Origin: Nitrospinaceae bacterium
GTDB lineage: Bacteria; Nitrospinota; Nitrospinia; Nitrospinales; Nitrospinaceae
Length of the DNA: 64,000 nt
Assembly (NCBI GenBank): GCA_024644405.1
Contig: JAHELC010000002.1
Location: forward strand, 186,001-250,000
Direction of reading: 5' to 3'
Part shown: one piece after another, positions 1-64,000 of the stretch
Numbering within the stretch: position 1 is the first letter of the stretch
How the letters are laid out: each line of letters opens with the position of its first letter
Translations under genes and position numbers: made by a program
Notes under the pieces: model-generated
Seen by the model: the letters and a program-made list of their open reading frames with translations, nothing else
Told to the model about the DNA's origin: nothing
Databases searched by the model: none

Positions 1-318
1 AACCGCCATCATCCCGACCACAGAGTCGCGCCGTATCCCGGAATTATTCACAAGAACCTCAAACTGTTTGAAATTTTCCTCCACATATTTGAAAAACGCA
101 ACGACTCCGTCATAGTCGGAAACATCGAATTGCCGGAGGTGGAGCCGGTCGCTGTAGTTTTCATTAGCTTTTTGGAAATCCTGTGCGGCAGAGTCATCGG
201 AACGGTAGGTAGCGATCACCTGAGCGCCGGCGGCGAGAAATGCTTCAGCCACACCGCGGCCGATTCCGCGCGTGCCGCCGGTCACAATAACAGTTTGATC
301 TTTGAAATCGAAATTCAC
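1..318 (-). CDS. Short-chain dehydrogenase/reductase, FabG-like (3' end off window)
   Basis: The reading frame starts at a GTG (318-316) and runs off the left edge, leaving 106 residues. It opens with NFDFKDQTVIVTGGTRGIG, the Rossmann TGxxxGIG cofactor motif of classical SDRs. It ends shortly after EVLVNNSGIRRD, the NNxG structural motif. The catalytic Ser-Tyr-Lys lies beyond the window, so activity cannot be judged. It follows a ketosynthase, an ACP and two FAD oxidoreductases on the same strand, so a 3-oxoacyl-ACP reductase role is the likely reading. No strong ribosome binding site precedes the GTG, and another start is possible. Confidence 0.8.
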   Translation of the reverse strand, partial: MNFDFKDQTVIVTGGTRGIGRGVAEAFLAAGAQVIATYRSDDSAAQDFQKANENYSDRLHLRQFDVSDYDGVVAFFKYVEENFKQFEVLVNNSGIRRDSVVGMMAV

Positions 319-393
319 GATAGATGGATTGGACAGAAGAAGGGAAGAAACAACAAAAACTCAACTTATTGGGCGTATTTCCGTTGCCGAAAT

Positions 394-1842
394 TTATACG
401 CTGACGGTTTCCAGTTCCGGTTGGGGTTGGGACACCGCGTGCAAGAATTTATCCACTTCGTTGGACACAATCACCCCGTAATTGGCCGCGCCCAACCAAC
501 CGGACATGATGATCCCCACCGAACCCGCATGGAACAACCCTGCAATCTGTTTGGGAAGGTCCTTGCTGATCGAAAGCCCTTCAAACTTGGTGCCGAAAGA
601 AACGCCGTTCGGATGCGCGGTGTAGCGTTTGAATGTCACCGGAGTGGAAGCTTCCAGGTGATCTATTTTTTTGCGTACATCAGGAACGTATTTTTCCAAA
701 GCGTCCAGTGTCCGATCGATCAACAGTTTCTTTTTCTTCTCGTATTCCTGACGGGTCAGATGGGCCCAGTCCTTGAACCGTGCGTTGGTCGAAGCCACGA
801 TGGAATACATGTTGAGGCCCGGCCGGGTTTCCGGATAATAAAAACTGAAGGTCCGGCTGGTGGTCTCCGGTTCCAGGAGAGAGGCCGAACTGAATTCCTT
901 TTCCTGGGAGGTGAACAGCAGGTCTCCGACATTATCGATCTTTTCGCCTCTTTTAAGGCCCATATACACCTGGCAACTGCTGTCATTCAACCGGACCTTT
1001 TTAACCTCATCAAGAAATTCCGGAGTAAAGTGTTCGTCACCGGTCAACTTGTGAATGGTGCTTAAAATATTTGAATTGGATAAAACGGTTTTGGCGGGGA
1101 TCATCCGGCCCTGAACTTCCACCCCCTGCACGGTTTTGTCATTCACGACAACGCGTTCGACCATGCAATGGGTGCGGATATCCACGCCGTTTTTCAGCAG
1201 TTCCTTTTTCATTTTCTTGATCAGTTCGTTCGTACCGCCTTTAAACGTGTACACCCCTTTGTCCATGAAGTTGGCGAACACGATCCCGTAGGTGATCGCC
1301 GGATCATCCAGAGTGGAACCGTTGGCGTAGGTGATGGGTTCCATCAACAGGCGGTGGACATCGGTCCGGCCGGGGAAAAACTTTTCGAACAATTCGCGGG
1401 TGGTCATTGACAGGTCGTCATAAAAATTCATCGCCCGCACCGTTTGGAAAAAATCGTCGATGGTTTCCTTGACGATTCCGAAACGGTCTTTCATCAGGCG
1501 GGTAAAATCGTTTTTATCGAAATTGGTCCAGAAGGAGAATTGCGGGTTGTCGAAGCGGATGTTCTTGAGGCGGACGATGGAATCGGCGATTTCCTGGGTC
1601 CAGTATTTGCGGCAGGTTTTGATCATGCCGGTGGGAAACCCGTGCAGGGAGATATCCAGAATATGGCCGCCTTTGCGTTTGAACCAGGTGGCCAGCCCAC
1701 CCAAATTGTAGTGATGTTCGAGGATGAGAACCTTATATCCCAGTTTGGCCAGCTTGTTGGCGGCGGTCAAACCTGCCAGGCCACTGCCGATAACAATCGT
1801 ATCGTAAGCCGACTTGATTCCCTTCAGCCAGTCTTTAGCCAT
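394..1842 (-). CDS. CrtI/CrtISO-like FAD-dependent oxidoreductase (second copy)
   Basis: A 482-residue member of the phytoene desaturase/carotene isomerase/retinol saturase superfamily. The N-terminus has the dinucleotide-binding motif [12 protein letters not shown], with an acidic residue after the second strand ([12 protein letters not shown]). The C-terminus has the usual second FAD segment ([22 protein letters not shown]). The ATG at 1842 is preferred over the TTG just upstream: GGGAG lies at good spacing, and the ATG overlaps the upstream TGA as TGATG, implying translational coupling. It sits beside a ketosynthase and ACP rather than carotenoid synthases. Its substrate may therefore be an acyl chain, which is inference. 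Confidence 0.85.
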
Positions 1843-3254
1843 CAAATTCTCCCGTATTCGGATTTGGCTTCCGCTTGCAAAATATGCAGGTTAGCCATTG
1901 AAATTCCGCTCAATGTCGCCCCAATGATACCCAAAAATCCCTGATCTGTCCCACAAATAAATAAGTTTTTTACCGGTGTCCGCCCACTCTTGATTTTGGT
2001 AGGAGAACCGTACACGGCCCCGTTGAGATGGCCGGTGTATTTGAATATGGTCTTGGGCGTAAAAGAGTCTATATATATAATATGATCGCTGAAATCGGGG
2101 AAATAAGTCAACAACGCATTCACCCCCCGCTCCCGGTATTCCTTCTTGGCGGCCCGGTAATCGGAGCGCGCCATGGCGTCCCACAGCCTGAAATTAGCCT
2201 GATTGGTGACCCGGATGATCCCCTCGGGCGGGGCCTCCGGGTACTGGAAATTGGCGGGACAGCATAGAACACCGCTGGTGACATCGGTTAAGCCCTTGGG
2301 AACCCGGTACTTAAAGCGAGGCTCGGTGCTGTAAAACACGATGCTCTTGTCATATCCCACTTCTTTCGGCATGCGGTCCAGCACGAATATCGACTCGATA
2401 AATGACATCTGGCCGATTTCCAGGTCGGATTCTGCGACGATTTTCGGGCGGCACAGACGTAAAGTTTCGACGATTCCGGCAGAAGAAATCACTTTATCCG
2501 CCACCAGCGTTTCGCCATTCTCCAGCTGGAGGGATTGCAACTCGCCGTCCTTGTGCGCGATGCTCTGCACTCCCGCGCCCATGCGCAATTCGCCGCCGAG
2601 ACTCTGGTATTTGTCGACCAGCAGTTTCAGGATATAAGGCATCCCTCCTATCGGCTTGGCGAACCCTTCCATGAACAGGCTCTTGAACATGATCACGAAC
2701 TGGTAGAAATCCATGTCGCCTTCCGCCGCGTTGCCGTAGTACATGATGGGGCAATACAGCATGTCGATCAGTACCGGATCGGTCAGGCAGGATTCCAGCA
2801 CCTCGCGGGAGGAAATCTTCTGGCTGTCGTCCAGATCCAGCTCGTTGAATTCGCGGATATGCGTGAGCAGTTTCTGGAACCCGTCGATCTGCGAAGGGAA
2901 CTGCTCCGCGATTTCCTGTTCCATGAATTCGAATTCGTTGGTGAACCGGATCGACTTGTCGGGAAAGCGGATTTCCGACATCTCCTGCGGGCACAGGCGG
3001 AACTCTTCGTGTTTGAACCGCAGTTGCTTGAGAAGTTTGCCCAGCGGAGACGTACGCACACCTTTTGGCGTGTAATTGGTCATGGCGTGCAGGCCGACAT
3101 CGAACGTGCGGTGCTTGCGGGTATAAAAAGAGTTGAGGCCGCCGACTTCGACATGCTTCTCGACGATCAACACTTTCTTTTCGAACATCGCCAGACGAAT
3201 GCCCGCGGCCAATCCGGACAGACCGGAGCCTATTATGATGACGTCATAGTTCAT
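1842..3254 (-). CDS. CrtI/CrtISO-like FAD-dependent oxidoreductase (first copy)
   Basis: A 470-residue flavoprotein of the same superfamily as its downstream neighbour but clearly diverged from it. It starts [18 protein letters not shown] (GxGxxG) and continues [19 protein letters not shown]. The C-terminal FAD motif is [21 protein letters not shown]. Length matches the family (about 470-510). Two tandem CrtI-like genes next to ACP and ketosynthase genes recall the lipid clusters proposed for ladderane synthesis in anammox bacteria; that parallel is an analogy. No phytoene synthase (crtB) is visible nearby, which argues against an ordinary carotenoid operon. Confidence 0.85.
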
Positions 3255-3344
3255 GGTCTTGATTGTAAATGAGGCTGGGGATCAAGTAAACCGCTTGGGC
3301 GGCAGGGGATCACAAAGGAAGGCCGGGAAAATCCCGAGACGACT

Positions 3345-3608
3345 TCAACTGACCAATTCGTCGTCTTTCAGGCGCGGAAACAGGTACTCGACACTGCTCG
3401 CCATCGACACCAGTTCCTGGTAGTCCTTTTCAGGCACTTCCAGGTTGAAGCGTTTACGCAATTCCATCACGATATCGAGAAAATCCATCGAGTCCAGATC
3501 AAACTGGTCCCGCAGTTTTTCTTCGTCTTTGATGGCGCCTAAATCTTCGTCCGGAGCAATGTCGGAGATGATATTGAGGATGGCTTGTCGAACTTGGTCC
3601 CTGGTCAT
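3345..3608 (-). CDS. Acyl carrier protein
   Basis: An 87-residue acidic helical protein with the 4'-phosphopantetheine attachment motif DLDSMDFLDIV; the modified serine is Ser40. Length and helix pattern fit a discrete ACP. The spacing after the serine (DSMDF instead of DSLD.VE) and the divergent N-terminus suggest a pathway-specific ACP rather than the housekeeping AcpP. It lies between a ketosynthase and two CrtI-like oxidoreductases on one strand, so it most likely carries the acyl chain these enzymes act on. Confidence 0.9.
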   Translation of the reverse strand: MTRDQVRQAILNIISDIAPDEDLGAIKDEEKLRDQFDLDSMDFLDIVMELRKRFNLEVPEKDYQELVSMASSVEYLFPRLKDDELVS

Positions 3609-3661
3609 TCAGCGCGTTCTCCTAAAACTTGATGGTAGGGTAAAACTCCCTGAATTTCAAT

Positions 3662-4900
3662 CTATTTTTGATATTTGCGGACGATCAAAACGGAATTGAT
3701 GCCGAACATTCCGAACGAATTATTCATGATAATGCTCACATTGTCCAGCAGTTCCGGCGTATTCGCGACCAGGTTGTTGAGCTGGCATTCCGGGTCGATT
3801 TCGTCAAGGTTGAGGGTCGGGTGGACGTACCCGTCTTCAAAAGCGGGCAAGTTGCCGGTGAGCTCCAGCGCCCCCGCCGCGCCCATGGTGTGCCCCATAT
3901 AACTCTTTGTATTATTTATTCTTGTGCGACCTTCCATGCCGAACACCTCGCGCACCGCCTTGCATTCCTGAATATCGCCCAGCTGAGTCGCCGTGGCATG
4001 GGTGTTGAGGATGTCGATATCCTCCGGCTTCAATCCGGCCCGGTCCAGCGCCAGCCGCATGCACTCGGCCTGCCGCCCCGGCTCCGGCAGGATGTAGTCG
4101 AAAGCATCCGAATTGCTGGCATGGCCCACGATTTCGCCGTAAATTTTGGCGCCCCGCGCCTCCGCGTCCGGCAGGCGTTCGAGCGTGTAGACGCATCCGC
4201 CTTCGGAACAGACAATGCCATTGCGGTTCTTGTCGAACGGGCGGCTCGCCCTGGTCGGGTCTGCGTGCTCGGCCAGTGCACCCTCGCTCTTGAAACTGGC
4301 GAAGATGCCGAAGGTGTGAATGCTTTCCGAGACGCCGCCGGCGAACGCCAGATCGACCTCGTTCAGCCGCAACATCTGCGCTCCCTGGATGATGCCCAGG
4401 TTGCCCGCCGCACAGGCCGCGCCGATCGCGTAATGCGGCCCGGTAATGCCCATGTTGAGCGTCACCTCGCCCGCCGGATTGTTGGCCACCGTCCGCGGGT
4501 TGTGGTGGTGCGACCAGTACTTGGTGTCGTAGTCGTACTGGCTGATGGCGTAGACTTCGTTTTCGGTTTCGACGTTGCCGTGCTCGGTGGTGCCGAGGTA
4601 GACGCCAACGCGCGATTTATCGACCGTGTCGAACGCGATGCCGGAGTCGGCCACAGCCTCCTGCGAACAGTAGATGGCAATCGATCCCGCCCGGGTGCCG
4701 CGCCTGAGACTTTTCTTCTTCTGGTATTTGAGCTCGTCGAAATCGCACACCCCGGCCAGCACTTCGCCCATGAAACGGGTCTCGAAGCGGGTGACGCCGG
4801 ACCGGCCCTCGAGCAGCGCCTTGCGGAACTCCGCAAGAGTGTTGCCGTTGGGCGCCGTCAGGCCGATCCCTGTAATGACAATACGGTCCTCAGGCCGCAT
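3662..4900 (-). CDS. Beta-ketoacyl-ACP synthase, KAS II/FabF type
   Basis: A 412-residue thiolase-fold condensing enzyme that elongates an acyl chain with a malonyl-ACP unit. The catalytic triad is visible: Cys163 in AACAAG, His301 in NTHATATQLGD and His337 in SYMGHTMGAAG, with Lys332 nearby. It starts MRPEDRIVITGIGLTAPNG, typical of the family, and is of normal length. It is the first gene of the cluster on the minus strand, followed by an ACP, two CrtI-like flavoproteins and an SDR. The context suggests a dedicated secondary lipid or polyketide pathway rather than the main fabF. Confidence 0.92.
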   Translation of the reverse strand: MRPEDRIVITGIGLTAPNGNTLAEFRKALLEGRSGVTRFETRFMGEVLAGVCDFDELKYQKKKSLRRGTRAGSIAIYCSQEAVADSGIAFDTVDKSRVGVYLGTTEHGNVETENEVYAISQYDYDTKYWSHHHNPRTVANNPAGEVTLNMGITGPHYAIGAACAAGNLGIIQGAQMLRLNEVDLAFAGGVSESIHTFGIFASFKSEGALAEHADPTRASRPFDKNRNGIVCSEGGCVYTLERLPDAEARGAKIYGEIVGHASNSDAFDYILPEPGRQAECMRLALDRAGLKPEDIDILNTHATATQLGDIQECKAVREVFGMEGRTRINNTKSYMGHTMGAAGALELTGNLPAFEDGYVHPTLNLDEIDPECQLNNLVANTPELLDNVSIIMNNSFGMFGINSVLIVRKYQK

Positions 4901-5271
4901 AGATAAGATCCATAGGGTACAAGTGTCGGGGATGTATTGGATTCAAACCCTGGATGGGTTGCATTGAAAAACCAGACGAAGCCAAAACTTCGGAATTAAG
5001 GAATTTAGCATAAAAAAGACGAGTTGGGAAGAGGGCCGGGTCGTTCTAAAATATCGGAGAAGATTATTTTTAAACCGCTATGGCATATTCCGATACCCAT
5101 TGAAATGGGCCTGCTTGGAAGTTTGTAACCTAAAAGTATCAAAAGAAACAAGCGTTTGTGACGATTCAGGACCATATTTATGGGTAATTAAATAATGGGG
5201 GGAGACGTTCTGAAACGGCCTGTGAGGCAGCCCTGACGGGGTTTACCGGGCCGTTTGAATGGAGGTGTCCC
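4901..5271. other. Intergenic region between divergent genes
   Basis: About 370 bases with no supportable gene, between the minus-strand ketosynthase and a plus-strand small gene. It should hold promoters for both directions. The only clear structure is the inverted repeat at 5213-5256. Confidence 0.6.
5213..5256 (+). promoter_or_regulatory. Structured 5' leader hairpin before the 63-residue gene
   Basis: A perfect 8-base inverted repeat, AAACGGCC (5213-5220) with GGCCGTTT (5249-5256), closes a GC-rich loop containing a second small hairpin (CCCTGACGGG). It ends a few bases before the GGAGGTG ribosome binding site at about 5261, so folding could affect translation of the next gene. It does not match a riboswitch class I can recognise. 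Confidence 0.45.
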
Positions 5272-5463
5272 ATGGGACTGACTTATGATGTTTTGAAGAC
5301 CAAGGTCAAATCCGAGGGCAAGTTCACGCTGGAAGAATTGATGTGGATGGTGGACAAGATGAAGGAAATGGACCGCACCCTCGACTCGGTCAAAAAAACC
5401 ACGGAAGAGCGGTTGTCCCGGATTGAAAGTAAGGACGACGACCACATTCCGGGTGGTATCTGA
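5272..5463 (+). CDS. Small hypothetical protein, 63 residues
   Basis: A small ORF preceded by a strong GGAGGTG ribosome binding site seven bases before the ATG. The product is charged and predicted mostly helical (MGLTYDVLKTKVKSEGKF, then LEELMWMVDKMKEMD), with no signal peptide or cysteine. The family is not recognised. It stands alone between a divergent lipid cluster and a convergent ispF. The good ribosome binding site and a structured leader support its being a real gene. Confidence 0.65.
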   Translation: MGLTYDVLKTKVKSEGKFTLEELMWMVDKMKEMDRTLDSVKKTTEERLSRIESKDDDHIPGGI

Positions 5464-5560
5464 CCAGGGTGACGCTGCGCGGCGAACCGCTGCGAGTGAT
5501 TTTAAAATATGAATTGCGCTCCACGAACCACTCTTGCTGTCAACTATCAGCAAGTTCCCT

Positions 5561-5576
5561 CCGGGCGGGAGCCCGG
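5561..5576. terminator. Possible convergent terminator hairpin
   Basis: CCGGGC (5561-5566) and GCCCGG (5571-5576) form a 6-bp stem with a GGGA loop, directly beside the ispF stop codon. On the plus strand it is followed by TTAGATTTTTT, so it could end transcription of the small upstream gene. The T-tract is interrupted and the stem is short. Confidence 0.35.
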
Positions 5577-6059
5577 TTAGATTTTTTCCACCAGTGCGAC
5601 GGCGTCGACGGCGATGCCTTCTTCGCGGCCGGGGAAACCGAGTTTTTCGGTGGTCGTGGCCTTGACGTTGACCTGCCCGGGACCGATGGCGAGTGCCTTG
5701 GCGAGGTTCTGTTTCATCTTGTCGAGGTAGGGCGCGAGTTTCGGTTGCTGGGCGATGACGGTGGCGTCGGTGTTGCTCACCTGATATCCCTGCTCCTTCA
5801 CCACTTTTCCGACTTTTTCCAACAGCAGAAGGCTGGAAACCCCTTTCCATTGCGGGTCGGTATCCGGGAAATAATGGCCGATATCGCCGGCGCCCACCGC
5901 GCCCAACAGCGCGTCGCAAATCGCATGGCACAACGCGTCGGCGTCGCTATGGCCGTCGAGGCCCTTGTCGTGCGGGATGTCCACTCCGCCGAGGATCAGC
6001 TTGCGTCCTTCCACCAGGCGGTGCACATCGTATCCGTTACCGATTCGGAATGAACTCAT
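5577..6059 (-). CDS. ispF: 2-C-methyl-D-erythritol 2,4-cyclodiphosphate synthase
   Basis: IspF cyclises CDP-methylerythritol 2-phosphate in the MEP isoprenoid pathway. The sequence shows [12 protein letters not shown] (metal-binding Asp and His) near the N-terminus and [22 protein letters not shown]. The ATG at 6059 gives 160 residues, the usual length, and has AAGG at suitable spacing. A longer TTG-initiated frame adds 13 residues and lacks a ribosome binding site. It lies downstream of dxr on the same strand, so two MEP enzymes close the translation/lipid operon. IspD is not seen here. Confidence 0.95.
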
Positions 6060-6156
6060 CAAATAAGCCTTACCATTGATGCTCCCTCTCGCTTTCAAGG
6101 AGAGCTTTTCAAAAGTGAATCCATTTTAAATAAAAAGCAAGAGGAGGAATCACCCC

Positions 6157-6179
6157 AGCCCCTCTTTACAAGAGGGGCT
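6157..6179. repeat. Perfect inverted repeat between dxr and ispF
   Basis: AGCCCCTCT (6157-6165) and AGAGGGGCT (6171-6179) form a perfect 9-bp stem with loop TTACA. Neither side has a long T-run, so it is more likely an intergenic repeat or RNA-processing hairpin than a strong terminator. Confidence 0.5.
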
Positions 6180-6277
6180 TATAATAAATCCCTTCCTTAA
6201 ATTTATTTTTATCCTGTGATCCTGTCTAATGTTTGGTTTATTCGTGTTTCCTTCGGCAAACCCAGGGCGGCAAAACT

Positions 6278-7429
6278 TTAAAGAGTGACGGTGATCAGTT
6301 TGCGGGTTTCTTCGCGTGCCCACCGGTCCGCTTCCAGGACATCTTCGATGCAGGTGATCGGCCGGACGTCGTGATTGTGCATGGCCGTGCGAATGATCTC
6401 GGGAATTTCTTTGTAGGAGATCTGCTCGTCCAGAAAGGCCTGCACGGCGATCTCGTTGGCGCCGTTGAGCACGGCGGGCATGGTCTGGCCGATATTCATC
6501 GCGTCCCGCGCCAACTGCAGACAGGGGAAGCGCGTGTAATCCGGCGGCTCAAACGTGAGTTTCGACAACGCCGACAAATCCAGCGAGGCCAGGGTGCAGT
6601 CGATCCGATCCGGGTACGACAATGCGTACGCGATGGGCACGCGCATATCTGGAATCCCGAGTTGCGCAATGATGGAGGTGTCGACAAACTCGATCATCGA
6701 ATGCACGATGCTTTGCGCGTGCACGATGATGTCCACCTGAGTCTCCAGGCCGAACAACCATTTGGCTTCGATGTACTCCAATCCCTTGTTCATCATGGTG
6801 GCGGAGTCGATGGTGATCTTGTTTCCCATGTCCCAGTTGGGATGGTTGAGTGCATCCTTGACCGTCACATGCTCCATCTGCTCCAGCGTGTAGGTGCGAA
6901 AGGGCCCGCCCGACGCAGTGAGAATAATACGCTTGATGCGGTCCCGGTTTTCGCCGTTCAAGGCTTGCAGAATCGCGCTGTGTTCGCTGTCGACGGGGAT
7001 GATGTCGCATTTGCCCTGTGCCGACTTGAGGACCAGCTCTCCGGCAACCACCAGGGTTTCCTTGTTGGCCAGCGCCAGGGTTTTTCCGGCCTGAACGGCA
7101 GCATAGGTCGGAACCAGTCCGGCACAACCGACGACGCCCGAAACGACGATTTCGACTTCCGGCAGGGTGGCGACCTGCGTTGCTCCCGCTTCGCCGGCGA
7201 CGATGTCCACTTTCTGATCGCCGAGCAGGGCGCGCAATTCTCCCAGACGCGACACGTTGTGCAGGGAGATCATTTTGGGTTTGAATTTTCGGGTTTGCTG
7301 TGCGAGCACTTCGATGTTGTTGCCGGCGGCGAGTCCCCAGACTTCAAACTTGCCGGGGTTGCGGTCAATGACATCCAGTGTATTGACGCCGATGGAGCCC
7401 GTCGATCCGAGGATGGAAATTTTCTTCAT
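6278..7429 (-). CDS. dxr: 1-deoxy-D-xylulose 5-phosphate reductoisomerase
   Basis: Dxr converts DXP to methylerythritol 4-phosphate with NADPH, the committed MEP step. The 383-residue product starts MKKISILGSTGSIGVNTLDV (GSTGSIG NADPH loop). It shows ALANKETLVVAG, the acidic metal site VDSEHSAI, and the substrate region LTASGGPF. Length and all core motifs are normal. It follows cdsA in the conserved order pyrH-frr-uppS-cdsA-dxr. Confidence 0.97.
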   Translation of the reverse strand: MKKISILGSTGSIGVNTLDVIDRNPGKFEVWGLAAGNNIEVLAQQTRKFKPKMISLHNVSRLGELRALLGDQKVDIVAGEAGATQVATLPEVEIVVSGVVGCAGLVPTYAAVQAGKTLALANKETLVVAGELVLKSAQGKCDIIPVDSEHSAILQALNGENRDRIKRIILTASGGPFRTYTLEQMEHVTVKDALNHPNWDMGNKITIDSATMMNKGLEYIEAKWLFGLETQVDIIVHAQSIVHSMIEFVDTSIIAQLGIPDMRVPIAYALSYPDRIDCTLASLDLSALSKLTFEPPDYTRFPCLQLARDAMNIGQTMPAVLNGANEIAVQAFLDEQISYKEIPEIIRTAMHNHDVRPITCIEDVLEADRWAREETRKLITVTL

Positions 7430-7516
7430 AAGTGCCCGCGGTCAGTAGGTTCGCTTGTGATTGGTAACAGGATAAGCCACAAACTTATAAAAAGCTTAAT
7501 AAACCTCAATCCTGGC

Positions 7517-8317
7517 TTATAAAAATAATGTGTGATAAATGTAAAATGCAGGTCCGGCAAATATCAGGCTGTCCAACCGGTCCAGCACCCCTCCATGTCC
7601 GGGGATGAGTGATCCGGAATCCTTAACCCCGGCTCGGCGCTTGAAAAGGGACTCGGCTAGATCTCCTATTTGACCCATGGTACCGCATAATAAGGCCATA
7701 ATCAAACAGTGGTTAAGCGGAAGAGTCTCAAAAAACAGATACTTGGCGGCAACCCCTCCGGCCACACTGCCGACCAGTCCCGCCCCCGATCCTTCGATGG
7801 TTTTGCCGGGACTGATCCTGGGTGCAAGCGGGGTTTTTCCAATTGTTTTCCCGACGTAGTACGCGGCAATGTCGCCCGACCAGATCACCATAAAAAGATA
7901 AAAAAGAATATGGTTACCGTGTTCCATACCGCGCAGCAAAATGAAATAACTCATCAAGCCGGACACATAAACTACACCCAGAAACGAATAGGCCACTTGG
8001 GAGAGAGCCTCCTCGAGGGCGGATCCGGAAGCGTACCCGGTGATGAACAACGTCATGAGACATACCGCCAGCCAGACCAGATAAAAGTCGTTGCGGTAAA
8101 AACAAAAAACCAGGAACAGGCACAGGATGCCGCCGACGATGGGATTGATTTTGATTCCCATGTGACCGGTCAGGCGGAAATATTCAACCCAACCCGCCAA
8201 CACGGCGGCGGTCACGAGTGCCAGAAATAAAAGCGTCGAACCGTATTGAACAATTCCCAGGACAACGGGAATGAGGACCAGTCCGCTGATTATGCGTTTC
8301 ACGCGTCGTTCTCCCAT
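7517..8317 (-). CDS. cdsA: Phosphatidate cytidylyltransferase
   Basis: CdsA makes CDP-diacylglycerol from phosphatidate and CTP in the inner membrane. The 266-residue product is polytopic. It carries the family signature near the C-terminus (SLFKRRAGVKDSGS, then PGHGGVLDRLDS) and ISPGKTIEG before it. It sits between uppS and dxr, its conserved place. Confidence 0.95.
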   Translation of the reverse strand: MGERRVKRIISGLVLIPVVLGIVQYGSTLLFLALVTAAVLAGWVEYFRLTGHMGIKINPIVGGILCLFLVFCFYRNDFYLVWLAVCLMTLFITGYASGSALEEALSQVAYSFLGVVYVSGLMSYFILLRGMEHGNHILFYLFMVIWSGDIAAYYVGKTIGKTPLAPRISPGKTIEGSGAGLVGSVAGGVAAKYLFFETLPLNHCLIMALLCGTMGQIGDLAESLFKRRAGVKDSGSLIPGHGGVLDRLDSLIFAGPAFYIYHTLFL

Positions 8318-8390
8318 TTCAATGTATAGCGGAGGAGTGTCATAAGATATATCTCGGAGGTGCGTTGTGGGAATGGGTTGCGGGCCGCGG

Positions 8391-9128
8391 TCAGGCTTTG
8401 ACGATCTGGTCGCCGATCATGCCGAACCGTCGTTCCCGGCTCTGGAAATCAATGATGGCTTTGAGCAGATCGTCTTCCGTAAACTGCGGCCACAAGACTT
8501 CGGTGTAATGCAATTCAGTGTACGCCATTTGATACAGGAGAAAGTTGCTGATCCGTTTTTCGCCACTGGTGCGGATCAGCAGATCCGGTTCGGGCAAGTC
8601 GTGGGTATACAGGCTGCTTTCCAGAACCGGAAAGTCGATATCCTCGATAGGCAAGCTTCCCTCCTGCACCTGCATGGCGATTTTTTTGACCGCGTCGATG
8701 ATCTCCTGCCGCCCACCGTAACTTAACGCCAGGGTCAGAATCAGACCCTCGTTGTTTCGCGTATAGTCTTCCGCATGACGGATGAGTTTTTGAATGGCCG
8801 GTGGCAGTTCGTGAATTCGGCCTATGGTATTGAACCGGATGTTCTCCCGCTTCATGCGCTCCAGTTCCTTGTTCAGGTACTGGTCCAGAATTTTCATGAG
8901 AGCTTCGATTTCGGGGCGGGGGCGGTTCCAGTTTTCGTCTGAAAAGGAGTACAGAGTCAGGGCCTCGATATGCATCTCGGTGCATAAAGTGACAATTTTA
9001 TCGACGGTTTTGACGCCCCGGCGATGGCCCTCCACCCGCGGGAGCCTGTTCTTTTTGGCCCAGCGTCCGTTGCCGTCCATGATGATGGCGATGTGGCGTG
9101 GCAAACGCTTGAGATCAATTTGATTCAT
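8391..9128 (-). CDS. uppS: Isoprenyl (undecaprenyl) diphosphate synthase
   Basis: This cis-prenyltransferase extends farnesyl-PP with IPP to the lipid carrier used for peptidoglycan and O-antigen. HIAIIMDGNGRWAKK carries the catalytic Asp and Asn. EGHRRG and the LLIRTSGEKRISNFLLYQ substrate-binding segment are present. The ATG at 9128 is preferred; a TTG at 9146 would add six residues. No strong Shine-Dalgarno is seen for either. Its place after frr is conserved. Confidence 0.95.
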   Translation of the reverse strand: MNQIDLKRLPRHIAIIMDGNGRWAKKNRLPRVEGHRRGVKTVDKIVTLCTEMHIEALTLYSFSDENWNRPRPEIEALMKILDQYLNKELERMKRENIRFNTIGRIHELPPAIQKLIRHAEDYTRNNEGLILTLALSYGGRQEIIDAVKKIAMQVQEGSLPIEDIDFPVLESSLYTHDLPEPDLLIRTSGEKRISNFLLYQMAYTELHYTEVLWPQFTEDDLLKAIIDFQSRERRFGMIGDQIVKA

Positions 9129-9243
9129 TAAGGCGGGGTCAGACAAAGGGGGATCTCCATGGTCTCAGATTGATTCGGCAAAACAAGGTCCTGCCAACGG
9201 GGCGGGGCCTTTAGTTCAACTTATCAATATTATAAGGCATCCA

Positions 9244-9798
9244 TCAACCCTCCAGGACATCTTTTTCCTTGCCCTGAACGATCTTGTCCACCTCAGCCAC
9301 ATACTTGTCGGTGGCTTTCTGAATCTCGTCGTGACCCTTGTGCTCCTCGTCCTTGGAAATGGAGTGGTCCTTTTCCATGGATTTGAGCTTGTCATTGAAG
9401 TCGCGCCGGATGTTGCGAATCGCGATTTTACAATCCTCGCCATACTTCTTGACTACCTTGGTGAGCTGCTGCCGACGTTCGGTGGTCAGCGGGGGAATAG
9501 TCAGACGGATGACTTTTCCGTCGTTGGAAGGGGTCAGCCCCAAGTCCGACACCTGAATGGCCTTTTCGATCAATGGCAACATGGTGGAATCCCAGGGGGC
9601 GATGGTAATGGTCTTGCTGTCCGGCACTCCAAGTGTCGCGGTTTGAGCCAGCGGAGTGGGGTTGCCGTAATAATCGATCTTGATATCCTCCACCAGAGCC
9701 ACCGAAGCGCGACCGGTCCGGACCTTGCCCAGCTCGGTGTGCAGGTGATCGATGGAGGCTTTCATTTTTTGTTCCGAATCTTTTATATGATTGTCCAT
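9244..9798 (-). CDS. frr: Ribosome recycling factor
   Basis: RRF splits post-termination ribosomes together with EF-G. The 184-residue length is standard. The sequence shows LHTELGKVRTGRAS, IDYYGNPTPLAQ and TEERRQQL-type helix (TTERRQQLTKVVKKYGED). It starts one base after the pyrH stop, so the two are probably co-translated. Confidence 0.96.
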   Translation of the reverse strand: MDNHIKDSEQKMKASIDHLHTELGKVRTGRASVALVEDIKIDYYGNPTPLAQTATLGVPDSKTITIAPWDSTMLPLIEKAIQVSDLGLTPSNDGKVIRLTIPPLTTERRQQLTKVVKKYGEDCKIAIRNIRRDFNDKLKSMEKDHSISKDEEHKGHDEIQKATDKYVAEVDKIVQGKEKDVLEG

Positions 9799-9799
9799 A

Positions 9800-10522
9800 T
9801 CAATTTGACCCTACAGTGGTTCCAATTTTTTCCCCTAAAAGCACCCGCTTGATACTGTCTTTCTGCTGGACGTTGAAAATGACCATCGGCAGTTTATTAT
9901 CCATACACAGGGACACCGAGGTGGAGTCCATTACCTTGAGCCCCATGTTCAACAAATCGATGTAGGATAATTCGGTAAACTTGGTCGCTTGCGAATCTTT
10001 CATGGGATCGGCGGAGTAAACGCCGTCCACTTTGGTGGCCTTGAAAATCACCTGGGCCTCGATTTCGATAGCCCTCAGCGAAGCCGCCGTGTCCGTAGTG
10101 AAATAAGGGTTGCCGGTGCCCGCGGCAAATATCACCACGCGGCCCTTTTCCAAGTGCCGGATCGCCCGTCGTCGGACATAGGGTTCGGCCACCTGCCGGA
10201 TTTCCAGGGCGGTCAACACCCGTGTCGGAACGCCGTTGCTCTCCAAGGCGTTTTGCAGGGCCAGGCTGTTGATCACCGTGGCCAGCATGCCCATGTAATC
10301 GGCAGTGACCCGCTCCATACCCAGACTGCTGGCAGTGGCTCCACGCAATATGTTGCCGCCGCCGATAACGATGGCAATCTCCACTCCCATGTTCTTGGCT
10401 TCCGCCACTTCCGCCGCAATACTGTTGAGCGCTTCCTGATCAATCCCAAATCCGCCGTTTTCAGCGGCCAGGCTTTCACCGCCCAATTTCAAAAGTACCC
10501 GATCGTAAATGGGCTTGTCCAA
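9800..10522 (-). CDS. pyrH: UMP kinase
   Basis: The amino-acid-kinase-fold UMP kinase phosphorylates UMP to [27 protein letters not shown] and [15 protein letters not shown] are the phosphate- and nucleotide-binding motifs. I place the start at a TTG (10522), which has AGGGGG seven bases upstream and gives the usual length of about 240 residues. An upstream TTG at 10555 would overlap the end of tsf. The gene follows tsf and precedes frr, as in most bacteria. Confidence 0.94.
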
Positions 10523-10538
10523 AAAAACCCCCTGTGGT

Positions 10539-11132
10539 TTACTTGCTGATTTCAAAACGCGTAAAAGCGCCGACCGTAATATTTTCTCCCAGCTTGGCGA
10601 TTTTCTGCTTGATCAATTCCTGAATGGTCAAATCGCCATCCTTGATGAACGTCTGATCCAGCAGACAATTCTCCTCATAGAACTTCGACATTTTACCGTC
10701 GACAATTTTGTCGATGATGTTGTCGGGCTTGCCGGATTCACGCGCCTGGTGGGCGAAAATTTCCCGCTCCTGGTCCATCACCTCCGGCGTCACATCATCG
10801 CGCGAAGTGAAGCGCGGCTTGGCGGCGGCAATATGCATGGCGATATCTTTCAGTAACTCCCTGAATTCATCGGTATTGGCGACAAAGTCGGTTTCGCACT
10901 GGAGATTCACCAGCACGCCGATTTTGTTGCCGGCGTGAATATAGGAACCGATCGCGCCGTCGCCCGTGCTCCGGTCGCCCTTTTTATCGGCTTTTGCCAT
11001 GCCTTTCTTGCGCAGGTGGGTGATCGCCTCTTCAATATCGCCCTTGGTTTCCTTGAGCGCATTTTTACATTCCATGATGCCCGCCCCGGACTGCTGGCGA
11101 AGCGTTTTGACCATATCCGCTGTTACTTCCAT
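10539..11132 (-). CDS. tsf: Translation elongation factor Ts (short form)
   Basis: EF-Ts is the nucleotide exchange factor for EF-Tu. The N-terminal UBA-like segment [20 protein letters not shown] and the core motif [12 protein letters not shown] (Asp-Phe contacts EF-Tu) are present. At 197 residues it is the short form, with a single core subdomain, as in many non-enteric bacteria. It has a good AGGAG ribosome binding site. Confidence 0.96.
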
Positions 11133-11240
11133 TCTCTCAATTCTCCTCTGTCTGTATATTTGATTTATGCAATCGGCGGCGTTGTCTGTCCCGCATCCAT
11201 CTACTGAACCGTGAATTCAGGATACGATGAACCAAGGTGA

Positions 11241-11259
11241 CCGGTAACTCTGTTACCGG
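11241..11259. repeat. Hairpin in the rpsB-tsf spacer
   Basis: CCGGTAAC (11241-11248), loop TCT, GTTACCGG (11252-11259) is a perfect 8-bp stem in the 207-base gap between rpsB and tsf. No T-run follows on the minus strand, so it may be an RNA-stability or attenuation element. Confidence 0.45.
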
Positions 11260-11339
11260 AACTTTCTGCCGCTCAATACTCTAAAATGTGAAATACGGAT
11301 TTCCCCTGTCCCGAACCCGGGAATGACCCCGCCGTTTCC

Positions 11340-12314
11340 TCAGGCGGAAACGGGTTTTTCCTCAGCGCTCTCACTGGAATCCGAATCCGAATCTGCCTTG
11401 GCGGGTGCTTCAACGGCAGTCGGTTTTTTGGCTTCCTTGACAGCAGGTGGGCTATCAGCCTTCTTCGCGGCGGCCTTTTTCTGTTCCGTCTTGGGAGGCT
11501 TTTTGGCAGCCGCGGCGGCTTTCTTGGCCGCAGCTTCCTTGGCGGCGGCCGCTTCTTTTTCTTTGGCAGCCGCTTCTTTGATGGCTGCTTCCTTGGCGGC
11601 CGCTTCCTGTTTTTCCTTTTGCACGGCCTTGTAGATTTCCTGGCCTTCGAGGCAAATATCCGCAATGCGGCTGGCAAACAGGTCGATCGAACGAATCGCA
11701 TCGTCGTTCCCGGGGATCACGTAATCTATCCCGTCCGGGTCACAGTTGGTGTCCACGATCGCCACCACCTTGATCCCCAGCTTGATCGCTTCCGCCATCG
11801 CAATGCGTTCCTTCCGGGTATCCACGACAAACATGATGTCGGGAAGGTCCTTCATGTTCTTGATGCCCCTCAGAAACTTGTTGAGCTTTTCGATTTCCTT
11901 GCGCTTGTTCTGGGCTTCCTTTTTATGCAACTGCTCGAACTGGGTTTCCTCTTCCAACCGTTCCAATTCGAGGAGACGCTGGATACTTTTTCGAATGGTG
12001 GCGAAATTGGTGAGCGTGCCGCCCAGCCAGCGCTGATTGATGTAATACATCCCGGCCCGTTCCGCCTGCTCGGCAATCAACTCCTGCGCCTGTTTTTTGG
12101 TTGCGACAAACAGAATCTTTTTACCCTGCTGTGATACATTCCTTAAATATTTCTCGGCTTCCTTGAAATGAGTCAACGTTTTCTGGAGGTTGACGATATG
12201 GATTCCGTTGCGGGACCCATAAATGTACTTCTTCATCTTGGGATTCCAGCGCGTGGTCTGATGACCAAAGTGCACCCCGGCCTCCAGCAGTTGATTCATG
12301 GTAATTTCAGACAT
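11340..12314 (-). CDS. rpsB: 30S ribosomal protein S2 with long Ala/Lys-rich C-terminal tail
   Basis: Residues 1 to about 230 are a normal S2 ([59 protein letters not shown]). About 95 extra residues follow. These are a helical Ala/Glu/Lys run (repeats of AAAKE), then a Pro/Lys-rich part, ending in an acidic Ser-rich tail. S2 is usually 230-260 residues, so the tail is unusual. It heads the rpsB-tsf-pyrH-frr operon and has a good AAGGAG ribosome binding site. Confidence 0.96.
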
Positions 12315-12420
12315 ACATTCTCCTTAAGAATTGGGTTGGATCCACCGCTCCCTTCATTCCGGCGCAGAAACCTTGCGGTCACCCCTGCTCCAGTCCGGCA
12401 GCGTGCGAGTTAAATAATTG

Positions 12421-12442
12421 AAAAATAGCACTTTAAGGTGCT
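12421..12442 (-). terminator. Weak terminator or leader hairpin before rpsB
   Basis: Read on the minus strand, AGCAC-loop-GTGCT (12442-12427) is followed by ATTTTT. The stem is only 5 bp. It lies between the PFK stop and the rpsB start, so it could end PFK transcripts or act in the rpsB leader. Confidence 0.35.
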
Positions 12443-12538
12443 TTTAGCAAAATATAGTGCTGTGGCGATAGCTTACCACAGGGGGTAAGTGGAGGCAAGG
12501 GCAATACGCAGGCAAAGTGTTTAAAAAGAAGGGGTAAC

Positions 12539-13735
12539 CTAATCTTCGCAGGACATGATGAACAGGGGTTTGTTTTCAAAACTCCGGTAGTCGGGGCGGA
12601 AGCGGTCGGTATTGTAATGCTTCTGTATATTCACGCGCTTTTTGCTGGCGATGACTTCCTTTAATTCGACGTCGCCGTATTTACCGTCGCGCAGGCTGAC
12701 CAGCCGTCCACGCTTGCCTGCCAGCAACAGGTTGAGGGCTATATTGCCGTAGGCGACGGGCACGATGGAATCGATGGCATCGGGATGCCCCGACCGCACC
12801 AGGTAGCCCAACCGCTGGTTGATGATCCCCACCTGTTCGCCGTTGTTGTATTGCGGCGACAGCTCCTTGAGGCGCGCCGCCACCTGGTCGCCGATGCCGC
12901 CGAGTTTTTTATGACCATACGCATCGGCTTCCTCGCCCTCGAACACCATGCCTCCGTCCGCGAACCGGGCGCCTTCGGAAACGATCGCGATGGAATAGTT
13001 GCTGGGATTCCGTCGCCGGTCTTCGGACAAAATCTCGGTCAGCCGTTCCATGTCGAACGGATGTTCGGGAATGAGGCACCGGTTGCAGGCCCCCGCCATA
13101 GCGGGCAAAAGCGCGCTGAATCCGGCATAGCGCCCGAACACTTCGACCACCAGGAACCGTTCATGCGATCCTGCCGAAGTGCGCAACTGATTGGACAGTT
13201 CGATCGTACGCGTGACGCAGGTGCTGAAGCCGAGACAGTAGTCGGTACCCGCCACATCATTGTCCATCGTTTTAGGGATCGCCACCACGGGGCATCCCTC
13301 CTGGTGCAGGCGCCAGGCATAACTCAAAGTATCGTCGCCGCCGATGGGAATGAGATGATCGATGCCCAGGTGATCCAGATTCTGGATCACCTCCGGCGTC
13401 AGGTCGTTGATCTCCTGCGCATAGGCTTTTTGCAAAGGCGGCGGCACCGCTTTCTTTTTAACCTTGGAGGGCTGGGTGCGCGAGGTGTGCAGAAACGTAC
13501 CGCCGGTCCGGCCGACCTTGTTGACGGTCTCCCCGGTCAGCACCTGGCAATAATCCTGTTCTGCCGCCGGGCGGTCGCGGTCGATGCGGATCAGCCCCTC
13601 CCAACCCTTGCGGATGCCCAGCACGCGGTAACCTTCGCGCTGGGCGCGCACGGTAATGGCGCGGATCGCCGGGTTGAGTCCCGGCACATCGCCCCCGCCC
13701 GTCAATATTCCAATTGTTCCTTTAATTTTCGCCAT
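12539..13735 (-). CDS. 6-phosphofructokinase, probably pyrophosphate-dependent
   Basis: A 398-residue PFK family enzyme (fructose 6-phosphate phosphorylation). Motifs: GILTGGGDVPGLNPAIRA at the N-terminus; PIGGDDTLSYA, where ATP enzymes normally have GGDGS; and PKTMDND, where ATP enzymes have PGTIDND. Asp and Lys at these positions are the accepted markers of PPi dependence, so PPi is the likely phosphate donor (family knowledge applied to visible residues). The start MAKIKGTIGIL at 13735 is chosen over 13774, because it gives a normal N-terminus and only a 14-base overlap with rimO upstream. Confidence 0.9.
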   Translation of the reverse strand: MAKIKGTIGILTGGGDVPGLNPAIRAITVRAQREGYRVLGIRKGWEGLIRIDRDRPAAEQDYCQVLTGETVNKVGRTGGTFLHTSRTQPSKVKKKAVPPPLQKAYAQEINDLTPEVIQNLDHLGIDHLIPIGGDDTLSYAWRLHQEGCPVVAIPKTMDNDVAGTDYCLGFSTCVTRTIELSNQLRTSAGSHERFLVVEVFGRYAGFSALLPAMAGACNRCLIPEHPFDMERLTEILSEDRRRNPSNYSIAIVSEGARFADGGMVFEGEEADAYGHKKLGGIGDQVAARLKELSPQYNNGEQVGIINQRLGYLVRSGHPDAIDSIVPVAYGNIALNLLLAGKRGRLVSLRDGKYGDVELKEVIASKKRVNIQKHYNTDRFRPDYRSFENKPLFIMSCED

Positions 13736-15083
13736 TGTTGTTACCGTCCGCAGTGGGTGTCGCGACCAGATCATAATCCAGCGCGCCGGTGATGCGCACG
13801 GGAATGATCTCTCCCGGTTCGGCCGCGCATTGTTCGAGAATCGTCTGCCCGTCCACCTCCGGTCCCTGGAACGGCAAACGTCCCAGCATCAATAACCCGT
13901 CGTCGTCCATCCCCTCCACCAGCGCCGGATGGGTTTGCCCGACGCGTTCCTTGTTTTTACGGAGGACGATTTCCCGCTGTGCGGCCATTAATTGCTCGCG
14001 CCGTGCCGCGCCCACTTCCGGCTCAACTTTGTCGGAGTAATCGAACGCGGTGGTCCCCGGTTCGTCGGAGTAAGCGAACACGCCGACGTGATCGAACTCC
14101 ACCTCTTTAATAAATTTTAGCAGGTGCTGAAAGTGCTCTTCCGTCTCGCCGGGGAAACCCGTAATGAACGTGGTGCGCAACGCCACGCCGGGGATGCGCT
14201 GGCGTAACTGTTCGATCATCTTCCGCACTCCGGACTCCGTCTCCTGCCGCTTCATGTGTTTCAGCATGAAATCGTGCGTATGCTGCAGAGGCACGTCGAT
14301 GTATTTGCATACTCGGTCGATACGCTGCACGGCATCCATCAACTCCGTAGTCAGCACCGTGGGATAGTTGTAGAACAGGCGTATCCAGTCGACCCCTTGC
14401 GCCTCCGCCATCACTTCCAACAATTGAATGAGACCGCGTTTCATGCCGAGGTCGTAACCATAGAGCGTGGTGTCCTGCGACACGAGATTGAATTCGCGCA
14501 CACCGCGCGCGGCCAACTGTTTCACCTCGTTGAGAATCGACTCCAGCGAGCGGCTCTGTATCGGACCGCGCAGTTTGGGGATGATGCAGAACGCGCATTT
14601 GTTGGAGCATCCTTCGGCAATTTTGACATAGGCGGAATAAAACGGCGTGGTCAGAACACGGTTGCCGGGTGACTCAAAATACTGCGCCGGTTCGTGCACG
14701 TGGTTGCGCTGTTGGGATCGGCCGGAGCCGTTCAACAGATGCTTGAGCATCGGGTACTGTTTGGTGCCGAGCAGGTGATCGATTTCCGGGATCTCTTTCA
14801 ACAGGTCTTCGGGATGGCGTTCCGCCAGGCAACCGGTGACGATCAATTGCTCGCACCGGCCGCCGGTTTTGTGCCCGGCCATTTCCAGAATCGTGTCGAC
14901 CGATTCCTTGACTGACGATTGCAGAAACCCGCAGGTGTTGACGATGATCACGTCCGCCTCCGACTCATCCGGCGTCATCTCATAGCCGGACATCCCCAAA
15001 TCGCCGAGCAGGGCTTCGGAGTCGACCAGGTTTTTCGGACAGCCGAGGCTGACCATTCCTATTTTTTTAGGCGTTGTATTCAT
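13722..15083 (-). CDS. rimO: Ribosomal protein S12 methylthiotransferase RimO
   Basis: A 453-residue radical-SAM methylthiotransferase that modifies S12 at its conserved Asp. The N-terminal UPF0004 domain starts IGMVSLGCPKNLVDSE. The radical SAM cluster is EGCSNKCAFCIIP (CxxxCxxC). The C-terminal part is a TRAM-like RNA/protein-binding domain. SLGCPKNxVD distinguishes RimO from MiaB. It overlaps the downstream PFK gene by 14 bases. Confidence 0.95.
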   Translation of the reverse strand: MNTTPKKIGMVSLGCPKNLVDSEALLGDLGMSGYEMTPDESEADVIIVNTCGFLQSSVKESVDTILEMAGHKTGGRCEQLIVTGCLAERHPEDLLKEIPEIDHLLGTKQYPMLKHLLNGSGRSQQRNHVHEPAQYFESPGNRVLTTPFYSAYVKIAEGCSNKCAFCIIPKLRGPIQSRSLESILNEVKQLAARGVREFNLVSQDTTLYGYDLGMKRGLIQLLEVMAEAQGVDWIRLFYNYPTVLTTELMDAVQRIDRVCKYIDVPLQHTHDFMLKHMKRQETESGVRKMIEQLRQRIPGVALRTTFITGFPGETEEHFQHLLKFIKEVEFDHVGVFAYSDEPGTTAFDYSDKVEPEVGAARREQLMAAQREIVLRKNKERVGQTHPALVEGMDDDGLLMLGRLPFQGPEVDGQTILEQCAAEPGEIIPVRITGALDYDLVATPTADGNNNGEN

Positions 15084-15150
15084 ATTCTTAAAAAGGAGTT
15101 ATACCGGCATCATACAACAAGTAGCGAAAAAGGAAGTTTAATTCTAAACA

Positions 15151-15239
15151 AAAATACAGATTCTTCGTCGCTAACGCTCCTCGGAATGACAATTCGATAA
15201 TTATTGTCAACCTGAGCGTCAGCGAAGGATCTGTGTTTT
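15151..15239. repeat. Imperfect palindromic intergenic repeat
   Basis: The left arm (15151-15192: AAAATACAGATTCTTCG..., ending TGACAA) is nearly the reverse complement of the right arm (15204-15239: TTGTCAACCTGAGCG..., ending ATCTGTGTTTT). A short AT-rich loop separates them. The arms resemble the widely dispersed bacterial AGATYCTTCGC...CTCAG.ATGACA repeat. It fills the gap between rimO and the mlaC-like gene. Confidence 0.7.
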
Positions 15240-15255
15240 AACTCTTATTCTCCGA

Positions 15256-15870
15256 TCATTTTTGGGCGGCCCTGAGTTTCTTCTGCATGCGCCGGACCAG
15301 TTCGGAATAGTCGTTTTTCCTGATAACCTTGTAAAACTGGGTGCGCAGGTTGTTGCGCATGCTCACCCCGTCGAGGATGACGTCCACCACCCGCCAGCGG
15401 GCGGAATTCTGCTCCAGTACAAAATCGATTCCCACTTCCCCCTCTTCCGGATGCCGTACGGTCAGGGGAACGGTGGCCTGTGCCCCATCCTTCTCGGTGG
15501 AGGCATAGTGGATATTCATCTCGCCAAAGAATTTGGAGGAATTGGGAAAAGCCACGTAGCGGAACAGGTCCCCCAGCAATTGCACAAACTCCTCCTGTTC
15601 TTTTGGGCTCCGCGCTTTCCAATATTTTCCCAGGGTTTTCTGGCTGACCTGTCGGACACCCAAATGAGCCAGCGCCTGACGGGAAATTTTTTCATTGGAC
15701 TGTTGCTGTTCCGGCGTCAGGGGTTTCTTGTGATGAACCTGTTGGATGGACTCCAACAGCTGTTGTACGGTGGCTTGCGGGGCGTCCGCCAGGGCGAAAT
15801 CCGGTGCGGGACCGGTCAGCCCAATCAGGGTGCAACAGGCGAACAGGGATAAGATTTTGAGAAGTTTCAT
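15256..15870 (-). CDS. mlaC: MlaC/Ttg2D-family phospholipid-binding protein
   Basis: A 204-residue secreted protein with an N-terminal signal peptide (hydrophobic LLKILSLFACCTLIGLTG, cleavage near ALA). The mature part matches MlaC: a C-terminal WRVVDVILDGVSMRNNLRTQF block and a conserved helical start. MlaC shuttles phospholipids across the periplasm between outer-membrane MlaA and the MlaFEDB transporter. No other mla gene is adjacent. Hopanoid producers also carry the related HpnM, so it could be the HpnM version. Confidence 0.85.
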   Translation of the reverse strand: MKLLKILSLFACCTLIGLTGPAPDFALADAPQATVQQLLESIQQVHHKKPLTPEQQQSNEKISRQALAHLGVRQVSQKTLGKYWKARSPKEQEEFVQLLGDLFRYVAFPNSSKFFGEMNIHYASTEKDGAQATVPLTVRHPEEGEVGIDFVLEQNSARWRVVDVILDGVSMRNNLRTQFYKVIRKNDYSELVRRMQKKLRAAQK

Positions 15871-15958
15871 GACTGGGGATATGTTACATTGACGAGTTAA
15901 AGAGTGCTGAACCTCCAGCTCCCACGGGCCTTGCCGGTCTTCCAGTATAACTTAAATC

Positions 15959-16738
15959 ATGAGCCGAACGACTCCCAAACTTGGATGCAGACTGCCCTCG
16001 ATTGCCGGGATTGCCGGTGCGGCTGTCCTGATACTGGGTGTTACCGTGTCCGCCGCGGCCCTAGAAAAAATGCCTGCTTCGTGCCAATTATATTCCGGTG
16101 AAGCCTCCCTGGACTCCCTGAAAAAAAGGGAGAGCCATTTGAAGGACGAGTTTCTTCTTTCAGCGTCGACCGCCAGCGGCGATCATTGTGAAATGGCGAA
16201 TATCCATTACAAACTGGCGCGCCTGTTGCCCGATCAGCAGGTTCAATATCTGAATTCCTGTATCGACCATTCCCAGCGAGCCATTCTCCGGGACTCTCAA
16301 TCCGGAGCCGGTTATTTTTTTAAAGGATTGTGCCTCGGACGGCTGGGGGAAATGAAGGGTATTTGGAACAGCCTCAAAATCATCACACCGGTCCGCGAAA
16401 ATATGGAAGCCGCGGCCAGGATAAATCCTGCGATCGACCATGGCGGACCGCACCGCGCGCTGGGCCGGCTTTATTTCAAATTGCCGGGAGTCCTCGGCGG
16501 CGACCTCAAAAAATCCATTGACCATTTGCTGAAAGCCGTGGATTATGGACCCCGGTACTGGGAAAATCACTATTTTCTCGCCGAGTCGTATTTTGAAAAT
16601 AAGCAATACCTTTTGGCGCGGTCCGAACTTCAAAGTGCGATGAAAATTGCGTCGCAGCCGAGTGACGACCCGGACAGCAAGTCCCGCACGGTCGAGTTTC
16701 AAAAGTTAATGAACGCCATCGAACGCAAACTGCACTGA
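15959..16738 (+). CDS. Secreted TPR protein, TRAP-associated TatT-like
   Basis: A 259-residue protein with a hydrophobic N-terminal export segment (residues 15-34). The C-terminal half has helical repeats typical of TatT/T-component TPR proteins: HGGPHRALGRLYFKLPG, GGDLKKSIDHLLKAV, then YFLAESYFENKQYLLARSEL. Conserved Cys pairs (CQLYSG, HCEMANIHYKL, YLNSCIDH, KGLCLGRL) may form disulfides in the periplasm. In known cases these proteins partner substrate-binding subunits of TRAP transporters; no TRAP genes are seen here. It ends six bases before recN. Confidence 0.6.
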   Translation: MSRTTPKLGCRLPSIAGIAGAAVLILGVTVSAAALEKMPASCQLYSGEASLDSLKKRESHLKDEFLLSASTASGDHCEMANIHYKLARLLPDQQVQYLNSCIDHSQRAILRDSQSGAGYFFKGLCLGRLGEMKGIWNSLKIITPVRENMEAAARINPAIDHGGPHRALGRLYFKLPGVLGGDLKKSIDHLLKAVDYGPRYWENHYFLAESYFENKQYLLARSELQSAMKIASQPSDDPDSKSRTVEFQKLMNAIERKLH

Positions 16739-16744
16739 GGCCCC

Positions 16745-18436
16745 ATGCTTCAGGAAATCCGCATCACCAATTTCGCCATCATCGAAAACCTCGCCATCGA
16801 GTTCCATTCCGGCCTCAACGTGTTGACCGGAGAAACCGGCGCCGGCAAATCGATCATCATCGATGCGCTCAACCTGATTCTAGGCGGCCGGGCGGATACC
16901 GACACCATCCGCTCCGGTGCGTCCACCGCCACCGTCGAAGCCTGTCTCACCCTCGACGATCCCAAAACCCTGGCGATGATCGCCGATCTCGGGATCGAAG
17001 TGGACAACGGGCAGGTGATCATCAAGCGCATCATTTCCAACAGCGACAAAAACCGGACGTACCTCAACAACAGCAACCTCACCGTTGCCGCCCTGTCCAA
17101 AATCGGCGACCGGTTGATCGACATCCACGGCCAACACGATCATCAATCCCTGCTGCATCCGGAAACGCACGTCGATCTGCTGGATCATTACGGGAAACTG
17201 CTGCCCGGCCGCGACGCGTTCGCGGAACACTACACCGCTTACCAGAAAAAAATTCAAACCCTCCGGCAGATGCAGACGCATCAGGGCGAACGCCTGCAGA
17301 GGCAGGACCTGCTCAATTTCCAGATCGGCGAGATCGACCATGCCGGTTTGTCCGTCGGCGAAGACGACGAATTGAGAAACGAAAAAAACAAATTGAACCA
17401 CGCCGAAAAACTGCACCAGTCGGTGCAGAACGCGCTGGACCTGCTGGTCGATGCCGAGGGATCAGCGCTGGAGTTGTTGGGGCGGGTCGACCGCGAACTG
17501 CAAAGCCTGCCGGAAATCGATCCGGCTCTGGAAACCCAGGCTCAGCGCGGGCAAACCGCCTACCTCGAGGCGCAGGAACTGGCGGAGGAATTGCGCGATT
17601 ATCAAAAGACGATCGAGTTCAACCCGGCACGCCTGGAAGAAATCGAGGACCGTCTCGCCGAAATCAACGGACTGAAGCGCAAGTACGGCAACGACATCGC
17701 CACTGTCCTCGAATACCGGGAAACCATCGGCAGTGAATTGGAAGCTCTTTCGATGGGTGAGGAATCGATAGACGCGCTGAAGGCGGAGATACAATCTCAG
17801 CAGAAGACCTTGGCCGAACTCGCCGTCGAGCTGGCGAAACAGCGGGAACAGGCCGCAGAGAAATTAAAGAAAGACGTGGAAAAGGAGTTGCGCGACCTGA
17901 GCATGAAACATGTGCAGTTCGGCGTGCGCTTTCTGTACGAACCCGATACGGAAGGCTTCACCACCTACAAAAACAAGAAGACGCGGACCCATGCCAACGG
18001 CATCGGCGAAATCGAGTTTTTATTCTCGCCGAATCCGGGAGAAGAGTTGCGCCCGCTGGCCAAGATCGCGTCCGGCGGTGAAATTTCACGGGTGATGCTG
18101 GCGCTCAAATCCATTCTGAACGAACAGGACCCGGTACCGGTCATGGTGTTCGATGAAGTGGATAGCGGCATCAGCGGCGGCGTAGCGGAAAAGGTCGGCG
18201 CCAAGCTGAAAAAGATTTCGCAACAGAAACAAATTTTCTCCATCACCCACCTGCCGCAAATCGCGGGCATGGCGGATTCCCACTACCGGGTGCACAAAAC
18301 GGTTTCCGGAAAACGCACCCGCTCCACCATCATCGAGTTGGACTACGAACACCGCGTGGAAGAAATCGCCCGCATGTCCGGCGGCGAAACCATCACCGCA
18401 ACCACACTCAAGCACGCCCGTGAGATGATCAAGTAA
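16745..18436 (+). CDS. recN: DNA repair protein RecN
   Basis: A 563-residue SMC-like ATPase for double-strand-break repair. Walker A is GETGAGKS at residues 29-36 in MLQEIRITNFAIIENL context. The central coiled coil spans about residues 150-370. The ABC signature (LAKIASGGEISRVMLALK) and Walker B (VMVFDEVDSGISGGVAE) follow. IDIHGQHDHQSLL is the RecN-specific Q-loop region. Full length, no defects. Confidence 0.97.
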   Translation: MLQEIRITNFAIIENLAIEFHSGLNVLTGETGAGKSIIIDALNLILGGRADTDTIRSGASTATVEACLTLDDPKTLAMIADLGIEVDNGQVIIKRIISNSDKNRTYLNNSNLTVAALSKIGDRLIDIHGQHDHQSLLHPETHVDLLDHYGKLLPGRDAFAEHYTAYQKKIQTLRQMQTHQGERLQRQDLLNFQIGEIDHAGLSVGEDDELRNEKNKLNHAEKLHQSVQNALDLLVDAEGSALELLGRVDRELQSLPEIDPALETQAQRGQTAYLEAQELAEELRDYQKTIEFNPARLEEIEDRLAEINGLKRKYGNDIATVLEYRETIGSELEALSMGEESIDALKAEIQSQQKTLAELAVELAKQREQAAEKLKKDVEKELRDLSMKHVQFGVRFLYEPDTEGFTTYKNKKTRTHANGIGEIEFLFSPNPGEELRPLAKIASGGEISRVMLALKSILNEQDPVPVMVFDEVDSGISGGVAEKVGAKLKKISQQKQIFSITHLPQIAGMADSHYRVHKTVSGKRTRSTIIELDYEHRVEEIARMSGGETITATTLKHAREMIK

Positions 18437-18445
18437 TGTCGGGTT

Positions 18446-18475
18446 TTCACCCTTCGACAAGCACAGGGTGACACC
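18446..18475. repeat. Dispersed palindromic repeat, copy A
   Basis: The element reads TCACCCTTCGACAAGCACAGGGTGACACC. CACCC and GGGTG form a short stem. It closely matches the element at 60516-60550. It lies just after recN and may affect mRNA ends. Confidence 0.65.
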
Positions 18476-18569
18476 GGCTGGCGCCGGAGGCAAATTGTAA
18501 TCCCCTAATGCACACAAGACGTTTCGATTGCCATAAACTGTCAGCCAGTTCCCCACCCCCGGCAGGAGG

Positions 18570-19316
18570 TTATTTGCTTTGAGCCTGTTGGGCGACGGCG
18601 TCGGCGGCTTTTTTCGCGGCTTCGGGATCGCCCAGGTAGTAATGCTTGATGGGCTTCAGGTCCTGATCCAGTTCGTAGACCAGCGGGATGCCGGTGGGAA
18701 TATTGAGTTCGGTGATGTCCTGTTCGCTGATGTTGTCCAGGTGCATGACCAGCGCGCGCAGGCTGTTGCCGTGGGCGCAGATCAAAACCCGCTTGCCGAA
18801 CTTGATGGACGGCACAATCTCATCGAACCAGTACGGCAAAAACCGCGCGACGGTTTCCTTGAGCGATTCCGTGCGCGGCAGTTCCTCCGGGTTGACGCCG
18901 GAATAACGCGGGTCGTTGTGCGGCAGGCGGTCGTCATCCTCGGGCAGGGGAGGCGGGGGAATATCGTAACTGCGCCGCCAGATCTTCACCTGGTCCGCGC
19001 CGTGCTGGTCCGCGGTTTCGGTTTTGTTGAGTCCCTGCAGGTTGCCGTAATGCCGCTCGTTCAAGCGCCACGAGCGGTGCACCGGTATCCACATCAAATC
19101 CATCGCATCGAGGGTGATCCACAACGTCCGGATGGCACGTTTGAGCACCGAGGTGTAGGCCACGTCAAAGGTCAGTCCCGCGTCCAGGATCGCTTTCGCC
19201 CCGTCCTGCGCTTCTTGTACGCCCTGATCGGTCAGATCCACATCGGTCCAGCCGGTAAACCGGTTTTCGAGGTTCCAGATACTTTGTCCATGCCGCATCA
19301 GCACTACTTTATACAT
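18570..19316 (-). CDS. gpmA: 2,3-bisphosphoglycerate-dependent phosphoglycerate mutase
   Basis: A 248-residue dPGM of glycolysis/gluconeogenesis. [20 protein letters not shown] has the phospho-acceptor His in RHG, and [16 protein letters not shown] has the second catalytic His. [17 protein letters not shown] carries the catalytic Glu. Length and motifs are standard, with a short Ala/Lys tail. Confidence 0.96.
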
Positions 19317-19550
19317 ACTGTTTACCCTTCAAAAATTGAATACTCCCGGCTCGGGCGGTGGCCCCGCAAGGAATCTGAATTGTAACCCATCTCCGATAAA
19401 AACGCGATTGGAGGTCCCTGTTTTTTCCACCCCTCGCGGAAAGGCCGGTTTTCATCCGTGCCCCATCCCTTTCCAGAGTCTACGGTGTACAGAGTGCCCG
19501 TAAAGGTTTAAAATTTAATTGTTACTTGGAAAATAAATCAGGGAAAGTTT

Positions 19551-20519
19551 ATGACCGATTCCGAAGGAACGGAATTCAAACGGATTACACGTACGTTTTT
19601 CGAAAAAGAGTGGCAGGGGACCTTCGACATCTTCTACGAAGTATCTGCCGATGGCGAGAAAAATTATGTCAAGTTCGCTGAATTCGATCCCCGGGATTAT
19701 TCGCGCCTGGACGCAATCTTCAAGGAAAAGCAGAGTGAAGTTTTCTATATCAAGGAAACCGACCTTTATAAATACTACCAGTTCAATATTTTAAAACACC
19801 TGCTGTTGGAGTTGGCGCAGGAAAACTATTCCCCCTGGGAAGTGGTTCGTACGGTGTATCCCGTGGTCACGCGCCTTCTCCAGGATTATCTGGAGATCTC
19901 CACCTCCGACACGTTTCTTGAATTGCTGGATGAAATTCCCGAAGTTCTGTCAGAGTCCCTGTTCCCAAATAACCTTTCCTTCTTTGAGCTGTTCGCGATC
20001 ACCCAGAAGGAAAATACGATCCAAACGCATTGCGCCAACGTGGGATTGTATTGTTTGAGTCTGGCGCGGGAACTGGAAATGAACCGCAAAGACTGTGAGG
20101 AAATCTGCCGGGGGGGCCTGCTGGCGGATATCGGCAAGAAATCCATTCCCAGGGAAGTGATGTTCAAGGAAACCGCGTTGACGGAGAAGGACCGGCAGAC
20201 CATCCGGCGGCATCCCGCGTTCGGCAAGAAAATGTTGAACGAAATGAAGCGTTATTCCAACACCGTGCTCCGCATGGCAGGCGAACACCACGAGAATTTC
20301 GACGGAACCGGTTATCCACTGAAGATTGCGGGAAACAATATCGACTTCGCTGCGCGGATTTGCAAGATCGCGGATGTCTTCAATGCGCTGACCTGCCGAC
20401 GGACTTACGGCGAGTTGTTGTCGCCCGAACAAGCCCTGACGTTTATGAAAGAAAAAATGAAGGGTCAGTTCGACCCTGAACTGTTGACCGCTTTTTTTAT
20501 ATATGTGGACCGGCAATAA
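19551..20519 (+). CDS. HD-GYP-like protein lacking the HD histidine
   Basis: A 322-residue protein. The first 160 residues are an unrecognised domain. The rest is an HD-GYP domain of the type that hydrolyses cyclic-di-GMP. The GYP part is intact (GEHHENFDGTGYP), as are HPAFGKKML and the later D in KIADVFNALT. The HD dyad, usually LLHDIGK, reads LLADIGKKSIP, so a metal-ligand His is replaced by Ala. Catalysis may be lost, leaving a binding or signalling role. It stands alone between gpmA and convergent dcd. Confidence 0.85.
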   Translation: MTDSEGTEFKRITRTFFEKEWQGTFDIFYEVSADGEKNYVKFAEFDPRDYSRLDAIFKEKQSEVFYIKETDLYKYYQFNILKHLLLELAQENYSPWEVVRTVYPVVTRLLQDYLEISTSDTFLELLDEIPEVLSESLFPNNLSFFELFAITQKENTIQTHCANVGLYCLSLARELEMNRKDCEEICRGGLLADIGKKSIPREVMFKETALTEKDRQTIRRHPAFGKKMLNEMKRYSNTVLRMAGEHHENFDGTGYPLKIAGNNIDFAARICKIADVFNALTCRRTYGELLSPEQALTFMKEKMKGQFDPELLTAFFIYVDRQ

Positions 20520-20526
20520 CCCCGGA

Positions 20527-21099
20527 TTATCCCTGCGCGTCTTCCTGCCGAATAAAATTACCGCCGGTGCGTTCTTCCGGTTCGCTCGAAACCTCCTCCA
20601 GCATCAACTGGCAGATACGCGTTTTACCGGGCGTCACTTCGATGGCAAACGGACCGTGGTTGAACATCTCAAGGGTGATGATCCCCAGCCCGGTGCCGCA
20701 ATGGATCATCGGCGCCGTCATGTGCACCGCCAGACCGAGCCGCGCGAAACTGCTCTTCCCCTCGACCCGCCCTGCGAGTTTGGACCCCGCCGGAAACTGG
20801 ACCTTCTCAAACGTGGAGCCGAGATAAACCCGGTTCGGTTGCAAAAGAAATCTGCCCGACGGTTCCTTATCCACCTCCACCTGGTGACGTTTCGAAAATT
20901 CCCGGTAGTTGTATTCATCCAGATTGATTTTGAGCGTTTCGCCATCCGGGCGCGTCAGTTCGGGATCCCAGATCCACAGAGGCTCGCCCATATGCAGATC
21001 GATGGAGGTGGTGTCGATCTGCTCCCTGCCGGGGGCGGGCTCGACAATCATCCGCCCCTCCGCCAACGCTTTATGAATATCGTCGCCACTTAAAATCAT
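20527..21099 (-). CDS. dcd: dCTP deaminase (dUTPase superfamily)
   Basis: A 190-residue trimeric nucleotide enzyme. Motifs: VEGKSSFARLGL (phosphate loop Ser-Ser-x-x-Arg) and ITLEMFNHGP (Glu active-site region). The ATG at 21099 overlaps the tlyA stop as ATGA. A longer frame would add 43 low-complexity residues inside tlyA and is rejected. It could be monofunctional or the bifunctional dCTP deaminase/dUTPase; the sequence alone does not settle this. Confidence 0.9.
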   Translation of the reverse strand: MILSGDDIHKALAEGRMIVEPAPGREQIDTTSIDLHMGEPLWIWDPELTRPDGETLKINLDEYNYREFSKRHQVEVDKEPSGRFLLQPNRVYLGSTFEKVQFPAGSKLAGRVEGKSSFARLGLAVHMTAPMIHCGTGLGIITLEMFNHGPFAIEVTPGKTRICQLMLEEVSSEPEERTGGNFIRQEDAQG

Positions 21100-21892
21100 A
21101 CGCCCACTGTTTCCCGGATGGCGGTTTCGTCCACGCCGCTCTCCATATGCGTTTGCCTGCCGTGAATGAGATACTCCTGGTTGCCCTTCTGCCCCTTGAT
21201 GGGGGACCGGCACACCTGCGCCAGACACCAGCCTGACGCCTCAATGAATTGTTTCAGCTCCAGCAAAACTTTCACATGCTTGTTGAGGTCGGTGATGACA
21301 CCCTGGTTTTCGACCTCATCTTTACCGACTTCAAACTGCGGTTTGACCAGCGCGATCCACTGCCCGCCCTGTTTCAATATTGGGAATACGGCGGGCAGGA
21401 TCAGCTTGAGGGAAATGAACGCGACATCGATCACCGCCAGGTCCAGAGGGTCACCGCCGATATCTTCCAGCGAAAGTTGGCGTGCATTTTTGCGGTCGAC
21501 TATCACCACGCGGTCGTCCGATTGCAATTTCCAGTCGAGTTGGCCGTAGCCGACATCGACAGCGAACACCTTGGCCGCGCCATTTTGCAGAAGGCAATCG
21601 GTGAATCCGCCGGTCGAGGCGCCCACATCCACTGCCGTTTGACTGGAAGGGTCAATACCGAATTCTTTGAGTGCCTGCGCCAGTTTCAACCCGCCGCGGC
21701 TGACGTAGGGATTGGGGTCTTCCGCCACCGAAACGTTGGCGTCCTCCGCCACCATGCGCCCCGGTTTGTCTGCCGGGGCATCGCCGAGCCGCACCTTGCC
21801 GGCAAGAATCAGGCTCTGCGCCCGTTCCCGCGATGACACCAGTTTTTTTTTACCAGCAACTGGTCGAGGCGGATTTTATCAGTCTTCGTCAT
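21096..21892 (-). CDS. tlyA: TlyA-family rRNA 2'-O-methyltransferase, apparent frameshift in an A9 run
   Basis: TlyA methylates rRNA cytidines; it has an S4 RNA-binding domain and a FtsJ-like methyltransferase domain. The latter is intact (YVSRGGLKLAQAL, AVDVGASTGGFTDCLL, ALVKPQFEVG). The expected start is an ATG at 21892 overlapping xseB, encoding KIRLDQLLVKK. At a run of nine A residues on the coding strand (21851-21843) the frame breaks, and SSRERAQSLILAGKVRLG continues in another frame. One added A would restore a full S4 domain. Uncorrected, the ATG frame stops after 27 residues and the rest must start at GTG 21839. Slippage, sequencing error and mutation are all possible. Confidence 0.82.
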
Positions 21893-22130
21893 TCCTATCC
21901 TCATCCACTCCGGTGGGAAACAGTTCTGCGACCAGTTCGCCTTTCTGGTTTTTGGTGAGCATTTCGATTTTCTGTTCCGCTTCGTTCAGTTTTTTGGAAC
22001 AAACCCGCGACATCTTGATGCCCTCCTCAAAAATTTCGAGGGATTTGTCAATGTCCAGCTCGCCCTTTTCCAGTTCCTCGACGATCTGTTCGATACGGTT
22101 CATTGCCTTTTCGAATTTGATTTCAGCCAT
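21879..22130 (-). CDS. xseB: Exodeoxyribonuclease VII small subunit
   Basis: An 83-residue helical hairpin protein that coats the XseA coiled coil. FEKAMNRIEQIVEELEKGELDIDKSLEIFEEG is split here by position only; the LEKGELDIDKSLEIFEEG core is diagnostic. It follows xseA by about 17 bases and overlaps the tlyA start by 14. Confidence 0.95.
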   Translation of the reverse strand: MAEIKFEKAMNRIEQIVEELEKGELDIDKSLEIFEEGIKMSRVCSKKLNEAEQKIEMLTKNQKGELVAELFPTGVDEDRNDED

Positions 22131-22147
22131 AGCCTTTCTCCTGGTTC

Positions 22148-23524
22148 TTATTCTATCGTTTCATCGACCGTGGCGTCCAGCTGGCCTTTTGCCAGGCGGA
22201 TGCGCACGGTGTCGCCTTTCTTAACCTGTTTGCTGGAGATCACCGCATTGCCGGTCTTTTTGGAGGTGGTGATGCTGTAGCCCCGTTCCAGTACTTTGAG
22301 CGGACTCAGCGCGTTGAGGCTTTTCGCGATACCATCCAGTTTCTCTTTTTTAAGTTTGATCTGCGATTCCAACCGCCGCACCAGACGAGCCATCAAATCG
22401 TTGTGCCGCTCCGACAAAACTTGTATTTTTTTACCGGGCGAAGCCTGGAACAAACGGTGGGCCATTTGCGTCAGGTTGCCGCGTTTGACCAATACCCACT
22501 GGTCGAGGCCGCGTAAAAGACGCTGGACCATTTCGTCGAGGCGTTGCGTCGGCGCTTCCAGTATCTGGCGCGGCTCGCGGAAAAACCGGCGGTCGATCAG
22601 ATACCGCAACCGTTCCCGGTAGTCTTCGATGTCCTCCTCCATCCGCTCGATCATCTGGCTGGTGAGGTATTGCAGGTCCTGTACGATGTCGTTCAGCTTC
22701 GGCACCACCAGCTCCGCCGCGGCGGAAGGCGTGGGGGCGCGAAGGTCGGCGACGAAATCGGCGATGGTGAAATCGATTTCGTGACCGACGGCGGACACCA
22801 CGGGGATTTTGGATTGCGCGATGGCGCGGGCGACAGCTTCTTCGTTGAACGCCCACAAGTCCTCAATCGACCCGCCACCACGACCGACGATCAGCACGTC
22901 GATATCTTTCCGTTTGTTCAGTTCCCGGATGCCCAGGGCGATCTCTTCCGCCGATCCCTCGCCCTGCACCTTGGCGGGATACAAGAGTATCGACGTTTTC
23001 GGATTGCGCCGTCGGATGACGTGAACCATGTCGCGGATCGCCGCTCCGGTGGAGGAAGTGACGACGCCGATCTTCCACGGCACTTCGGGAAGCGGTTTTT
23101 TGCGGGCCTCGTCAAACAGACCTTCCTTCGCCAGTTTTTCCTTGAGCTGTTCAAACGCTTTTTGCAATGCGCCGAGGCCTTTGGGCTCCATCGCCTCGAC
23201 GATGACCTGGTAATCACCGCGCGCTTCGTACACCGTGACGCGTCCCAGCAGCAGAACCTGGTCGCCGTCCTCAGGCGTGAACTTCAGGCCCACGCGCTGT
23301 CCGCGGAACAGCACACATTTGATCTGCGCTTTATCATCCTTCAACACGAAATAGGCATGTCCCGAGGCGGCTGTGCGGAAATTTGAAATCTCGCCTTCGA
23401 TCCACGCCGTCTCGAACGCCGCTTCGAGGATCGCCCGCACATCGCGCGTGATCTCAGTGACGGTGTAGACGTGCGGTTGTTCTGCCGGGATATGTCCCAC
23501 TGTTTTTGTCTGGGCTTGAGTCAT
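22148..23524 (-). CDS. xseA: Exodeoxyribonuclease VII large subunit
   Basis: A 458-residue nuclease subunit that degrades single-stranded DNA. It begins with an OB fold (WIEGEISNF, HAYFVLKDDKAQIKCVLFRG). The catalytic region follows (GVVTSSTGAAIRDMVHVIRRRNP, VGRGGGSIEDLWAFNEE, SAVGHEIDFTIADFVADLRAPTPSAAAE, each a separate block). A long C-terminal coiled coil comes last. Full length, in an operon with xseB, tlyA and dcd. Confidence 0.96.
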   Translation of the reverse strand: MTQAQTKTVGHIPAEQPHVYTVTEITRDVRAILEAAFETAWIEGEISNFRTAASGHAYFVLKDDKAQIKCVLFRGQRVGLKFTPEDGDQVLLLGRVTVYEARGDYQVIVEAMEPKGLGALQKAFEQLKEKLAKEGLFDEARKKPLPEVPWKIGVVTSSTGAAIRDMVHVIRRRNPKTSILLYPAKVQGEGSAEEIALGIRELNKRKDIDVLIVGRGGGSIEDLWAFNEEAVARAIAQSKIPVVSAVGHEIDFTIADFVADLRAPTPSAAAELVVPKLNDIVQDLQYLTSQMIERMEEDIEDYRERLRYLIDRRFFREPRQILEAPTQRLDEMVQRLLRGLDQWVLVKRGNLTQMAHRLFQASPGKKIQVLSERHNDLMARLVRRLESQIKLKKEKLDGIAKSLNALSPLKVLERGYSITTSKKTGNAVISSKQVKKGDTVRIRLAKGQLDATVDETIE

Positions 23525-23542
23525 AAGTTGCGAGGAAACCGC

Positions 23543-24400
23543 TTAAAGGTTGTTGGCTTTTTTAAATGCGCTCAAGGTATTTTTCATCAGCATGGCAATG
23601 GTCATGGGCCCGACCCCGCCGGGCACCGGTGTGATATACGCCGCCTTCTCCGCCACCGCGTCGAAATCGACGTCGCCGACCAGCTTGCCGTCGACCCGGT
23701 TGATGCCGACGTCGATCACCGTGGCGCCTTCTCCCACCATGTCGGCGGTGACGAAACGGGCTTTGCCGATGGCCGCGACTAGAATATCGGCTGAGCGCGC
23801 CAAGGCGGGCAGGTCCTGTGTGCGCGAGTGACAGATGGTTACGGTGGCGTGGCGCTTCAACAGCAGGGAGGCCATGGGTTTTCCGACGATGTTGCTGCGG
23901 CCGAGGATCACCGCGTGCTTGCCTTCGATATCGATCTTGTAGAAATCCAGCATCTCGATGATACCCGCCGGAGTGCAGGGCGCCAGCGCATCGGCGCCGC
24001 TGGTCAGGTAACCGACGTTGACCGGGTGAAAGCCGTCGACGTCCTTTCTCGGATCGATCGCCTCCAGCACCTTCTGTTCGTTGACCTGATCCGGCAGCGG
24101 CAGTTGCACGAGGATGCCGTTGACTTCCGGGTTGGCGTTCAGTTCGGCGATCAGTTTCAGTAATTCGGTTTCTTTGGTGTCTGCGGACAACGTGTGTGAG
24201 AAATTCTGGAACCCCATTTTATCGCAGGTTTTGTTTTTGTTTCTGACGTACACCGCAGAAGCGGGATCTTCGCCCACCAGCACCACTGCCAGTCCGGGAA
24301 CTTTTCCCGTTTGCTTTTTTAATTTTTCAACTTCTTCGGCAACTTGTTCTTTTATTTCCGCCGAAACTTTTTTGCCGTCGATCAGGGTCATCACATCCAT
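23543..24400 (-). CDS. folD: Bifunctional methylene-THF dehydrogenase/cyclohydrolase
   Basis: FolD interconverts 5,10-methylene- and 10-formyl-tetrahydrofolate. It has [20 protein letters not shown] (Tyr and catalytic Lys) and [24 protein letters not shown] and the NADP-binding [14 protein letters not shown] are also present. The ATG at 24400 follows GGTGGAG; a GTG one codon earlier is possible. Length is normal. Confidence 0.96.
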
Positions 24401-24596
24401 CACTCCACCGTTCTTAGTATGAGGGTCATCAAGGTTACATGTGCGGCCTCATCTTACCAGAACCGGGATTAAATGTGACGGTGGAAGTCGGAACGGGTTG
24501 TTTTTTCAGGACAGGGGATTCCGGAAGCTTTGCAGGGGGAATGCAATACGGTGCACAAGGTTTTGAATTACCGGGAGGAAGGATGATCCGGAGCGA

Positions 24597-25454
24597 TCAG
24601 GAATCACCGAAAAACAGGCTGACAATCCCCTGGTATTGCCGGATCATCTTGTCCTTCATGAATTCAAAATCGTCGGGACTGAGTCCGATGATCTCCCAGC
24701 TTTTGGCGTACAGCTGCGGTTCGCTGAACTCGGCATCGCTGCCCGCCTTCAGAACGTGAACAATATAATCGGAGGTGTGGATAATGGCCGCATCAACGGG
24801 AAACTCCTTAGCGGTTTGGGGTTCATGGTGGCAACCTACCGCCTCCACCAGTCGCGGCGGCAGCTGCCAGGCTTTCAACAGTTCCCGGCCGACATCGGCA
24901 TGATCGAATCCCATCAGGTCCCGCTCGGACAGGTATATGTTTTCCTGTCGCTCTTTGCTCCGGTAAAAGGCGTCCCGCGCAAGAGCCGGCTCCTTTTTGA
25001 AGATCACCAAACGGCCGATGTCGTGCAGGATACCGGCCAGGTAAAACCGCTCGATGTTTTTCTCTCCGCGAAATTCGGCGATGGCCCGGGCCACCACGCC
25101 GCAGGCCATACTGTGCCGCCAGAATTTTTCCATGTTGAACAGGCTGTTGGGGATGCCCCGGAATTGATAAATCACCTGGGTGGCCAGAACCAGATCGGTG
25201 AGCTGTTCCATGCCGATGATCGAGATCGCATGGGAGACGGTTTCTATCCTGGAAGGGAATCCGTAAAAGGGACTGTTGACGATTTTGAGCAGACGTGCGG
25301 AGAGGGCCGGATCAAAACCGATGATATCGCCCAGATCCTGGAACGTCTTGTCGGAATCGTTCAGGGCTTCCCGCAGTTCGAAATAGATTTTCGGCAATGA
25401 AAATATGATTTCATCTTCTTCGCCGATCAAGTCTTGTGGACGACTCAAGCTCAT
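24597..25454 (-). CDS. HDOD domain signalling protein
   Basis: A 285-residue protein that is almost entirely one HDOD domain: SLPKIYFELREAL at the start, DPALSARLLKIVNSPFYGFP, ISIIGMEQLTDLVLA, then GILHDIGRLVIF with an intact HD. No partner domain is fused. HDOD proteins usually work in signal transduction, sometimes with c-di-GMP. It lies next to a GAF/sigma-54 activator on the same strand (60 bases away), which may share its pathway. Confidence 0.88.
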   Translation of the reverse strand: MSLSRPQDLIGEEDEIIFSLPKIYFELREALNDSDKTFQDLGDIIGFDPALSARLLKIVNSPFYGFPSRIETVSHAISIIGMEQLTDLVLATQVIYQFRGIPNSLFNMEKFWRHSMACGVVARAIAEFRGEKNIERFYLAGILHDIGRLVIFKKEPALARDAFYRSKERQENIYLSERDLMGFDHADVGRELLKAWQLPPRLVEAVGCHHEPQTAKEFPVDAAIIHTSDYIVHVLKAGSDAEFSEPQLYAKSWEIIGLSPDDFEFMKDKMIRQYQGIVSLFFGDS

Positions 25455-25513
25455 ACCGGTTCTCTGTCCCCATAAAGGTCAGGGCTACATGTTGGGCAAA
25501 AGGGAAACACGGA

Positions 25514-27001
25514 TCAGCTGATTCCCAGTTCCTTGATCAACCGGGAAAGGTAGGACCGTTGGACCTCCAGGATTTTTGCGGCCTGGGTCCGGTTTCCCTT
25601 GGTTGATTGGAGGGTATTGAAGATAAAAGATTTTCTAAAGGAGTCACTGGCGTCTTTCAACGTGGCGCCCACGTTGATTTCGATGGGCGACTGGGTGGAC
25701 TCGATGGCAAAGGCATCCTGAGTCAACTCTTCCCCGTCTTCCAGTACGATGGCCCGCTCGAGGGCATTTTCCAATTGGCGGATATTGCCCGGCCAAGCGT
25801 AACCTTCAAGATAAGAGATCAACCCTTTTTGCACTTTTTTGGGCTTCTCTCCTTCCGGTGTATGTTTCCTTACGAAGAAATTAACCAGATCGGGAATGTC
25901 TTCTTTACGGTCCCGGAGAGAGGGCAGATGCAGGTTGATAACGTTGACGCGGTAAAATAAATCCTGACGGAACGTGCCCTCGCTCACCATTTTTTCCAGA
26001 TCCTGGTTGGTCGCGGAAATGATTCGGACATCCACATGGGTGGGTGTGGTGCCGCCCAATCTTAAAAAGGATTCCTCCTGAATCACGCGGAGCAACTTGA
26101 CCTGCATGTCGAGCGGCATCTCACCAATCTCGTCGAGAAACAGGGTGCCGCCGTTGGCCGCTTCAAACAGTCCGATCTTCTGGGTGTCCGCACCGGTAAA
26201 CGCTCCCTTTTCATGACCGAACAGCTCGCGCTCCAGAATGGATGCGGGCAAGGCACCGCAACTGATGGACACAAAGGGTTTGGTCTGGCGCAGACTGCGG
26301 TCGTGAATCAGATGGGCAAACAATTCCTTACCTGTGCCGCTTTCTCCGGTGATCAGAACGGATGCTTTGGAATTGGATACCTTTTCCGCCTGGGTGATAC
26401 ATTTGCGAATTTGTGGACTTTCCCCGACGATGGTATAGCGTTGACGGTATTTCTCCTGGAGCCGGCCAAATTCCTCTCCCAGGATCTCATTACTGCGGGT
26501 CACTTCGAAAAACATGGCCATGATCCGGGCATAGCGGTTCAGGATATCCATGTCGTTTTCGGAATAAATACTGCCATCCTGCTTGTCCAGGAACTGCACG
26601 ACACCGATGACCACACCATTCAGAGCCAGAGGAAGACAGGCGATGGACTTTACATCTATTTCTGCCATTTCGCTGACCTTGCTCAACCAGCGTTTGTCGT
26701 TTTGCACATCATTGGATACAATGGCCTCCCCGGTCTCGGCCACAATGCCGGCCAAACCGACGCCCTGGGGAATTTCCACCAGTTTCAATTGCCCGGTTTC
26801 TTCACCGGAGGCCTGGTAGAACTGCAGTTTGTTGGTTTTTTCATCCAACATCAACAACGAAGCATTGAGCGCCCCAACGGTAACCAGTGCGGTTTCCAAA
26901 ACAATATTTAACAATTCATCGACGTTCTTGAACGTGGTTTTGAACAGCGACGAGATTTTCCTCAGGGTCAGAATGTTGGCAAATTCATTGATTTGTTTCA
27001 T
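25514..27001 (-). CDS. GAF-domain sigma-54-dependent transcriptional activator
   Basis: A 495-residue enhancer-binding protein. Residues 1-170 form a GAF sensor domain (LEIPQG-type core, [17 protein letters not shown]). The AAA+ domain has Walker [16 protein letters not shown], the sigma-54 contact GAFTGAD, Walker [16 protein letters not shown] and an arginine-finger region. The C-terminus is a Fis-type helix-turn-helix ([25 protein letters not shown]). There is no receiver domain, so it is probably triggered by a small ligand or redox cue. Its targets are unknown; a sigma-54 promoter lies at 37593 in this window. Confidence 0.93.
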
Positions 27002-27296
27002 AATTTAACGTGGACTGGACGGAAAAACCCTTAAATGGTTAATATTTGTTAAAAAAGAATACAGGGTCGAAATTTATTTCAGCCTGTGGGTACTTCGCAA
27101 AATATTTATAAAATAGAGGTTTAGCTGGAATAGGCGTACAGGGTGAATAGCAATCAGCTTCCTAATTTATGAAAATTTTATACTGTATTAATCATTGTAA
27201 ACATTTTTTAATAATTTTGGGGCAAAATATCTATTATTTTTAAAAGTTCGCACACCTCACTGAGGGTATTTATAAATAATTAATAACAGAAGCATT
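27002..27296. other. AT-rich divergent intergenic region
   Basis: Nearly 300 AT-rich bases between the divergent sigma-54 activator and the TPR membrane gene. It must contain both promoters. I see no clear -24/-12 site and no gene. Confidence 0.5.
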
Positions 27297-29246
27297 ATGA
27301 AAACACCTCTACTCAAGAATAATCTTGCCATTGCCCTGATATTAGCGACGCTAGGGTTTTTAGCCTATGCGGGAACCCTGCGATCGCCTTTTCTGGTTTC
27401 TGAAGTCCAGTCAATATTGGAAAATCCGATCATTCATGATTTTTCAAGGGTTAATGATATTGTACGGATTGACCAGATTTTCAACGGCTCGCTCCCCAAG
27501 CTATCCTTCGCCATTAACTATTGGATGGGTCATGGCATCCCCTGGGGTTACCACCTGGTCAACCTGTTGATTCACCTGGGAGTGGGTCTGGCTTTTTATT
27601 GGGTGGTCCGCGAGTGGTTGATCTTTTTTGATCAGAAGGACCCCCGGTATTTAAACTGGTTGCCATTGATCGCGTCCGGGATTCATTTGCTCCACCCGCT
27701 GAACTCGCAAGCGGTCATTCTCATTTCATCGCGCCCCATCCTGTTTGGAAGCCTGTTTTATCTGCTGACTTTCGGGTTTTTGGCCCGTTTTTTAAGGGAA
27801 TACAGGGAGAACCCGAAAAAAGCCAAGGGCTCGATCGACCTTTTGATGGTCATGGCCTGCTTCGCGGTAGGGGGTACCAGCGAACCGATAATGGTCACCT
27901 TGCCGTTCATGGCTTGGATATTTTCAAGATTCTATATGGCCTCCACCCGGAAGGTGGAAGGGGAAATATTTGCCCTGGCGCTGATCCCCTGGATCATTTA
28001 CCTGATCTACCAGCTCTCCACCCCTGCCTCCGAACTGGTAGCCGGTTTTACGGGTAAGTCCGGCAGTCTGGCCACTCTTTATTTTTTGACTCAGATCAAA
28101 GCGTTTGTTTTTTATTACCTGCCCAAAGCCCTGTTTCCAATTCATTTGAATCTGGATCCCGATTTCCGTCTGGTGAGTGGCATAGGGGATTGGACCTGGA
28201 TGCTCTCGCTGGTCGTCGTTGGCGCGCTGTTTGCGCTGGCGCGGGCCACCCGGTCCAGTCTGGTGCAATGGGCGTTCCTTTGGTCCTTTTTAATTTTCGT
28301 CAGTTATTATGCATTTGCCATGGATGATCCGGTGGTGTCCGAGCCCCGGTTTTACTTGCCGGGACTGGGGATCCATCTCATCCTGGCAGCAGGACTGGTA
28401 GAGTTGGGAATCCGCCACCCGATCGCCGGATGGCTGCGTGTAGGCGTACCGGCCCTGTTCCTGATTCTGACTTTCGGCCGGGGACAGGACTACCGGTCGG
28501 AGATCTCCCTGTGGCAAGACACCGCCCAAAATTCTCCCCACAAACCGCGCGTCCATTACGAACTGGGAAGGGCCTACCTGAAGGATGGACACACTGAACA
28601 AGCGGAACAGGAGTTGGTCACCACCCTGCGCCTCAATGCCACCCACCTCCCGTCTCTGATCAAGATGGGTGAGCTTCAAATTCAGCGGAAAGAGTATGCG
28701 AAAGCATTGGAGTACTACCAGGAACTGGTCCGCCAGAATATCAAAGTGCCCGCGGTTAACTTTAATACCGGGCTGGCCCTGCTCGAAATGGAAAAACCTA
28801 AAGCAGCCCTGCCGTATCTAGAAGAGGCGGTGGCCAAACAACCCGGAGTCGCCTCCTGGAATTTGACCCTGGCCCGGGCTTATCACAAATCACACCGGTT
28901 GCAGAAAGCCTTGAAATATTACCGCGCCAGTCTGCAGATCGACCCGGACCAGTCGGTTGCCCATAACGAGATGGGCATGGTGTTCTGGGACCTGAAATCC
29001 TTTTACTTCGCGGATGCGTCTTTTCAAAAAGCGTATCAGTTGGATCAACAATACGTGGGCGCGTTGAACAACCTGGCCAGTTCCAGCATGCTGTTCAAAA
29101 AATACGACCAGGCTATTGTCTACCTCAACCGCCTGCTGGAGATCAACCCGGAGGACGACAACGCCTACCAGTTACGGGTCGCGGCCCGGCGATTCCAAAA
29201 ACAACAGACACTGGAACCCCCGCCGACCGTACAGGATTTCCATTAA
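27297..29246 (+). CDS. TMTC-like polytopic membrane protein with C-terminal TPRs
   Basis: A 649-residue protein. About 400 residues carry roughly ten membrane segments, and a soluble TPR array follows (about residues 415-635: HYELGRAYLKDGHTEQAEQEL, ALEYYQELV, AHNEMGMVFWDLKSFYFAD and others). The N-terminal layout (ENPIIHDF, then SFAINYWMGHGIPWGYHLVNLLIHL) matches the GT-C fold TMTC/O-mannosyltransferase-like family. The acidic pair usually found after the first TM is replaced by VSEVQS, so glycosyltransferase activity is uncertain. It stands alone before a tRNA gene. Confidence 0.7.
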   Translation: MKTPLLKNNLAIALILATLGFLAYAGTLRSPFLVSEVQSILENPIIHDFSRVNDIVRIDQIFNGSLPKLSFAINYWMGHGIPWGYHLVNLLIHLGVGLAFYWVVREWLIFFDQKDPRYLNWLPLIASGIHLLHPLNSQAVILISSRPILFGSLFYLLTFGFLARFLREYRENPKKAKGSIDLLMVMACFAVGGTSEPIMVTLPFMAWIFSRFYMASTRKVEGEIFALALIPWIIYLIYQLSTPASELVAGFTGKSGSLATLYFLTQIKAFVFYYLPKALFPIHLNLDPDFRLVSGIGDWTWMLSLVVVGALFALARATRSSLVQWAFLWSFLIFVSYYAFAMDDPVVSEPRFYLPGLGIHLILAAGLVELGIRHPIAGWLRVGVPALFLILTFGRGQDYRSEISLWQDTAQNSPHKPRVHYELGRAYLKDGHTEQAEQELVTTLRLNATHLPSLIKMGELQIQRKEYAKALEYYQELVRQNIKVPAVNFNTGLALLEMEKPKAALPYLEEAVAKQPGVASWNLTLARAYHKSHRLQKALKYYRASLQIDPDQSVAHNEMGMVFWDLKSFYFADASFQKAYQLDQQYVGALNNLASSSMLFKKYDQAIVYLNRLLEINPEDDNAYQLRVAARRFQKQQTLEPPPTVQDFH

Positions 29247-29305
29247 AAAACGCCCCTTTCCCCGTTGTCCTTTGCAGCCGGGTGTGATAACTTTTTCAGA
29301 ATCAT

Positions 29306-29392
29306 GCCGAAGTGGTGGAACTGGTAGACGCGCTGGATTCAAAATCCAGTGAGGGCAACCTCGTGTCGGTTCGATTCCGACCTTCGGCACCA
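29306..29392 (+). tRNA. tRNA-Leu (anticodon CAA)
   Basis: An 87-base cloverleaf. Acceptor stem GCCGAAG (29306-29312) pairs with CTTCGGC (29382-29388), and CCA is encoded. The anticodon arm CTGGA-TTCAAAA-TCCAG gives anticodon CAA, reading UUG. The long variable arm (TGAGGGCAACCTCG) is typical of leucine tRNAs, and GGTTCGATTCC forms the T arm. Confidence 0.97.
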
Positions 29393-29502
29393 CTACCCGT
29401 GGGGGGAGCTTGCAATAACTCCCTCCGCGGTCCAAATTTTCCGGGCGCCTTTGAAATAAGCGAATCTGAGCTCTCGCCGTCGATGCGTACCATAGAATTT
29501 TG

Positions 29503-29541
29503 AGAGGAGTTGTGGCCACCCGCAACTCCTCTTGCATTTTT
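29503..29541 (+). terminator. Rho-independent terminator after tRNA-Leu
   Basis: AGAGGAGTTG (29503-29512) pairs perfectly with CAACTCCTCT (29523-29532), followed by TGCATTTTTA. It lies 110 bases after the tRNA and faces the same way. Confidence 0.75.
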
Positions 29542-29682
29542 ATCCGTCTCTCAGGCCGTAGAGTGACCCATAGCGGAGGCCTGGGATTGTTTCAATTCTG
29601 CTTTACTTGGAGGAAGTATTCTTCGTAGAATGGCGCTTCACTAAATTTCGATCGACTACTTGGAAGCATCAGGAAAACCTTC

Positions 29683-30552
29683 ATGGCGAAAATCCGCAAG
29701 CTGGACAAACAGAAAATAGAATCCAAAAAAGACCGGCTGGAAAGAGCCGACTTGAGCAAGGCGGATCTGGAAGGCATCGACCTGAGCCGGGGAGTCCTCA
29801 AGGAAGCGCAATTTCAAAAATCAAATCTCAAAAAAGCGAACTTTGAACAGGCCGGGTTGAACGGGGCAGACTTTACCGGCAGTTTTCTGGTGGGCGCCAA
29901 TTTCAAATCGGCGCAACTGATCCGGGCGAATTTCACGAAAACCAACCTGAGCGGGGTGGACCTGAGCGGAACGGACCTCAGCGCTTCCTGGTTCAACAAG
30001 GCGTTAGCCTTGAAAGCCGATTTCCACGATTCCAATCTCAACCGGGCCGAACTCAACCAGGCCCAGCTGAAAGGGTGTGATCTCCGGAATGTGAATCTCA
30101 ACAAGAGCGATTTGCGGGGGGCGCATTTGATGGAGTCCGACCTGTCCGGTGCCCGTATCCCCAAATCCCATCTCAGCAAAGCCAATTTCACCGGGGCCAA
30201 GCTCGAAAAAACGGATCTCAGCGGATGCAACCTGAGCGGGTGCGACTTCCGGGAGGCGAATCTCAGGGGCGCCGATTTCTCCGATTCGATTCTCAACCGG
30301 GTGTATTTCAAGGGAGCGGATCTGACCGAAGCGAATTTGAGCGGCGCCAACATCCGGGGTTCCGACCTGGCGGAGACTTGCCTCACGCAGACCAATCTCA
30401 AGGGCGCGGACCTCTCGCTGGCGACCAATCTTTCCAGTGACAAGCTAAAGACGGCGCTCATCGACCGGAAAACCAAACTGCCGGACAATCTCGAAGTCAC
30501 CTGGACTTCAGAAACCGAATTCGAATGCACCGAATCCGCCGTGGAAGAGTAA
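29683..30552 (+). CDS. Pentapeptide-repeat protein
   Basis: A 289-residue protein built almost wholly of A(D/N)Lxx repeats (for example RADLSKADLEGIDLSRG, LNGADFTGSFL, ANFKSAQL). These should form a right-handed quadrilateral beta helix. No signal peptide. An N-terminal Lys-rich stretch and a short acidic C-terminal tail flank the solenoid. Some pentapeptide proteins mimic DNA and protect gyrase (Qnr/MfpA); nothing here proves that role. It appears monocistronic. Confidence 0.92.
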   Translation: MAKIRKLDKQKIESKKDRLERADLSKADLEGIDLSRGVLKEAQFQKSNLKKANFEQAGLNGADFTGSFLVGANFKSAQLIRANFTKTNLSGVDLSGTDLSASWFNKALALKADFHDSNLNRAELNQAQLKGCDLRNVNLNKSDLRGAHLMESDLSGARIPKSHLSKANFTGAKLEKTDLSGCNLSGCDFREANLRGADFSDSILNRVYFKGADLTEANLSGANIRGSDLAETCLTQTNLKGADLSLATNLSSDKLKTALIDRKTKLPDNLEVTWTSETEFECTESAVEE

Positions 30553-30616
30553 CCGCTTCCAGCAGTACAGATACATTCCTTCTTATTCACCTGGATAAAC
30601 TATTTTGAGATTTATG

Positions 30617-30644
30617 TTGTTAAATGGGAAATCTTGGTTATAAT
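30617..30644 (+). promoter_or_regulatory. Sigma-70 promoter for the DEAD-box gene
   Basis: TTGTTA (30617-30622), a 16-base spacer, and a consensus TATAAT (30639-30644). It implies transcription from about 30651 and a leader of about 245 bases before the helicase start. Between 30553 and 30896 I see no gene. Confidence 0.55.
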
Positions 30645-30650
30645 CAGGGA

Positions 30651-30896
30651 TTACATTAGGTGGTTGTAGCCGTCTAGAGAATTACTGGTGTCGAACCAGG
30701 GAATGTTTTCCTTTTTGGTTGAGAAAAGTCCGACCCCTCACAAGGCCTAAGTCTGAATTTCTCCCCCGTTTTTTCTCCATATTGCACAATTTCTTCTAAC
30801 ACATAAGAAATCAATCACACCCTTAAAACTGAAGCTGGAGCTTTGCGCTCTGATGGTCTGCGTCATGCAGCATCATTATTTTACTATGGAGAAAAC
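30651..30896 (+). other. Long 5' leader of the DEAD-box helicase mRNA
   Basis: A roughly 245-base untranslated stretch between the predicted promoter and the helicase ATG, ending in GGAGAAAAC. Long leaders of this kind are typical of cold-shock helicase and csp genes, where they control stability and translation. No open frame of note lies within it. Confidence 0.4.
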
Positions 30897-32270
30897 ATGT
30901 TAACCCAATCAATACCCGCCTCCAATCCAGGAGGATTCGACACTCTCAATCTCATCAGCCCCCTCTGCCGTGCGGTCAGCGAAGAACAATACACACTGCC
31001 CACGCCGATTCAGATGGAAGCAATTCCCCATCTGCTGCAGGGCCGTGACCTTCTGGGATGCGCGCAAACCGGGACCGGTAAAACCGCTGCGTTTGCCCTA
31101 CCCATTCTACAAGGCCTCGCAAAACACAAAGAGAAACCCAGGCCGAAGGAAGTCCGGGCGCTCATCCTGACACCCACCCGCGAACTGGCGTTGCAGATTG
31201 ACGAAAGTTTCCAGGTGTACGGACGTTATATGAAATTCAATCAAGCGGTGGTTTTCGGCGGGGTGAGCCCCCGCAACCAGATCCGCGCGTTATCGCGTGG
31301 CGTCGATGTTCTCGTCGCAACCCCCGGGAGACTGCTCGACCTGTTCAACCAGGGCTGTCTGCGCATGGACAAGATTGATGTGTTTGTCCTCGACGAAGCC
31401 GATCAAATGCTCGACATGGGATTTTTGCCCGACGTCAAAAAAATATTTAACGCGATTCCGGACACCCGTCAAACCGTGTTGTTTTCCGCGACCATGCCCG
31501 ATGAAATCGTTCGCCTCACTCACAAGTTTCTCAACGACCCGATCAAAGTCAGCGTTTCTCCTCCGTCCAGAACCGTGGAGAAAGTGGACCAACGCATTTT
31601 GTTTGTGGATCGGGAAAACAAGAGTGCCTTGCTTGCATCGATTCTCGAGGACGAAAGCGTCTATCGGGTTCTCGTATTCACGCGCACCAAGCACGGCGCC
31701 AACCGTGTCGCTAAAATTTTGACTAAAAAACGAATTCGAACCGAAGCGATTCATGGCAACAAATCACAATCGGCGCGCATGCAGGCTTTGAATAAATTCC
31801 GTTCCGGGCACGTTCGGGTGCTCGTGGCGACAGATGTCGCCTCCCGCGGCCTGGACGTGGACGACATCACCCACGTCATCAATTACGAATTGCCCAAGGA
31901 AGCGGAAAGCTATGTCCACCGCATCGGCCGCACCGCGCGCGCCGGAGCAACGGGCATTGCGATTTCATTTTGCGATGCCGAAGAGCGCGGCTATTTGCGC
32001 GTGATCGAGAGAACCATTAAACAGAATGTGACCGTGGACAAGGATCATCCCTATCACTCCGACGCGATCGCCTCCAGGGCAAGTCATCGAAGTGGGGGTA
32101 ACGGAAACGGGGGGCGAAGAGGAGCGGGAGCCGGGAGAAGGAATCCTAACAGCCGGTCTGCCAAGCCCGGCAAACGATCCTCTCAAAGAGCCAACCCATC
32201 GGCTCCATCCGGTTACGGTAAAAAGAAAAGATCCTTTCGTGCCAAGCCACACAAGAGCCGACCCGCGTAA
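30897..32270 (+). CDS. DEAD-box ATP-dependent RNA helicase, RhlE/CsdA type
   Basis: A 457-residue helicase. Motifs in order: Q motif (YTLPTPIQMEAIP), I (AQTGTGKT), Ia (PTRELALQ), II (VLDEADQML), III (SAT), IV-V (VLVATDVASRGLDVDDI) and VI (HRIGRTARAG). The C-terminal tail is Gly/Arg/Lys/Ser-rich and basic, suited to RNA binding. The ATG at 30897 has GGAG at correct spacing; a TTG 18 codons upstream is less likely. RNA remodelling, ribosome assembly and cold response are the usual roles. Confidence 0.95.
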   Translation: MLTQSIPASNPGGFDTLNLISPLCRAVSEEQYTLPTPIQMEAIPHLLQGRDLLGCAQTGTGKTAAFALPILQGLAKHKEKPRPKEVRALILTPTRELALQIDESFQVYGRYMKFNQAVVFGGVSPRNQIRALSRGVDVLVATPGRLLDLFNQGCLRMDKIDVFVLDEADQMLDMGFLPDVKKIFNAIPDTRQTVLFSATMPDEIVRLTHKFLNDPIKVSVSPPSRTVEKVDQRILFVDRENKSALLASILEDESVYRVLVFTRTKHGANRVAKILTKKRIRTEAIHGNKSQSARMQALNKFRSGHVRVLVATDVASRGLDVDDITHVINYELPKEAESYVHRIGRTARAGATGIAISFCDAEERGYLRVIERTIKQNVTVDKDHPYHSDAIASRASHRSGGNGNGGRRGAGAGRRNPNSRSAKPGKRSSQRANPSAPSGYGKKKRSFRAKPHKSRPA

Positions 32271-32357
32271 CGCTGGACCTAAATTTTGAACTGCCTTCAG
32301 GGGGAATAAAAGGCAGACACGGCCATTTCGATTGAGCGGTTTTCTCTTCCGGCTTGA

Positions 32358-33590
32358 CTAGGTGTACCTGGAAGTGACTTCTTCCGGAGTCGACTCCACT
32401 TTGTGCACCGTCAGGTCGGAACCCTGCAGTTCATCGTCTTTTTCCAAACGGATGCCGAACAGGCCGTCCAGGGTTTTATAGACGATGAACCCGGCCACCA
32501 GAGCCACCGCCACCGCGGCCAGCGAACCGATCAACTGCGCCATAAAGGTGACGTCGCCTATTCCGCCAAAGGACTTGAGTCCGAAAATGCCGCAGGCAAT
32601 GCCGCCCCAGGTTCCGCAAATGCCGTGCAGGGGCCAGACGCCGAGCACATCGTCGATCTTCAATTTCTCCTGCTCCCAGGTAAACCCGTAAACGAAGATG
32701 ACCCCCGCAATGCCGCCGATAAAAAAAGCGCCAATGGGATGCACCTGATCCGACCCGGCGCAGATGGCCACCAAACCCGCCAGTGCTCCGTTATGGATAA
32801 AACCGGGATCGTTTTTGGAAACGACGAGAGCAAATAAAATTCCACCCACCATGGCGAACAGGGAATTCATCGCCACCAGTCCGGAGATGCCCTTGATGGT
32901 GGCGGCGGACATGACGTTAAATCCGAACCAGCCGATGCACAGCATCCACGCACCCAACGCGAGAAAAGGAATGTTGCTGACCGGGATGGGCCGGCTTCTG
33001 CCCTGCGAATCCCAGCGGCCGATACGGGGCCCTAAAATAATCACACCGACGAGTGCCAGCCAGCCGCCCATGGAATGCACGACGACCGATCCGGCAAAAT
33101 CATGGAAGGGCGCTCCGGCAAACTTCTCCAGCCAGGAACCGGCCTGACCGAGAAAAGAAATTTGTCCCCAGACCATGCCTTCAAAAAAGGAGTAGACCAC
33201 CGCCACGAAAATTGCGGCGGCTACCGCCTGCGTCCAGAACTTGGCGCGCTCTGCAATGCCGCCGGAGATAATCGCTGGAACCGCAGCGGCGAAGGTCAGC
33301 AGAAAAAAGAAATGTACCAGCTCGTATCCCTGTTTGTCAGCGACCAGGGTTCCGGCCGATTGATAAAAGTAAACTCCATAAGCAACGGCATAGCCGATGG
33401 TGAAATAGATGACCGTGCTGATCGCAAAGTCAACAATGATTTTTACCAAAGCGTTGACCTGATTTTTTTTGCGTACCGTGCCCACCTCAAGAAAGGCAAA
33501 ACCGCCATGCATGGCAAACACCATGGCCGCCCCCAACATCATGAACAACACGTCACCGCTCTGTTCAAGAGCAAGGACATCATTTTCCAT
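32358..33590 (-). CDS. amtB: Ammonium transporter
   Basis: A 410-residue Amt/MEP/Rh channel with 11 expected membrane helices and no signal peptide. HDFAGSVVVHSMGGWLALVG holds the conserved Asp and first pore His, and WPLHGICGTWGGIACG holds the second pore His. The C-terminal cytoplasmic tail is present (FGIRLEKDDELQGSDL), where GlnK would bind. No glnK follows it here, unlike most amtB loci. It imports ammonium at low external concentration. Confidence 0.95.
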   Translation of the reverse strand: MENDVLALEQSGDVLFMMLGAAMVFAMHGGFAFLEVGTVRKKNQVNALVKIIVDFAISTVIYFTIGYAVAYGVYFYQSAGTLVADKQGYELVHFFFLLTFAAAVPAIISGGIAERAKFWTQAVAAAIFVAVVYSFFEGMVWGQISFLGQAGSWLEKFAGAPFHDFAGSVVVHSMGGWLALVGVIILGPRIGRWDSQGRSRPIPVSNIPFLALGAWMLCIGWFGFNVMSAATIKGISGLVAMNSLFAMVGGILFALVVSKNDPGFIHNGALAGLVAICAGSDQVHPIGAFFIGGIAGVIFVYGFTWEQEKLKIDDVLGVWPLHGICGTWGGIACGIFGLKSFGGIGDVTFMAQLIGSLAAVAVALVAGFIVYKTLDGLFGIRLEKDDELQGSDLTVHKVESTPEEVTSRYT

Positions 33591-33710
33591 AAGTTCCCCC
33601 TTTTTCTACTCGTTCTAAAACCCGCCCAGAGTATAATGAATGCGCCCTAAGTATCGGTCCGACTTTGTATTCAAAGGACCGAATTCATTTCCCCCGAGGC
33701 TCTGTTAGAA

Positions 33711-35711
33711 ATGCCGCAAATTATACAAGATTTAGCTCTCCTTTTGTTGGTTTCTTTGCCGATTAACGTGCTTTTCCATCGGATCCGACTGCCTTCCATC
33801 ATGGGATTTCTGATTGCCGGAATTCTGATCGGTCCGCACGGATTAGGATTGATTGGCAACCCCGCTTCCGTAGAAAACCTCGCAGAAATAGGGGTAATCC
33901 TCCTGTTGTTTATTATCGGCCTCGAGTTCTCCGTCTCCCATCTGCTTAAAAATATGGCATCCATCATCAGTGCCGGCGTCCTGCAAATGGGCCTGACGAT
34001 CGCGGCCTGGTATTTTATTCAAAAACATTATCTGGGAGATTCCGGACCGTTGAGCCTGGCGCTGGCTATGATGGTCGCGCTCAGCAGTACCGCCATTGTC
34101 CTGAAGATGATTACCGACCGCGCTGAACTGGATACCCTGCACGGTCGCACCTCCGTCGGCATCCTTCTGTTTCAGGATTTATGCGTCGTGCCGTTGATGT
34201 TGATGATTCCCCTGCTGGCCCACAGCCAGGAAACCTCCGGTATGGATTTCGCCTTTGCATTTGGTAAAGCCCTCGCCGCCGTGACGGGAATCTTCTTTCT
34301 GTCCCGCCTGCTGGTTCCCCGGTTTCTCAGCACCGTCGCACGGGTGGGCAGCAAGGAACACCTGACGCTTCTGGTCATTCTCATTATCCTGGGAACCGGA
34401 TGGGTCTCGCATCAATTGGGTTTGTCGCTGATCATGGGCGCCTTTATCGCCGGACTGATCATTTCCGAATCGGAGTACAGCCACCAGATCATCCTCGATA
34501 TCCTGCCGCTGAGAGATTACTTCAGCAGTATCTTTTTTATATCCATCGGCATGCTGTTGAACCTTGGAAATTTCATGGACCATTTTTCCATGATAATGTA
34601 TCTCACGTTCGCCGTTATTGTTTTGAAAATCGCCTCCGGTTTTCTCGCGGCAGTCGCGGTCGGAAGCCCTGCGCGCATTTCTTTTATTGTAGGCGTCCGG
34701 TTGGCGCAAATTGGTGAGTTCTCGCTGATTCTGGCGGGACTGGCTCTGACACAGGGACTGCTCTCTACCGACAATCACCAGATGTTTTTGAGCGTGGCGG
34801 TATTGACCATGTTGATCGCCCCGGTGTTGATCCAGGTTTCTTCTCCGGTATCCTATTTTATTTTTTCCAAATGGGCGGCAGGCGGAATTCAGGAAGAAAT
34901 TCGGGAACAACCGGGCAAAAAACTCAAGGGGCACGTCATCATTGCAGGTTACGATGTCGTGGGCCGAAACCTGGCGCGCGTGCTCAAGGAAACCCAAATT
35001 CCCTTTATAGTAGTGGAATTGGATGGCGAAAGGGTCAAGCATGCGTTATCAGAAAAAGTTCCTATACTTTATGGAGACGCCAGCCACCGAGCCACGTTGA
35101 GCCGGGCCGGTATCGCGCAGGCTAAAATCATCGCGTATTCGATACCCGATCATCAGGCCACGGGACAGTCGATCCGGTTGGCGCGGCAACTCAACCCGAA
35201 TATTTTCATCATGGCAAAAACCCGTTTCTCTTCGCAAGTGGATGAGCTGCAAAAAGCCGGGGCGAATCAGGTGATCCCCGAGGAGTTTGAAACTTCCATT
35301 GAAATTTTTTCACGGGTGTTGCGGGAGTTTCAAATGCCCAACAATATCATCGAGCAACAGGTGGAATTGGTTCGCCTGGAAGGTTACGGAATGTTCCGCG
35401 GGTTGTCTCTCAACATGGAAAGCCTGCAAAATTTCTCCACATACCTGACGGCATCCCTGAGTCAATCTTTTCAGGTGATGGCAGACTCGTGGTCCAACGG
35501 CAAACAGCTGGATCAACTGAGTTTGACTCCGCGAACCGGCACGATGCTGATCGCCGTGGTCCGAGACAACCACGCTCAACCCAATCCTTCCGGAGATTTT
35601 CGTATTGAAACCGAGGACGTGCTGATTTTGTTCGGCCGGCACGCGCAAATGGACCAGGCGATGCGGCTCCTGCAGTCCGGGCCCAATGGAACAAACTCAC
35701 AAATAGTGTAA
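33711..35711 (+). CDS. CPA2 monovalent cation:proton antiporter with RCK domain
   Basis: A 666-residue KefB/KefC-like transporter. Residues 1-390 form the Na/H-exchanger membrane domain with about 12 helices (GFLIAGILIGPHGLGLIG, LFIIGLEFS, ALSSTAIVLK, GAFIAGLIIS). Next is a TrkA-N/RCK Rossmann domain (HVIIAGYDVVGRNLARVLK, VVELDGERV, YGDASHRATL). A TrkA-C domain (FRIETEDVLILFGRHAQM) ends the protein. It likely exports K+ or Na+ under nucleotide or redox control. It diverges from amtB. Confidence 0.92.
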   Translation: MPQIIQDLALLLLVSLPINVLFHRIRLPSIMGFLIAGILIGPHGLGLIGNPASVENLAEIGVILLLFIIGLEFSVSHLLKNMASIISAGVLQMGLTIAAWYFIQKHYLGDSGPLSLALAMMVALSSTAIVLKMITDRAELDTLHGRTSVGILLFQDLCVVPLMLMIPLLAHSQETSGMDFAFAFGKALAAVTGIFFLSRLLVPRFLSTVARVGSKEHLTLLVILIILGTGWVSHQLGLSLIMGAFIAGLIISESEYSHQIILDILPLRDYFSSIFFISIGMLLNLGNFMDHFSMIMYLTFAVIVLKIASGFLAAVAVGSPARISFIVGVRLAQIGEFSLILAGLALTQGLLSTDNHQMFLSVAVLTMLIAPVLIQVSSPVSYFIFSKWAAGGIQEEIREQPGKKLKGHVIIAGYDVVGRNLARVLKETQIPFIVVELDGERVKHALSEKVPILYGDASHRATLSRAGIAQAKIIAYSIPDHQATGQSIRLARQLNPNIFIMAKTRFSSQVDELQKAGANQVIPEEFETSIEIFSRVLREFQMPNNIIEQQVELVRLEGYGMFRGLSLNMESLQNFSTYLTASLSQSFQVMADSWSNGKQLDQLSLTPRTGTMLIAVVRDNHAQPNPSGDFRIETEDVLILFGRHAQMDQAMRLLQSGPNGTNSQIV

Positions 35712-35751
35712 ACGGTTTGAAAAAGTTGGAATCGGATAGAACGCGGTTGGG

Positions 35752-36393
35752 TTACGCCGGTGTTCTCTGGACGCCCACTCTTTTCTGGGGTCCCTTTGCT
35801 CTTTTGATCGTGGAAGCAACCGACTTGAGGGTTGTCCCCCGACCGGCCCGGAACCGGGTTGGAATATAGGTGGGTAAAATAGGAAGCTGGCTTCCCTTAA
35901 AATCATAAGCCTCGGTACGGGCAAAGGTGGCCAACAACTGGGCGGTGTAATGCGCTTGAATAATATCCTCCACCGGGAAACAGTTGATCACCAGTTTTTT
36001 ACCGCCTCCCTTAAAACCTTTCAAAACCAGTTGCGGAATATACTGACCTCGTTCTCTACCCAACACATCCGCCATCACCGTAACTTTTTCAACCAGGTTA
36101 AACGGAAGGGTCTGGGCTTTGCCAAACTTGGTGATTCCGGACAGTTGAATTTTCCGGGTCCTGCCCTCCAACACAATGGTTGGTTTCCGCTTCAAGTACC
36201 ATAACGCGCTCCACCACAACCCTCCGGTCAAGAGAGCCCACCAAATGGCGGTACTGAATTCATAGGCGGAAAGAAAAAAAGTGAGAAAGACCAGCCCCGT
36301 GCAATTGACATACTTGATCGTATCTTTCAATTCCTGGGTACCGCGGGTGGTCAGGATAACATCGGGATTTATATAATTGGTTTCAAGTGGCAT
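35752..36393 (-). CDS. Hypothetical membrane protein
   Basis: A 213-residue protein of no recognised family. Two adjacent hydrophobic segments (VNCTGLVFLTFFLSAYEF and IWWALLTGGLWWSALWYL) form a hairpin near residues 25-65. A mostly beta, PH-like cytoplasmic region follows (IVLEGRTRKIQLSG, LPFNLVEKVTVMADVLG) with a basic C-terminal tail. The ATG at 36393 is chosen; an upstream frame adds 34 residues without a clear ribosome binding site. Confidence 0.65.
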   Translation of the reverse strand: MPLETNYINPDVILTTRGTQELKDTIKYVNCTGLVFLTFFLSAYEFSTAIWWALLTGGLWWSALWYLKRKPTIVLEGRTRKIQLSGITKFGKAQTLPFNLVEKVTVMADVLGRERGQYIPQLVLKGFKGGGKKLVINCFPVEDIIQAHYTAQLLATFARTEAYDFKGSQLPILPTYIPTRFRAGRGTTLKSVASTIKRAKGPQKRVGVQRTPA

Positions 36394-36863
36394 AGTGGCA
36401 GCAAATTTCCAGCATCTTTTAATTAAAGAACTTACCGAAGGGTATCTTTTAAATTTAAGTGATGCGATGGGGTTTGTCAAAGAGGTTTGTGTCACAATCT
36501 TGCCATGTTTCGCAATCCTTTGAAAAACCCTGCATTTGATTGATTAAATTAGGGTAATGCCGCAAATTGAAAGCCAGAATATCGGGCTTTGGAAGCTCAT
36601 CCAACTCCTTTTGACCGGGGCCGCAGGCCACACCGGATCTCACCCAAATTATTATTTTTTGGGATGATTTATATAGATGACGCGGTGACCTCCGTTGCCG
36701 GATTTTTCAAAACTCCGCTCAAAGCTAAACCCGGAGCGCAAGGATGCCTGTTCATATAATATAATAGCGGTATAAACTGTCCGGCCCCCCTGCCGGGAGG
36801 GTACAGGCTAACCGTTAATGGCAACCGGTGACCCTCGGGCGCAATTGGACGTTTCGAAATGAT
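36394..36863. other. Intergenic region, no gene supported
   Basis: About 470 bases between divergent genes. A TATAAT-like box lies near 36760 (TCATATAATATAATAG), suited to the plus-strand zinc-ribbon gene. Short ORFs in it lack ribosome binding sites and similarity. Confidence 0.5.
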
Positions 36864-37382
36864 ATGAATTGCCCAGCATGTAAGAATGAACTGAAGCCGT
36901 TGCAGATCACCGGTGTGAAGGTACAGGCCTGCGAGGGGAGTTGCGGCGGTCTCTGGTTCGAGTGGCACGAGATCAAAAAGCTGAAAGACCGAAATGCAGC
37001 GGCGGGGACGGAATTGCTCCGCGTGAAACGGGCGGAGGGCGTGCATGTGTTTCGGGACGTTCAGCACCCCTGCCCGCATTGCATACATACCTTATTGTAT
37101 CGGCATTGTTTCAACCGGGAATTTAAATACGAGGTCGATCAGTGTGCCAAGTGCGCCGGGTTCTGGCTGGATGCGGGCGCCCTGGCCCATCTGGCGCAAG
37201 ACGCGCCAACGGAATCCGATCAGCAAAAAGCGGCGGCCTATTTCAAAAGTCTGTTCGAGGAAAGCTTAAAGCCTGAAAACCTCACGGATCCGGATACCCA
37301 GGAAGCGGCGCAAACCATCGTCCATATCTTCCGCTTCCTGACTCCGCAGGTGCTGTTTCCAACGAAAACTCCGCTAAACTGA
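36864..37382 (+). CDS. Double zinc-ribbon protein (zf-TFIIB type)
   Basis: A 172-residue cytosolic protein. Two Cys clusters match the TFIIB-type zinc ribbon: CPAC...CEGSCGGLWFEWHEIKKL at the N-terminus and CPHC...CAKCAGFWLDAGALAHL in the middle. The G(L/F)WxxxxEL tail after each ribbon is the family hallmark. The ATG at 36864 is chosen because the zinc site follows immediately. Function is unknown; it is probably a regulatory or metal-handling adaptor. Confidence 0.8.
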   Translation: MNCPACKNELKPLQITGVKVQACEGSCGGLWFEWHEIKKLKDRNAAAGTELLRVKRAEGVHVFRDVQHPCPHCIHTLLYRHCFNREFKYEVDQCAKCAGFWLDAGALAHLAQDAPTESDQQKAAAYFKSLFEESLKPENLTDPDTQEAAQTIVHIFRFLTPQVLFPTKTPLN

Positions 37383-37592
37383 TTCCCGCCGCTGGTAACT
37401 TTAAATTGTCAGTTGGCCTATTAACCGGCCAATCACACAGTTCGGCTTTTAGAAAATTGCTCCGGGCCACGCCCGGCAAGAGCAGATTTTGCCCGTTGGG
37501 CAGTTCTTGCCCGATGAATTGGTCCTTCCGGTCTCCTCTATTCCAACCATAACGCTCACGATTTCAAACATTTCCTACCGGGTAACCGGTTT

Positions 37593-37608
37593 TGGCATAG
37601 GGCTTGCT
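37593..37608 (+). promoter_or_regulatory. Sigma-54 (-24/-12) promoter of the hook operon
   Basis: TGGCATAGGGCTTGCT keeps the invariant GG (37594-37595) and GC (37606-37607) exactly ten bases apart and matches TGGCAC-N5-TTGCW at nearly every position. It lies 62 bases before the fliK start. Class II/III flagellar hook genes are sigma-54 dependent in many bacteria. Confidence 0.75.
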
Positions 37609-37669
37609 CCCTATAAGTCGGATCATTACCCGAATTGTGCATTGTGATCAATATTAAGGGAAACAATCA

Positions 37670-39274
37670 GTGGTCAACGGAACCCAAATTCTGAACTCGA
37701 TTCTGGATATCCCGGTCAAACCGGAGTCGTCCTTTCAAGCGTCCCATTTGGAACGCAGTGAGCGCGAGCGGTTTGATCATGTGCTCCAGGCCCGGGTGGA
37801 TTCCCGTCAAGACGAGTTACCATCGCAGTCTTTTGAAGCCAGGGAACGATCGGATCATTCAAGGCAACAGGATCCGGTTGCAAAAGACGAAATCAAACCT
37901 TCATCGCACACGGACCCTCGACCCAACGACTCACGTCCCGTAACCCCGGACAGGGAACAGCGGGACCCGTCGGCCCTGCAGGATGACAAGACTCATTCCG
38001 AGGATCCAGCACCTAAAGAACGGATCAACCCTTTTGCATTGCCGCTGGAACTTTTGACTCGGGATTTGAACCCGCCGGAGGCATTGGACGGTCTCCTCAA
38101 CACTCGGGGTTTGAACGCAGAGGGAACCCCTGCCATTGACACCCTTAAGGAATTGCTGGCCGGTTTGAACATCGATTCGGAAACGATTAATCAACTGGTC
38201 GAAGCATTGAATCACAGAGACGCGGCAGGCGTTCAAGGCATTCTCAACGCCCTGCGCGGTTTGCTTCAGGCGTCCAATCAAGTGGCTCAGGCCCCTGTGG
38301 CTGAAATCGTTTCTGAAATTACCGGAAACCGTTTGAATCAACCGGAACAACGGGCATTGGACCTGCTGGTGCGTGCCGGGTTGACGCAGGAAGAAGCACG
38401 ACAGGTGATCCAACAGATACGCACCGGTAACCTCCCGCAACCCGCCACTGACAATGCAACTCAACCGGCAAAAACCGCCCTGGATGCCATCGTGTCAAAA
38501 TTGAATTCCGAAAATTCCAACGGTTCAGGCAATCTACAAAACGGCGACTCCAGTGGTTCCGCCAAAAACTCCTCCGAGGGCCCGCGCCATTTTACGGGAC
38601 TGGCGGCGGAGCGGCTGGAAACGCTGGCTTCTCTGATCGCACCGGATAAAGCCGGAAACGCCCAAACCAATCCGTTGATTGCCAAACTGTCCGCCTCGCC
38701 CTTGTTGAACCTGAACGCATCCGGGCAACCGGCTCAAGGTGTCCTGGCCGAGGGATCGCAGGCACCTGCGGCGGTAGCCGACGCGGCGGCCAAGGGCGCT
38801 GAGTTTGTGAAACCGGCGGTGACGGAAACGTATAACGGACGGGCGTCGATGGACAAACCGATCACCGCACAGATCATTGAAAAATTCACGCTGCGGGGTT
38901 TTGGCAATCAGAGAGAAGTGCATATCAAACTGGACCCGCCCTCCCTGGGTACCCTTCGCATGAATGTCTCGTCCAGCGGTGAAACCGTGCGCGCCACGAT
39001 CGTCGCGGAAAACCATGTCGTGAAATCGGTCATTGAAAACAATTTATCGCAGTTGAAAGACTCCATCACTCACCAGGGCGTCAAGATTGACAGCTTCAAC
39101 GTCCTGGTGGGCGGCAATGCCAGCCATTCGGCGGAGGGACACAAAACCGCTTTGGATTATCTTGGACAACTGGGCCGGGAAGGGTTGACGGCCCACGAAC
39201 AGGCGGAAGAAACAGTGACTTTGCACCGACCCATTTTTATGAATGAAAACCAATCCTTCAGCATCTTCGCCTGA
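37670..39274 (+). CDS. fliK: Flagellar hook-length control protein
   Basis: A 534-residue protein. Its N-terminal two-thirds are low-complexity, rich in Gln, Pro, Ser and Glu, as in other FliK rulers. The C-terminal Flg_hook domain (about 400-490) is clear: VHIKLDPPSLGTLRMNV, RATIVAENHVVKSVIENNL and LKDSITHQGVKIDSFNV. It starts with GTG, preceded by GGGAAAC. It would measure hook length and switch export specificity. It heads fliK-flgD-flgE. Confidence 0.9.
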   Translation: MVNGTQILNSILDIPVKPESSFQASHLERSERERFDHVLQARVDSRQDELPSQSFEARERSDHSRQQDPVAKDEIKPSSHTDPRPNDSRPVTPDREQRDPSALQDDKTHSEDPAPKERINPFALPLELLTRDLNPPEALDGLLNTRGLNAEGTPAIDTLKELLAGLNIDSETINQLVEALNHRDAAGVQGILNALRGLLQASNQVAQAPVAEIVSEITGNRLNQPEQRALDLLVRAGLTQEEARQVIQQIRTGNLPQPATDNATQPAKTALDAIVSKLNSENSNGSGNLQNGDSSGSAKNSSEGPRHFTGLAAERLETLASLIAPDKAGNAQTNPLIAKLSASPLLNLNASGQPAQGVLAEGSQAPAAVADAAAKGAEFVKPAVTETYNGRASMDKPITAQIIEKFTLRGFGNQREVHIKLDPPSLGTLRMNVSSSGETVRATIVAENHVVKSVIENNLSQLKDSITHQGVKIDSFNVLVGGNASHSAEGHKTALDYLGQLGREGLTAHEQAEETVTLHRPIFMNENQSFSIFA

Positions 39275-39315
39275 TGGGATGGAAGCCAATAAAGTTTTAG
39301 CAGGAGGCAGGACTC

Positions 39316-39975
39316 ATGATTGAAGGACTTATACCCAGCTCGTTATCCACCACAACGACCACCCCGGCCAGCGCGCAATCACCGTTGGGCAAGGAGGATT
39401 TCCTCCAGTTGCTGGTGGCCCAGCTCAGCACGCAGGATCCGTTGAACCCGATGGACAGCCGGGAGTTCAGCGCTCAGCTGGCCCAGTTCAGCGCCCTCGA
39501 GCAGATGACCAACGTCAACGCCACGCTGGAAGATCTGGTCAAAGCGCAACAGGCGATGGGTAATTCCTCGATGATCAGCCTCATCGGCAAAAATGTCGAC
39601 ATCCCCGGGAATTCGTTTGAATACACCCAGGGGGAGACCACCAACCTGACCTATACACTCGGTGAGGAGGCCAGTACGACAAAAATAGAAATTTATAACG
39701 CCGCCGGGGTTCTGGTGAATACCCTCAGCGGTCCCGGTGCAAAAGGCAGCAACCTGACCATTTGGAACGGACTCGACAGCCAGGGCAACCCCGTCGGTTC
39801 CGGATTCTATACCTTCAAAGTCCAGGCGACGGATTCTTCAGGGAAACTCGTCGGCGCTGAGACGTTCACCACCGGTCTGGTAACGGACGTGTTGTTTGAG
39901 GAAGGCGAAGCGTTTGCCGTGGTCAACGGTCAGAAGCTGCCCGCTGAACAAATTACGAGAGTATCCATCAACTAA
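39316..39975 (+). CDS. flgD: Flagellar hook assembly (capping) protein
   Basis: A 219-residue hook cap protein. The conserved N-terminus reads LGKEDFLQLLVAQLSTQDPLN, then MDSREFSAQLAQFSALEQM. The C-terminal Ig-like part has GLDSQGNPVGSGFYTFKV, the FlgD hallmark. A strong AGGAGGCAGG ribosome binding site precedes it. It sits between fliK and flgE, its usual place. Confidence 0.95.
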   Translation: MIEGLIPSSLSTTTTTPASAQSPLGKEDFLQLLVAQLSTQDPLNPMDSREFSAQLAQFSALEQMTNVNATLEDLVKAQQAMGNSSMISLIGKNVDIPGNSFEYTQGETTNLTYTLGEEASTTKIEIYNAAGVLVNTLSGPGAKGSNLTIWNGLDSQGNPVGSGFYTFKVQATDSSGKLVGAETFTTGLVTDVLFEEGEAFAVVNGQKLPAEQITRVSIN

Positions 39976-39992
39976 GAAGCAGGAGAACGGTT

Positions 39993-41261
39993 ATGTCACT
40001 TATAGGCACACTCACAACGGGCGTTTCGGGAGTTTTAACCAATTCCCGTGCACTGAATATCATTGGGGACAACATCTCCAACGTCAATACCACGGGTTTC
40101 AAAAGCAGTAAGGCGGTGTTTGGAGACTTGTTCAGCACCTCGCTGGCCGGTGGCACCCTGACTTCACAGGTGGGCAAGGGCGCCCAGTTGCTGGGTTCCC
40201 TGCAATCGTTCGAGCAGGGCGCCTTCGAAAATTCCACCAGCGCTTTGGATCTCGCAGTCGACGGCAACGGATTTTTCATCGTCAACGACGGCACCGGCAA
40301 CTTTTATACCCGCGCCGGACAATTCCGCATCAACGAAAACGGCCTGGTGGAAACCCTCACCGGTGAAATCCTGCAGGGATTCCAGATTACCAATAATGTC
40401 GTGGGCACGACACTGACGGACGTCAGTCTGACCGGCCTGCAATCCTCGCCTCAGTCCACGACAATATTTACCCTGGGCGCGCAGTTGGACGGTTCGGAAG
40501 TCGCCGGGTTTACCTTCAACTCACCCATCCAGGTTTTCAACTCCGTGGGAACACAGGATATTTTGAACATCCAGTTCACCAAGCAGTCGTCTACCACCAA
40601 TCGTTGGGACGTTTTGATTACCTCGCAGGAAGGAGTTGTCTCAGCGGCCACTGATTCAGGGTTTGTGGAGTTCGATACGTCGGGGCAACTGGTAGATGTG
40701 GATATCGGCGTCGCTGTTGCAGGGCTTAGTGTGTTGGATTGGGACATCGATGTTGATTATTCCGCAGCCTCACCTCCGGCCGCGGCTCAAACCATAACCT
40801 GGGACTTGGCCGATACTTCCGCCCCTGCCCTCACTAATGGTGATATAACCGGCTTTGCTACGAGTTCGAGCAACAACTCTGTCATTCAGGACGGATTCGG
40901 GTCCGGTATCCTGATCGGCGTGGCGGTCGATTTCGATGGCACGGTTGCCGGACTGTTCGACAACGGCCAATCGCAACCGCTGTTCCAGCTGGGTCTGGCC
41001 AACTTTTTGTCGCCGACCGGTTTGACGCGATTGGGACAAAACCTGTTCGGCGAGTCGCGATTGTCCGGCCAGCCGGTGATCTCCCTGCCGCAGACCGGGG
41101 CTTTCGGTTCCGTGCTGGGCAATACGCTGGAATTGTCAAACGTGGACCTGGCGGCAGAGTTCGTGCAATTGATCAAGACCCAGCAGGCCTTCCAGGCCAG
41201 CGCGCGAATCATCAGCACAACGGATGACTTGCTCACTGAAACGGTGAACCTGACGCGTTAA
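39993..41261 (+). CDS. flgE: Flagellar hook protein
   Basis: A 422-residue hook subunit. The N-terminal rod motif is ALNIIGDNISNVNTTGFKSS. Middle domains follow (LDLAVDGNGFFIVNDG, FYTRAGQFRINENG). The C-terminus has SNVDLAAEFVQLIKTQQAFQ and ARIISTTDDLL. It is of ordinary length and is followed at once by a strong terminator. Confidence 0.96.
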   Translation: MSLIGTLTTGVSGVLTNSRALNIIGDNISNVNTTGFKSSKAVFGDLFSTSLAGGTLTSQVGKGAQLLGSLQSFEQGAFENSTSALDLAVDGNGFFIVNDGTGNFYTRAGQFRINENGLVETLTGEILQGFQITNNVVGTTLTDVSLTGLQSSPQSTTIFTLGAQLDGSEVAGFTFNSPIQVFNSVGTQDILNIQFTKQSSTTNRWDVLITSQEGVVSAATDSGFVEFDTSGQLVDVDIGVAVAGLSVLDWDIDVDYSAASPPAAAQTITWDLADTSAPALTNGDITGFATSSSNNSVIQDGFGSGILIGVAVDFDGTVAGLFDNGQSQPLFQLGLANFLSPTGLTRLGQNLFGESRLSGQPVISLPQTGAFGSVLGNTLELSNVDLAAEFVQLIKTQQAFQASARIISTTDDLLTETVNLTR

Positions 41262-41281
41262 TCGTCAACCTCACCGAGATT

Positions 41282-41311
41282 AAAACCCGGACCCCAGGGT
41301 CCGGGTTTTTT
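41282..41311 (+). terminator. Rho-independent terminator of fliK-flgD-flgE
   Basis: AAAACCCGGACC (41282-41293), loop CCAG and GGTCCGGGTTTT (41298-41309) form a perfect 12-bp stem followed by more T. It closes the operon 20 bases after the flgE stop. Confidence 0.92.
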
Positions 41312-41483
41312 ATTGGGACCTTTGTATTCAGGTTTCAATAACTTGCTTCCTTTTTAAAATGTGCTTAATGATTTTCTCTGACCATCAACGGTCAACCTGT
41401 TCGCCCTCCGGGGCGGCGAATCGCCGCTGATAATTTTTGATAATTTACAATTGCGGCCAGGATTTAACAATGGCTGATAACGG

Positions 41484-42338
41484 CTAGCCAGTTCCCTCTT
41501 CCGGTAGGGAGGAGGCGCAGCGGAACCCCTGCCAGATTTTGAAAATATCGGGGTGTTCGTTGAAGCGATACGTGGTGCGCATGTAGTAGGCTTTGTAATA
41601 CCAGTTGCCGCCACGCAGGACTTTGCTGATTCCCGTTTCCGGGCCCTGCGGATCGTGTTCGGGCGAATGCTCGTAATAACTGTCCTCATACCAGTCCGCC
41701 ACCCATTCCCACACGTTGCCCGCCATGTGATGCACACCGTAGGGAGATTGTCCCTGGGGCAGGGTATCGACCGGCTCCATGGCGTCGAATCCGACTTTGG
41801 AAAATTTTCGGCGAAACGTCACGAAATCATTGTGGGGAAACTGGTTGCCCCAGGGGAAAATTCTTTCATCGGTCCCGCGTGCGGCTTTTTCCCATTCGGC
41901 TTCGGTGGGCAGGCGTTGGCCCCGCGAACGACAGTAGGCATCGGCCCCATACCAGGACACCCGGTTGGCGGGATGCTTCTCCAATCCCGGACGCGCGCGA
42001 TACCCGCCCTCTGCTTTTTCAATGGTGACAGCGGTTCCCATTTCGATGTAGCGCTCGGCGTCATCGGAATGCGCATTTAAAAATTCGGCAAAGTCCTGGG
42101 CGGTCACCTCATAACGATCGATATAATATTCGCTGAGAATAACTTCGTGAACCGGTTCTTCGTCGGTATCGCCCCACTCGTGTTCATTTTCGATAACCGC
42201 TCCCATGAGAAAGGGTCCGGCGGGAATTTGCACCTTGTTCTCACTCGCCGGCTGTGTCGAGGTGACGCCGTTACAACTCGAGCCCCAGAGACAGAGCGCA
42301 CACAATATTAACAGTTTGCCGGATTCGATTGGATTCAT
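41484..42338 (-). CDS. SUMF1/FGE-sulfatase-fold lipoprotein
   Basis: A 284-residue lipoprotein (signal peptide with lipobox GSSC, Cys22) carrying one formylglycine-generating-enzyme-like domain: IPAGPFLMGAVI, YYIDRYEVTAQDFAEFL, RLPTEAEWEKAARG, PYGVHHMAGNVWEWVADWY, VLRGGNWYY. The two catalytic Cys of true FGE near the C-terminus are absent (RGGNWYYKAYYMRTTYRF), so sulfatase activation is unlikely. Related proteins are periplasmic binding or structural proteins. No sulfatase gene is nearby. Confidence 0.85.
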   Translation of the reverse strand: MNPIESGKLLILCALCLWGSSCNGVTSTQPASENKVQIPAGPFLMGAVIENEHEWGDTDEEPVHEVILSEYYIDRYEVTAQDFAEFLNAHSDDAERYIEMGTAVTIEKAEGGYRARPGLEKHPANRVSWYGADAYCRSRGQRLPTEAEWEKAARGTDERIFPWGNQFPHNDFVTFRRKFSKVGFDAMEPVDTLPQGQSPYGVHHMAGNVWEWVADWYEDSYYEHSPEHDPQGPETGISKVLRGGNWYYKAYYMRTTYRFNEHPDIFKIWQGFRCASSLPEEGTG

Positions 42339-42408
42339 TGGGACCCTGGACTTGCGGTTTATGCATCAATAGGGAAAAGATTGTAACAGGAAAGAAAGCG
42401 GGGAGAAA

Positions 42409-44241
42409 TTATTTTTCGGGCGTCGCGGGTTGCGTGCCTTCTGTCGTGGTATTGGGGTCGGGATTGCGGGAGCTCAATAGAGAGCGCTCCTGAGGAAGAA
42501 AAACATCGAAACAGGTACCGCGGCCCGGTTCACTCTCCACTCCAATGTGGCCGGCAAAACGTTCCACAATCTGTTTGACCGTCGGCAGTCCCAATCCCAC
42601 GCCTTCTTCGCGGGTGGTGAAAAAGGGATCGAAGATACTTTCCTGCTCTTCCGGGGGAATGCCCCGGCCCTGATCTTCAACGATGATCACCACGCCACGA
42701 CGATTCGTTTCAAACTTCTTGTGTTTGTAGCCTTCCACTTTTTTAATGGTCATTGTCAGGTTGCCCGATTTATCCATGGCCTGGATCCCATTGATGCACA
42801 GGTTCCATATCATTTGTTTGATCTGGGCTTCTTCGCTCTGAATGATGATGTGGTCGGGCGGGGCCACCAGTTGGATGTTGATACTCGGGTCATATTCATT
42901 ACTGTTTTTCATGAGAATGATGATGTCCTGCAGCAATTGCGTTAAATCGATCACCGTACTCTTGCTTTTACGCGGCTGGGCATAGGACAGAAAGTCGGTG
43001 ACGATCTCGTTGACCCGCTCTGTCTCCTTGAGAACGATATTCATCAACTGCTGTTGTTGTGCGTCTGTCTTCAGGGTGCCTTGCAGGACCTGGATGGAAC
43101 CGCTGAGGGAAGCCAGGGGATTGCGGATTTCATGGGCCAGACCCGCAGAGAATTTCCCTACCGCCGCCAATTGCTCCGACTGTTTCATTTTCTCTTCCAT
43201 TTTATGGATCTCGGTCCGGTCTTCGAACACGCAGATATATCCCTCCAACTGCTGTTCGAGATTTTTTTTGGCATCCGCTTCCGGGCTCAACAGGTAGCTG
43301 ATTTTCATGGAAATCAATATGGTTTCACCATCCCGCCGGGTGCATTCTCCCTCCATATGGTGGGGCATGGAAAATTCCTTATCTTTGTCCACGAATAAAT
43401 CATTCAACTCTTTCATCGGCAACAACTGGTAACAATACTTGCCGATGCATTCGCCCTGAGAAAACCCGGTGATGCTTTCACAGGCCAGGTTGACGGCCGT
43501 GACGCGTCCTTCAAGATCGGTGGTCATCAAGCCATTGACCATATGCTGGACGACGTTCCGGTGAAACTCCTGAAGTTTTTTAAAGTCTATATTTTTGGTT
43601 TGAAGCTCATCTTTGATGAGTCTCAGTCGGTTGTTGAGAATACTGCTGAGATACGCCACGGCGAAAAAGGAAGCGATATTCAGGGCAATCGTGTAAAACA
43701 GGTAAGCCCCCTGATAGGACACCGTGGATTTGTGGAAAAAATAAATCGGATTGATCACATTGAAGTATTCCAGGTCCACCAGCAGTCCGTAAATGATACT
43801 GGCTCCGGAAGCGGTCAAATAACACGCGGCCCGGGGAAGCATGACGCTTGAGCCGACGATTACAAACAGGAATAAAAAGGATAGGGGGCTTTCTACTCCT
43901 CCGGTGGTGAATATAATGCCGCCGACCACGCACAGATCTCCCAGGACCTGGAACCAGGCGACGGACAGCAGATTCATTTGTATGCGCAGAAAAAGGGCGC
44001 TGGCCAGCGCTAGAAAGTAAGCGGCGCACAGAACTGCGCTCAGGGGAACAATGGGGGTTTCCTGGAGAGAGTTACGCTCAAAGGCGATGACCAGCAGAAG
44101 AAACCCGGTCAGGAAAACGATCCGCAAAACCATGATCGTTTTTACCCGCAGGAGAAGTTCCTTGTCCGGGTTTTCCCGCGTTGCATTCATAACGTTACCA
44201 GGCGGAATCAGAGCCATTTTTTGGCGGAGCCCTTCCAGCAC
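42409..44241 (-). CDS. pilS: Membrane sensor histidine kinase, PilS-like
   Basis: A 610-residue kinase. About six membrane helices (residues 35-210) are followed by a PAS domain (NVVQHMVNGLMTTDLEGRV) and a PAC region. The HisKA phospho-acceptor reads FSAGLAHEIRNPLASLSGSI. The ATPase domain has N (WNLCINGIQAMDKS), G1 (VEDQGRGIPPEE) and G2 (GVGLGLPTVKQIVERFAGHIG) boxes. The H-box and membrane layout match PilS/NtrB-type kinases. It is last in the pilus operon, after pilC. A PilR partner is not seen here. Confidence 0.85.
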   Translation of the reverse strand: MLEGLRQKMALIPPGNVMNATRENPDKELLLRVKTIMVLRIVFLTGFLLLVIAFERNSLQETPIVPLSAVLCAAYFLALASALFLRIQMNLLSVAWFQVLGDLCVVGGIIFTTGGVESPLSFLFLFVIVGSSVMLPRAACYLTASGASIIYGLLVDLEYFNVINPIYFFHKSTVSYQGAYLFYTIALNIASFFAVAYLSSILNNRLRLIKDELQTKNIDFKKLQEFHRNVVQHMVNGLMTTDLEGRVTAVNLACESITGFSQGECIGKYCYQLLPMKELNDLFVDKDKEFSMPHHMEGECTRRDGETILISMKISYLLSPEADAKKNLEQQLEGYICVFEDRTEIHKMEEKMKQSEQLAAVGKFSAGLAHEIRNPLASLSGSIQVLQGTLKTDAQQQQLMNIVLKETERVNEIVTDFLSYAQPRKSKSTVIDLTQLLQDIIILMKNSNEYDPSINIQLVAPPDHIIIQSEEAQIKQMIWNLCINGIQAMDKSGNLTMTIKKVEGYKHKKFETNRRGVVIIVEDQGRGIPPEEQESIFDPFFTTREEGVGLGLPTVKQIVERFAGHIGVESEPGRGTCFDVFLPQERSLLSSRNPDPNTTTEGTQPATPEK

Positions 44242-44256
44242 TTGGGATAGGGAGGC

Positions 44257-45450
44257 TTAAACGGTTTCGCCCATTTTGAAGATCGGAAGATACATGGCCA
44301 CCACGATAAAACCCACCACGATGCCCAGAAAAACCATCAGCATGGGTTCGAGAAGAGCCGTTAGACCTTCAACCGCGGTATCCACTTCTTCGTCGTAAAA
44401 ATCGGCGATTTTGGACAACATGGCATCCAGGGCACCGGCCGACTCACCGACATCGATCATCTGGATCACCATCGGAGGGAAAACATTTTCACGGGCAAGC
44501 GGAGCGGCGATGGTTTCACCTTCCTTGATGGCTTCAATTGAATTCAAAATGGCAATCTCGACAATCTTGTTGCCCGCAGTCCGGGCACAAATGTCCATAC
44601 CCTCAATCAGAGGCACACCGCTGGCGAGCAGGGTGCCCAGGGTCCGGGAAAACTTGGCCGTCGATACTTTACGAATGAGCATACCGAAAACGGGAAGCTT
44701 CAAGGCAAACCGATCGATTTCAATATTACCGCGTTCGGTGGCGTATACTTTTTTGAACAAAATGAAAAACAGAACGGGCCCGCCGAGAATGTAATACCAT
44801 TGGTTCCTGAAAAAATCACTGATGTCCATGACCAGCGCGGTGGGCCCGGGCAATTCCGCACCGCCACCTGAAAACATGGTGGCAAACGTGGGAATGACGA
44901 ATACCATCAGAAACGCAACAACCGTGACAGCAACGGTTATAATCGCTCCCGGGTAGACCATGGCGGATTTTACTTTCTTTTTCAGGGCCAGCGCTTTTTC
45001 AATGTAGTTGGCCAACCGTCCCAGGATGGTGTCCAGAATACCCCCGGCTTCTCCGGCTTCCACGAGGTTGGCATAGAGGGAATTGAACACCTTCGGATGT
45101 TTTCTCATGGCATCGGAAAGGTTGCTTCCGGATTCGATATCCGCTTTAACTTTCGTGATGACTTCGCCGAAGCTGGGGTTGTCGGCCTGCTTTCCCAGAA
45201 TTTCCAGGCATTGCACCAGGGGAAGACCTGCGTCTACCATCGTGGAAAACTGGCGGGTGAAGATTACAATGTCCCGCTCAGTAATCGGCTTTTTATTGCT
45301 GAGGAAATCGCTTTCGAATTTCTTCTTGACGCGGGTAACGGCAATGTTCCTGGATTTCAGCTTCGCAAGGGCGCCTTGTTCGTCTTCGGCTTCAATCTCG
45401 CCGCTTTGAACCTTACCCTTGATCGTTGTTTTGTATTTATATGTCGGCAT
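44257..45450 (-). CDS. pilC: Type IV pilus inner-membrane platform protein
   Basis: A 397-residue GspF/PilC family protein with two homologous halves (FTRQFSTMVDAGLPLVQCLE; FSRTLGTLLASGVPLIEGMD) and three membrane segments. GEAGGILDTILGRLANY and GESAGALDAMLSKIADFY are the paired conserved motifs. It anchors the PilB/PilT ATPases. It lies between a cNMP-binding protein and pilS. Confidence 0.95.
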   Translation of the reverse strand: MPTYKYKTTIKGKVQSGEIEAEDEQGALAKLKSRNIAVTRVKKKFESDFLSNKKPITERDIVIFTRQFSTMVDAGLPLVQCLEILGKQADNPSFGEVITKVKADIESGSNLSDAMRKHPKVFNSLYANLVEAGEAGGILDTILGRLANYIEKALALKKKVKSAMVYPGAIITVAVTVVAFLMVFVIPTFATMFSGGGAELPGPTALVMDISDFFRNQWYYILGGPVLFFILFKKVYATERGNIEIDRFALKLPVFGMLIRKVSTAKFSRTLGTLLASGVPLIEGMDICARTAGNKIVEIAILNSIEAIKEGETIAAPLARENVFPPMVIQMIDVGESAGALDAMLSKIADFYDEEVDTAVEGLTALLEPMLMVFLGIVVGFIVVAMYLPIFKMGETV

Positions 45451-45470
45451 ATCCTGTTAGAATCCTCAAC

Positions 45471-45890
45471 CTAATGTTGCGATGAAAAGGAAGAAATAAT
45501 ACTACGCGTTTTTTCCAACTCCAGGCCGATCTTGGACAATTGGTCACTGGTATAGCGCAACCGGTCGACCAGGGCTTTGACAATAGCCCGCACATCCTCC
45601 GGAAGTTTGGATACAATATCTTCAAACTGTTCCCTTTCAATGACGCCTATGGTCACGTTGCCCACCGCTACCACACTGGCGCTTCTGACAGACTGGGAAA
45701 TCAGACCCATTTCTCCAAATACTTCGCCTTTGCTCAAGGTATTGATCAGAATACTTTTCTTGTCCACCTTTTTAGTGATGCTTACTTTTCCCTCAAAAAT
45801 GATGTAGGCGTTGTTGCTGACAATGCCTTCTGAAACAATAACGTCGCCATTGGCGTATCTTTGAATGTTTGGTGTTTCTTGAAATGACAT
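45471..45890 (-). CDS. Cyclic-nucleotide-binding domain protein
   Basis: A 139-residue protein made of one cNMP-binding (Crp-like) domain: YANGDVIVSEGIVSNNAYIIFEG, then LSKGEVFGEMGLISQSVRSASVVAVGNVTIGVI. The GE-LI...RSA phosphate-binding cassette is close to consensus except that the key Arg context is RSAS. There is no DNA-binding helix-turn-helix, so it is a regulator by binding, not a Crp transcription factor. It sits directly between pilC and a zinc-ribbon gene. A link between cAMP or cGMP and pilus motor control is inferred from position. Confidence 0.85.
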   Translation of the reverse strand: MSFQETPNIQRYANGDVIVSEGIVSNNAYIIFEGKVSITKKVDKKSILINTLSKGEVFGEMGLISQSVRSASVVAVGNVTIGVIEREQFEDIVSKLPEDVRAIVKALVDRLRYTSDQLSKIGLELEKTRSIISSFSSQH

Positions 45891-45892
45891 GA

Positions 45893-46543
45893 TTAAAGTT
45901 TGCCGAGAGCGGTCATGGTTTCTCTATAAACTTTGTAAAATGTATCATTGTCTCCAATCGATTTCTTCAATATAGTTTCCAGCTGGTCCATTTCCTTTTG
46001 ATTGATGACCAGATTCACACTATAGGCCAGGGCTTCCATATTATCCAACGTTTTAAAATTGTCACCCACGAGGGCCACAAACGTCTTGCGCCGGGTATCC
46101 ATGGTCATATCCCTGATATATTCATAGAGAGGGCTGGTTTCCAAAGTCGTGTCCCCGAATTTTTCATGAAACACAACCACATGATATTGATTGAATCTCA
46201 GTTTATGCACCGCATGTTCAGGGGATTTCGCCCTTTGAAGTTTATACTCCAATTCGGTTAAGGCGTTGGTCCAGAGTTCGTCGTTTTTCCTATCCAGGAT
46301 AAGCGCGATCTTGTCGTGCTCGTCGTAGATTTCAATTTCTTCTTCATCTTCAAACTCTTCATCGACCACCATGGAGGAGGCGTCCAGGGATTCGGCAGGA
46401 TGCGACGCCGCGGGTTTTAAATGCTGATCCACCCGCATCTTGGTCTTGCAGCTGGGACAGGTCAGACTGAACGCCTGTCCTTTGGGGATTTTATTGTCGG
46501 GTATATTGATTTCTTTGGCGCAACTGGAACATTCTACTTGCAT
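45893..46543 (-). CDS. Zinc-ribbon plus receiver-like domain protein
   Basis: A 216-residue protein. The N-terminus is a four-Cys zinc finger of the MJ0042 type (Cys5, Cys8, Cys29, Cys32). An acidic linker (EEFEDEEEIEIYDE) leads to a region that looks like a degenerate response-regulator fold (IALILDRKNDELWTNAL, YHVVVFHEKFGD, KTFVALVGDNF, SVNLVINQKEMDQLE). The position where the phospho-acceptor Asp would sit has no clear Asp, so it would be a pseudo-receiver. It starts 27 bases after the PilT-type gene. The fold call is inference. Confidence 0.6.
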   Translation of the reverse strand: MQVECSSCAKEINIPDNKIPKGQAFSLTCPSCKTKMRVDQHLKPAASHPAESLDASSMVVDEEFEDEEEIEIYDEHDKIALILDRKNDELWTNALTELEYKLQRAKSPEHAVHKLRFNQYHVVVFHEKFGDTTLETSPLYEYIRDMTMDTRRKTFVALVGDNFKTLDNMEALAYSVNLVINQKEMDQLETILKKSIGDNDTFYKVYRETMTALGKL

Positions 46544-46570
46544 GCCGATATCTCCAATAGGCGGGTTCGA

Positions 46571-47770
46571 TCAGGCCCGCTTCTTCTTCAGTTTACCCTT
46601 CCCGGCGGTTTGCTTGGCATAGCTGTCATCCATGGAAAGACCTTCGATATCCGTGGTTTTCTCGCCTTTGCTGGCCTTGATGCTGTCTATCCCGCGGGCC
46701 ACGATCGCTTTACGGGTGGCATAGCCTTTGGCGGTTTGCTCGGAAATCAAACCTTGCGAGTACAACTTGACAATGTGCTGATCGAAGGTCCACATGCCGT
46801 AGGCATCGCCATCTCGAACGATGTCATAAAAAGTCTTTTCGTCGGATTCACCATTCAGAATCGTATCTTTCACCCGCATGTTGTTGCTCATGATTTCGAG
46901 CAGGGCCACGCGTCCGCCGCCTTCTTTGGGCACCAGTCTTTGACTGATAACCCACCGCAAAGTATCGGCCAGTCGAATGCGGATCTGCTGCTCCTCTTCC
47001 TGTCCGAACATGCCGACAATCCGGTTGATGGTCTGGCCGGCGTCAACGGTATGCAAGGTGCTCATGACCAGGTGCCCGGTTTCGGCGGCGCTCATGCCGA
47101 TTTCGACGGTTTCCCGGTCGCGCATTTCACCCACCAGAATGACCTTGGGGGCCTGACGCAAAGCCGCCCTGAGGCCCGTGGAAAAAGCGTCAAAGTCGCT
47201 CCCCAGTTCCCGCTGGTTGAACGTGGCCTTGTGATGGGGGTGTACAAATTCCACCGGGTCTTCCAGGGTAATGACGTGTACGGCCTTCTCATGATTGATC
47301 TTGTTGAGCAGGGCCGCCAGGGTGGTGGTTTTACCGCTACCGGTGGCGCCCGTTACCAGAATCAATCCGTTTTTCTCTTCCGAGGCCTTGGCAAACTGCG
47401 GCGGCAATTTTAATTCTTCAATCGTGGGAATCCGGGTTTCCAGTTTTCTTAAAACTATACTGTAATTGCCGCGCTGGGAAAAAATATTGACACGGAAGCG
47501 GGCTTTGCCCTGGATAAAGTACGAACAGTCGCAGGAACCGCTCCTGAGTATGATTTCCGTCAGCCGCCGGTCCGAGTTGATCAGATTCAAGGCGATCACC
47601 TCGGCCTGAAACGGGGTTATTTTCGGAACCGGAGGGTTGACTTTGACTTCTGTCAGCTTACCGTTGGATTCCACCTGAAAAGGCTGGCCGACCGTGATAT
47701 TGAGGTCGGAGATATTCCCAAAAGACTCCAGCATGGTCGTCAAAATATAATCTACTTCTGCTTTTCTCAT
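46571..47770 (-). CDS. pilU: PilT/PilU-family twitching motility ATPase (second copy)
   Basis: A 399-residue secretion-type ATPase. Walker A is VTGATGSGKTTTLAALL. The Asp box (ITLEDPVEFVH), Walker B (VILVGEMRDRETVEIGMSAAETGH) and His box (STLHTVDAGQTINRIVGMF) follow. It differs from the following gene and has a Lys-rich C-terminal tail. Tandem pilT-pilU pairs are common. PilU usually assists PilT in retraction. The symbol is a guess from order and divergence. Confidence 0.85.
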   Translation of the reverse strand: MRKAEVDYILTTMLESFGNISDLNITVGQPFQVESNGKLTEVKVNPPVPKITPFQAEVIALNLINSDRRLTEIILRSGSCDCSYFIQGKARFRVNIFSQRGNYSIVLRKLETRIPTIEELKLPPQFAKASEEKNGLILVTGATGSGKTTTLAALLNKINHEKAVHVITLEDPVEFVHPHHKATFNQRELGSDFDAFSTGLRAALRQAPKVILVGEMRDRETVEIGMSAAETGHLVMSTLHTVDAGQTINRIVGMFGQEEEQQIRIRLADTLRWVISQRLVPKEGGGRVALLEIMSNNMRVKDTILNGESDEKTFYDIVRDGDAYGMWTFDQHIVKLYSQGLISEQTAKGYATRKAIVARGIDSIKASKGEKTTDIEGLSMDDSYAKQTAGKGKLKKKRA

Positions 47771-47777
47771 GGGCTAC

Positions 47778-48851
47778 CTATAAAAATTCCGGGGGCTCTT
47801 TCAGAAACTGGACAAACCGCTCTTTGACGATGGCCTTGTCATAAGCGTCTTCCGGACTGATTTTCTTGGCCTGCAGCGATTCCAATATGGCGTCGTCCAA
47901 AGACTGCATCCCAAATTTTTTACCGGTCTGAATCACGGAAGGTATTTGAAACGTCTTTCCCTCACGAATCAGATTGGATGTCGCCGGAGTGACCACCAGA
48001 ATTTCCAAAACCGCAATCCGGCCTTTCTTGTCAATCCGCTTGAACAGGTTCTGAGCCACCACCCCTTTTAAACTTTCGGACAGGGTGGTACGAATTTGCG
48101 CTTGCTGGTTTGCGGGAAATACGTCGATCACACGATCCACGGTTTTCGCGGCGCTCTGGGTATGCAAGGTGCCGAAGACCAGGTGACCGGTGGAAGCCGC
48201 TTCCAAAGCCAGCTCGATGGTTTCCAGATCCCGCATTTCGCCGACCAGAATGATGTCCGGATCCTCACGCAGAGCTCCCCGCAGCGCGGATTTAAAACTT
48301 TGCGTGTGCAATCCCACCTCGCGATGGTTGACCACACAGGACTGGCTTTTATGTACAAACTCGACGGGGTCTTCAACGGTGAGGATGTGCGATTTTTTGT
48401 TGCGGTTGACAAAATCAATCATCGCCGCCAACGTGGTGGACTTGCCACTGCCGGTGGGACCGGTGACCAGCACCATCCCCTTGTGCAACATCGCCAGCTT
48501 GTTGAGTACGGGCGGCAGACCCAATTGCTCCGCCGTCAGAATTTCGCTGGGGATTTCACGGAAGACCGCACCGATGCCCCACTTCTGCTGAAAGAAATTG
48601 CACCGGTAGCGGGCCAGATTCGGCACTTCGTAACCAAAATCAATGTCTCCGGTTTCTTCAAACACCTTGATTTTGTTTTCAGGACAAATCTCATAAAGTA
48701 TGGACTTCAGTTCGTCATTCTCCATGAGTTTGTATTTGACCCGTTCCATTTCCCCGTGGACACGCAATATCGGCTGAGAACCTGAAACCAGGTGGAGGTC
48801 GGATGCCCCCTGATCATTCATCAATTTAAAAAATGCGTCAATTTTTGCCAT
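47778..48851 (-). CDS. pilT: Pilus retraction ATPase PilT
   Basis: A 357-residue hexameric ATPase that drives pilin disassembly. Motifs: GASDLHLVSGSQPILR at the N-terminus, Walker A VTGPTGSGKSTTLAAMI, Asp box LTVEDPVEFVH, Walker B DIILVGEMRDLETIELALEAASTGH, and AIRNLIRE-like region (TSNLIREGKTFQIPSVIQTG). It is followed after 7 bases by the second PilT-type gene. Confidence 0.93.
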   Translation of the reverse strand: MAKIDAFFKLMNDQGASDLHLVSGSQPILRVHGEMERVKYKLMENDELKSILYEICPENKIKVFEETGDIDFGYEVPNLARYRCNFFQQKWGIGAVFREIPSEILTAEQLGLPPVLNKLAMLHKGMVLVTGPTGSGKSTTLAAMIDFVNRNKKSHILTVEDPVEFVHKSQSCVVNHREVGLHTQSFKSALRGALREDPDIILVGEMRDLETIELALEAASTGHLVFGTLHTQSAAKTVDRVIDVFPANQQAQIRTTLSESLKGVVAQNLFKRIDKKGRIAVLEILVVTPATSNLIREGKTFQIPSVIQTGKKFGMQSLDDAILESLQAKKISPEDAYDKAIVKERFVQFLKEPPEFL

Positions 48852-48857
48852 AAAGAG

Positions 48858-49835
48858 TTAGTTCAGCTGTTCTGCGTTAACGGTTAAGTTGCGAATTACA
48901 TTGTCCGGACTTTCCGGCAATTCCAACTGCTGGCCATTCAAGATCAACTGGGTGGCCCGCCGGTTGCCGATGGTCATCACAATCGCGTTTTTCGCCTGGA
49001 TCGTTTTAATGCCATCCGGCGGCAAAATGAAATCCTGATCGCGCTGATCGTCGACCCTCAGGTTAAACCACGAATTCTCGTTCACCCGGATCACCAGCTT
49101 TAACGATGGATCGCCCAATGCGGCCTCAGTGGCGGGCTCCATCGACTCGGGAACTGATTGATCTTGAAGGTCTTTAATTATAACATCTTTTTCAGAAACT
49201 GTAACTGTATTTTTAATAGGCCGTTGGGCCTCAGGGGTCTGGGCGGTGGCGTCTCCAGGGTCCGCCTCTGCCGGGGTTTCCGAAGGCCCTGCGGAATCTG
49301 TCTGGATCGATTCGGGGTCCGGGCTTCCCGCTGTGTTGACCCCCTCTTCTGAGACTGTGGATTCGGCCTCGCCGGCAACTTCCGGCAAACTGTTATCGAC
49401 CGTCAATGGAGTTGCCAGCCGGGTTTGCTGGGATTGGCCGCCATTTTCGCCCCTGTCGGAGGTGATCCAGTAAACTCCACCGAGAATGACCAATAACGCC
49501 AGCCCAAACCCGACAACCGCTTGCATCGGGAAGACGAATTGGGGTGGTTCTTCACTGGGTGGCGGGGGAGCCGTATCGGGGGTGACGGGGTCTTCGTGTT
49601 TGCTGCCGGATTCGTGGTAAGCCGCCAACAATTCATCCACATTCGACCCTATGGCCTGGCCATAAGACCGGATAAAGCCCTTGATGAACACGTCTCCCGG
49701 CAGATCCTCGAACCGGCTTTCCTCGAGTGCCCGCAGAAAACGGATACTGATTTTTGTGGATTGAGCGATATCGTCCAGCGGAACCCCACGCAGCTCTCTC
49801 TCATGTTTTAAATAGGATCCAAAATCTTCGGGCAT
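48858..49835 (-). CDS. RodZ-like helix-turn-helix membrane protein
   Basis: A 325-residue protein. The N-terminal Xre-like helix-turn-helix (FGSYLKHERELRGVPLDDIAQ, FLRALEESRFEDLPGDVFIKGFIRSYGQ as blocks) is followed by one membrane helix (VVGFGLALLVILGGVYWI). A Pro/Glu/Thr-rich linker leads to a C-terminal DUF4115 domain (LVIRVNENSWFNLRVDDQRD). This is the RodZ/YfgA plan, linking to MreB in rod-shape control. Its place in a pilus operon before pilF-like and after pilT suggests it may position the pilus machine; that is inference. Confidence 0.85.
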   Translation of the reverse strand: MPEDFGSYLKHERELRGVPLDDIAQSTKISIRFLRALEESRFEDLPGDVFIKGFIRSYGQAIGSNVDELLAAYHESGSKHEDPVTPDTAPPPPSEEPPQFVFPMQAVVGFGLALLVILGGVYWITSDRGENGGQSQQTRLATPLTVDNSLPEVAGEAESTVSEEGVNTAGSPDPESIQTDSAGPSETPAEADPGDATAQTPEAQRPIKNTVTVSEKDVIIKDLQDQSVPESMEPATEAALGDPSLKLVIRVNENSWFNLRVDDQRDQDFILPPDGIKTIQAKNAIVMTIGNRRATQLILNGQQLELPESPDNVIRNLTVNAEQLN

Positions 49836-49836
49836 A

Positions 49837-50625
49837 TTATTGGTTTAAAGACAATGTATTTAAGATTTGCTGCGAAGCCTTGGCCTGTTCACTTAGAGGT
49901 TCCAAATGAATGACTTCACTAAAGTGTTTCCTGGCTTTACTGAATTTGTTGCGTTTGTAGTAAATCTCGGCCAAAGCGAAATGGGCGCTGGGCAACTTGG
50001 GATTCATCTCCAATGCCTTTATCAGAGAGGCTTGAGCCAGGTCCAGACGATTTTCTTCCTTGTAAATCAACGCCAGATTCAAACGAATCTTGTCGCTGTC
50101 ATTAATGTCCAACGCCCTCAGCCAGGCCTTTTCCGCCTTGGTCAGATCCCCTTTCCGGTATTCGCTGTAGGCCAGCCAATTGTAAAGTTGAACGGGATTA
50201 ACCACATTGGGTTGATTCAAAGCCAGCCTTAAATAATGAGTGGCGTCTTCCCACTGGCTCTTCTGCATATACAATCGGCCCAGCATGCGATAGGAGATCA
50301 TGTATTCCGGTTGGACTTTAATAGCGCTCAGGTACATTTTTTCAGCTTTATCGAGCTTCCTGTCTTTAAAGTAGGCATCGCCCAGTCCCACACGATAGAG
50401 GGGTTCCTTCGGCGACAGCCGGATGGCTTCCATGATTTTTTGATACTTTTCTTTCTTCGAATTTCCGGGATTTTGAGACTCTTCATACTTCTTCTGAGCT
50501 AACAGCTTTTTTTCGGAGGTGCTGACGACGGTTGCACAACCTGCTGACCCCAGAAGCAGGCCTGCTAAAATTGAACACAGGAGCCAGGTGGTGAAAGTTG
50601 AAGGATGTTGGGAAGGCATGTTCAT
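49837..50625 (-). CDS. TPR lipoprotein, PilF/PilW-like
   Basis: A 262-residue lipoprotein. Signal peptide with lipobox GSAGC, then TPRs (YRVGLGDAYFKDRKLDKAEKM, SYRMLGRLYMQKSQWEDATHY, RLNLALIYKEENRLDLAQA, AHFALAEIYYKRNKFSKARK). PilF/PilW pilotins of this kind help PilQ secretin assembly. The ATG at 50625 is chosen because AGGA lies six bases before it; an ATG four codons upstream lacks a ribosome binding site. It is the first gene of the pilus operon. Confidence 0.85.
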   Translation of the reverse strand: MNMPSQHPSTFTTWLLCSILAGLLLGSAGCATVVSTSEKKLLAQKKYEESQNPGNSKKEKYQKIMEAIRLSPKEPLYRVGLGDAYFKDRKLDKAEKMYLSAIKVQPEYMISYRMLGRLYMQKSQWEDATHYLRLALNQPNVVNPVQLYNWLAYSEYRKGDLTKAEKAWLRALDINDSDKIRLNLALIYKEENRLDLAQASLIKALEMNPKLPSAHFALAEIYYKRNKFSKARKHFSEVIHLEPLSEQAKASQQILNTLSLNQ

Positions 50626-50661
50626 AGATTTCCTCATATTTGATATAAATAAATTACTCCA

Positions 50662-50690
50662 ATTATATCAAATACTTAAAAACTATTCAA
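50662..50690 (-). promoter_or_regulatory. Sigma-70 promoter for the pilus operon
   Basis: On the minus strand, TTGAAT (50690-50685), a 17-base spacer and a consensus TATAAT (50667-50662) lie about 37 bases before the first start codon. The -35 box matches 4 of 6 positions. Confidence 0.5.
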
Positions 50691-50809
50691 TCAATTCAGG
50701 GTACAGGTTGTGGAAATGTAAATATGATCATAGATTAACCGAAAATCAAGAAGGGGGGAAATAAATTTCAAAGAAAATCCGGCGGTGGGTTTACCGGAAA
50801 GAAGATCCC

Positions 50810-50847
50810 TGCAAACAAAAAGCCCTCCCCGTTTTAAAGGGAGGGCT
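50810..50847 (-). terminator. Rho-independent terminator of hpnH
   Basis: Read on the minus strand, AGCCCTCCC pairs with GGGAGGGCT across a short TTTAAAACG loop and is followed by TTTTTGTTT. It lies 30 bases after the hpnH stop. Confidence 0.88.
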
Positions 50848-50877
50848 GGTGGTTCTTATCGACGGGAAAAAGGTGGT

Positions 50878-51885
50878 TTACGTCAGGACCGTCTTCGCGG
50901 AATAGATCATGTTCCTGAGCCCGTTGGTGGAATCCTCCACAGCGGTGGCCTCGTAACCGCAATGGGCGGTGCAGTCTTTGCATTTTTCATGATTGCGATG
51001 GCCATATTTTTCCCATTCCGTGTCTTCCATCAATTCCTGGAACGATTGCGCGTAGCCTTCATCCAGCAGGTAACAGGGCTTCTGCCACCCCAGCACCGAA
51101 TAACTGGGATTGCCCCAGGGGGTGCAGTCGTAATCGCGTTTGCCTTCCAGAAATTCGAGGTAAAACGGGGAATGGTTGAAATTCCAGCGGCCGTTATTGT
51201 TTTTTGCCAGCAACTCCTTGAAAAATTCCTGGGTCCGTTGCCGGCCGAAAAAATTGTCCTGCGTCGGCGCATCCGGATATTGAAAAGCGGAGGCTACGGT
51301 CATCCCGTCGACGTCCAGAGGCTGAACATAGTCGAGAAACTTTTCGGCTTCTTCGACCGTCACTCCGTCAAAAAACGTGGTGTTGGTGGTGACGCGGAAT
51401 CCTTTCTGCTTGGCCAGTTTGATGGCATCGATGGCTTTGTCGAACACTCCTTCTTCCGCGCAAATGTGATCGTGATGTTCCTGCAAACCATCCAGGTGAA
51501 TCGAGAACGTCAGTCGCTGGGATTTGGGCATCTGGTCGATAAACCGATCCAGCAGCAGCGCATTGGTGCACAGGTACACGTAACGGCCCTGGTCGATCAG
51601 TCCCTTGACGATGCCTACAATTTCAGGATGAATCAGCGGTTCGCCGCCGGCAATCGAAACGATCGGGGCGCCGCACTCTTCCGCGGCTTTGGTGCAGTCC
51701 TCAACCGACAGATATTTTTTGAGTATCTCGTTGGGCTTCTGGATTTTTCCGCACCCGATGCATTCCAGGTTGCATCGGAACAACGGCTCCAACATCAACA
51801 CCAGAGGATACTTTTTACGCCTTTTCAATTTTTGTTTGAACAGATAATATCCAACTTTCAGCGCTTGCCCTATAGGTATGGCCAT
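50878..51885 (-). CDS. hpnH: Adenosyl-hopene transferase HpnH (radical SAM)
   Basis: A 335-residue radical SAM enzyme that joins a 5'-deoxyadenosyl group to diploptene, the first step to bacteriohopanepolyols. The cluster is CNLECIGC (Cys38, Cys42, Cys45). IGQALKVGYYLFKQKLK at the start and SIAGGEPLIHPEI are HpnH hallmarks. A Cys-rich C-terminus (KCKDCTAHCGYE) is also conserved. Squalene-hopene cyclase and other hpn genes are not in the window, so it lies apart from the usual cluster. Confidence 0.92.
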   Translation of the reverse strand: MAIPIGQALKVGYYLFKQKLKRRKKYPLVLMLEPLFRCNLECIGCGKIQKPNEILKKYLSVEDCTKAAEECGAPIVSIAGGEPLIHPEIVGIVKGLIDQGRYVYLCTNALLLDRFIDQMPKSQRLTFSIHLDGLQEHHDHICAEEGVFDKAIDAIKLAKQKGFRVTTNTTFFDGVTVEEAEKFLDYVQPLDVDGMTVASAFQYPDAPTQDNFFGRQRTQEFFKELLAKNNNGRWNFNHSPFYLEFLEGKRDYDCTPWGNPSYSVLGWQKPCYLLDEGYAQSFQELMEDTEWEKYGHRNHEKCKDCTAHCGYEATAVEDSTNGLRNMIYSAKTVLT

Positions 51886-52095
51886 AACGAATGACTTTCA
51901 ATATATAGATTAGAATTCAATAATCTGATTTCAAAATGCCGACTGAAATCCTGTTTGATCACACACACTAAACTGTTAAAATTCAATCGGGTGAAACAGT
52001 ATAAACTGAGTCTCCGAAACCCATCAACACCTTACACATTAAATAAAGTCGCAGCGGCGGGACACGGAAGAATCGTTAACCCTGGCAGGTTTACA

Positions 52096-52326
52096 ATGCC
52101 CGGCGGCCGCAAGCCGAGGAATGATCCCTTGAGAAAATACGCCATCCTGGTCGGACTCGTCATTCTGGCTCTTATTATCGACGGAACAATGAGTTACGAT
52201 ATTTTCGATTCCCGCCCGGAAACCATTAAAATGTGGCTGGTGCTGGGCCTGATCGTCATCATCGGGCTGGTCATCGTAATCGCCGACAGCTCAAAAACCA
52301 ACAATAATCAGGACAACTCCGAGTGA
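52096..52326 (+). CDS. Small membrane protein, two helices
   Basis: A 76-residue protein with two hydrophobic segments (YAILVGLVILALIIDGTM and MWLVLGLIVIIGLVIVIA) and a Ser/Asn-rich polar tail. The ATG at 52096 is chosen over 51955 because the upstream part lacks a clear ribosome binding site and has no similarity to membrane-protein N-termini. No family recognised. It stands between divergent hpnH and convergent U32 genes. Confidence 0.55.
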   Translation: MPGGRKPRNDPLRKYAILVGLVILALIIDGTMSYDIFDSRPETIKMWLVLGLIVIIGLVIVIADSSKTNNNQDNSE

Positions 52327-52496
52327 TCTCAAGCACCCGCCCCGTGACCTCCGATTTCCCAGTAACCTCATCATATATAAACACTTAATGGGTTGGGTTT
52401 TCCAATATAACCTTCCGGCGGGAACGGGGCAAGGGGTATTTTATACCCCACTCAATTATTTTTTTGCCTCCAACGAAATGCACTGCTGCGGAGAGA

Positions 52497-53837
52497 CTAA
52501 CGGGACAGGGTCGATTCTGCTACAGGGTGGGTTACTCGACTCAATAGCGCGAAGGGTTCCACGCGACCGGGACTGGGAATCCACACGCACCCGTTGCCGC
52601 CGTGGGCGACGGAGACCGATTCTCCCTTCCTGTTTTCAATCGCTTCGATTTTGAAATAACGCTGGCCGCCGGGTGCAATGTATTCCACCTCGTCGCCCAC
52701 CTCGATGCGGTTCTTGACCTCGACTTCCATCCACCCCCCGTCGCGCTCGCCCTTCACCTGCCCGGCGAACACCTGCGGCAACTGGTCTTCCTGCGGCGAA
52801 TCGAACCGTTCGGTTTCGTGGTCGGCGTTGGGAATAAGGAACGCTGAAGTGAACCCCCGGTTGGCGGTTTTGTTGATTTCCTCGATCAATTGCGGATCGA
52901 ACTTCATGCCTTTCGCCATGTCGTCAATCGCCCGCCGGTAATTGCGCACCACCACCGACAGATAATAAATCGTCTTGGAACGGCCTTCGATCTTGAACGA
53001 ACACACCCCGGCGTCGCGCAACTGCCTGAGAAACTCGATGGCGCGAAGATCCTTCGAGTTCATGATGTAAGTGCCGTACTCATCTTCATCGATCGGCATC
53101 AGCTCGCCGGGACGCTGTTTCTCTTCTATATAATAGTCGCCTTTTATGAGTTCCGGGTTGTGGGTACTGCGCAGGGGTGCGGTCTCGTCCGCCTGGTTGA
53201 ACAGGTCGTATTCCCAGCGGCAGCTGTTGGTGCAGGTGCCCTGGTTGGCGTCGCGGTGATTGAAATAATTGGACAATAGACAGCGTCCCGAATACGCGAT
53301 ACAGATCGCGCCGTGCACGAACGACTCCAACTCCATGTCCGGCACGTGCTGATGAATGTCCTCGATCTCCGTTAACGACAACTCGCGCGACAGGATGATG
53401 CGCTCGACTCCGAGGTCCTGCCAGAACTGCACCGACGGCCAGTTGATGGTGTTGGTCTGCACCGACAGATGCACCGGGATCTCCGGAAACTCCTGGCGCA
53501 CGAAACGGATCATCCCCGGATCGGCCATGATAAAGGCGTCCGGTTTCGCCTCGGCGAAATACGCCAGCGATTTTTGAAACGATTCGATTTTGCGGTTGGG
53601 CGGCAGAATGTTGGCGGTGATGTAAATCTTCTTGCCCAGTTGATGCGCCTTGGTAATGGCACTTTTCAGCGTCGCGTCCTTAAACGGATTCTCCCGCGCG
53701 CGTAGGGAAAACTTCGGGATGCCCGCATACACCGCGTCCGCGCCGTAGGCGAAGGCATAATCCATTTTCTCCGGACTTCCCGCCGGAGCCAAAAGCTCGG
53801 GAGCCGGCCCCGGGGCCAATTTTTCAATTTTGCTCAT
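52497..53837 (-). CDS. U32-family peptidase-like tRNA hydroxylation protein (TrhP/YegQ)
   Basis: A 446-residue member of peptidase family U32. APAGSPEKMDYAFAYGADAVY opens the TIM-barrel. The signature LESFVHGAICIAYSGRCLLS is exact. Later Cys (GTCTNSCRWEYDL) bind an iron-sulfur cluster in homologues. The C-terminal beta domain (GQVKGERDGGWMEVEVKNR) matches TrhP. TrhP-type proteins are needed for prephenate-dependent 5-hydroxyuridine in tRNA. UbiU/V or RlhA are related alternatives. Confidence 0.85.
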   Translation of the reverse strand: MSKIEKLAPGPAPELLAPAGSPEKMDYAFAYGADAVYAGIPKFSLRARENPFKDATLKSAITKAHQLGKKIYITANILPPNRKIESFQKSLAYFAEAKPDAFIMADPGMIRFVRQEFPEIPVHLSVQTNTINWPSVQFWQDLGVERIILSRELSLTEIEDIHQHVPDMELESFVHGAICIAYSGRCLLSNYFNHRDANQGTCTNSCRWEYDLFNQADETAPLRSTHNPELIKGDYYIEEKQRPGELMPIDEDEYGTYIMNSKDLRAIEFLRQLRDAGVCSFKIEGRSKTIYYLSVVVRNYRRAIDDMAKGMKFDPQLIEEINKTANRGFTSAFLIPNADHETERFDSPQEDQLPQVFAGQVKGERDGGWMEVEVKNRIEVGDEVEYIAPGGQRYFKIEAIENRKGESVSVAHGGNGCVWIPSPGRVEPFALLSRVTHPVAESTLSR

Positions 53838-53903
53838 TTATTACCGTGCCTGAAATTTGAGATGTTTTGATTATATAGAATCGTGAAGAATTGTAAAACC
53901 CAT

Positions 53904-53937
53904 AAAAAAAGCCCCACACCTTCGGGTGTGGGGCTTT
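53904..53937 (-). terminator. Terminator after the MopE-like gene
   Basis: GCCCCACACC (53911-53920), loop TTCG, GGTGTGGGGC (53925-53934), a perfect 10-bp stem. On the minus strand seven T follow, so it ends the MopE-like transcript. It lies 20 bases after that stop. Confidence 0.92.
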
Positions 53938-53958
53938 CAAGTATGAAGCGGGCGCCTG

Positions 53959-55875
53959 TCAGCGGGTCCCCGTAATTTGCCAGCCTTGACCCAGACAATC
54001 AAAAGTACTCCCCGTAAAATTAACACTGAAAGTTCCAGTCCAGTTATCAGGATCAGAGAACTGACCGATCAACAAGTAACTTTCGGTAGCTTCACCGGAT
54101 ACGGTCGCCGTCGCTTGAAACAATCCTGAGGGGTCAATGGTCCCGGACAGCGTCGGTCCGGACGGACCGCTAACCACCTGGATCGATGATCCTCCCAAGT
54201 CCACAATTGTAAACGTCTGGACATTTAAATTGAATAGACCTGAGGCGCATGCATAAGTGGCGGCAGGTTGGATGTTATAAATTCCTGTTCCAATGCACGC
54301 TCCCTCATCCGCTTGGCCGTCGCAATCGTCATCGATGCCGTTGCAGACTTCCAGGATGTCCGTAACCGTTTCTTCACAGACGCCGAACTGGCCGTTGGTG
54401 CAGGTTTGGGTGCCATTCACGCAAAGGTCCGAGTCGGGACCGTCGCAGGGCCGGATTTCCCCGTCAGGCGTTCCATCACTGCAAGCGGTAGGCAAGGTAC
54501 AATCCGCCTGGCACCCGTCGCCATCAGTGTTGTTGCCGTCGTCGCATTGCTCATCGCCATCTACAATCCCGTCGCCACAAACCGAACAGACATTATCTTC
54601 ATCCGTCAGGCCGTCGCAATTGTTGTCGAGTCCGTCGCAGATTTCCGTCGTCGGCCCGATTTCTCCCTGGCACTCCGACCAGAGTTGGTCCACACAGGTC
54701 TGGGTCCCGGCGGTGCATTCCCCCACGTCCGTGCCGCAAGCACGGATTTCTCCCGAAGTACACTCCGGGATAAAGGGAACGCCGAAGACCGCTTCCAGTT
54801 CTGCGGGACAATTATCGTTCAGGCATTGATTGTCGACAACGGTGGGTTCGCAGGAGTTGCTGAGCGCGCAACTGATCAGGTCGAACAATCCCTGCTGGCA
54901 CGCGTCGGAGGCGCCGGTATCAGCGGGGCAGTTGCTTTGGCACAGGAAATTATTGCCACACGCTATGAAACACGCTTGGATGGCGTCCACTTCCGCATCG
55001 GTGCAGACCCGGTTGGTGCAGTTGTCATCCACCAAACCGTTACAATCGTTATCGATGCCGTTGCAGATCTCCAGCGCTCCGGGGAAAACCGTCGGATCGT
55101 TGTCGTTGCAGTCACCCGCATCTGTCGTGAAGCCGTCCTGGTCTTCATCGACACATACGCCACTCACACATTGACCGCCGGCACACACGTTGGAACAAGC
55201 ACCGCAATTATTGGGATCGGTGTTGAAGTCAATGTTCTCGTCCGTCTGGCCGTCGCAGTTGTTGTCGAGGCCGTCACAAATCTCATCGGCGGTAGGATTA
55301 ATGATATTGCTGGAGTCGTCGCAATCGACCGCAGTGAGGCATCCGGCCTGGGCGAAAAATCCGTCGTTGTCGGCATCGGTACAGGCTGAGCAACCCACCT
55401 CATCGGTTTCGCCATCACAGTCGTTATCGAACCCGTCGCAGACTTCCGCGGCTCCGGGGAAAATCAGCGCATTGTTGTCATTGCAATCCACCTCGACCGT
55501 AAAACCATCGTTGTCTTTGTCGGGACAGATTGCAACAACACCGAGATCGGTCACCTGGCCTTTGACAACCAGCACGGGCTGGGTGTCCTCCGGCTGATCC
55601 GGAATGCTCACTCTTAACGTGTAGGCGCCCTCGGGCACATAGCGCAATTTAAATATTCCACTCGCGCCTAAAACAGCCGAAAACGATTCGCCCACCAGAT
55701 CCGCCACGGACCCGTTGGTCCCCTGGGGCCCGCAAAAATCTACCACACCCACGATCTCTCCCGAATTCCGGATGTCCTTGGGGGCGCGCACATCGGCCGC
55801 CGCGGAAAATGCCGCGCAGGAAAAAACCAGGGATGTCATCAGGATTATCGCTGTCGAAAAGATCGCCCGTTTCAT
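53959..55875 (-). CDS. Secreted MopE-like Cys/Asp-rich repeat protein
   Basis: A 638-residue exported protein (signal peptide, cleavage near FSAAA). After an all-beta N-terminal domain of about 100 residues come at least five Asp/Cys-rich motifs of the MopE/PF11617 kind (VCDGFDNDCDGETDE, ICDGLDNNCDGQTDE, ICNGIDNDCNG, ICDGLDNNCDGLTDE, VCNGIDDDCDGQADE). One Myxococcus Cys-rich repeat (CGDGIVDGDEQCDDGNN) follows. The C-terminal 100 residues are beta-rich. Such motifs may bind metal (copper in MopE). No C-terminal anchor is seen. Start at 55875 has GGAGGGG before it. Confidence 0.88.
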   Translation of the reverse strand: MKRAIFSTAIILMTSLVFSCAAFSAAADVRAPKDIRNSGEIVGVVDFCGPQGTNGSVADLVGESFSAVLGASGIFKLRYVPEGAYTLRVSIPDQPEDTQPVLVVKGQVTDLGVVAICPDKDNDGFTVEVDCNDNNALIFPGAAEVCDGFDNDCDGETDEVGCSACTDADNDGFFAQAGCLTAVDCDDSSNIINPTADEICDGLDNNCDGQTDENIDFNTDPNNCGACSNVCAGGQCVSGVCVDEDQDGFTTDAGDCNDNDPTVFPGALEICNGIDNDCNGLVDDNCTNRVCTDAEVDAIQACFIACGNNFLCQSNCPADTGASDACQQGLFDLISCALSNSCEPTVVDNQCLNDNCPAELEAVFGVPFIPECTSGEIRACGTDVGECTAGTQTCVDQLWSECQGEIGPTTEICDGLDNNCDGLTDEDNVCSVCGDGIVDGDEQCDDGNNTDGDGCQADCTLPTACSDGTPDGEIRPCDGPDSDLCVNGTQTCTNGQFGVCEETVTDILEVCNGIDDDCDGQADEGACIGTGIYNIQPAATYACASGLFNLNVQTFTIVDLGGSSIQVVSGPSGPTLSGTIDPSGLFQATATVSGEATESYLLIGQFSDPDNWTGTFSVNFTGSTFDCLGQGWQITGTR

Positions 55876-56256
55876 GGTCCCCTCCTCAGGTAGCCAAAAC
55901 TTTGCCGGGCTCCAAACCCTCCCTCTCCCAGGAAAGCTTGAAACCTCGCTCCTCATTGAAGGGCGGATCGCTGCAATTCAGAAGACCCGGTTGGATCGGT
56001 GGCGGGAAATAAGGCGGCGTCCCGGATCGACCCTTCAAAATGGTTGTTTTTGCGCATTATAGACCCGGTACCAGTTCTGTCAAATTGTTTCTATTTCCGC
56101 TTAAACGCGAAATAATACAGAGGTTTATATTTAGATTACATGGAATTTCATTACACTCTCTATAGGGTGAAACTGCCTGGGACAATCTTTGGCGGGGGAG
56201 AAGCCGCAACCTTAAATAACCCGCGCACCCAAAAGCGTGGGGGTTTTAAACCGAAC
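55876..56256. other. Intergenic region with promoter of the MopE-like gene
   Basis: About 380 bases without a gene. It holds the promoter at 56056-56083 and a leader of about 170 bases. An imperfect CG-rich hairpin near 56220-56245 could end the collagen-like transcript; its T-run is weak. Confidence 0.55.
56056..56083 (-). promoter_or_regulatory. Consensus sigma-70 promoter for the MopE-like gene
   Basis: On the minus strand TTGACA (56083-56078), a 16-base spacer and TATAAT (56061-56056) match both consensus hexamers exactly. Start of transcription is expected near 56049, about 170 bases before the ATG. Confidence 0.85.
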
Positions 56257-58689
56257 TTATTCGGCTGTGAAATTGAAGTAGAGCCACCACCCCTGCGTTA
56301 TCCCATCCGGGCCAATATCCCGTTCATCCAAACTGGTACAGTTATTAGTCCCACCGGGTAGAAGTTCACTCAGGGGTACGGAACCAACCGAAGGAGCATT
56401 GACTATAAATACATTTGCATCCGCTTCGCTAACAAATCCACGGAGCAATCCTTCGGTAAGATTGGTTGCCGGATCTCCCTCATAGGTGGCTGCAAATTGA
56501 ACGTCCTGCAAGGGTAGCGGATCTCCAAGAATATCTAGCGTTGTGCTCAGGGATGCGCTCACGAAGCACGGAGCCAACGGTACCTCAAGCGCCGGAGTAT
56601 ATGTGGGATTGGTGGTTTCGGGTATGGCGTTCAGGCATTCCCCTGTATTTTGATTCGAATAATTTACTGTGTGCGTTACTTCCCCTGTTGGGAATATGCA
56701 CGACGCGTCAAAAGCAGTGCACTGACCGGGGCCAAACTCCAATATTCCATCTGTAGCGCTCTGATCCAAAGATTCAAAAGCGATCAACAAACTGGAATCG
56801 AGAAAACCGTCGTGATCACTATCGCCATTCAGCAGGTTGTTGATGTTAGTATTCGTCTGATTCGTAACATCCGTGCAGAAAGTAGAAAATAATGAGACGA
56901 AAACATGTGGGTCACGTAGCGAAAGACTTGCGATTCTGAAAGGAGCTGCCTCATCAACCGATTCCAGCGTACAGGTAGAGCTACAGCCGTCACCACCAGT
57001 GGTATTCCCATCGTCGCATTCCTCGCCAGTGTCAGCTACACTATCTCCACAAAAAGGTAACGTGCAGGTGGTCCTGCAACTATCGGGTGTAGTGTCACTG
57101 TTTGCGGTACCATCGTCACATTCCTCTCCTGATTCAAGAACCCCGTTGCCGCACACTCCGGCTTCCGTCGTACAGATAGCGCTACAACCGTCGCCGTCGA
57201 TGTTGTTGCCATCGTCGCATTCCTCGCCTGATTCAAGTACCCCGTTGCCGCACACTCCGGCTTCCGTCGTACAGATAGCGCTACAACCGTCGCCGTCGAC
57301 ATTATTGCCATCGTCACACGTTTCTCCCGCAGTGGTATCGACGACGCCGTCACTACACACCGGAATTCGGACGGCTTGGAAATTAAAGTAGAACCACCAT
57401 CCCTGTGTCGTGCCATCCGGGCCGATATCCCGTACATCTAAAGTGGAATCAAAGCAGTTGCCAGTTCCTCCCGGCAGGAGCTGGCTCAGCGGTACGGTTC
57501 CAATAGATGGAGCATCCACTAAAAATGCGTCCGCATCCGCTTCACTGACAAAACCACGGAGTAATCCTTCAGCAAGATTGGTTGCCGGATCCCCCACATA
57601 GGTGGCCGCCAATTGAATACTCTGCAGCGGCAGTGGGATTCCCAGAAATTCCAGCGTGGTGTTCAGGAGGGAAGCGCTAACGAAGCAGGGAGCAACCGGC
57701 ACCGCAATTCCTGGAGAAAATACTTCGGGATTGGTGGTGCCGGGTATGGCGTTCAGGCATTCACCTGCATTTTCATTCAAATAGGTTAGTGTGTTGGATG
57801 TTGCTTCCGTTGGGAACTCACACACCGAAAGAGAACTGCACTGACCGGGGCCAAACTCCAATATGCCATCTGCAACGCTCTGATCCAAAGATTCAAAAGC
57901 GATCAACGGGCTGAAATCGAGAAAACCATCAAAATCATCGTCTTGAAATAAAGTATGAAGAATTGCTGAATTGACATCACTCGTAATATCCTGACAAAGA
58001 AATAATGCTGGTATAAATAAATGTGGGTCCGCCAGTGAAAGTACGTTGATTCTAAATAGAGTTCTGCCACCAATAACCAGTTCCGTCGTACAGCTCGCAC
58101 TGCAGCCGTCGCCGCTGGCGGTGTTGCCATCGTCACACTGCTCCCCGGAGTCGACCACACCATCGCCACAAACCGGGGTTTGGGTTCCTGCACATATAAT
58201 ACCGGACGCATCGAAGCCTACAACGAGCTGCCCTTCGGGACAAATCTGGCCAGCCAAAGCCTGGTTTCCGGAGACTCCCTGAGGCCCTGCCGGACCCGTC
58301 GCGCCGTCAGCTCCGGGGTTGCCATCCAAACCCGCCGGACCCGCCGGACCTGCCGGACCCGCTGGACCTGCCGGACCCGCTGGACCTGTCGGACCTGCCG
58401 GACCCGTTGGACCCGTCGGACCCGTCGGACCTGTGGGGCCTGCCGAACCCGTCGGACCTGTGGGGCCTGCCGGGCCTGTCGGTCCCGCCGGCCCGGTATC
58501 CCCCTTGGGACCCGGGGGACCCGCCAGCGGTTGAATGTTATCGATTTGTTGTTGTAAGTTTTCAAAAGGGGTGCCGGGAACAGTACCATCAGGCGTCAGG
58601 TTGATGTCGGCCGCCAAAGCGTTGCCGGAAAACAACCACACCATCATAAATCCTATGTCGATCAGCCAACGATTCCATTTCCTGTTCAT
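56257..58689 (-). CDS. Secreted collagen-like, Cys-rich protein with duplicated unknown domain
   Basis: An 810-residue exported protein. Signal peptide, then a short coiled segment ([16 protein letters not shown]). Next are about 27 Gly-X-Y triplets (mostly GPA and GPT), forming a collagen-like stalk. A Cys motif ([14 protein letters not shown]) leads to five Myxococcus-type DUF4215 Cys repeats ([16 protein letters not shown] type). A domain of about 200 residues occurs twice ([11 protein letters not shown]... and [11 protein letters not shown]...), each containing [10 protein letters not shown](V/A)(A/T)[11 protein letters not shown] and ending DIGPDG(T/I)TQGWW. Start at 58689 has GGGGGG. 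It follows a smaller collagen-like gene by 53 bases. Confidence 0.88.
57131..57315. repeat. 99-bp tandem duplication inside the collagen-like gene
   Basis: Two nearly identical 99-base units (period set by GATTCAAG at 57131 and 57230) encode consecutive 33-residue Cys-rich repeats. High DNA identity suggests recent duplication or unequal recombination. Confidence 0.85.
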
Positions 58690-58742
58690 ATTCCCCCCTG
58701 CCGACACATTTGATTAACTGATGCCTCTTCCTTTCCGCCAAA

Positions 58743-59276
58743 CTAAGAAGATGGGCTGTTAACAACAGTCCCGCACACCACGTTGCCGTCCGGCGAACTG
58801 AAACCGATAAGAAACTCGCCCGGTGGACACGTTCCAACCACACCCGCACCCGCTGGTCCCTGAGGACCGGGAGCACCACCCGTACCAGCAACACCATCAG
58901 TACCATTGGCTCCGGACGGACCCGTGGGACCTGCCGGTCCGGTCACACCCGCTGGACCTGTAGGACCCGCTGGACCCGCCGCGCCTGCCGGACCGGTCGC
59001 ACCCGCTGGACCCGCCGCGCCTGCCGGACCGGTCGCACCTGTGGGGCCTGCCGGCCCTGCCGGACCGGGATTACCTGTCGGACCCTTCGGACCTTGCGGA
59101 CCGGGCGTGGTCTCTATGGCTGTGATTTGATCTTGGAGTTGTTTAAAAGGTACTCCGGGAACTTTTCCCTCCGAAGTCAGAGGGATGCCAGGTCCGGCCG
59201 GCACTACAGCCGGTTGCCATGTTCCAAGGAATAAAAAGAAGAAAAGAATAAAAACCCAACTGAATGACTTTGTCAT
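58743..59276 (-). CDS. Small secreted collagen-like protein
   Basis: A 177-residue exported protein. Signal peptide ([14 protein letters not shown]), then [17 protein letters not shown], about 29 Gly-X-Y triplets, and a C-terminal [20 protein letters not shown]. The pre-collagen and post-collagen segments match those of the next gene, so the two are relatives and the larger one has extra Cys-rich modules. ATG at 59276 follows GAAGAGGGT; a longer frame upstream is less likely. Confidence 0.85.
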
Positions 59277-59392
59277 ACCCTCTTCGCCCTCCTCCATGAA
59301 GAGTGGTTTGGTTGGGAAGACAGGTTGGAATTTCAGAGATGGTGAGAAAGGCGAGCAACCCGTCCAATCCCTCAAAGTGATTGTTTTCCGTA

Positions 59393-59420
59393 ATTATAGG
59401 CCTCGGGCCATTTCAGTCAA
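59393..59420 (-). promoter_or_regulatory. Near-consensus sigma-70 promoter for the collagen-like genes
   Basis: On the minus strand TTGACT (59420-59415), a 16-base spacer and TATAAT (59398-59393). The flanks resemble the promoter at 56056-56083, so the two transcripts are probably co-regulated. Confidence 0.82.
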
Positions 59421-59511
59421 ATGATTTTTCTATGCCTGTTAATGACATAAATATCAGATATTTATATCTCAATTACAGAGTATTTCAATCATACTCCCTT
59501 AAGGGTGGGAT

Positions 59512-60186
59512 TTATCGGGGGCAGTCTCCGGCGGGCTTAAAACCCAGTTCACGCGCCTGCTGGAGGCTGTGGAAGACGAGGGTATGGTGAGAGCGACGTA
59601 AGCGGTAATGTTTGCAGGCGGGCCAGCGCACGGTTTTGGTGCGGCGGTGGCCGACCATGCCGTAATGAAAAATGCGGTCGTAGTCGACCTGCCCGGCGGT
59701 CAACGGCATTTGTGGAATATGCGATTCGCGGCGGAACTCCCACGGCGGCAACGGTTCCGGCTCCACCCATAAGCCGAGCTTTTGAGTGAACGCATAATGC
59801 TCCAGCCTTTGCAGGCGTTCGTTCCGGATCGGATTCACCCGGTAATACCAGGCGAGGCCGGCATACACCAACTCCTCGTTCAGCACCCGGCCGTCTTCGG
59901 TGATCACTTCGCCGATGCGTCGCCCGTGCGTGTCGATCATCGAAACCTTCACCCACACGCGGCGTCCCAGAGCCAGGTGTTTCGTATATTCGCGCGCCTG
60001 CTTTCCGAACACCTGTCCCGGCTCCGGCGCATCGACCTCGGACAACCGTACCTTATATAAGGAACCGCCACTCTGCACGGTCAACGTGTCGCCATCGTGC
60101 ACCGCCACCACCTGACCCGTCATCATATTCACAGGCGCGGCGGCGAGCCACAGGGATAAAAGATTGAGTGCCACAGGCGTAAGCAT
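59512..60186 (-). CDS. Secreted SNase-like nuclease
   Basis: A 224-residue protein with a hydrophobic N-terminus (ALNLLSLWLAAAP, likely signal). The thermonuclease core is GQVVAVHDGDTLTV, YKVRLSEVDAPEPGQVFGKQA, GRRIGEVITEDGRVLNEELV; the catalytic Arg/Asp/Glu set appears present. After the core is a C-terminal segment with WPACKHYRLRR and FHSLQQARELGFKPAGDC, like the Cys/His module often fused to SNases. ATG at 60186 is chosen; the ribosome binding site is weak. Confidence 0.85.
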   Translation of the reverse strand: MLTPVALNLLSLWLAAAPVNMMTGQVVAVHDGDTLTVQSGGSLYKVRLSEVDAPEPGQVFGKQAREYTKHLALGRRVWVKVSMIDTHGRRIGEVITEDGRVLNEELVYAGLAWYYRVNPIRNERLQRLEHYAFTQKLGLWVEPEPLPPWEFRRESHIPQMPLTAGQVDYDRIFHYGMVGHRRTKTVRWPACKHYRLRRSHHTLVFHSLQQARELGFKPAGDCPR

Positions 60187-60295
60187 GTTTTCATTATAAC
60201 AGAGCAAACGACTAAAGGAATCCACCCGGCTTCCTGAAACATCTTATAAATAAGGTATGCATTGAATCGCGCAAACGGAAACGAGGAGGTGTGTC

Positions 60296-60511
60296 ATGGT
60301 CATCGAACGATGGATTCGAATTATTGCAGGATCTTTCATCCTGATCAGCCTGGCACTGGCCCACTGGGTCAGCCCGTGGTGGTTGCTGTTCACCGCGTTT
60401 GTCGGACTCAACCTGTTTCAATCCGGCATCACCCGCTGGTGCCTGATGGAAGACATTCTGCGTAAGGCCGGCATCAAGGAAACGCATCAAACCCAACCCG
60501 GAGGAAATTAG
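60296..60511 (+). CDS. YgaP-like small membrane protein (DUF2892)
   Basis: A 71-residue protein with two membrane helices: WIRIIAGSFILISLAL and SPWWLLFTAFVGLNLFQSG, then ITRWCLMEDILRKAG. The SPWWLL...GLNLFQS core and the Cys-Leu-Met-Glu tail are typical of the DUF2892 membrane domain of YgaP. In larger relatives it joins a rhodanese domain; here it stands alone. GAGGAGGTG ribosome binding site is strong. Confidence 0.85.
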   Translation: MVIERWIRIIAGSFILISLALAHWVSPWWLLFTAFVGLNLFQSGITRWCLMEDILRKAGIKETHQTQPGGN

Positions 60512-60515
60512 AAAA

Positions 60516-60550
60516 TGGTGTCGCCCTTCGACAGGCTCAGGGTGACACCA
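60516..60550. repeat. Dispersed palindromic repeat, copy B
   Basis: TGGTGTCGCCC (60516-60526) and GGGTGACACCA (60540-60550) are inverted repeats with one mismatch around TTCGACAGGCTCA. It shares the core with copy A at 18446-18475. It lies between the DUF2892 gene and panE. Confidence 0.75.
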
Positions 60551-60582
60551 TTTCCTTATATAGTATGGTGTACAATACGTGA

Positions 60583-61539
60583 ATGAACATCCTTCTATAC
60601 GGTGCGGGGGCGGTGGGACTGGGCCTCGCCTCGTGTCTCTTGAAAAACGGGGAGCGGGTCGACCTGGTCGGCCGCGGGGATACGGTTACCGCCCTCCAAC
60701 AAAACGGTCTGCAACGCACGGGGCTGTTCGGCGACTTCACCGCGGCGCCGGATGTGTTCGGTGCCTTCACTGCTTTAAGCGAACTCCCAAAAACTAATTA
60801 CGACTTCCTGCTGGTCTGCACCAAATCGTTCGACACGCGCACCGCGGCGGAACAGATCGCGGCCATCCCTTTTTTAAAAAATTCTTCAACTCCCATCGTG
60901 CTGTGCCAGAACGGCTGGGGCAACGCCGAAATTTTTGCCGAACATTTTCCGAAAGAGCGCATCAAAAATGGGCGCGTCATTACCGGGTTCCGCCGCCCCG
61001 AAAAACATGAAGTCGATATCACCGTCCACGCCGACGCCATTCATTTGGGCTCGCTGTTCGATGGCGACGTGTCCGGCCTCGAAAGATTGAGCGCTGCCAT
61101 TACTTCGGGGGGCATCCCGTGCGAGGTCACTCCAACCATCAGCAAAGACCTGTGGGCGAAGATGCTCTACAACTGTATGCTCAACGGACTCAGCACAATC
61201 CATGATGTGCCGTACGGCGTGCTGGGCGAGTCGCCGCACACCCGTGAGTTGATGGAGAACATCGCGCACGAAGTGTACGCGGTGATGAAGGCGGCGGGTT
61301 ATGACACGCACTGGAAAAGCGCCGAAGATTACATCGATACTTTTTACAAACACCAACTGCCGCCGACCTACAGCCATGAGCCGTCGATGTTACAAGATGT
61401 CCGCGCCGGCAAACGCACCGAGATCGACGCCCTCAACGGCGCCGTCGTGCAACTCGGTCAACAGCACGGCATCGCCACCCCTCACAATCTCACAGTCACA
61501 CGCATGATCCAGTTCATGGAAAAACAAGCCGACAAGTAG
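60583..61539 (+). CDS. panE: 2-dehydropantoate 2-reductase-like protein
   Basis: A 318-residue ketopantoate reductase family enzyme of pantothenate synthesis. NILLYGAGAVGLGLASCLLK is the NADP-binding motif, LLVCTKSFDT the second conserved block, and KDLWAKMLYNCMLN carries the catalytic Lys. RAGKRTEIDALNGAVVQLG is the C-terminal motif with Glu. It is not beside other pan genes, so a different 2-keto acid substrate is possible. Confidence 0.9.
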   Translation: MNILLYGAGAVGLGLASCLLKNGERVDLVGRGDTVTALQQNGLQRTGLFGDFTAAPDVFGAFTALSELPKTNYDFLLVCTKSFDTRTAAEQIAAIPFLKNSSTPIVLCQNGWGNAEIFAEHFPKERIKNGRVITGFRRPEKHEVDITVHADAIHLGSLFDGDVSGLERLSAAITSGGIPCEVTPTISKDLWAKMLYNCMLNGLSTIHDVPYGVLGESPHTRELMENIAHEVYAVMKAAGYDTHWKSAEDYIDTFYKHQLPPTYSHEPSMLQDVRAGKRTEIDALNGAVVQLGQQHGIATPHNLTVTRMIQFMEKQADK

Positions 61540-61704
61540 ATTAACAGCCTGGCAGGACCCCTGAAACTCCTTGTAATTCGCCCACTTAAAAAATATTTTG
61601 TTTTCCATGTCAACCGATCTCTCCTCAGCGCGTTTTACTGGATAGTGGGCACAAAACCGTTACACTATTAACAACAGTTAAATGTGTTAAATAAGGAGAG
61701 GCAA

Positions 61705-62310
61705 ATGTTGAAGAAATCGATTTCAGGAGTTTTCAGTCTTTTGATACTAATCCCCGCAACCACCGCTCTGGCCGATGGCCCCGGCGGGGTTATCCAGCAG
61801 CGGCTGGATCATCGAGGCGATGTCATCGACCAGCGGCTGGACCAGAGGGGTTCCAATATCAATGACCGGCTGGACCGCCGGGGTTCCAACATCAACGACC
61901 GGTTGGACCAGCGCGGTTCCAACATCAACGACCGGTTGGACCAGCGCGGTTCCAACGTCAACGACCGGCTGGACCGCCGGGGTTCCAACATCAACGACCG
62001 GTTGGACAAGAGATCCCAACAGGCGGCGGAAAACGGACGACCCGGTTTGGCCAAGCGGCTTGATCGTAAAGGCGACCGGATTGAAAAACGCCTGGACCGC
62101 CGGGGTGACCGCGTTGAAAGACGCCTGGACCGCCGGGGTGATCGTGTTGAACGGCGTCTGGACCGCCGGGGCGACCGCGTTGAAAGACGGATGGATCGCC
62201 GGGGCGACCGGATTGAAAAACGCCATGACCGCCGGGGCGACCGCATCAACAAACGCATGGACCGCAAAGGCAAGCGCATCCATCGAAGATCGCACCGCCG
62301 CGGACATTAA
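61705..62310 (+). CDS. Secreted Arg/Asp-rich 11-residue-repeat protein
   Basis: A 201-residue exported protein. Signal peptide (LLILIPATTALA), then a mature region made of about 13 copies of an 11-residue unit. The first block reads RLD(Q/R)RGSNIND; after a short linker (QQAAENGRPGLAK) the second reads RLDRRGDRVER. An 11-residue period suits a right-handed coiled coil or long helix. The protein is strongly basic. No family recognised with certainty. GGAGAG ribosome binding site; followed by its own terminator and the ECF sigma operon. Confidence 0.88.
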   Translation: MLKKSISGVFSLLILIPATTALADGPGGVIQQRLDHRGDVIDQRLDQRGSNINDRLDRRGSNINDRLDQRGSNINDRLDQRGSNVNDRLDRRGSNINDRLDKRSQQAAENGRPGLAKRLDRKGDRIEKRLDRRGDRVERRLDRRGDRVERRLDRRGDRVERRMDRRGDRIEKRHDRRGDRINKRMDRKGKRIHRRSHRRGH

Positions 62311-62323
62311 GCGGAAACAAATG

Positions 62324-62357
62324 CCGGCGGGGGTTTGACCTCCGCCGGATTTTTTTT
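62324..62357 (+). terminator. Rho-independent terminator of the 11-residue-repeat gene
   Basis: CCGGCGGGGGT and ACCTCCGCCGG form an 11-bp stem with one G-U pair and a TTG loop, followed by ATTTTTTTT. Confidence 0.92.
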
Positions 62358-62383
62358 ACGTTAAACCTATTTTCAGGAAACGC

Positions 62384-62929
62384 ATGGGGATGGAACGCCC
62401 GGCCATGGACGATTTTCTGGCATCTGTGGAACGCCAGGCCTTCCGCATGGCCGAGTTCGCCACCCGCAACGCCGACGAAGCATTGGACATCGTGCAGGAT
62501 GCCATGATAAGTTTGGTGAAACACTATTCCACGAAACCGGATACGGAATGGCGGCCGCTGTTCTTCCAGATCGTGCAGAACCGCATCCGTGACTGGCACC
62601 GCAAAAAATCCGTCCGGGACCGTTGGAACGGGATGCGCCAATTATGGCAAAGCCGGGAAATTGATGACGACCCGATCCAAAACCTGGCCGACCCCAAAGG
62701 CAAGACTCCCGGCGAACAGACAGCCCTCAAGGATTCCACGGCGGCATTGGATTCCGCACTGCAAACTTTGCCCTGGCGCCAGCAACAGGCGTTTCTCCTG
62801 CGGGCCTGGGAAGAGATGAGCGTGGCGGAAACCGCCCGCGCCATGAAATGTTCCGAGGGCTCGGTAAAAACACATTACTCCAGGGCCTTGCACACCCTTC
62901 GCAATTTACTGGAAGATCATTGGCCATGA
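62384..62929 (+). CDS. ECF-type RNA polymerase sigma factor
   Basis: A 181-residue sigma-70 family factor. Region 2 (FATRNADEALDIVQDAMISLVKH, WRPLFFQIVQNRIRDWHRKK) and region 4 (LPWRQQQAFLLRAWEEMSVAETARAMKCSEGSVKTHYSRAL) are clear. AGGAAAC precedes the ATG. The stop overlaps the next start (ATGA), a common sigma/anti-sigma arrangement. It probably reads a promoter of its own operon and perhaps the repeat gene before it. Confidence 0.93.
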   Translation: MGMERPAMDDFLASVERQAFRMAEFATRNADEALDIVQDAMISLVKHYSTKPDTEWRPLFFQIVQNRIRDWHRKKSVRDRWNGMRQLWQSREIDDDPIQNLADPKGKTPGEQTALKDSTAALDSALQTLPWRQQQAFLLRAWEEMSVAETARAMKCSEGSVKTHYSRALHTLRNLLEDHWP

Positions 62930-63282
62930 ACAGACCCGACGAAAAACAATTTATCGCCAACGTCAAAAAAGCGTTGGACCTCGGCACCGAGAATCTCGAT
63001 GCGGGCACGCAATCCAAGCTCACCCGCATCCGGCACAAGGCGTTGGACGCCGGCGAGCGCAAAGGGTTTGATATCCGGCAATGGTTCACCGTGCCGGTAG
63101 CCGGTTGGGCCACGGCCTGTCTCCTGGTGCTGGGGCTGGCGATTTATATGAATCAATCCAACGGGACGCTCCCCCCGTTGGAGGACATCGACCTGCTGGC
63201 CGCGGAAGACAACCTGGAGTTTTACGACGGTCTGGAATTCTATGCCTGGCTGACCGAGGAAGGCATCGATGCCGCCGGGTAA
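62926..63282 (+). CDS. Probable anti-sigma protein (DUF3619-like)
   Basis: A 118-residue single-pass membrane protein. The cytoplasmic helical N-terminus (FIANVKKALDLGTENL, LTRIRHKALDAGER) and TM (VAGWATACLLVLGLAIYM) match the DUF3619 layout. An acidic periplasmic tail follows (LEDIDLLAAEDNLEFYDGLEFY). Its start overlaps the sigma gene stop (ATGA). An anti-sigma role is inferred from topology and position. Confidence 0.75.
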   Translation: MNRPDEKQFIANVKKALDLGTENLDAGTQSKLTRIRHKALDAGERKGFDIRQWFTVPVAGWATACLLVLGLAIYMNQSNGTLPPLEDIDLLAAEDNLEFYDGLEFYAWLTEEGIDAAG

Positions 63283-63511
63283 AGCGCATCTGTGGAGCAC
63301 GGTACTTCTGCTGGGACTGCTCAATTCCCCGGGGTTGGCACAGGAACCGGGCCGGGAAGGAACCGAGGAGTCGGAAATGCCTTCGCTGGAACTCCTGGAA
63401 TTTCTGGGAGATTGGGAAACGGAAGACGGCGAGTGGATCGATCCGGAAGAAATGGAACAGATCGCGATTGCCGATCAGGAACAAGAGGTTGAAGATGAAC
63501 CACAAAAATAA
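63269..63511 (+). CDS. Small acidic secreted protein
   Basis: An 80-residue protein with a signal peptide (TVLLLGLLNSPGLA) and an acidic mature part (LELLEFLGDWETEDGEWIDPEE). It overlaps the anti-sigma gene by 14 bases and the DUF3106 gene by 17, so it is translationally coupled. Its charge is opposite to that of the next product. Function unknown. Confidence 0.75.
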   Translation: MPPGKAHLWSTVLLLGLLNSPGLAQEPGREGTEESEMPSLELLEFLGDWETEDGEWIDPEEMEQIAIADQEQEVEDEPQK

Positions 63512-64000
63512 ATTGTTAGCAGGAACAATCCTGCTGTTGCTGATCAGCCTGCCGGGCAGCGGCTGGGCGCAGGCACCGGGAACGCCCTGGGGCCAGTTGA
63601 GCCCGGATGAACAAAAGGTGCTCAAACCGTTTGCCGGAAAGTGGGATCAACTACCGCCGGACAGACAGTCGCGGCTGAAAAAAGGCGCCAACCGATGGCG
63701 CTCCCTCACACCGGACCAGCGCCGCAACATGAAACAGCGAATGAAGACCTGGAAACGAATGACGCCGCAACAGCGCCAGCATATCCGTAAAAGATTTGAT
63801 CGCTTCAGCAAACTGCCGCCGGAGAAACGCCGGGAATTGCGCCGCTCCCGGGAACGGTTTCAGAAGCTGCCGCCGGAACGCAGACGGCAGCTGCAAAAAC
63901 GCTGGCAACGCCTGCCGCCGGATAAAAGAAAACGGTTCCTGGATCGGCAACAACGCAGACAGTCGAGGCAGGACCGATTTCGCAATCGGACACCGCAACA
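63495..64000 (+). CDS. DUF3106 secreted basic repeat protein (3' end off window)
   Basis: An open frame from ATG 63495 runs off the right edge. Signal peptide (LLLISLPGSGWAQA), then repeats of the DUF3106 kind: (L/T)(P/T)P(D/E)xR...RW, for example PPDRQSRLKKGANRW, TPQQRQHIRKRF, LPPEKRRELRRS. The protein is very basic and helical. The order sigma, DUF3619, DUF3106 is known in other proteobacteria; here an acidic protein is inserted. The C-terminus is missing. Confidence 0.85.
   Translation, partial: MNHKNKLLAGTILLLLISLPGSGWAQAPGTPWGQLSPDEQKVLKPFAGKWDQLPPDRQSRLKKGANRWRSLTPDQRRNMKQRMKTWKRMTPQQRQHIRKRFDRFSKLPPEKRRELRRSRERFQKLPPERRRQLQKRWQRLPPDKRKRFLDRQQRRQSRQDRFRNRTPQ

Follow-up and report, generated by a model that had tools for sequence, protein, structure and literature searches.

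The operon described here lies on the minus strand at the left edge of a 64,000-nucleotide stretch of a Nitrospinaceae genome (contig JAHELC010000002.1, hereafter the window). It runs from window position 4900 to -1653, negative positions being those left of the window, and in its complete form comprises seven genes in the order KAS, ACP, FAD-A, FAD-B, KR (FabG), DH (FabZ), and ER (FabI-like). The first gene (KAS, 3662..4900) encodes a FabF-like ketosynthase paralogue of 412 residues with a Cys163-His301-His337 triad, and is followed by a stand-alone acyl carrier protein (ACP, 3345..3608; 87 residues, phosphopantetheine Ser40). Downstream are two flavoproteins matching Pfam Amino_oxidase, FAD-A (1842..3254), of the amine-oxidase/CrtI fold, and FAD-B (394..1842). 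The FAD-A stop codon overlaps the FAD-B ATG as TGATG, and the FAD-B start is therefore best taken as the ATG at 1842 (482 residues), a TTG start at 1845 being possible. The FabG-like SDR (KR, 318 to -425; L003:13575-14318; 247 residues) straddles the window edge, its 5' part occupying positions 1..318. A sequence-only reading of the window had described these five features on a single strand, with the intact triad, Ser40, and two different CrtI/CrtISO-like flavoproteins overlapping as TGATG, all of which are present, and had expected the cluster to run on leftward. It does so by two genes, the FabZ-like DH (-425 to -853; L003:13147-13575) and the FabI-like SDR ER (-850 to -1653; L003:12347-13150), each overlapping the preceding gene by 1-4 bases. 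Beyond ER are the convergent genes pheS, rplT, infC, and thrS, named from reading their translations. The same reading had proposed looking to the left for FabZ, which is there, and for radical SAM or acyltransferase genes; neither of these, nor crtB, adjoins the operon, as judged by profile for the seven genes and by eye for the flanking ones. Rfam analysis of the window at the gathering threshold reports nothing but one tRNA.

Both the N- and C-terminal ketoacyl-synt domains of Pfam are matched by KAS. Against the NCBIfam fabF model it scores 318.9 bits, below the cut-off of 493.75, and the KAS of a separate canonical FAS operon elsewhere in the genome (plsX-fabH-fabD-fabG-fabF) scores 649.5 bits. 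The operon KAS is therefore a paralogue of FabF and falls outside the canonical FabF of primary metabolism. ACP matches Pfam PP-binding (2.6e-07). The catalytic residues are invariant among relatives: C163/H301/H337 of KAS (47 rows, including the window), S40 of ACP, within a DSM motif (53 rows), S144/Y157/K161 of KR (53 rows), H45/E59 of DH (79 rows), and Y154/K161 of ER (66 rows). Only tblastn matches free of stop codons, with 90% coverage and above a family-specific identity floor of 38-50% (at least 50% for KAS), entered these alignments. Five separate proteins with their catalytic residues thus form a type II FAS elongation set. In 16 loci, a PPTase gene follows ER. Among solved structures, DH scores 82-86 bits against the group 7qv0/8ayb/8ayc/8ayi (86 for 7qv0), which we take to be anammox FabZ, as compared with 79 bits against ordinary FabZ.

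The best NCBIfam models for FAD-A and FAD-B are those of carotenoid isomerase and CrtD, all far below the curated cut-offs of TIGR02730, TIGR02733, and TIGR02734 (CrtI, CrtD, CrtISO): FAD-A scores 95.6 bits for a cut-off of 586.9, and FAD-B 101 for 549.7. Sequence searches against solved structures return weak matches only, for FAD-A and FAD-B alike. Comparison of the AlphaFold models (pLDDT 92 for FAD-A, 88 for FAD-B) identifies the carotenoid desaturases 4rep, 4dgk, and 5mog as the closest solved folds, 4rep being the best match of FAD-A (Z 30.7, rmsd 3.5, 438 aligned residues) and aligning with FAD-B at Z 32.4 (rmsd 3.1, 434 residues). The fold also includes the CLA-forming fatty acid isomerase of Propionibacterium acnes (2b9w; Z 23.0, rmsd 4.0, 387 residues for FAD-A; Z 23.6, rmsd 3.7, 389 residues for FAD-B), a Z score tied with those of many amine oxidases and reached at 13% identity. 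The P. acnes enzyme uses FAD to isomerise double bonds in fatty acids; its substrate is free linoleate, and its gene is not known to lie in a FAS operon. In the tree, FAD-A and FAD-B each form a clade (100/100 for both) and join together (98/95) apart from the two annotated CrtI rows, long branches making the deep joins unsure. FAD-A and FAD-B resemble CrtISO, CrtI, and CrtD in fold and weak profile similarity, but miss the curated cut-offs and form clades of their own. The only squalene/phytoene-synthase (SQS_PSY) match of the genome lies next to ispH and sdhAB (read by eye) on a different contig, and matches squalene synthase with 144 bits, below the cut-off of that model. A carotenoid cluster is accordingly rejected: no crtB is nearby, the scores are below the cut-offs, and the flavoproteins do not group with carotenoid desaturases. 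The proposal of the sequence-only reading that the product of the operon is an acyl chain of unusual type rather than a carotenoid is supported by the same observations.

With FAD-B as the marker gene, the cluster is found well beyond the window. Aligned FAD-B relatives from Chloroflexota, Planctomycetota, Opitutia, and others are 56-69% identical, and are thus not anammox-specific; on plasmids, among the matches listed, the relatives covering at least 80% are only 21-24% identical. FAD-B is present in 59/77 Nitrospinota genomes, in 27 of the 28 genomes of the window's order that are at least 90% complete, and in 42/199 Planctomycetota genomes drawn. The locus survey used identity floors of 30-50%, and its gene-order scans kept the best of overlapping matches. 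Identical gene order recurs across phyla, and the gene set is not a chance assembly. FAD-B has no nearby FAD-A in 33 of the 59 non-Nitrospinota loci, in some cases because the contig ends. L115 and L125, MAGs whose titles read 'Candidatus Kuenenia', were not counted as anammox, since their FAD-B neighbourhoods match those of the Planctomyces-titled L119 and L128.

The distribution of the cluster links it to the head-to-head olefin (Ole) pathway. The genome under study encodes OleA (G000:C28:49206-50249; NF006720, 451.5 bits for a cut-off of 285) and OleC (G000:C16:84975-86576; NF006754, 719.3 for 478), and its oleA is followed by a haloalkane-dehalogenase-like hydrolase gene, presumably of the type expected for OleB. 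These three genes are on contigs other than that of the cluster, and ole genes stand beside the cluster in none of 21 Nitrospinota loci. In other phyla they adjoin it: five Chloroflexota-titled loci have oleA immediately before KAS, and five Planctomycetota-titled loci have oleC-oleD upstream of it, oleD thus standing beside the cluster in phyla other than Nitrospinota. An ole gene is present on the fetched stretch in 13/59 non-Nitrospinota loci, and in 12 of the 26 of those that also have FAD-A. Outside Nitrospinota, 45 of the 50 genomes behind FAD-B loci contain OleA; of the five genomes returning no OleA match, two (L107, L129) have one on the locus itself. In the Planctomycetota draw (n=199), OleA is present in 42/42 FAD-B-positive genomes versus 30/157 FAD-B-negative ones, and FAD-B lies within 15 kb of OleA in 20 of the 42; in the ten genomes of this phylum that score highest for FAD-B, no member of the seven-gene set lies within ~9.5 kb of OleA, save one weak KR match (29%). 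In Nitrospinota, OleA occurs in 44/59 FAD-B-positive versus 3/18 FAD-B-negative genomes, and OleA or OleC in 55/59 versus 4/18. All these co-occurrence counts, and those for PfaA below, are taken over genomes that are not phylogenetically independent. OleA is also found in two Nitrospinota genomes devoid of both FAD-A and FAD-B (G018, 97% complete, and G060), in 14/249 Chloroflexota without FAD-B, and in one genome with neither FAD-B nor PfaA (G379), which indicates that Ole does not depend on the cluster. This partnership is new here: it was unseen by the sequence-only reading and was not found in the literature searched. It moves the interpretation from a ladderane-like lipid to a polyunsaturated hydrocarbon.

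Bacterial polyunsaturated chains destined for hydrocarbons are described as resting on one machine, the Pfa synthase, and C31:9 is predicted to arise from two 16:4(n-3) chains through the Ole enzymes, most likely off the Pfa ACPs (PMC6463001, PMC4882568, PMC3098273). The distributions of Pfa and of the cluster exclude each other. Among the 30 Planctomycetota genomes with OleA and without FAD-B, PfaA is matched at E 1e-100 or better in 29 and over the cut-off in 24; among the 42 with FAD-B, the corresponding numbers are two and zero. The two are G497 and G572, with PfaA-family matches below the cut-off (370 and 647 bits). FAD-B or PfaA is carried by 71 of the 72 OleA-positive Planctomycetota, and PfaA is found without OleA in seven genomes of this phylum. 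The only PfaA over the cut-off in Nitrospinota (1/77) is in G070, which has OleA and OleC and is devoid of FAD-B. The genome under study returns three PfaA matches (TIGR02813), all below the cut-off of 1010.1, the best reaching 124.6 bits. The cluster therefore seems to take the place of Pfa before OleA in several unrelated bacterial groups. As described for Shewanella and Photobacterium and for the Geobacter type I, the Pfa and OleABCD system shares with the cluster the KS, ACP, KR, DH, ER, and PPTase functions that supply OleA, as well as an ole-gene neighbourhood. The Pfa proteins, however, are multidomain and include FabA-like isomerase domains, while the cluster encodes discrete type II proteins with a FabZ-type DH and two flavoproteins.

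Taken together, these data suggest that the operon encodes a dedicated type II synthase that supplies OleA with a polyunsaturated chain, in the place of Pfa. We consider this core reading likely, a judgement that covers the core only and overlaps with that on the desaturase chemistry discussed below, which shares it; the literature searched held no Nitrospinota lipid data, which counts against it. The primer and malonyl units would be supplied by the ordinary FAS, and the cluster's own ACP would carry the chain, with KAS extending and KR reducing it. DH would then dehydrate to trans-2-enoyl-ACP, and ER would saturate in those rounds meant to be saturated; in the other rounds, the trans-2 double bond would be converted to a retained cis bond, FAD-A and FAD-B probably being the enzymes that set these cis bonds. 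Pfa is thought to require trans-2,2-cis and trans-2,3-cis isomerisation (PMC6463001, PMC4882568, PMC3098273). If the logic of Pfa for 16:4(n-3) applies, two conversions would be needed, trans-2 to cis-2 and trans-2 to cis-3, which the two extra enzymes would match exactly, in a fold that includes the isomerase 2b9w. The isomerase role, the division of the steps between the two flavoproteins, and the polyunsaturated nature of the product are inferred. Two completed chains would be joined by OleA and processed by the remaining Ole enzymes to a long alkene with many double bonds, for example C31:9. The full version of this proposal is held tentatively, at somewhat less than even confidence: a second, non-homologous, O2-free route to all-cis polyunsaturated chains, with FAD-A and FAD-B isomerising trans-2-enoyl-ACP to the cis-2 and cis-3 forms, would replace Pfa before OleA and yield C31 polyenes in Nitrospinota, Planctomycetota, and Dehalococcoidia, the anammox ladderane route maybe being derived from it. 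If the operon replaces Pfa, small soluble enzymes suffice, which would be easier to study and engineer, and Nitrospinota together with a good part of Planctomycetota would be polyene hydrocarbon makers by an unassayed route. It would also explain a puzzle of Rattray 2009, the production of C31:8 and C31:9 by Desulfotalea psychrophila without any PKS (PMC2649909), and would provide a testable ancestor for ladderane chemistry.

The same pathway may instead operate with FAD-A and FAD-B as O2-independent desaturases acting on acyl-ACP with quinone as electron acceptor, in the manner of phytoene desaturases, and with OleA using the product. The closest solved folds being carotenoid desaturases speaks for this chemistry, as does the proposal in Rattray 2009 of anaerobic PUFA synthesis by desaturation for a related cluster (PMC2649909); the indirect arguments that KAS, ACP, KR, DH, and ER would then be needless, and that two isomerisation types fit two flavoproteins, make it rather unlikely, though it carries real weight. 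A dedicated chain that is not polyunsaturated (branched, trans-unsaturated, or cyclised) would suit Ole pathways elsewhere, which take saturated, monounsaturated, or branched chains (PMC6463001, PMC4882568, PMC3098273). It is unlikely in view of the exclusion of Pfa among Ole genomes and of the C31:8 and C31:9 of D. psychrophila, whose genes are likened to the cluster by description (PMC2649909). The near-constant presence of FAD-B in the window's order would be expected if the cluster made unsaturated fatty acids for membranes in general, the Ole association being a by-product of lifestyle; the occurrence of OleA in every FAD-B-positive Planctomycetota genome, within 15 kb in nearly half of them, and the replacement of the cluster by Pfa render this improbable. 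As for carotenoid or other isoprenoid enzymes sitting by chance in a FAS operon, they would account for the fold and the weak profile matches, but hardly for a gene order with KAS-ACP-KR-DH-ER kept in several phyla, with no crtB nearby and separate clades, and this explanation has a negligible likelihood.

An anammox-type route, to a ladderane or ladderane precursor in Nitrospinota, draws on the clusters of Kuenenia stuttgartiensis, which hold FabF, ACP, FabG, and FabZ together with the CrtI-like Kuste3336 and Kuste3607 (PMC2649909, PMC4790861), and on 7qv0 and 8ayc being the PDB entries nearest to the cluster FabZ. The FAS-like clusters of D. psychrophila are likewise described with three such flavoproteins, DP1860, DP2405, and DP2406 (PMC2649909). 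By published description, these clusters resemble the operon in their FAS genes and CrtI-like flavoproteins, and differ from it in their extra radical SAM, membrane protein, and CoA ligase genes and in having FabI elsewhere. Expression in E. coli of Kuenenia genes is reported to give no new fatty acid (Javidpour 2016, PMC4790861), which would weigh against the core reading if these genes are kin to the operon, and that of the two Kuenenia CrtI-like proteins no lycopene (PMC2649909, PMC4790861). The intact KAS triad is indecisive, since the active site is altered in three of the Kuenenia KAS paralogues and conserved in five (PMC2649909). The available text of Rattray 2009 makes no mention of OleA, head-to-head condensation, or Nitrospina, and reports no ladderanes in D. 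psychrophila (PMC2649909). A ladderane cluster in the strict sense is disfavoured by the lack of radical SAM genes at the locus and the spread outside anammox; with the tie to Ole in addition, this route is very improbable. The anammox parallel drawn by the sequence-only reading thus stands as a likeness in gene content rather than as demonstrated kinship, FAD-B being spread over several phyla and the FabZ-like DH only slightly nearer to the 7qv0 group than to ordinary FabZ.

The operon reads KAS, ACP, FAD-A, FAD-B, KR, DH and ER, all on the minus strand and either overlapping or closely spaced, in a 2.98 Mb draft genome of Nitrospinota. The sequence-only reading had recognized its ketosynthase, ACP, two CrtI-like flavoproteins (FAD-A and FAD-B) and FabG-like reductase (KR), which are all confirmed in the sequence, and had the cluster extending left of the window, where neighboring DNA indeed completes it. 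Among the genes sought there, a FabZ-like dehydratase (DH) is present, while no radical SAM, acyltransferase or thioesterase gene was seen beside the operon, nor any crtB. With gene names read from translations, the operon starts 0.7 kb past ispF-dxr and its end abuts a convergent thrS-infC-rplT-pheS block. Of note, a 63-residue ORF lies between KAS and ispF (window 5272-5463, plus strand) and gave no hit to Pfam (E 0.01) or NCBIfam (E 1e-40). At 318.9 bits, KAS falls short of the FabF cut-off of 493.75 and is a paralogue of FabF, and a canonical plsX-fabH-fabD-fabG-fabF operon, its FabG assigned by match to KR and position, is retained separately on contig C31 of the same genome. DH belongs to the FabZ type, scoring 119.9-120 bits against FabZ models and about 23-25 against FabA. 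The catalytic residues of the cluster enzymes are invariant in relatives from several phyla.

FAD-B, the marker of the cluster, occurs in 59 of 77 Nitrospinota genomes, one of them (G053) counted on a 44-residue fragment alone; the automatic tally of 68 at E 1e-3 takes in weaker paralogues. In the order to which the window belongs, 27 of the 28 genomes with a completeness of 90% or more have it, G018 alone lacking it. At least 568 relatives exist in named genomes, the best 80 being titled Nitrospinota/Nitrospina, Chloroflexi/Dehalococcoidia, Phycisphaerae, Planctomycetaceae, Opitutia, Deltaproteobacteria and Muiribacteriota, among others. Identity to the window's FAD-B is 56-69% outside Nitrospinota in the aligned set, and falls to 43% in the Planctomycetota draw described below. 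All seven genes stand together in 9 of the 20 Nitrospinota loci retrieved by position and, among the best 80 of at least 568 relatives, in 11 of 21 Nitrospinota and 7 of 59 other loci, 7 more of the latter missing KR alone. Many incomplete loci reflect contig ends, or KAS or FAD-A located elsewhere; in 33 of those 59 loci FAD-B has no FAD-A nearby. Two MAG loci titled Candidatus Kuenenia stuttgartiensis (L115, L125) look mislabeled, their FAD-B neighborhood matching Planctomyces-titled records.

Clustering of neighbor genes brought up OleA, OleC and OleD, enzymes of head-to-head olefin synthesis, and curated models confirmed them. OleA immediately precedes KAS in L076, L078, L088, L099 and L118 (titled Dehalococcoidia, Dehalococcoidales or Chloroflexi), oleC-oleD precede KAS in L082, L086, L097, L106 and L120 (titled Phycisphaerae or Planctomycetota), and ER is followed by OleA in the Opitutia record L103. 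In L200, oleA and oleC continue from ER in the same direction, this locus belonging to a set (L198-L204) chosen for carrying FAD-B and OleA on one contig. Among the best 80 of at least 568 relatives, an ole gene lies on the fetched stretch in 13 of 59 non-Nitrospinota loci and beside the cluster in 0 of 21 Nitrospinota loci, and clustering detects a PPTase gene after ER in 16 loci, direct matching in 17. The host genome carries OleA and an OleB-like hydrolase on contig C28, and OleC on C16. Ten Planctomycetota OleA regions have none of the seven cluster genes nearby, one weak KR match excepted. In two Dehalococcoidia-titled loci (L099:3025-8500 and L118:99-5200) the oleA-KAS module is doubled in tandem, giving two OleA and two KAS, which may serve two chain types or form a heterodimeric synthase.

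The tie to Ole extends to genome content, the counts being not independent of kinship. Among the matches listed, 45 of the 50 genomes from other phyla that supplied FAD-B loci also have OleA; for two of the five where it was missed (L107, L129), the FAD-B locus contains an OleA match. In an even draw of 199 Planctomycetota genomes, FAD-B occurs in 42 and OleA in 72, with OleA in 42/42 FAD-B-positive versus 30/157 FAD-B-negative genomes. Those 30 carry PfaA, the marker of the multidomain PUFA synthase Pfa, at E 1e-100 or better in 29 cases and over the family cut-off in 24, as compared with 2 and 0 of the 42 FAD-B-positive genomes (G497, 370 bits on a partial stretch; G572, 647 bits). PfaA occurs without OleA in 7 genomes of the draw, FAD-B in 0. 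In 20 of 42 genomes FAD-B and OleA are no more than 15 kb apart, and in 17 of the 31 with both PfaA and OleA those two are no more than 40 kb apart; FAD-B and PfaA can therefore occupy the same neighborhood (loci L228 and L229 versus L198-L204). In Chloroflexota (251 genomes), both FAD-B-positive genomes have OleA, versus 14 of the 249 others. In Nitrospinota, OleA is found in 44/59 FAD-B-positive versus 3/18 FAD-B-negative genomes, and OleA or OleC in 55/59 versus 4/18. Families of this phylum without FAD-B have neither OleA nor OleC, save for G070, the only one of the 77 genomes whose PfaA exceeds the cut-off (1077 bits with neighbors in frame). It encodes OleA, OleC and a partial OleD (C29, C26, C65; L189, L190, L191) without FAD-B, and is a natural contrast case. 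The other FAD-B-negative genomes with OleA or OleC are G018, G060 and G061 (OleC below cut-off). G018, 97% complete and of the window's genus, has OleA and OleC, and neither FAD-A nor FAD-B was found in it, reflecting an assembly gap or a real loss. Several OleC matches from a single family (G028, G029, G030, G031, G035 and others) have a stop codon within the stretch aligned to the profile, which may be where a shorter protein naturally ends.

According to the accessible literature, two 16:4(n-3) chains, most likely from Pfa ACPs, are condensed by Ole enzymes to C31:9, and Pfa requires trans-2 to cis-2 and trans-2 to cis-3 isomerizations for which its DH domains are thought responsible. No FabA-subfamily protein is found among the cluster's genes, the two extra enzymes being flavoproteins, and the simplest fit is that FAD-A and FAD-B would each act as one isomerase. 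A desaturase role of these flavoproteins, as put forward by Rattray 2009, is a possible alternative. Both AlphaFold models, of good quality (pLDDT 92 for FAD-A, 88 for FAD-B; 26% sequence identity), adopt the amine-oxidase/carotenoid-desaturase fold, with 4rep as top match (Z 30.7 and 32.4, respectively). As to an isomerase role, the fatty acid isomerase 2b9w matches FAD-A (Z 23.0, rmsd 4.0, 387 aligned) and FAD-B (Z 23.6, rmsd 3.7, 389 aligned) in a tie with many amine oxidases, and thus offers no more than a precedent. In a 39-row tree whose deeper joins are unsure owing to long branches, each flavoprotein forms one fully supported clade, separate from two annotated CrtI rows. The FAD-A-matched stretch L042:6724-8124 in genome G008 includes a stop codon, probably the natural end of a 473-residue open frame. 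On a Pseudalkalibacillus plasmid (L211, NZ_CP156675.1), a CrtI-like flavoprotein adjoins an ACP, a FabZ-family dehydratase and an enoyl-CoA hydratase/isomerase, a different acyl cluster also recruiting this fold. A single squalene-synthase-like gene (L004:9571-10689, host contig C16) lies beside ispH and sdhAB, these neighbors being read from translations, and may serve the formation of squalene or hopanoids.

Regarding the product, our literature search found no lipids of any Nitrospinota member. Desulfotalea psychrophila is described as making C31:8 and C31:9 with no PKS (Rattray 2009, PMC2649909), which would be the best existing support for it. Anaerobic PUFA synthesis was proposed for the Kuenenia and Desulfotalea clusters in the same paper, the text of which returns no OleA, head-to-head or Nitrospina in a word search, and oleC was reported in a Nitrospina MAG (PMC10176705). 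The tie between operon and Ole and the exclusion with Pfa did not show in a search of mostly open-access literature, and appear new. Lastly, the window encodes at 11340-12314 a ribosomal protein S2 with a long Lys/Ala/Glu-rich C-terminal extension, the S2 domain covering residues 9-224 out of 324.

Follow-up and report, generated by a model that had tools for sequence, protein, structure and literature searches.

A predicted exported hendecad-repeat protein, probably a helical hairpin, is encoded directly before an ECF sigma factor gene in Nitrospinota and Gammaproteobacteria

Spy and CpxP are small, exported, basic, helical proteins under envelope-stress control, and alpha-synuclein is built on an 11-residue period with one glycine per repeat. 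In general, promoters recognized by ECF sigma factors carry an AAC box in the -35 element and a CGT box in the -10 element (PMC8103513). ECF41 sigma factors use the promoter TGTCACA-n16-CGTC, from which the sigma factor drives its neighbouring gene (PMC3426412).

The locus described here lies in a stretch of 64,000 nucleotides (the window) from a Nitrospinaceae bacterium whose genome comprises 2.98 Mb in 40 contigs. The window encodes a repeat protein, here called REP, directly before an ECF sigma factor operon, the position and stress-type setting that an earlier note on this DNA had given it. A strong intrinsic terminator separates REP from the sigma factor gene, which starts at 62384. The features of the locus are as follows.

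61608 to 61615, + strand: -35 element TGTCAACC of the ECF-type promoter, conserved upstream of REP
61631 to 61637, + strand: -10 element CGTTTTA, 15 bp after the -35 element, conserved upstream of REP
61693 to 61701, + strand: Shine-Dalgarno-like sequence AAGGAGAGG
61705 to 62310, + strand: REP, predicted exported hendecad protein, probably a helical hairpin, 201 amino acids
61705 to 61773, + strand: REP signal peptide MLKKSISGVFSLLILIPATTALA, read from the sequence, the same type being kept in relatives
61774 to 62037, + strand: REP N-arm, units RLDxRGSNIND, net charge about +1, AlphaFold2 helix 27-109
61999 to 62064, + strand: break or turn motif RLDKRSQQAAENGRPGLAKRLD, with Gly111 at the turn and the same spacing in all 23 members
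62038 to 62307, + strand: REP C-arm, units RLDRRGDRVER, net charge about +23, AlphaFold2 helix 113-199
62324 to 62356, + strand: strong intrinsic terminator between REP and the sigma factor gene, the hairpin being conserved in 6/6 of the genus
62384 to 62929, + strand: ECF sigma factor, PRK09047-like by profile matches, 181 amino acids
62926 to 63282, + strand: probable membrane anti-sigma factor with one transmembrane segment and an acidic outer tail, weakly DUF3619-like
63269 to 63511, + strand: small acidic exported protein of 80 amino acids, conserved in Nitrospinota operons
63495 to 64000, running beyond the window end, + strand: DUF3106 protein, exported, basic

Translation of REP gives a Sec-type signal peptide ending in ATTALA, in keeping with the secreted protein proposed earlier, and export is predicted on this basis. 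Thirteen recognizable hendecads follow, six N-terminal and seven C-terminal of a break. The two blocks described by the earlier note correspond to two 33-bp arrays detected by TRF (61834-62007, 5.3 copies, 88% match, and 62071-62265, 5.9 copies, 80% match). Its statement that the DNA repeats are near-identical holds best for the first block, as mean identity between units is 0.78 inside block 1 vs 0.71 inside block 2 and 0.54 across blocks. The highly basic character and regular aspartates noted before are evident in the mature protein (net charge about +24; 50 Arg, 28 Asp). Hydrophobic periodicity in both arms is maximal at 98-98.5 degrees per residue, that is 11 residues per three turns, and about zero at the heptad angle. 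This is the 11-residue helical period that had been anticipated, and the 11/3 periodicity of a right-handed hendecad coiled coil.

REP matched no Pfam or NCBIfam family above cut-off, and sequence searches of solved structures found none for it. A literature search found no paper on the family or on its repeat words. A PHROGs tape-measure match and Pfam matches to RDM3, phasin and DUF2884 were rejected as low-complexity resemblances, lying below cut-off where one exists. A curli-like β repeat (CsgB, E 0.054) was also rejected, because hydrophobic residues 4 and 7 apart indicate a helix and AlphaFold2 predicts one.

The promoter in front of REP can be written TGTCAACC, 15 (rarely 16) bases, CGTT, and lies 60 to 97 bp 5' of the REP start. 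It carries AAC in the -35 and CGT in the -10 element; in the whole-genome pattern search the window copy is G000:C32:247608-247637. Strict matches were found at 20 of the 25 loci of a first set (0.0015 expected per set), and at 23 when one or two mismatches were allowed. Both copies lacking the promoter are those that are not 5' of the sigma factor gene, and they provide a natural control. The promoter was found at 24 of the 35 loci of a second set, some of which had no detected promoter or sigma factor gene. Among 16 REP-carrying gammaproteobacterial genomes there were 18 exact matches, vs 2 for the reversed pattern; away from REP the pattern is rare. A literature search for TGTCAACC in a sigma factor context found no relevant paper. 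Regulation of REP by the neighbouring ECF sigma factor, which would act from this promoter, is well supported by these comparisons of sequence, and the promoter evidence answers the question, raised by the earlier note, of whether this sigma factor drives REP.

The same promoter may serve a short list of other genes. Of the 18 exact matches, seven lie away from REP. Lipoproteins of one type follow three of these (L225, L227, L230), and single matches stand before an exported protein predicted to be outer-membrane-like (L224) and before a small exported protein (L226); behind the remaining two there is no exported gene. In an Ectothiorhodospiraceae genome, matches precede a lipoprotein of the same type, a barrel-like exported protein and an exported protein that is small and basic; in one more genome an EF-hand-like exported protein lies behind a match. 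Pfam confirmed DUF4382 for both lipoproteins tested (L162, L227); the other labels are a reading of the sequences. As DUF4382-type lipoproteins stand behind the promoter in four gammaproteobacterial genomes (L162, L225, L227, L230), this ECF sigma factor is likely to have them as a second, conserved target. The literature search for DUF4382 found one paper, on archaeal glycoproteomics. The window's own genome has one further exact match, at G000:C1:208399 (L159), before a 459-residue exported protein. Promoter-like matches at G050:C6, G364:C22 and G618:C150 lack an exported gene directly downstream and were taken as chance.

The closest named relative in a scan of genome contigs is in a Nitrospinota MAG (L031). 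A 67-column profile built around the REP break (A2) matched 17 of 77 Nitrospinota genomes, all within one order, at least 8 of 250 genomes of the order of Lysobacter prati and at least 29 of 369 genomes of the class of an Ectothiorhodospiraceae MAG. By this profile the family is common to one order of Nitrospinota and, patchily, to Gammaproteobacteria. In the first set, REP is directly 5' of the same ECF sigma factor gene wherever the next gene is on the contig, followed mostly by genes for the anti-sigma factor and DUF3106. Three copies depart from this order: a second one in G006, which lies behind DUF3106, one in G052 that is unlinked, and one in G054 that is probably degraded. The second G006 copy (L041:3963-4544) is lysine-rich and has no promoter. 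In the second set a close relative of the sigma factor is behind REP at 23 of the 35 loci, and several of the rest have limited flanks.

Some relatives of the operon differ at the REP position. In family f4 (L088:3419-3832, L089:3868-4233) the slot is occupied by an exported 11-residue-repeat protein without glycine, with repeats of the RRDNRKEKIQE type, one hydrophobic residue per repeat and the same promoter upstream. In genus g4, loci L091-L100 have anti-sigma-like and DUF3106 genes with no adjoining ECF sigma factor or REP gene and no TGTCAACC promoter, and share an upstream stretch like CTTCGAGTCATATTTTCGGTTAATATGG. At L211, REP repeats run into ECF sigma region 4 in one open reading frame, which reflects either a fusion by deletion or a mistake in the MAG assembly.

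The sigma factor matches Sigma70_r2 and Sigma70_r4_2 above cut-off and consists of regions 2 and 4 only. The putative anti-sigma frame overlaps the sigma factor stop codon, has one hydrophobic segment and matches DUF3619 weakly, below cut-off. No paper mentioning DUF3106 or DUF3619 was found in the literature search, and a sequence search of solved structures with DUF3106 gave nothing significant. In the window's genus a GC-rich hairpin follows the REP stop codon in all six cases, with a clear T-run in five; elsewhere, a terminator-like element was seen at two gammaproteobacterial loci, and most others have none. Since no second promoter of the TGTCAACC type was seen between REP and the sigma factor gene, the latter is probably transcribed by read-through past the terminator. 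Elsewhere in the window (56257-59375, minus strand) two adjoining exported proteins have collagen-like GPxGP repeats, the larger with repeated cysteine motifs as well.

The break between the two blocks is a motif of 22 residues with glycine at position 13 and flanking leucines 19 residues apart, found in 23/23 first-set members; its glycine is out of register with the repeat glycines. The structure prediction suggested in the earlier note gave long helices, interrupted at the glycine turn. AlphaFold2 models window REP as helices 27-109 and 113-199 joined in a helix-turn-helix at the break (pLDDT about 76-93 over most of the arm length), and interrupts the helix of the Lysobacter protein at residues 71-72, its turn glycine. 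Confidence was moderate for both members modelled (pTM 0.41 and 0.36). A Foldseek search against the PDB returned nothing significant.

In most members the arms on either side of the break are matched in length, to within a few residues. In 14 pure-repeat members of the first set, with arms of 33 to 90 residues, r = 0.96 and the difference is 3 residues or fewer in 11, five tailed members having been left out post hoc, after the data were seen. With all 19 single-hairpin members the correlation is 0.22, because those five bear extra C-terminal tails. Four proteins are double hairpins, and in three of them the lengths of N-arm and C-arm plus 9 residues add up to that of the middle stretch. Across 28 loci of the second set, a few mis-called open reading frames among them, r = 0.70 and Spearman 0.80, with a median difference of 2; permutation values for the match ignore kinship and so overstate its significance. 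Growth of the repeats in one half of the gene seems to be matched by growth in the other, which would be a testable case of protein structure limiting the number of repeats. The break motif, the modelled turn and the matched arms in two genome sets argue for an antiparallel hairpin, a fold that is well supported by this comparative evidence. REP thus probably folds as an antiparallel α-helical hairpin, not one continuous rod, with two arms that may pair with each other.

The arms differ in charge. Among 18 members tested, N-arms carry a net charge close to zero (-4 to +3) and C-arms one of +2 to +28. The same direction was found at 27 of 28 further loci; Lysobacter and its closest relatives show little asymmetry. 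The putative anti-sigma factor has an acidic outer tail (net -8 to -13), and Asp and Glu are abundant in the small exported partner protein. These charges would make charge-based feedback possible, and REP may act back through the acidic anti-sigma tail. Neither this asymmetry nor the turn motif, promoter or terminator figured in the earlier note.

From the frame, period, gene order, promoter, turn and arm matching, each well supported by computation, the reading we favour, and consider fairly probable, is that an autoregulated ECF envelope-response operon has REP as its chief product, an exported effector with a hairpin fold. The operon order would be REP, ECF sigma factor, membrane anti-sigma factor, in some cases the small acidic exported protein, and DUF3106. 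Once released by the anti-sigma factor, the sigma factor would start transcription from TGTCAACC-N15-CGTT before REP. In the genus of the window, transcription probably stops in most cases at the terminator behind REP, so that REP would be made in excess while read-through keeps sigma and anti-sigma factors low. REP would be exported via Sec to form an antiparallel hairpin with an 11/3 period and, for the window protein, a length of about 13 nm, one of its arms being neutral and the other strongly basic. It is likely to be an abundant effector in the periplasm, or possibly at the surface, and to bind an anionic partner in the envelope through its basic arm; it may also report back by docking on the acidic anti-sigma tail, as RseB does on RseA. 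We infer export, arm pairing, transcript ratio, ligand and feedback.

Other explanations fit parts of these data. Low-complexity 33-bp repeats keep several other frames open over long stretches, and REP might have been a spurious repeat-derived frame and no gene. The chance of this is negligible, as frame, signal peptide and turn are conserved in two phyla, the gene has a promoter and ribosome-binding site, and changes between relatives are mostly synonymous with an excess at third codon positions (for example, 80 vs 27 and 18). The frame is thus kept in relatives, a check proposed with the original observation, and REP is on comparative evidence a translated gene. The earlier suggestion of a right-handed coiled-coil rod stands as regards the helix and its period. 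One extended rod (a parallel oligomer), with the break a mere irregularity, would suit the clean 11/3 periodicity and the long predicted helices, but is improbable given a conserved turn whose glycine departs from the repeat register, helices broken there in both modelled members, and arms equal in length and unlike in charge; a simple rod is therefore not the preferred reading, the two blocks looking more like hairpin arms.

Two further readings concern function. REP might bind membranes or lipid as do apolipoproteins, alpha-synuclein or group 3 LEA proteins. In that case its 11-mer amphipathic helices would rest on a membrane, or shield one under stress, and the hairpin would not be stably paired. 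The Pfam apolipoprotein A1/A4/E match (PF01442, E 8.7e-12) and the period with one glycine per repeat speak for this, but the score is 45.6 bits against a cut-off of 90, the mature window protein has two hydrophobic residues per 11 and no aromatics, and lipid binding has no need of matched arms; we regard it as unlikely. It is also improbable that REP is solely a periplasmic sensor or co-regulator, binding the acidic anti-sigma tail and setting sigma release with no effector role. Its strict linkage to the sigma/anti-sigma pair and the opposite charges of C-arm and tail would agree with such a role, but anti-sigma and DUF3106 genes occur without REP in many genomes, arm length varies widely, and the strong promoter and terminator suggest that REP is made in excess.

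REP as an exported hairpin effector under its neighbouring sigma factor would represent an undescribed exported protein family to which a regulator and a promoter word can be assigned, together with a fold hypothesis and a short list of predicted regulon members. Lysobacter and other cultured Gammaproteobacteria would allow these predictions to be tested. A bolder and doubtful proposal is a new class of ECF envelope response, in which the chief product, a polycationic periplasmic hairpin with arms co-varying in 11-residue steps, docks its basic arm on the acidic anti-sigma tail and tunes its own sigma factor.

Compared with described systems, REP resembles Spy and CpxP in being small, basic, helical and, by prediction, exported; the LTXXQ (Spy/CpxP) profile matched neither REP nor its DUF3106 partner at E ≤ 1. 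With apolipoproteins A1/A4/E and other 11-mer amphipathic helix proteins it shares charged helices and the 11-residue period. However, REP is bacterial with a Sec-type signal, its hydrophobic stripe is very narrow, and it has a fixed central turn with equal arms of unlike charge. The ECF41 promoter is similar in a -35 element beginning TGTCA, a -10 element of the CGTC/CGTT kind and, as predicted for REP, a neighbouring gene as target. ECF41 differs in its fused C-terminal regulatory domain and COE-type neighbours, whereas the window sigma factor has 181 amino acids, a region 4 match ending at residue 174, a separate putative anti-sigma factor and TGTCAACC instead of TGTCACA. Operons of the RpoE-RseA-RseB type are alike in the order of ECF sigma factor and single-pass anti-sigma factor (putative at the REP locus), in an AAC/CGT-type promoter before the operon and in exported partner proteins. 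No RseB, DegS-type or cupin partner was seen in the REP operon, which differs in that it is led by the gene for a probable hendecad hairpin, behind the promoter TGTCAACC-N15-CGTT.
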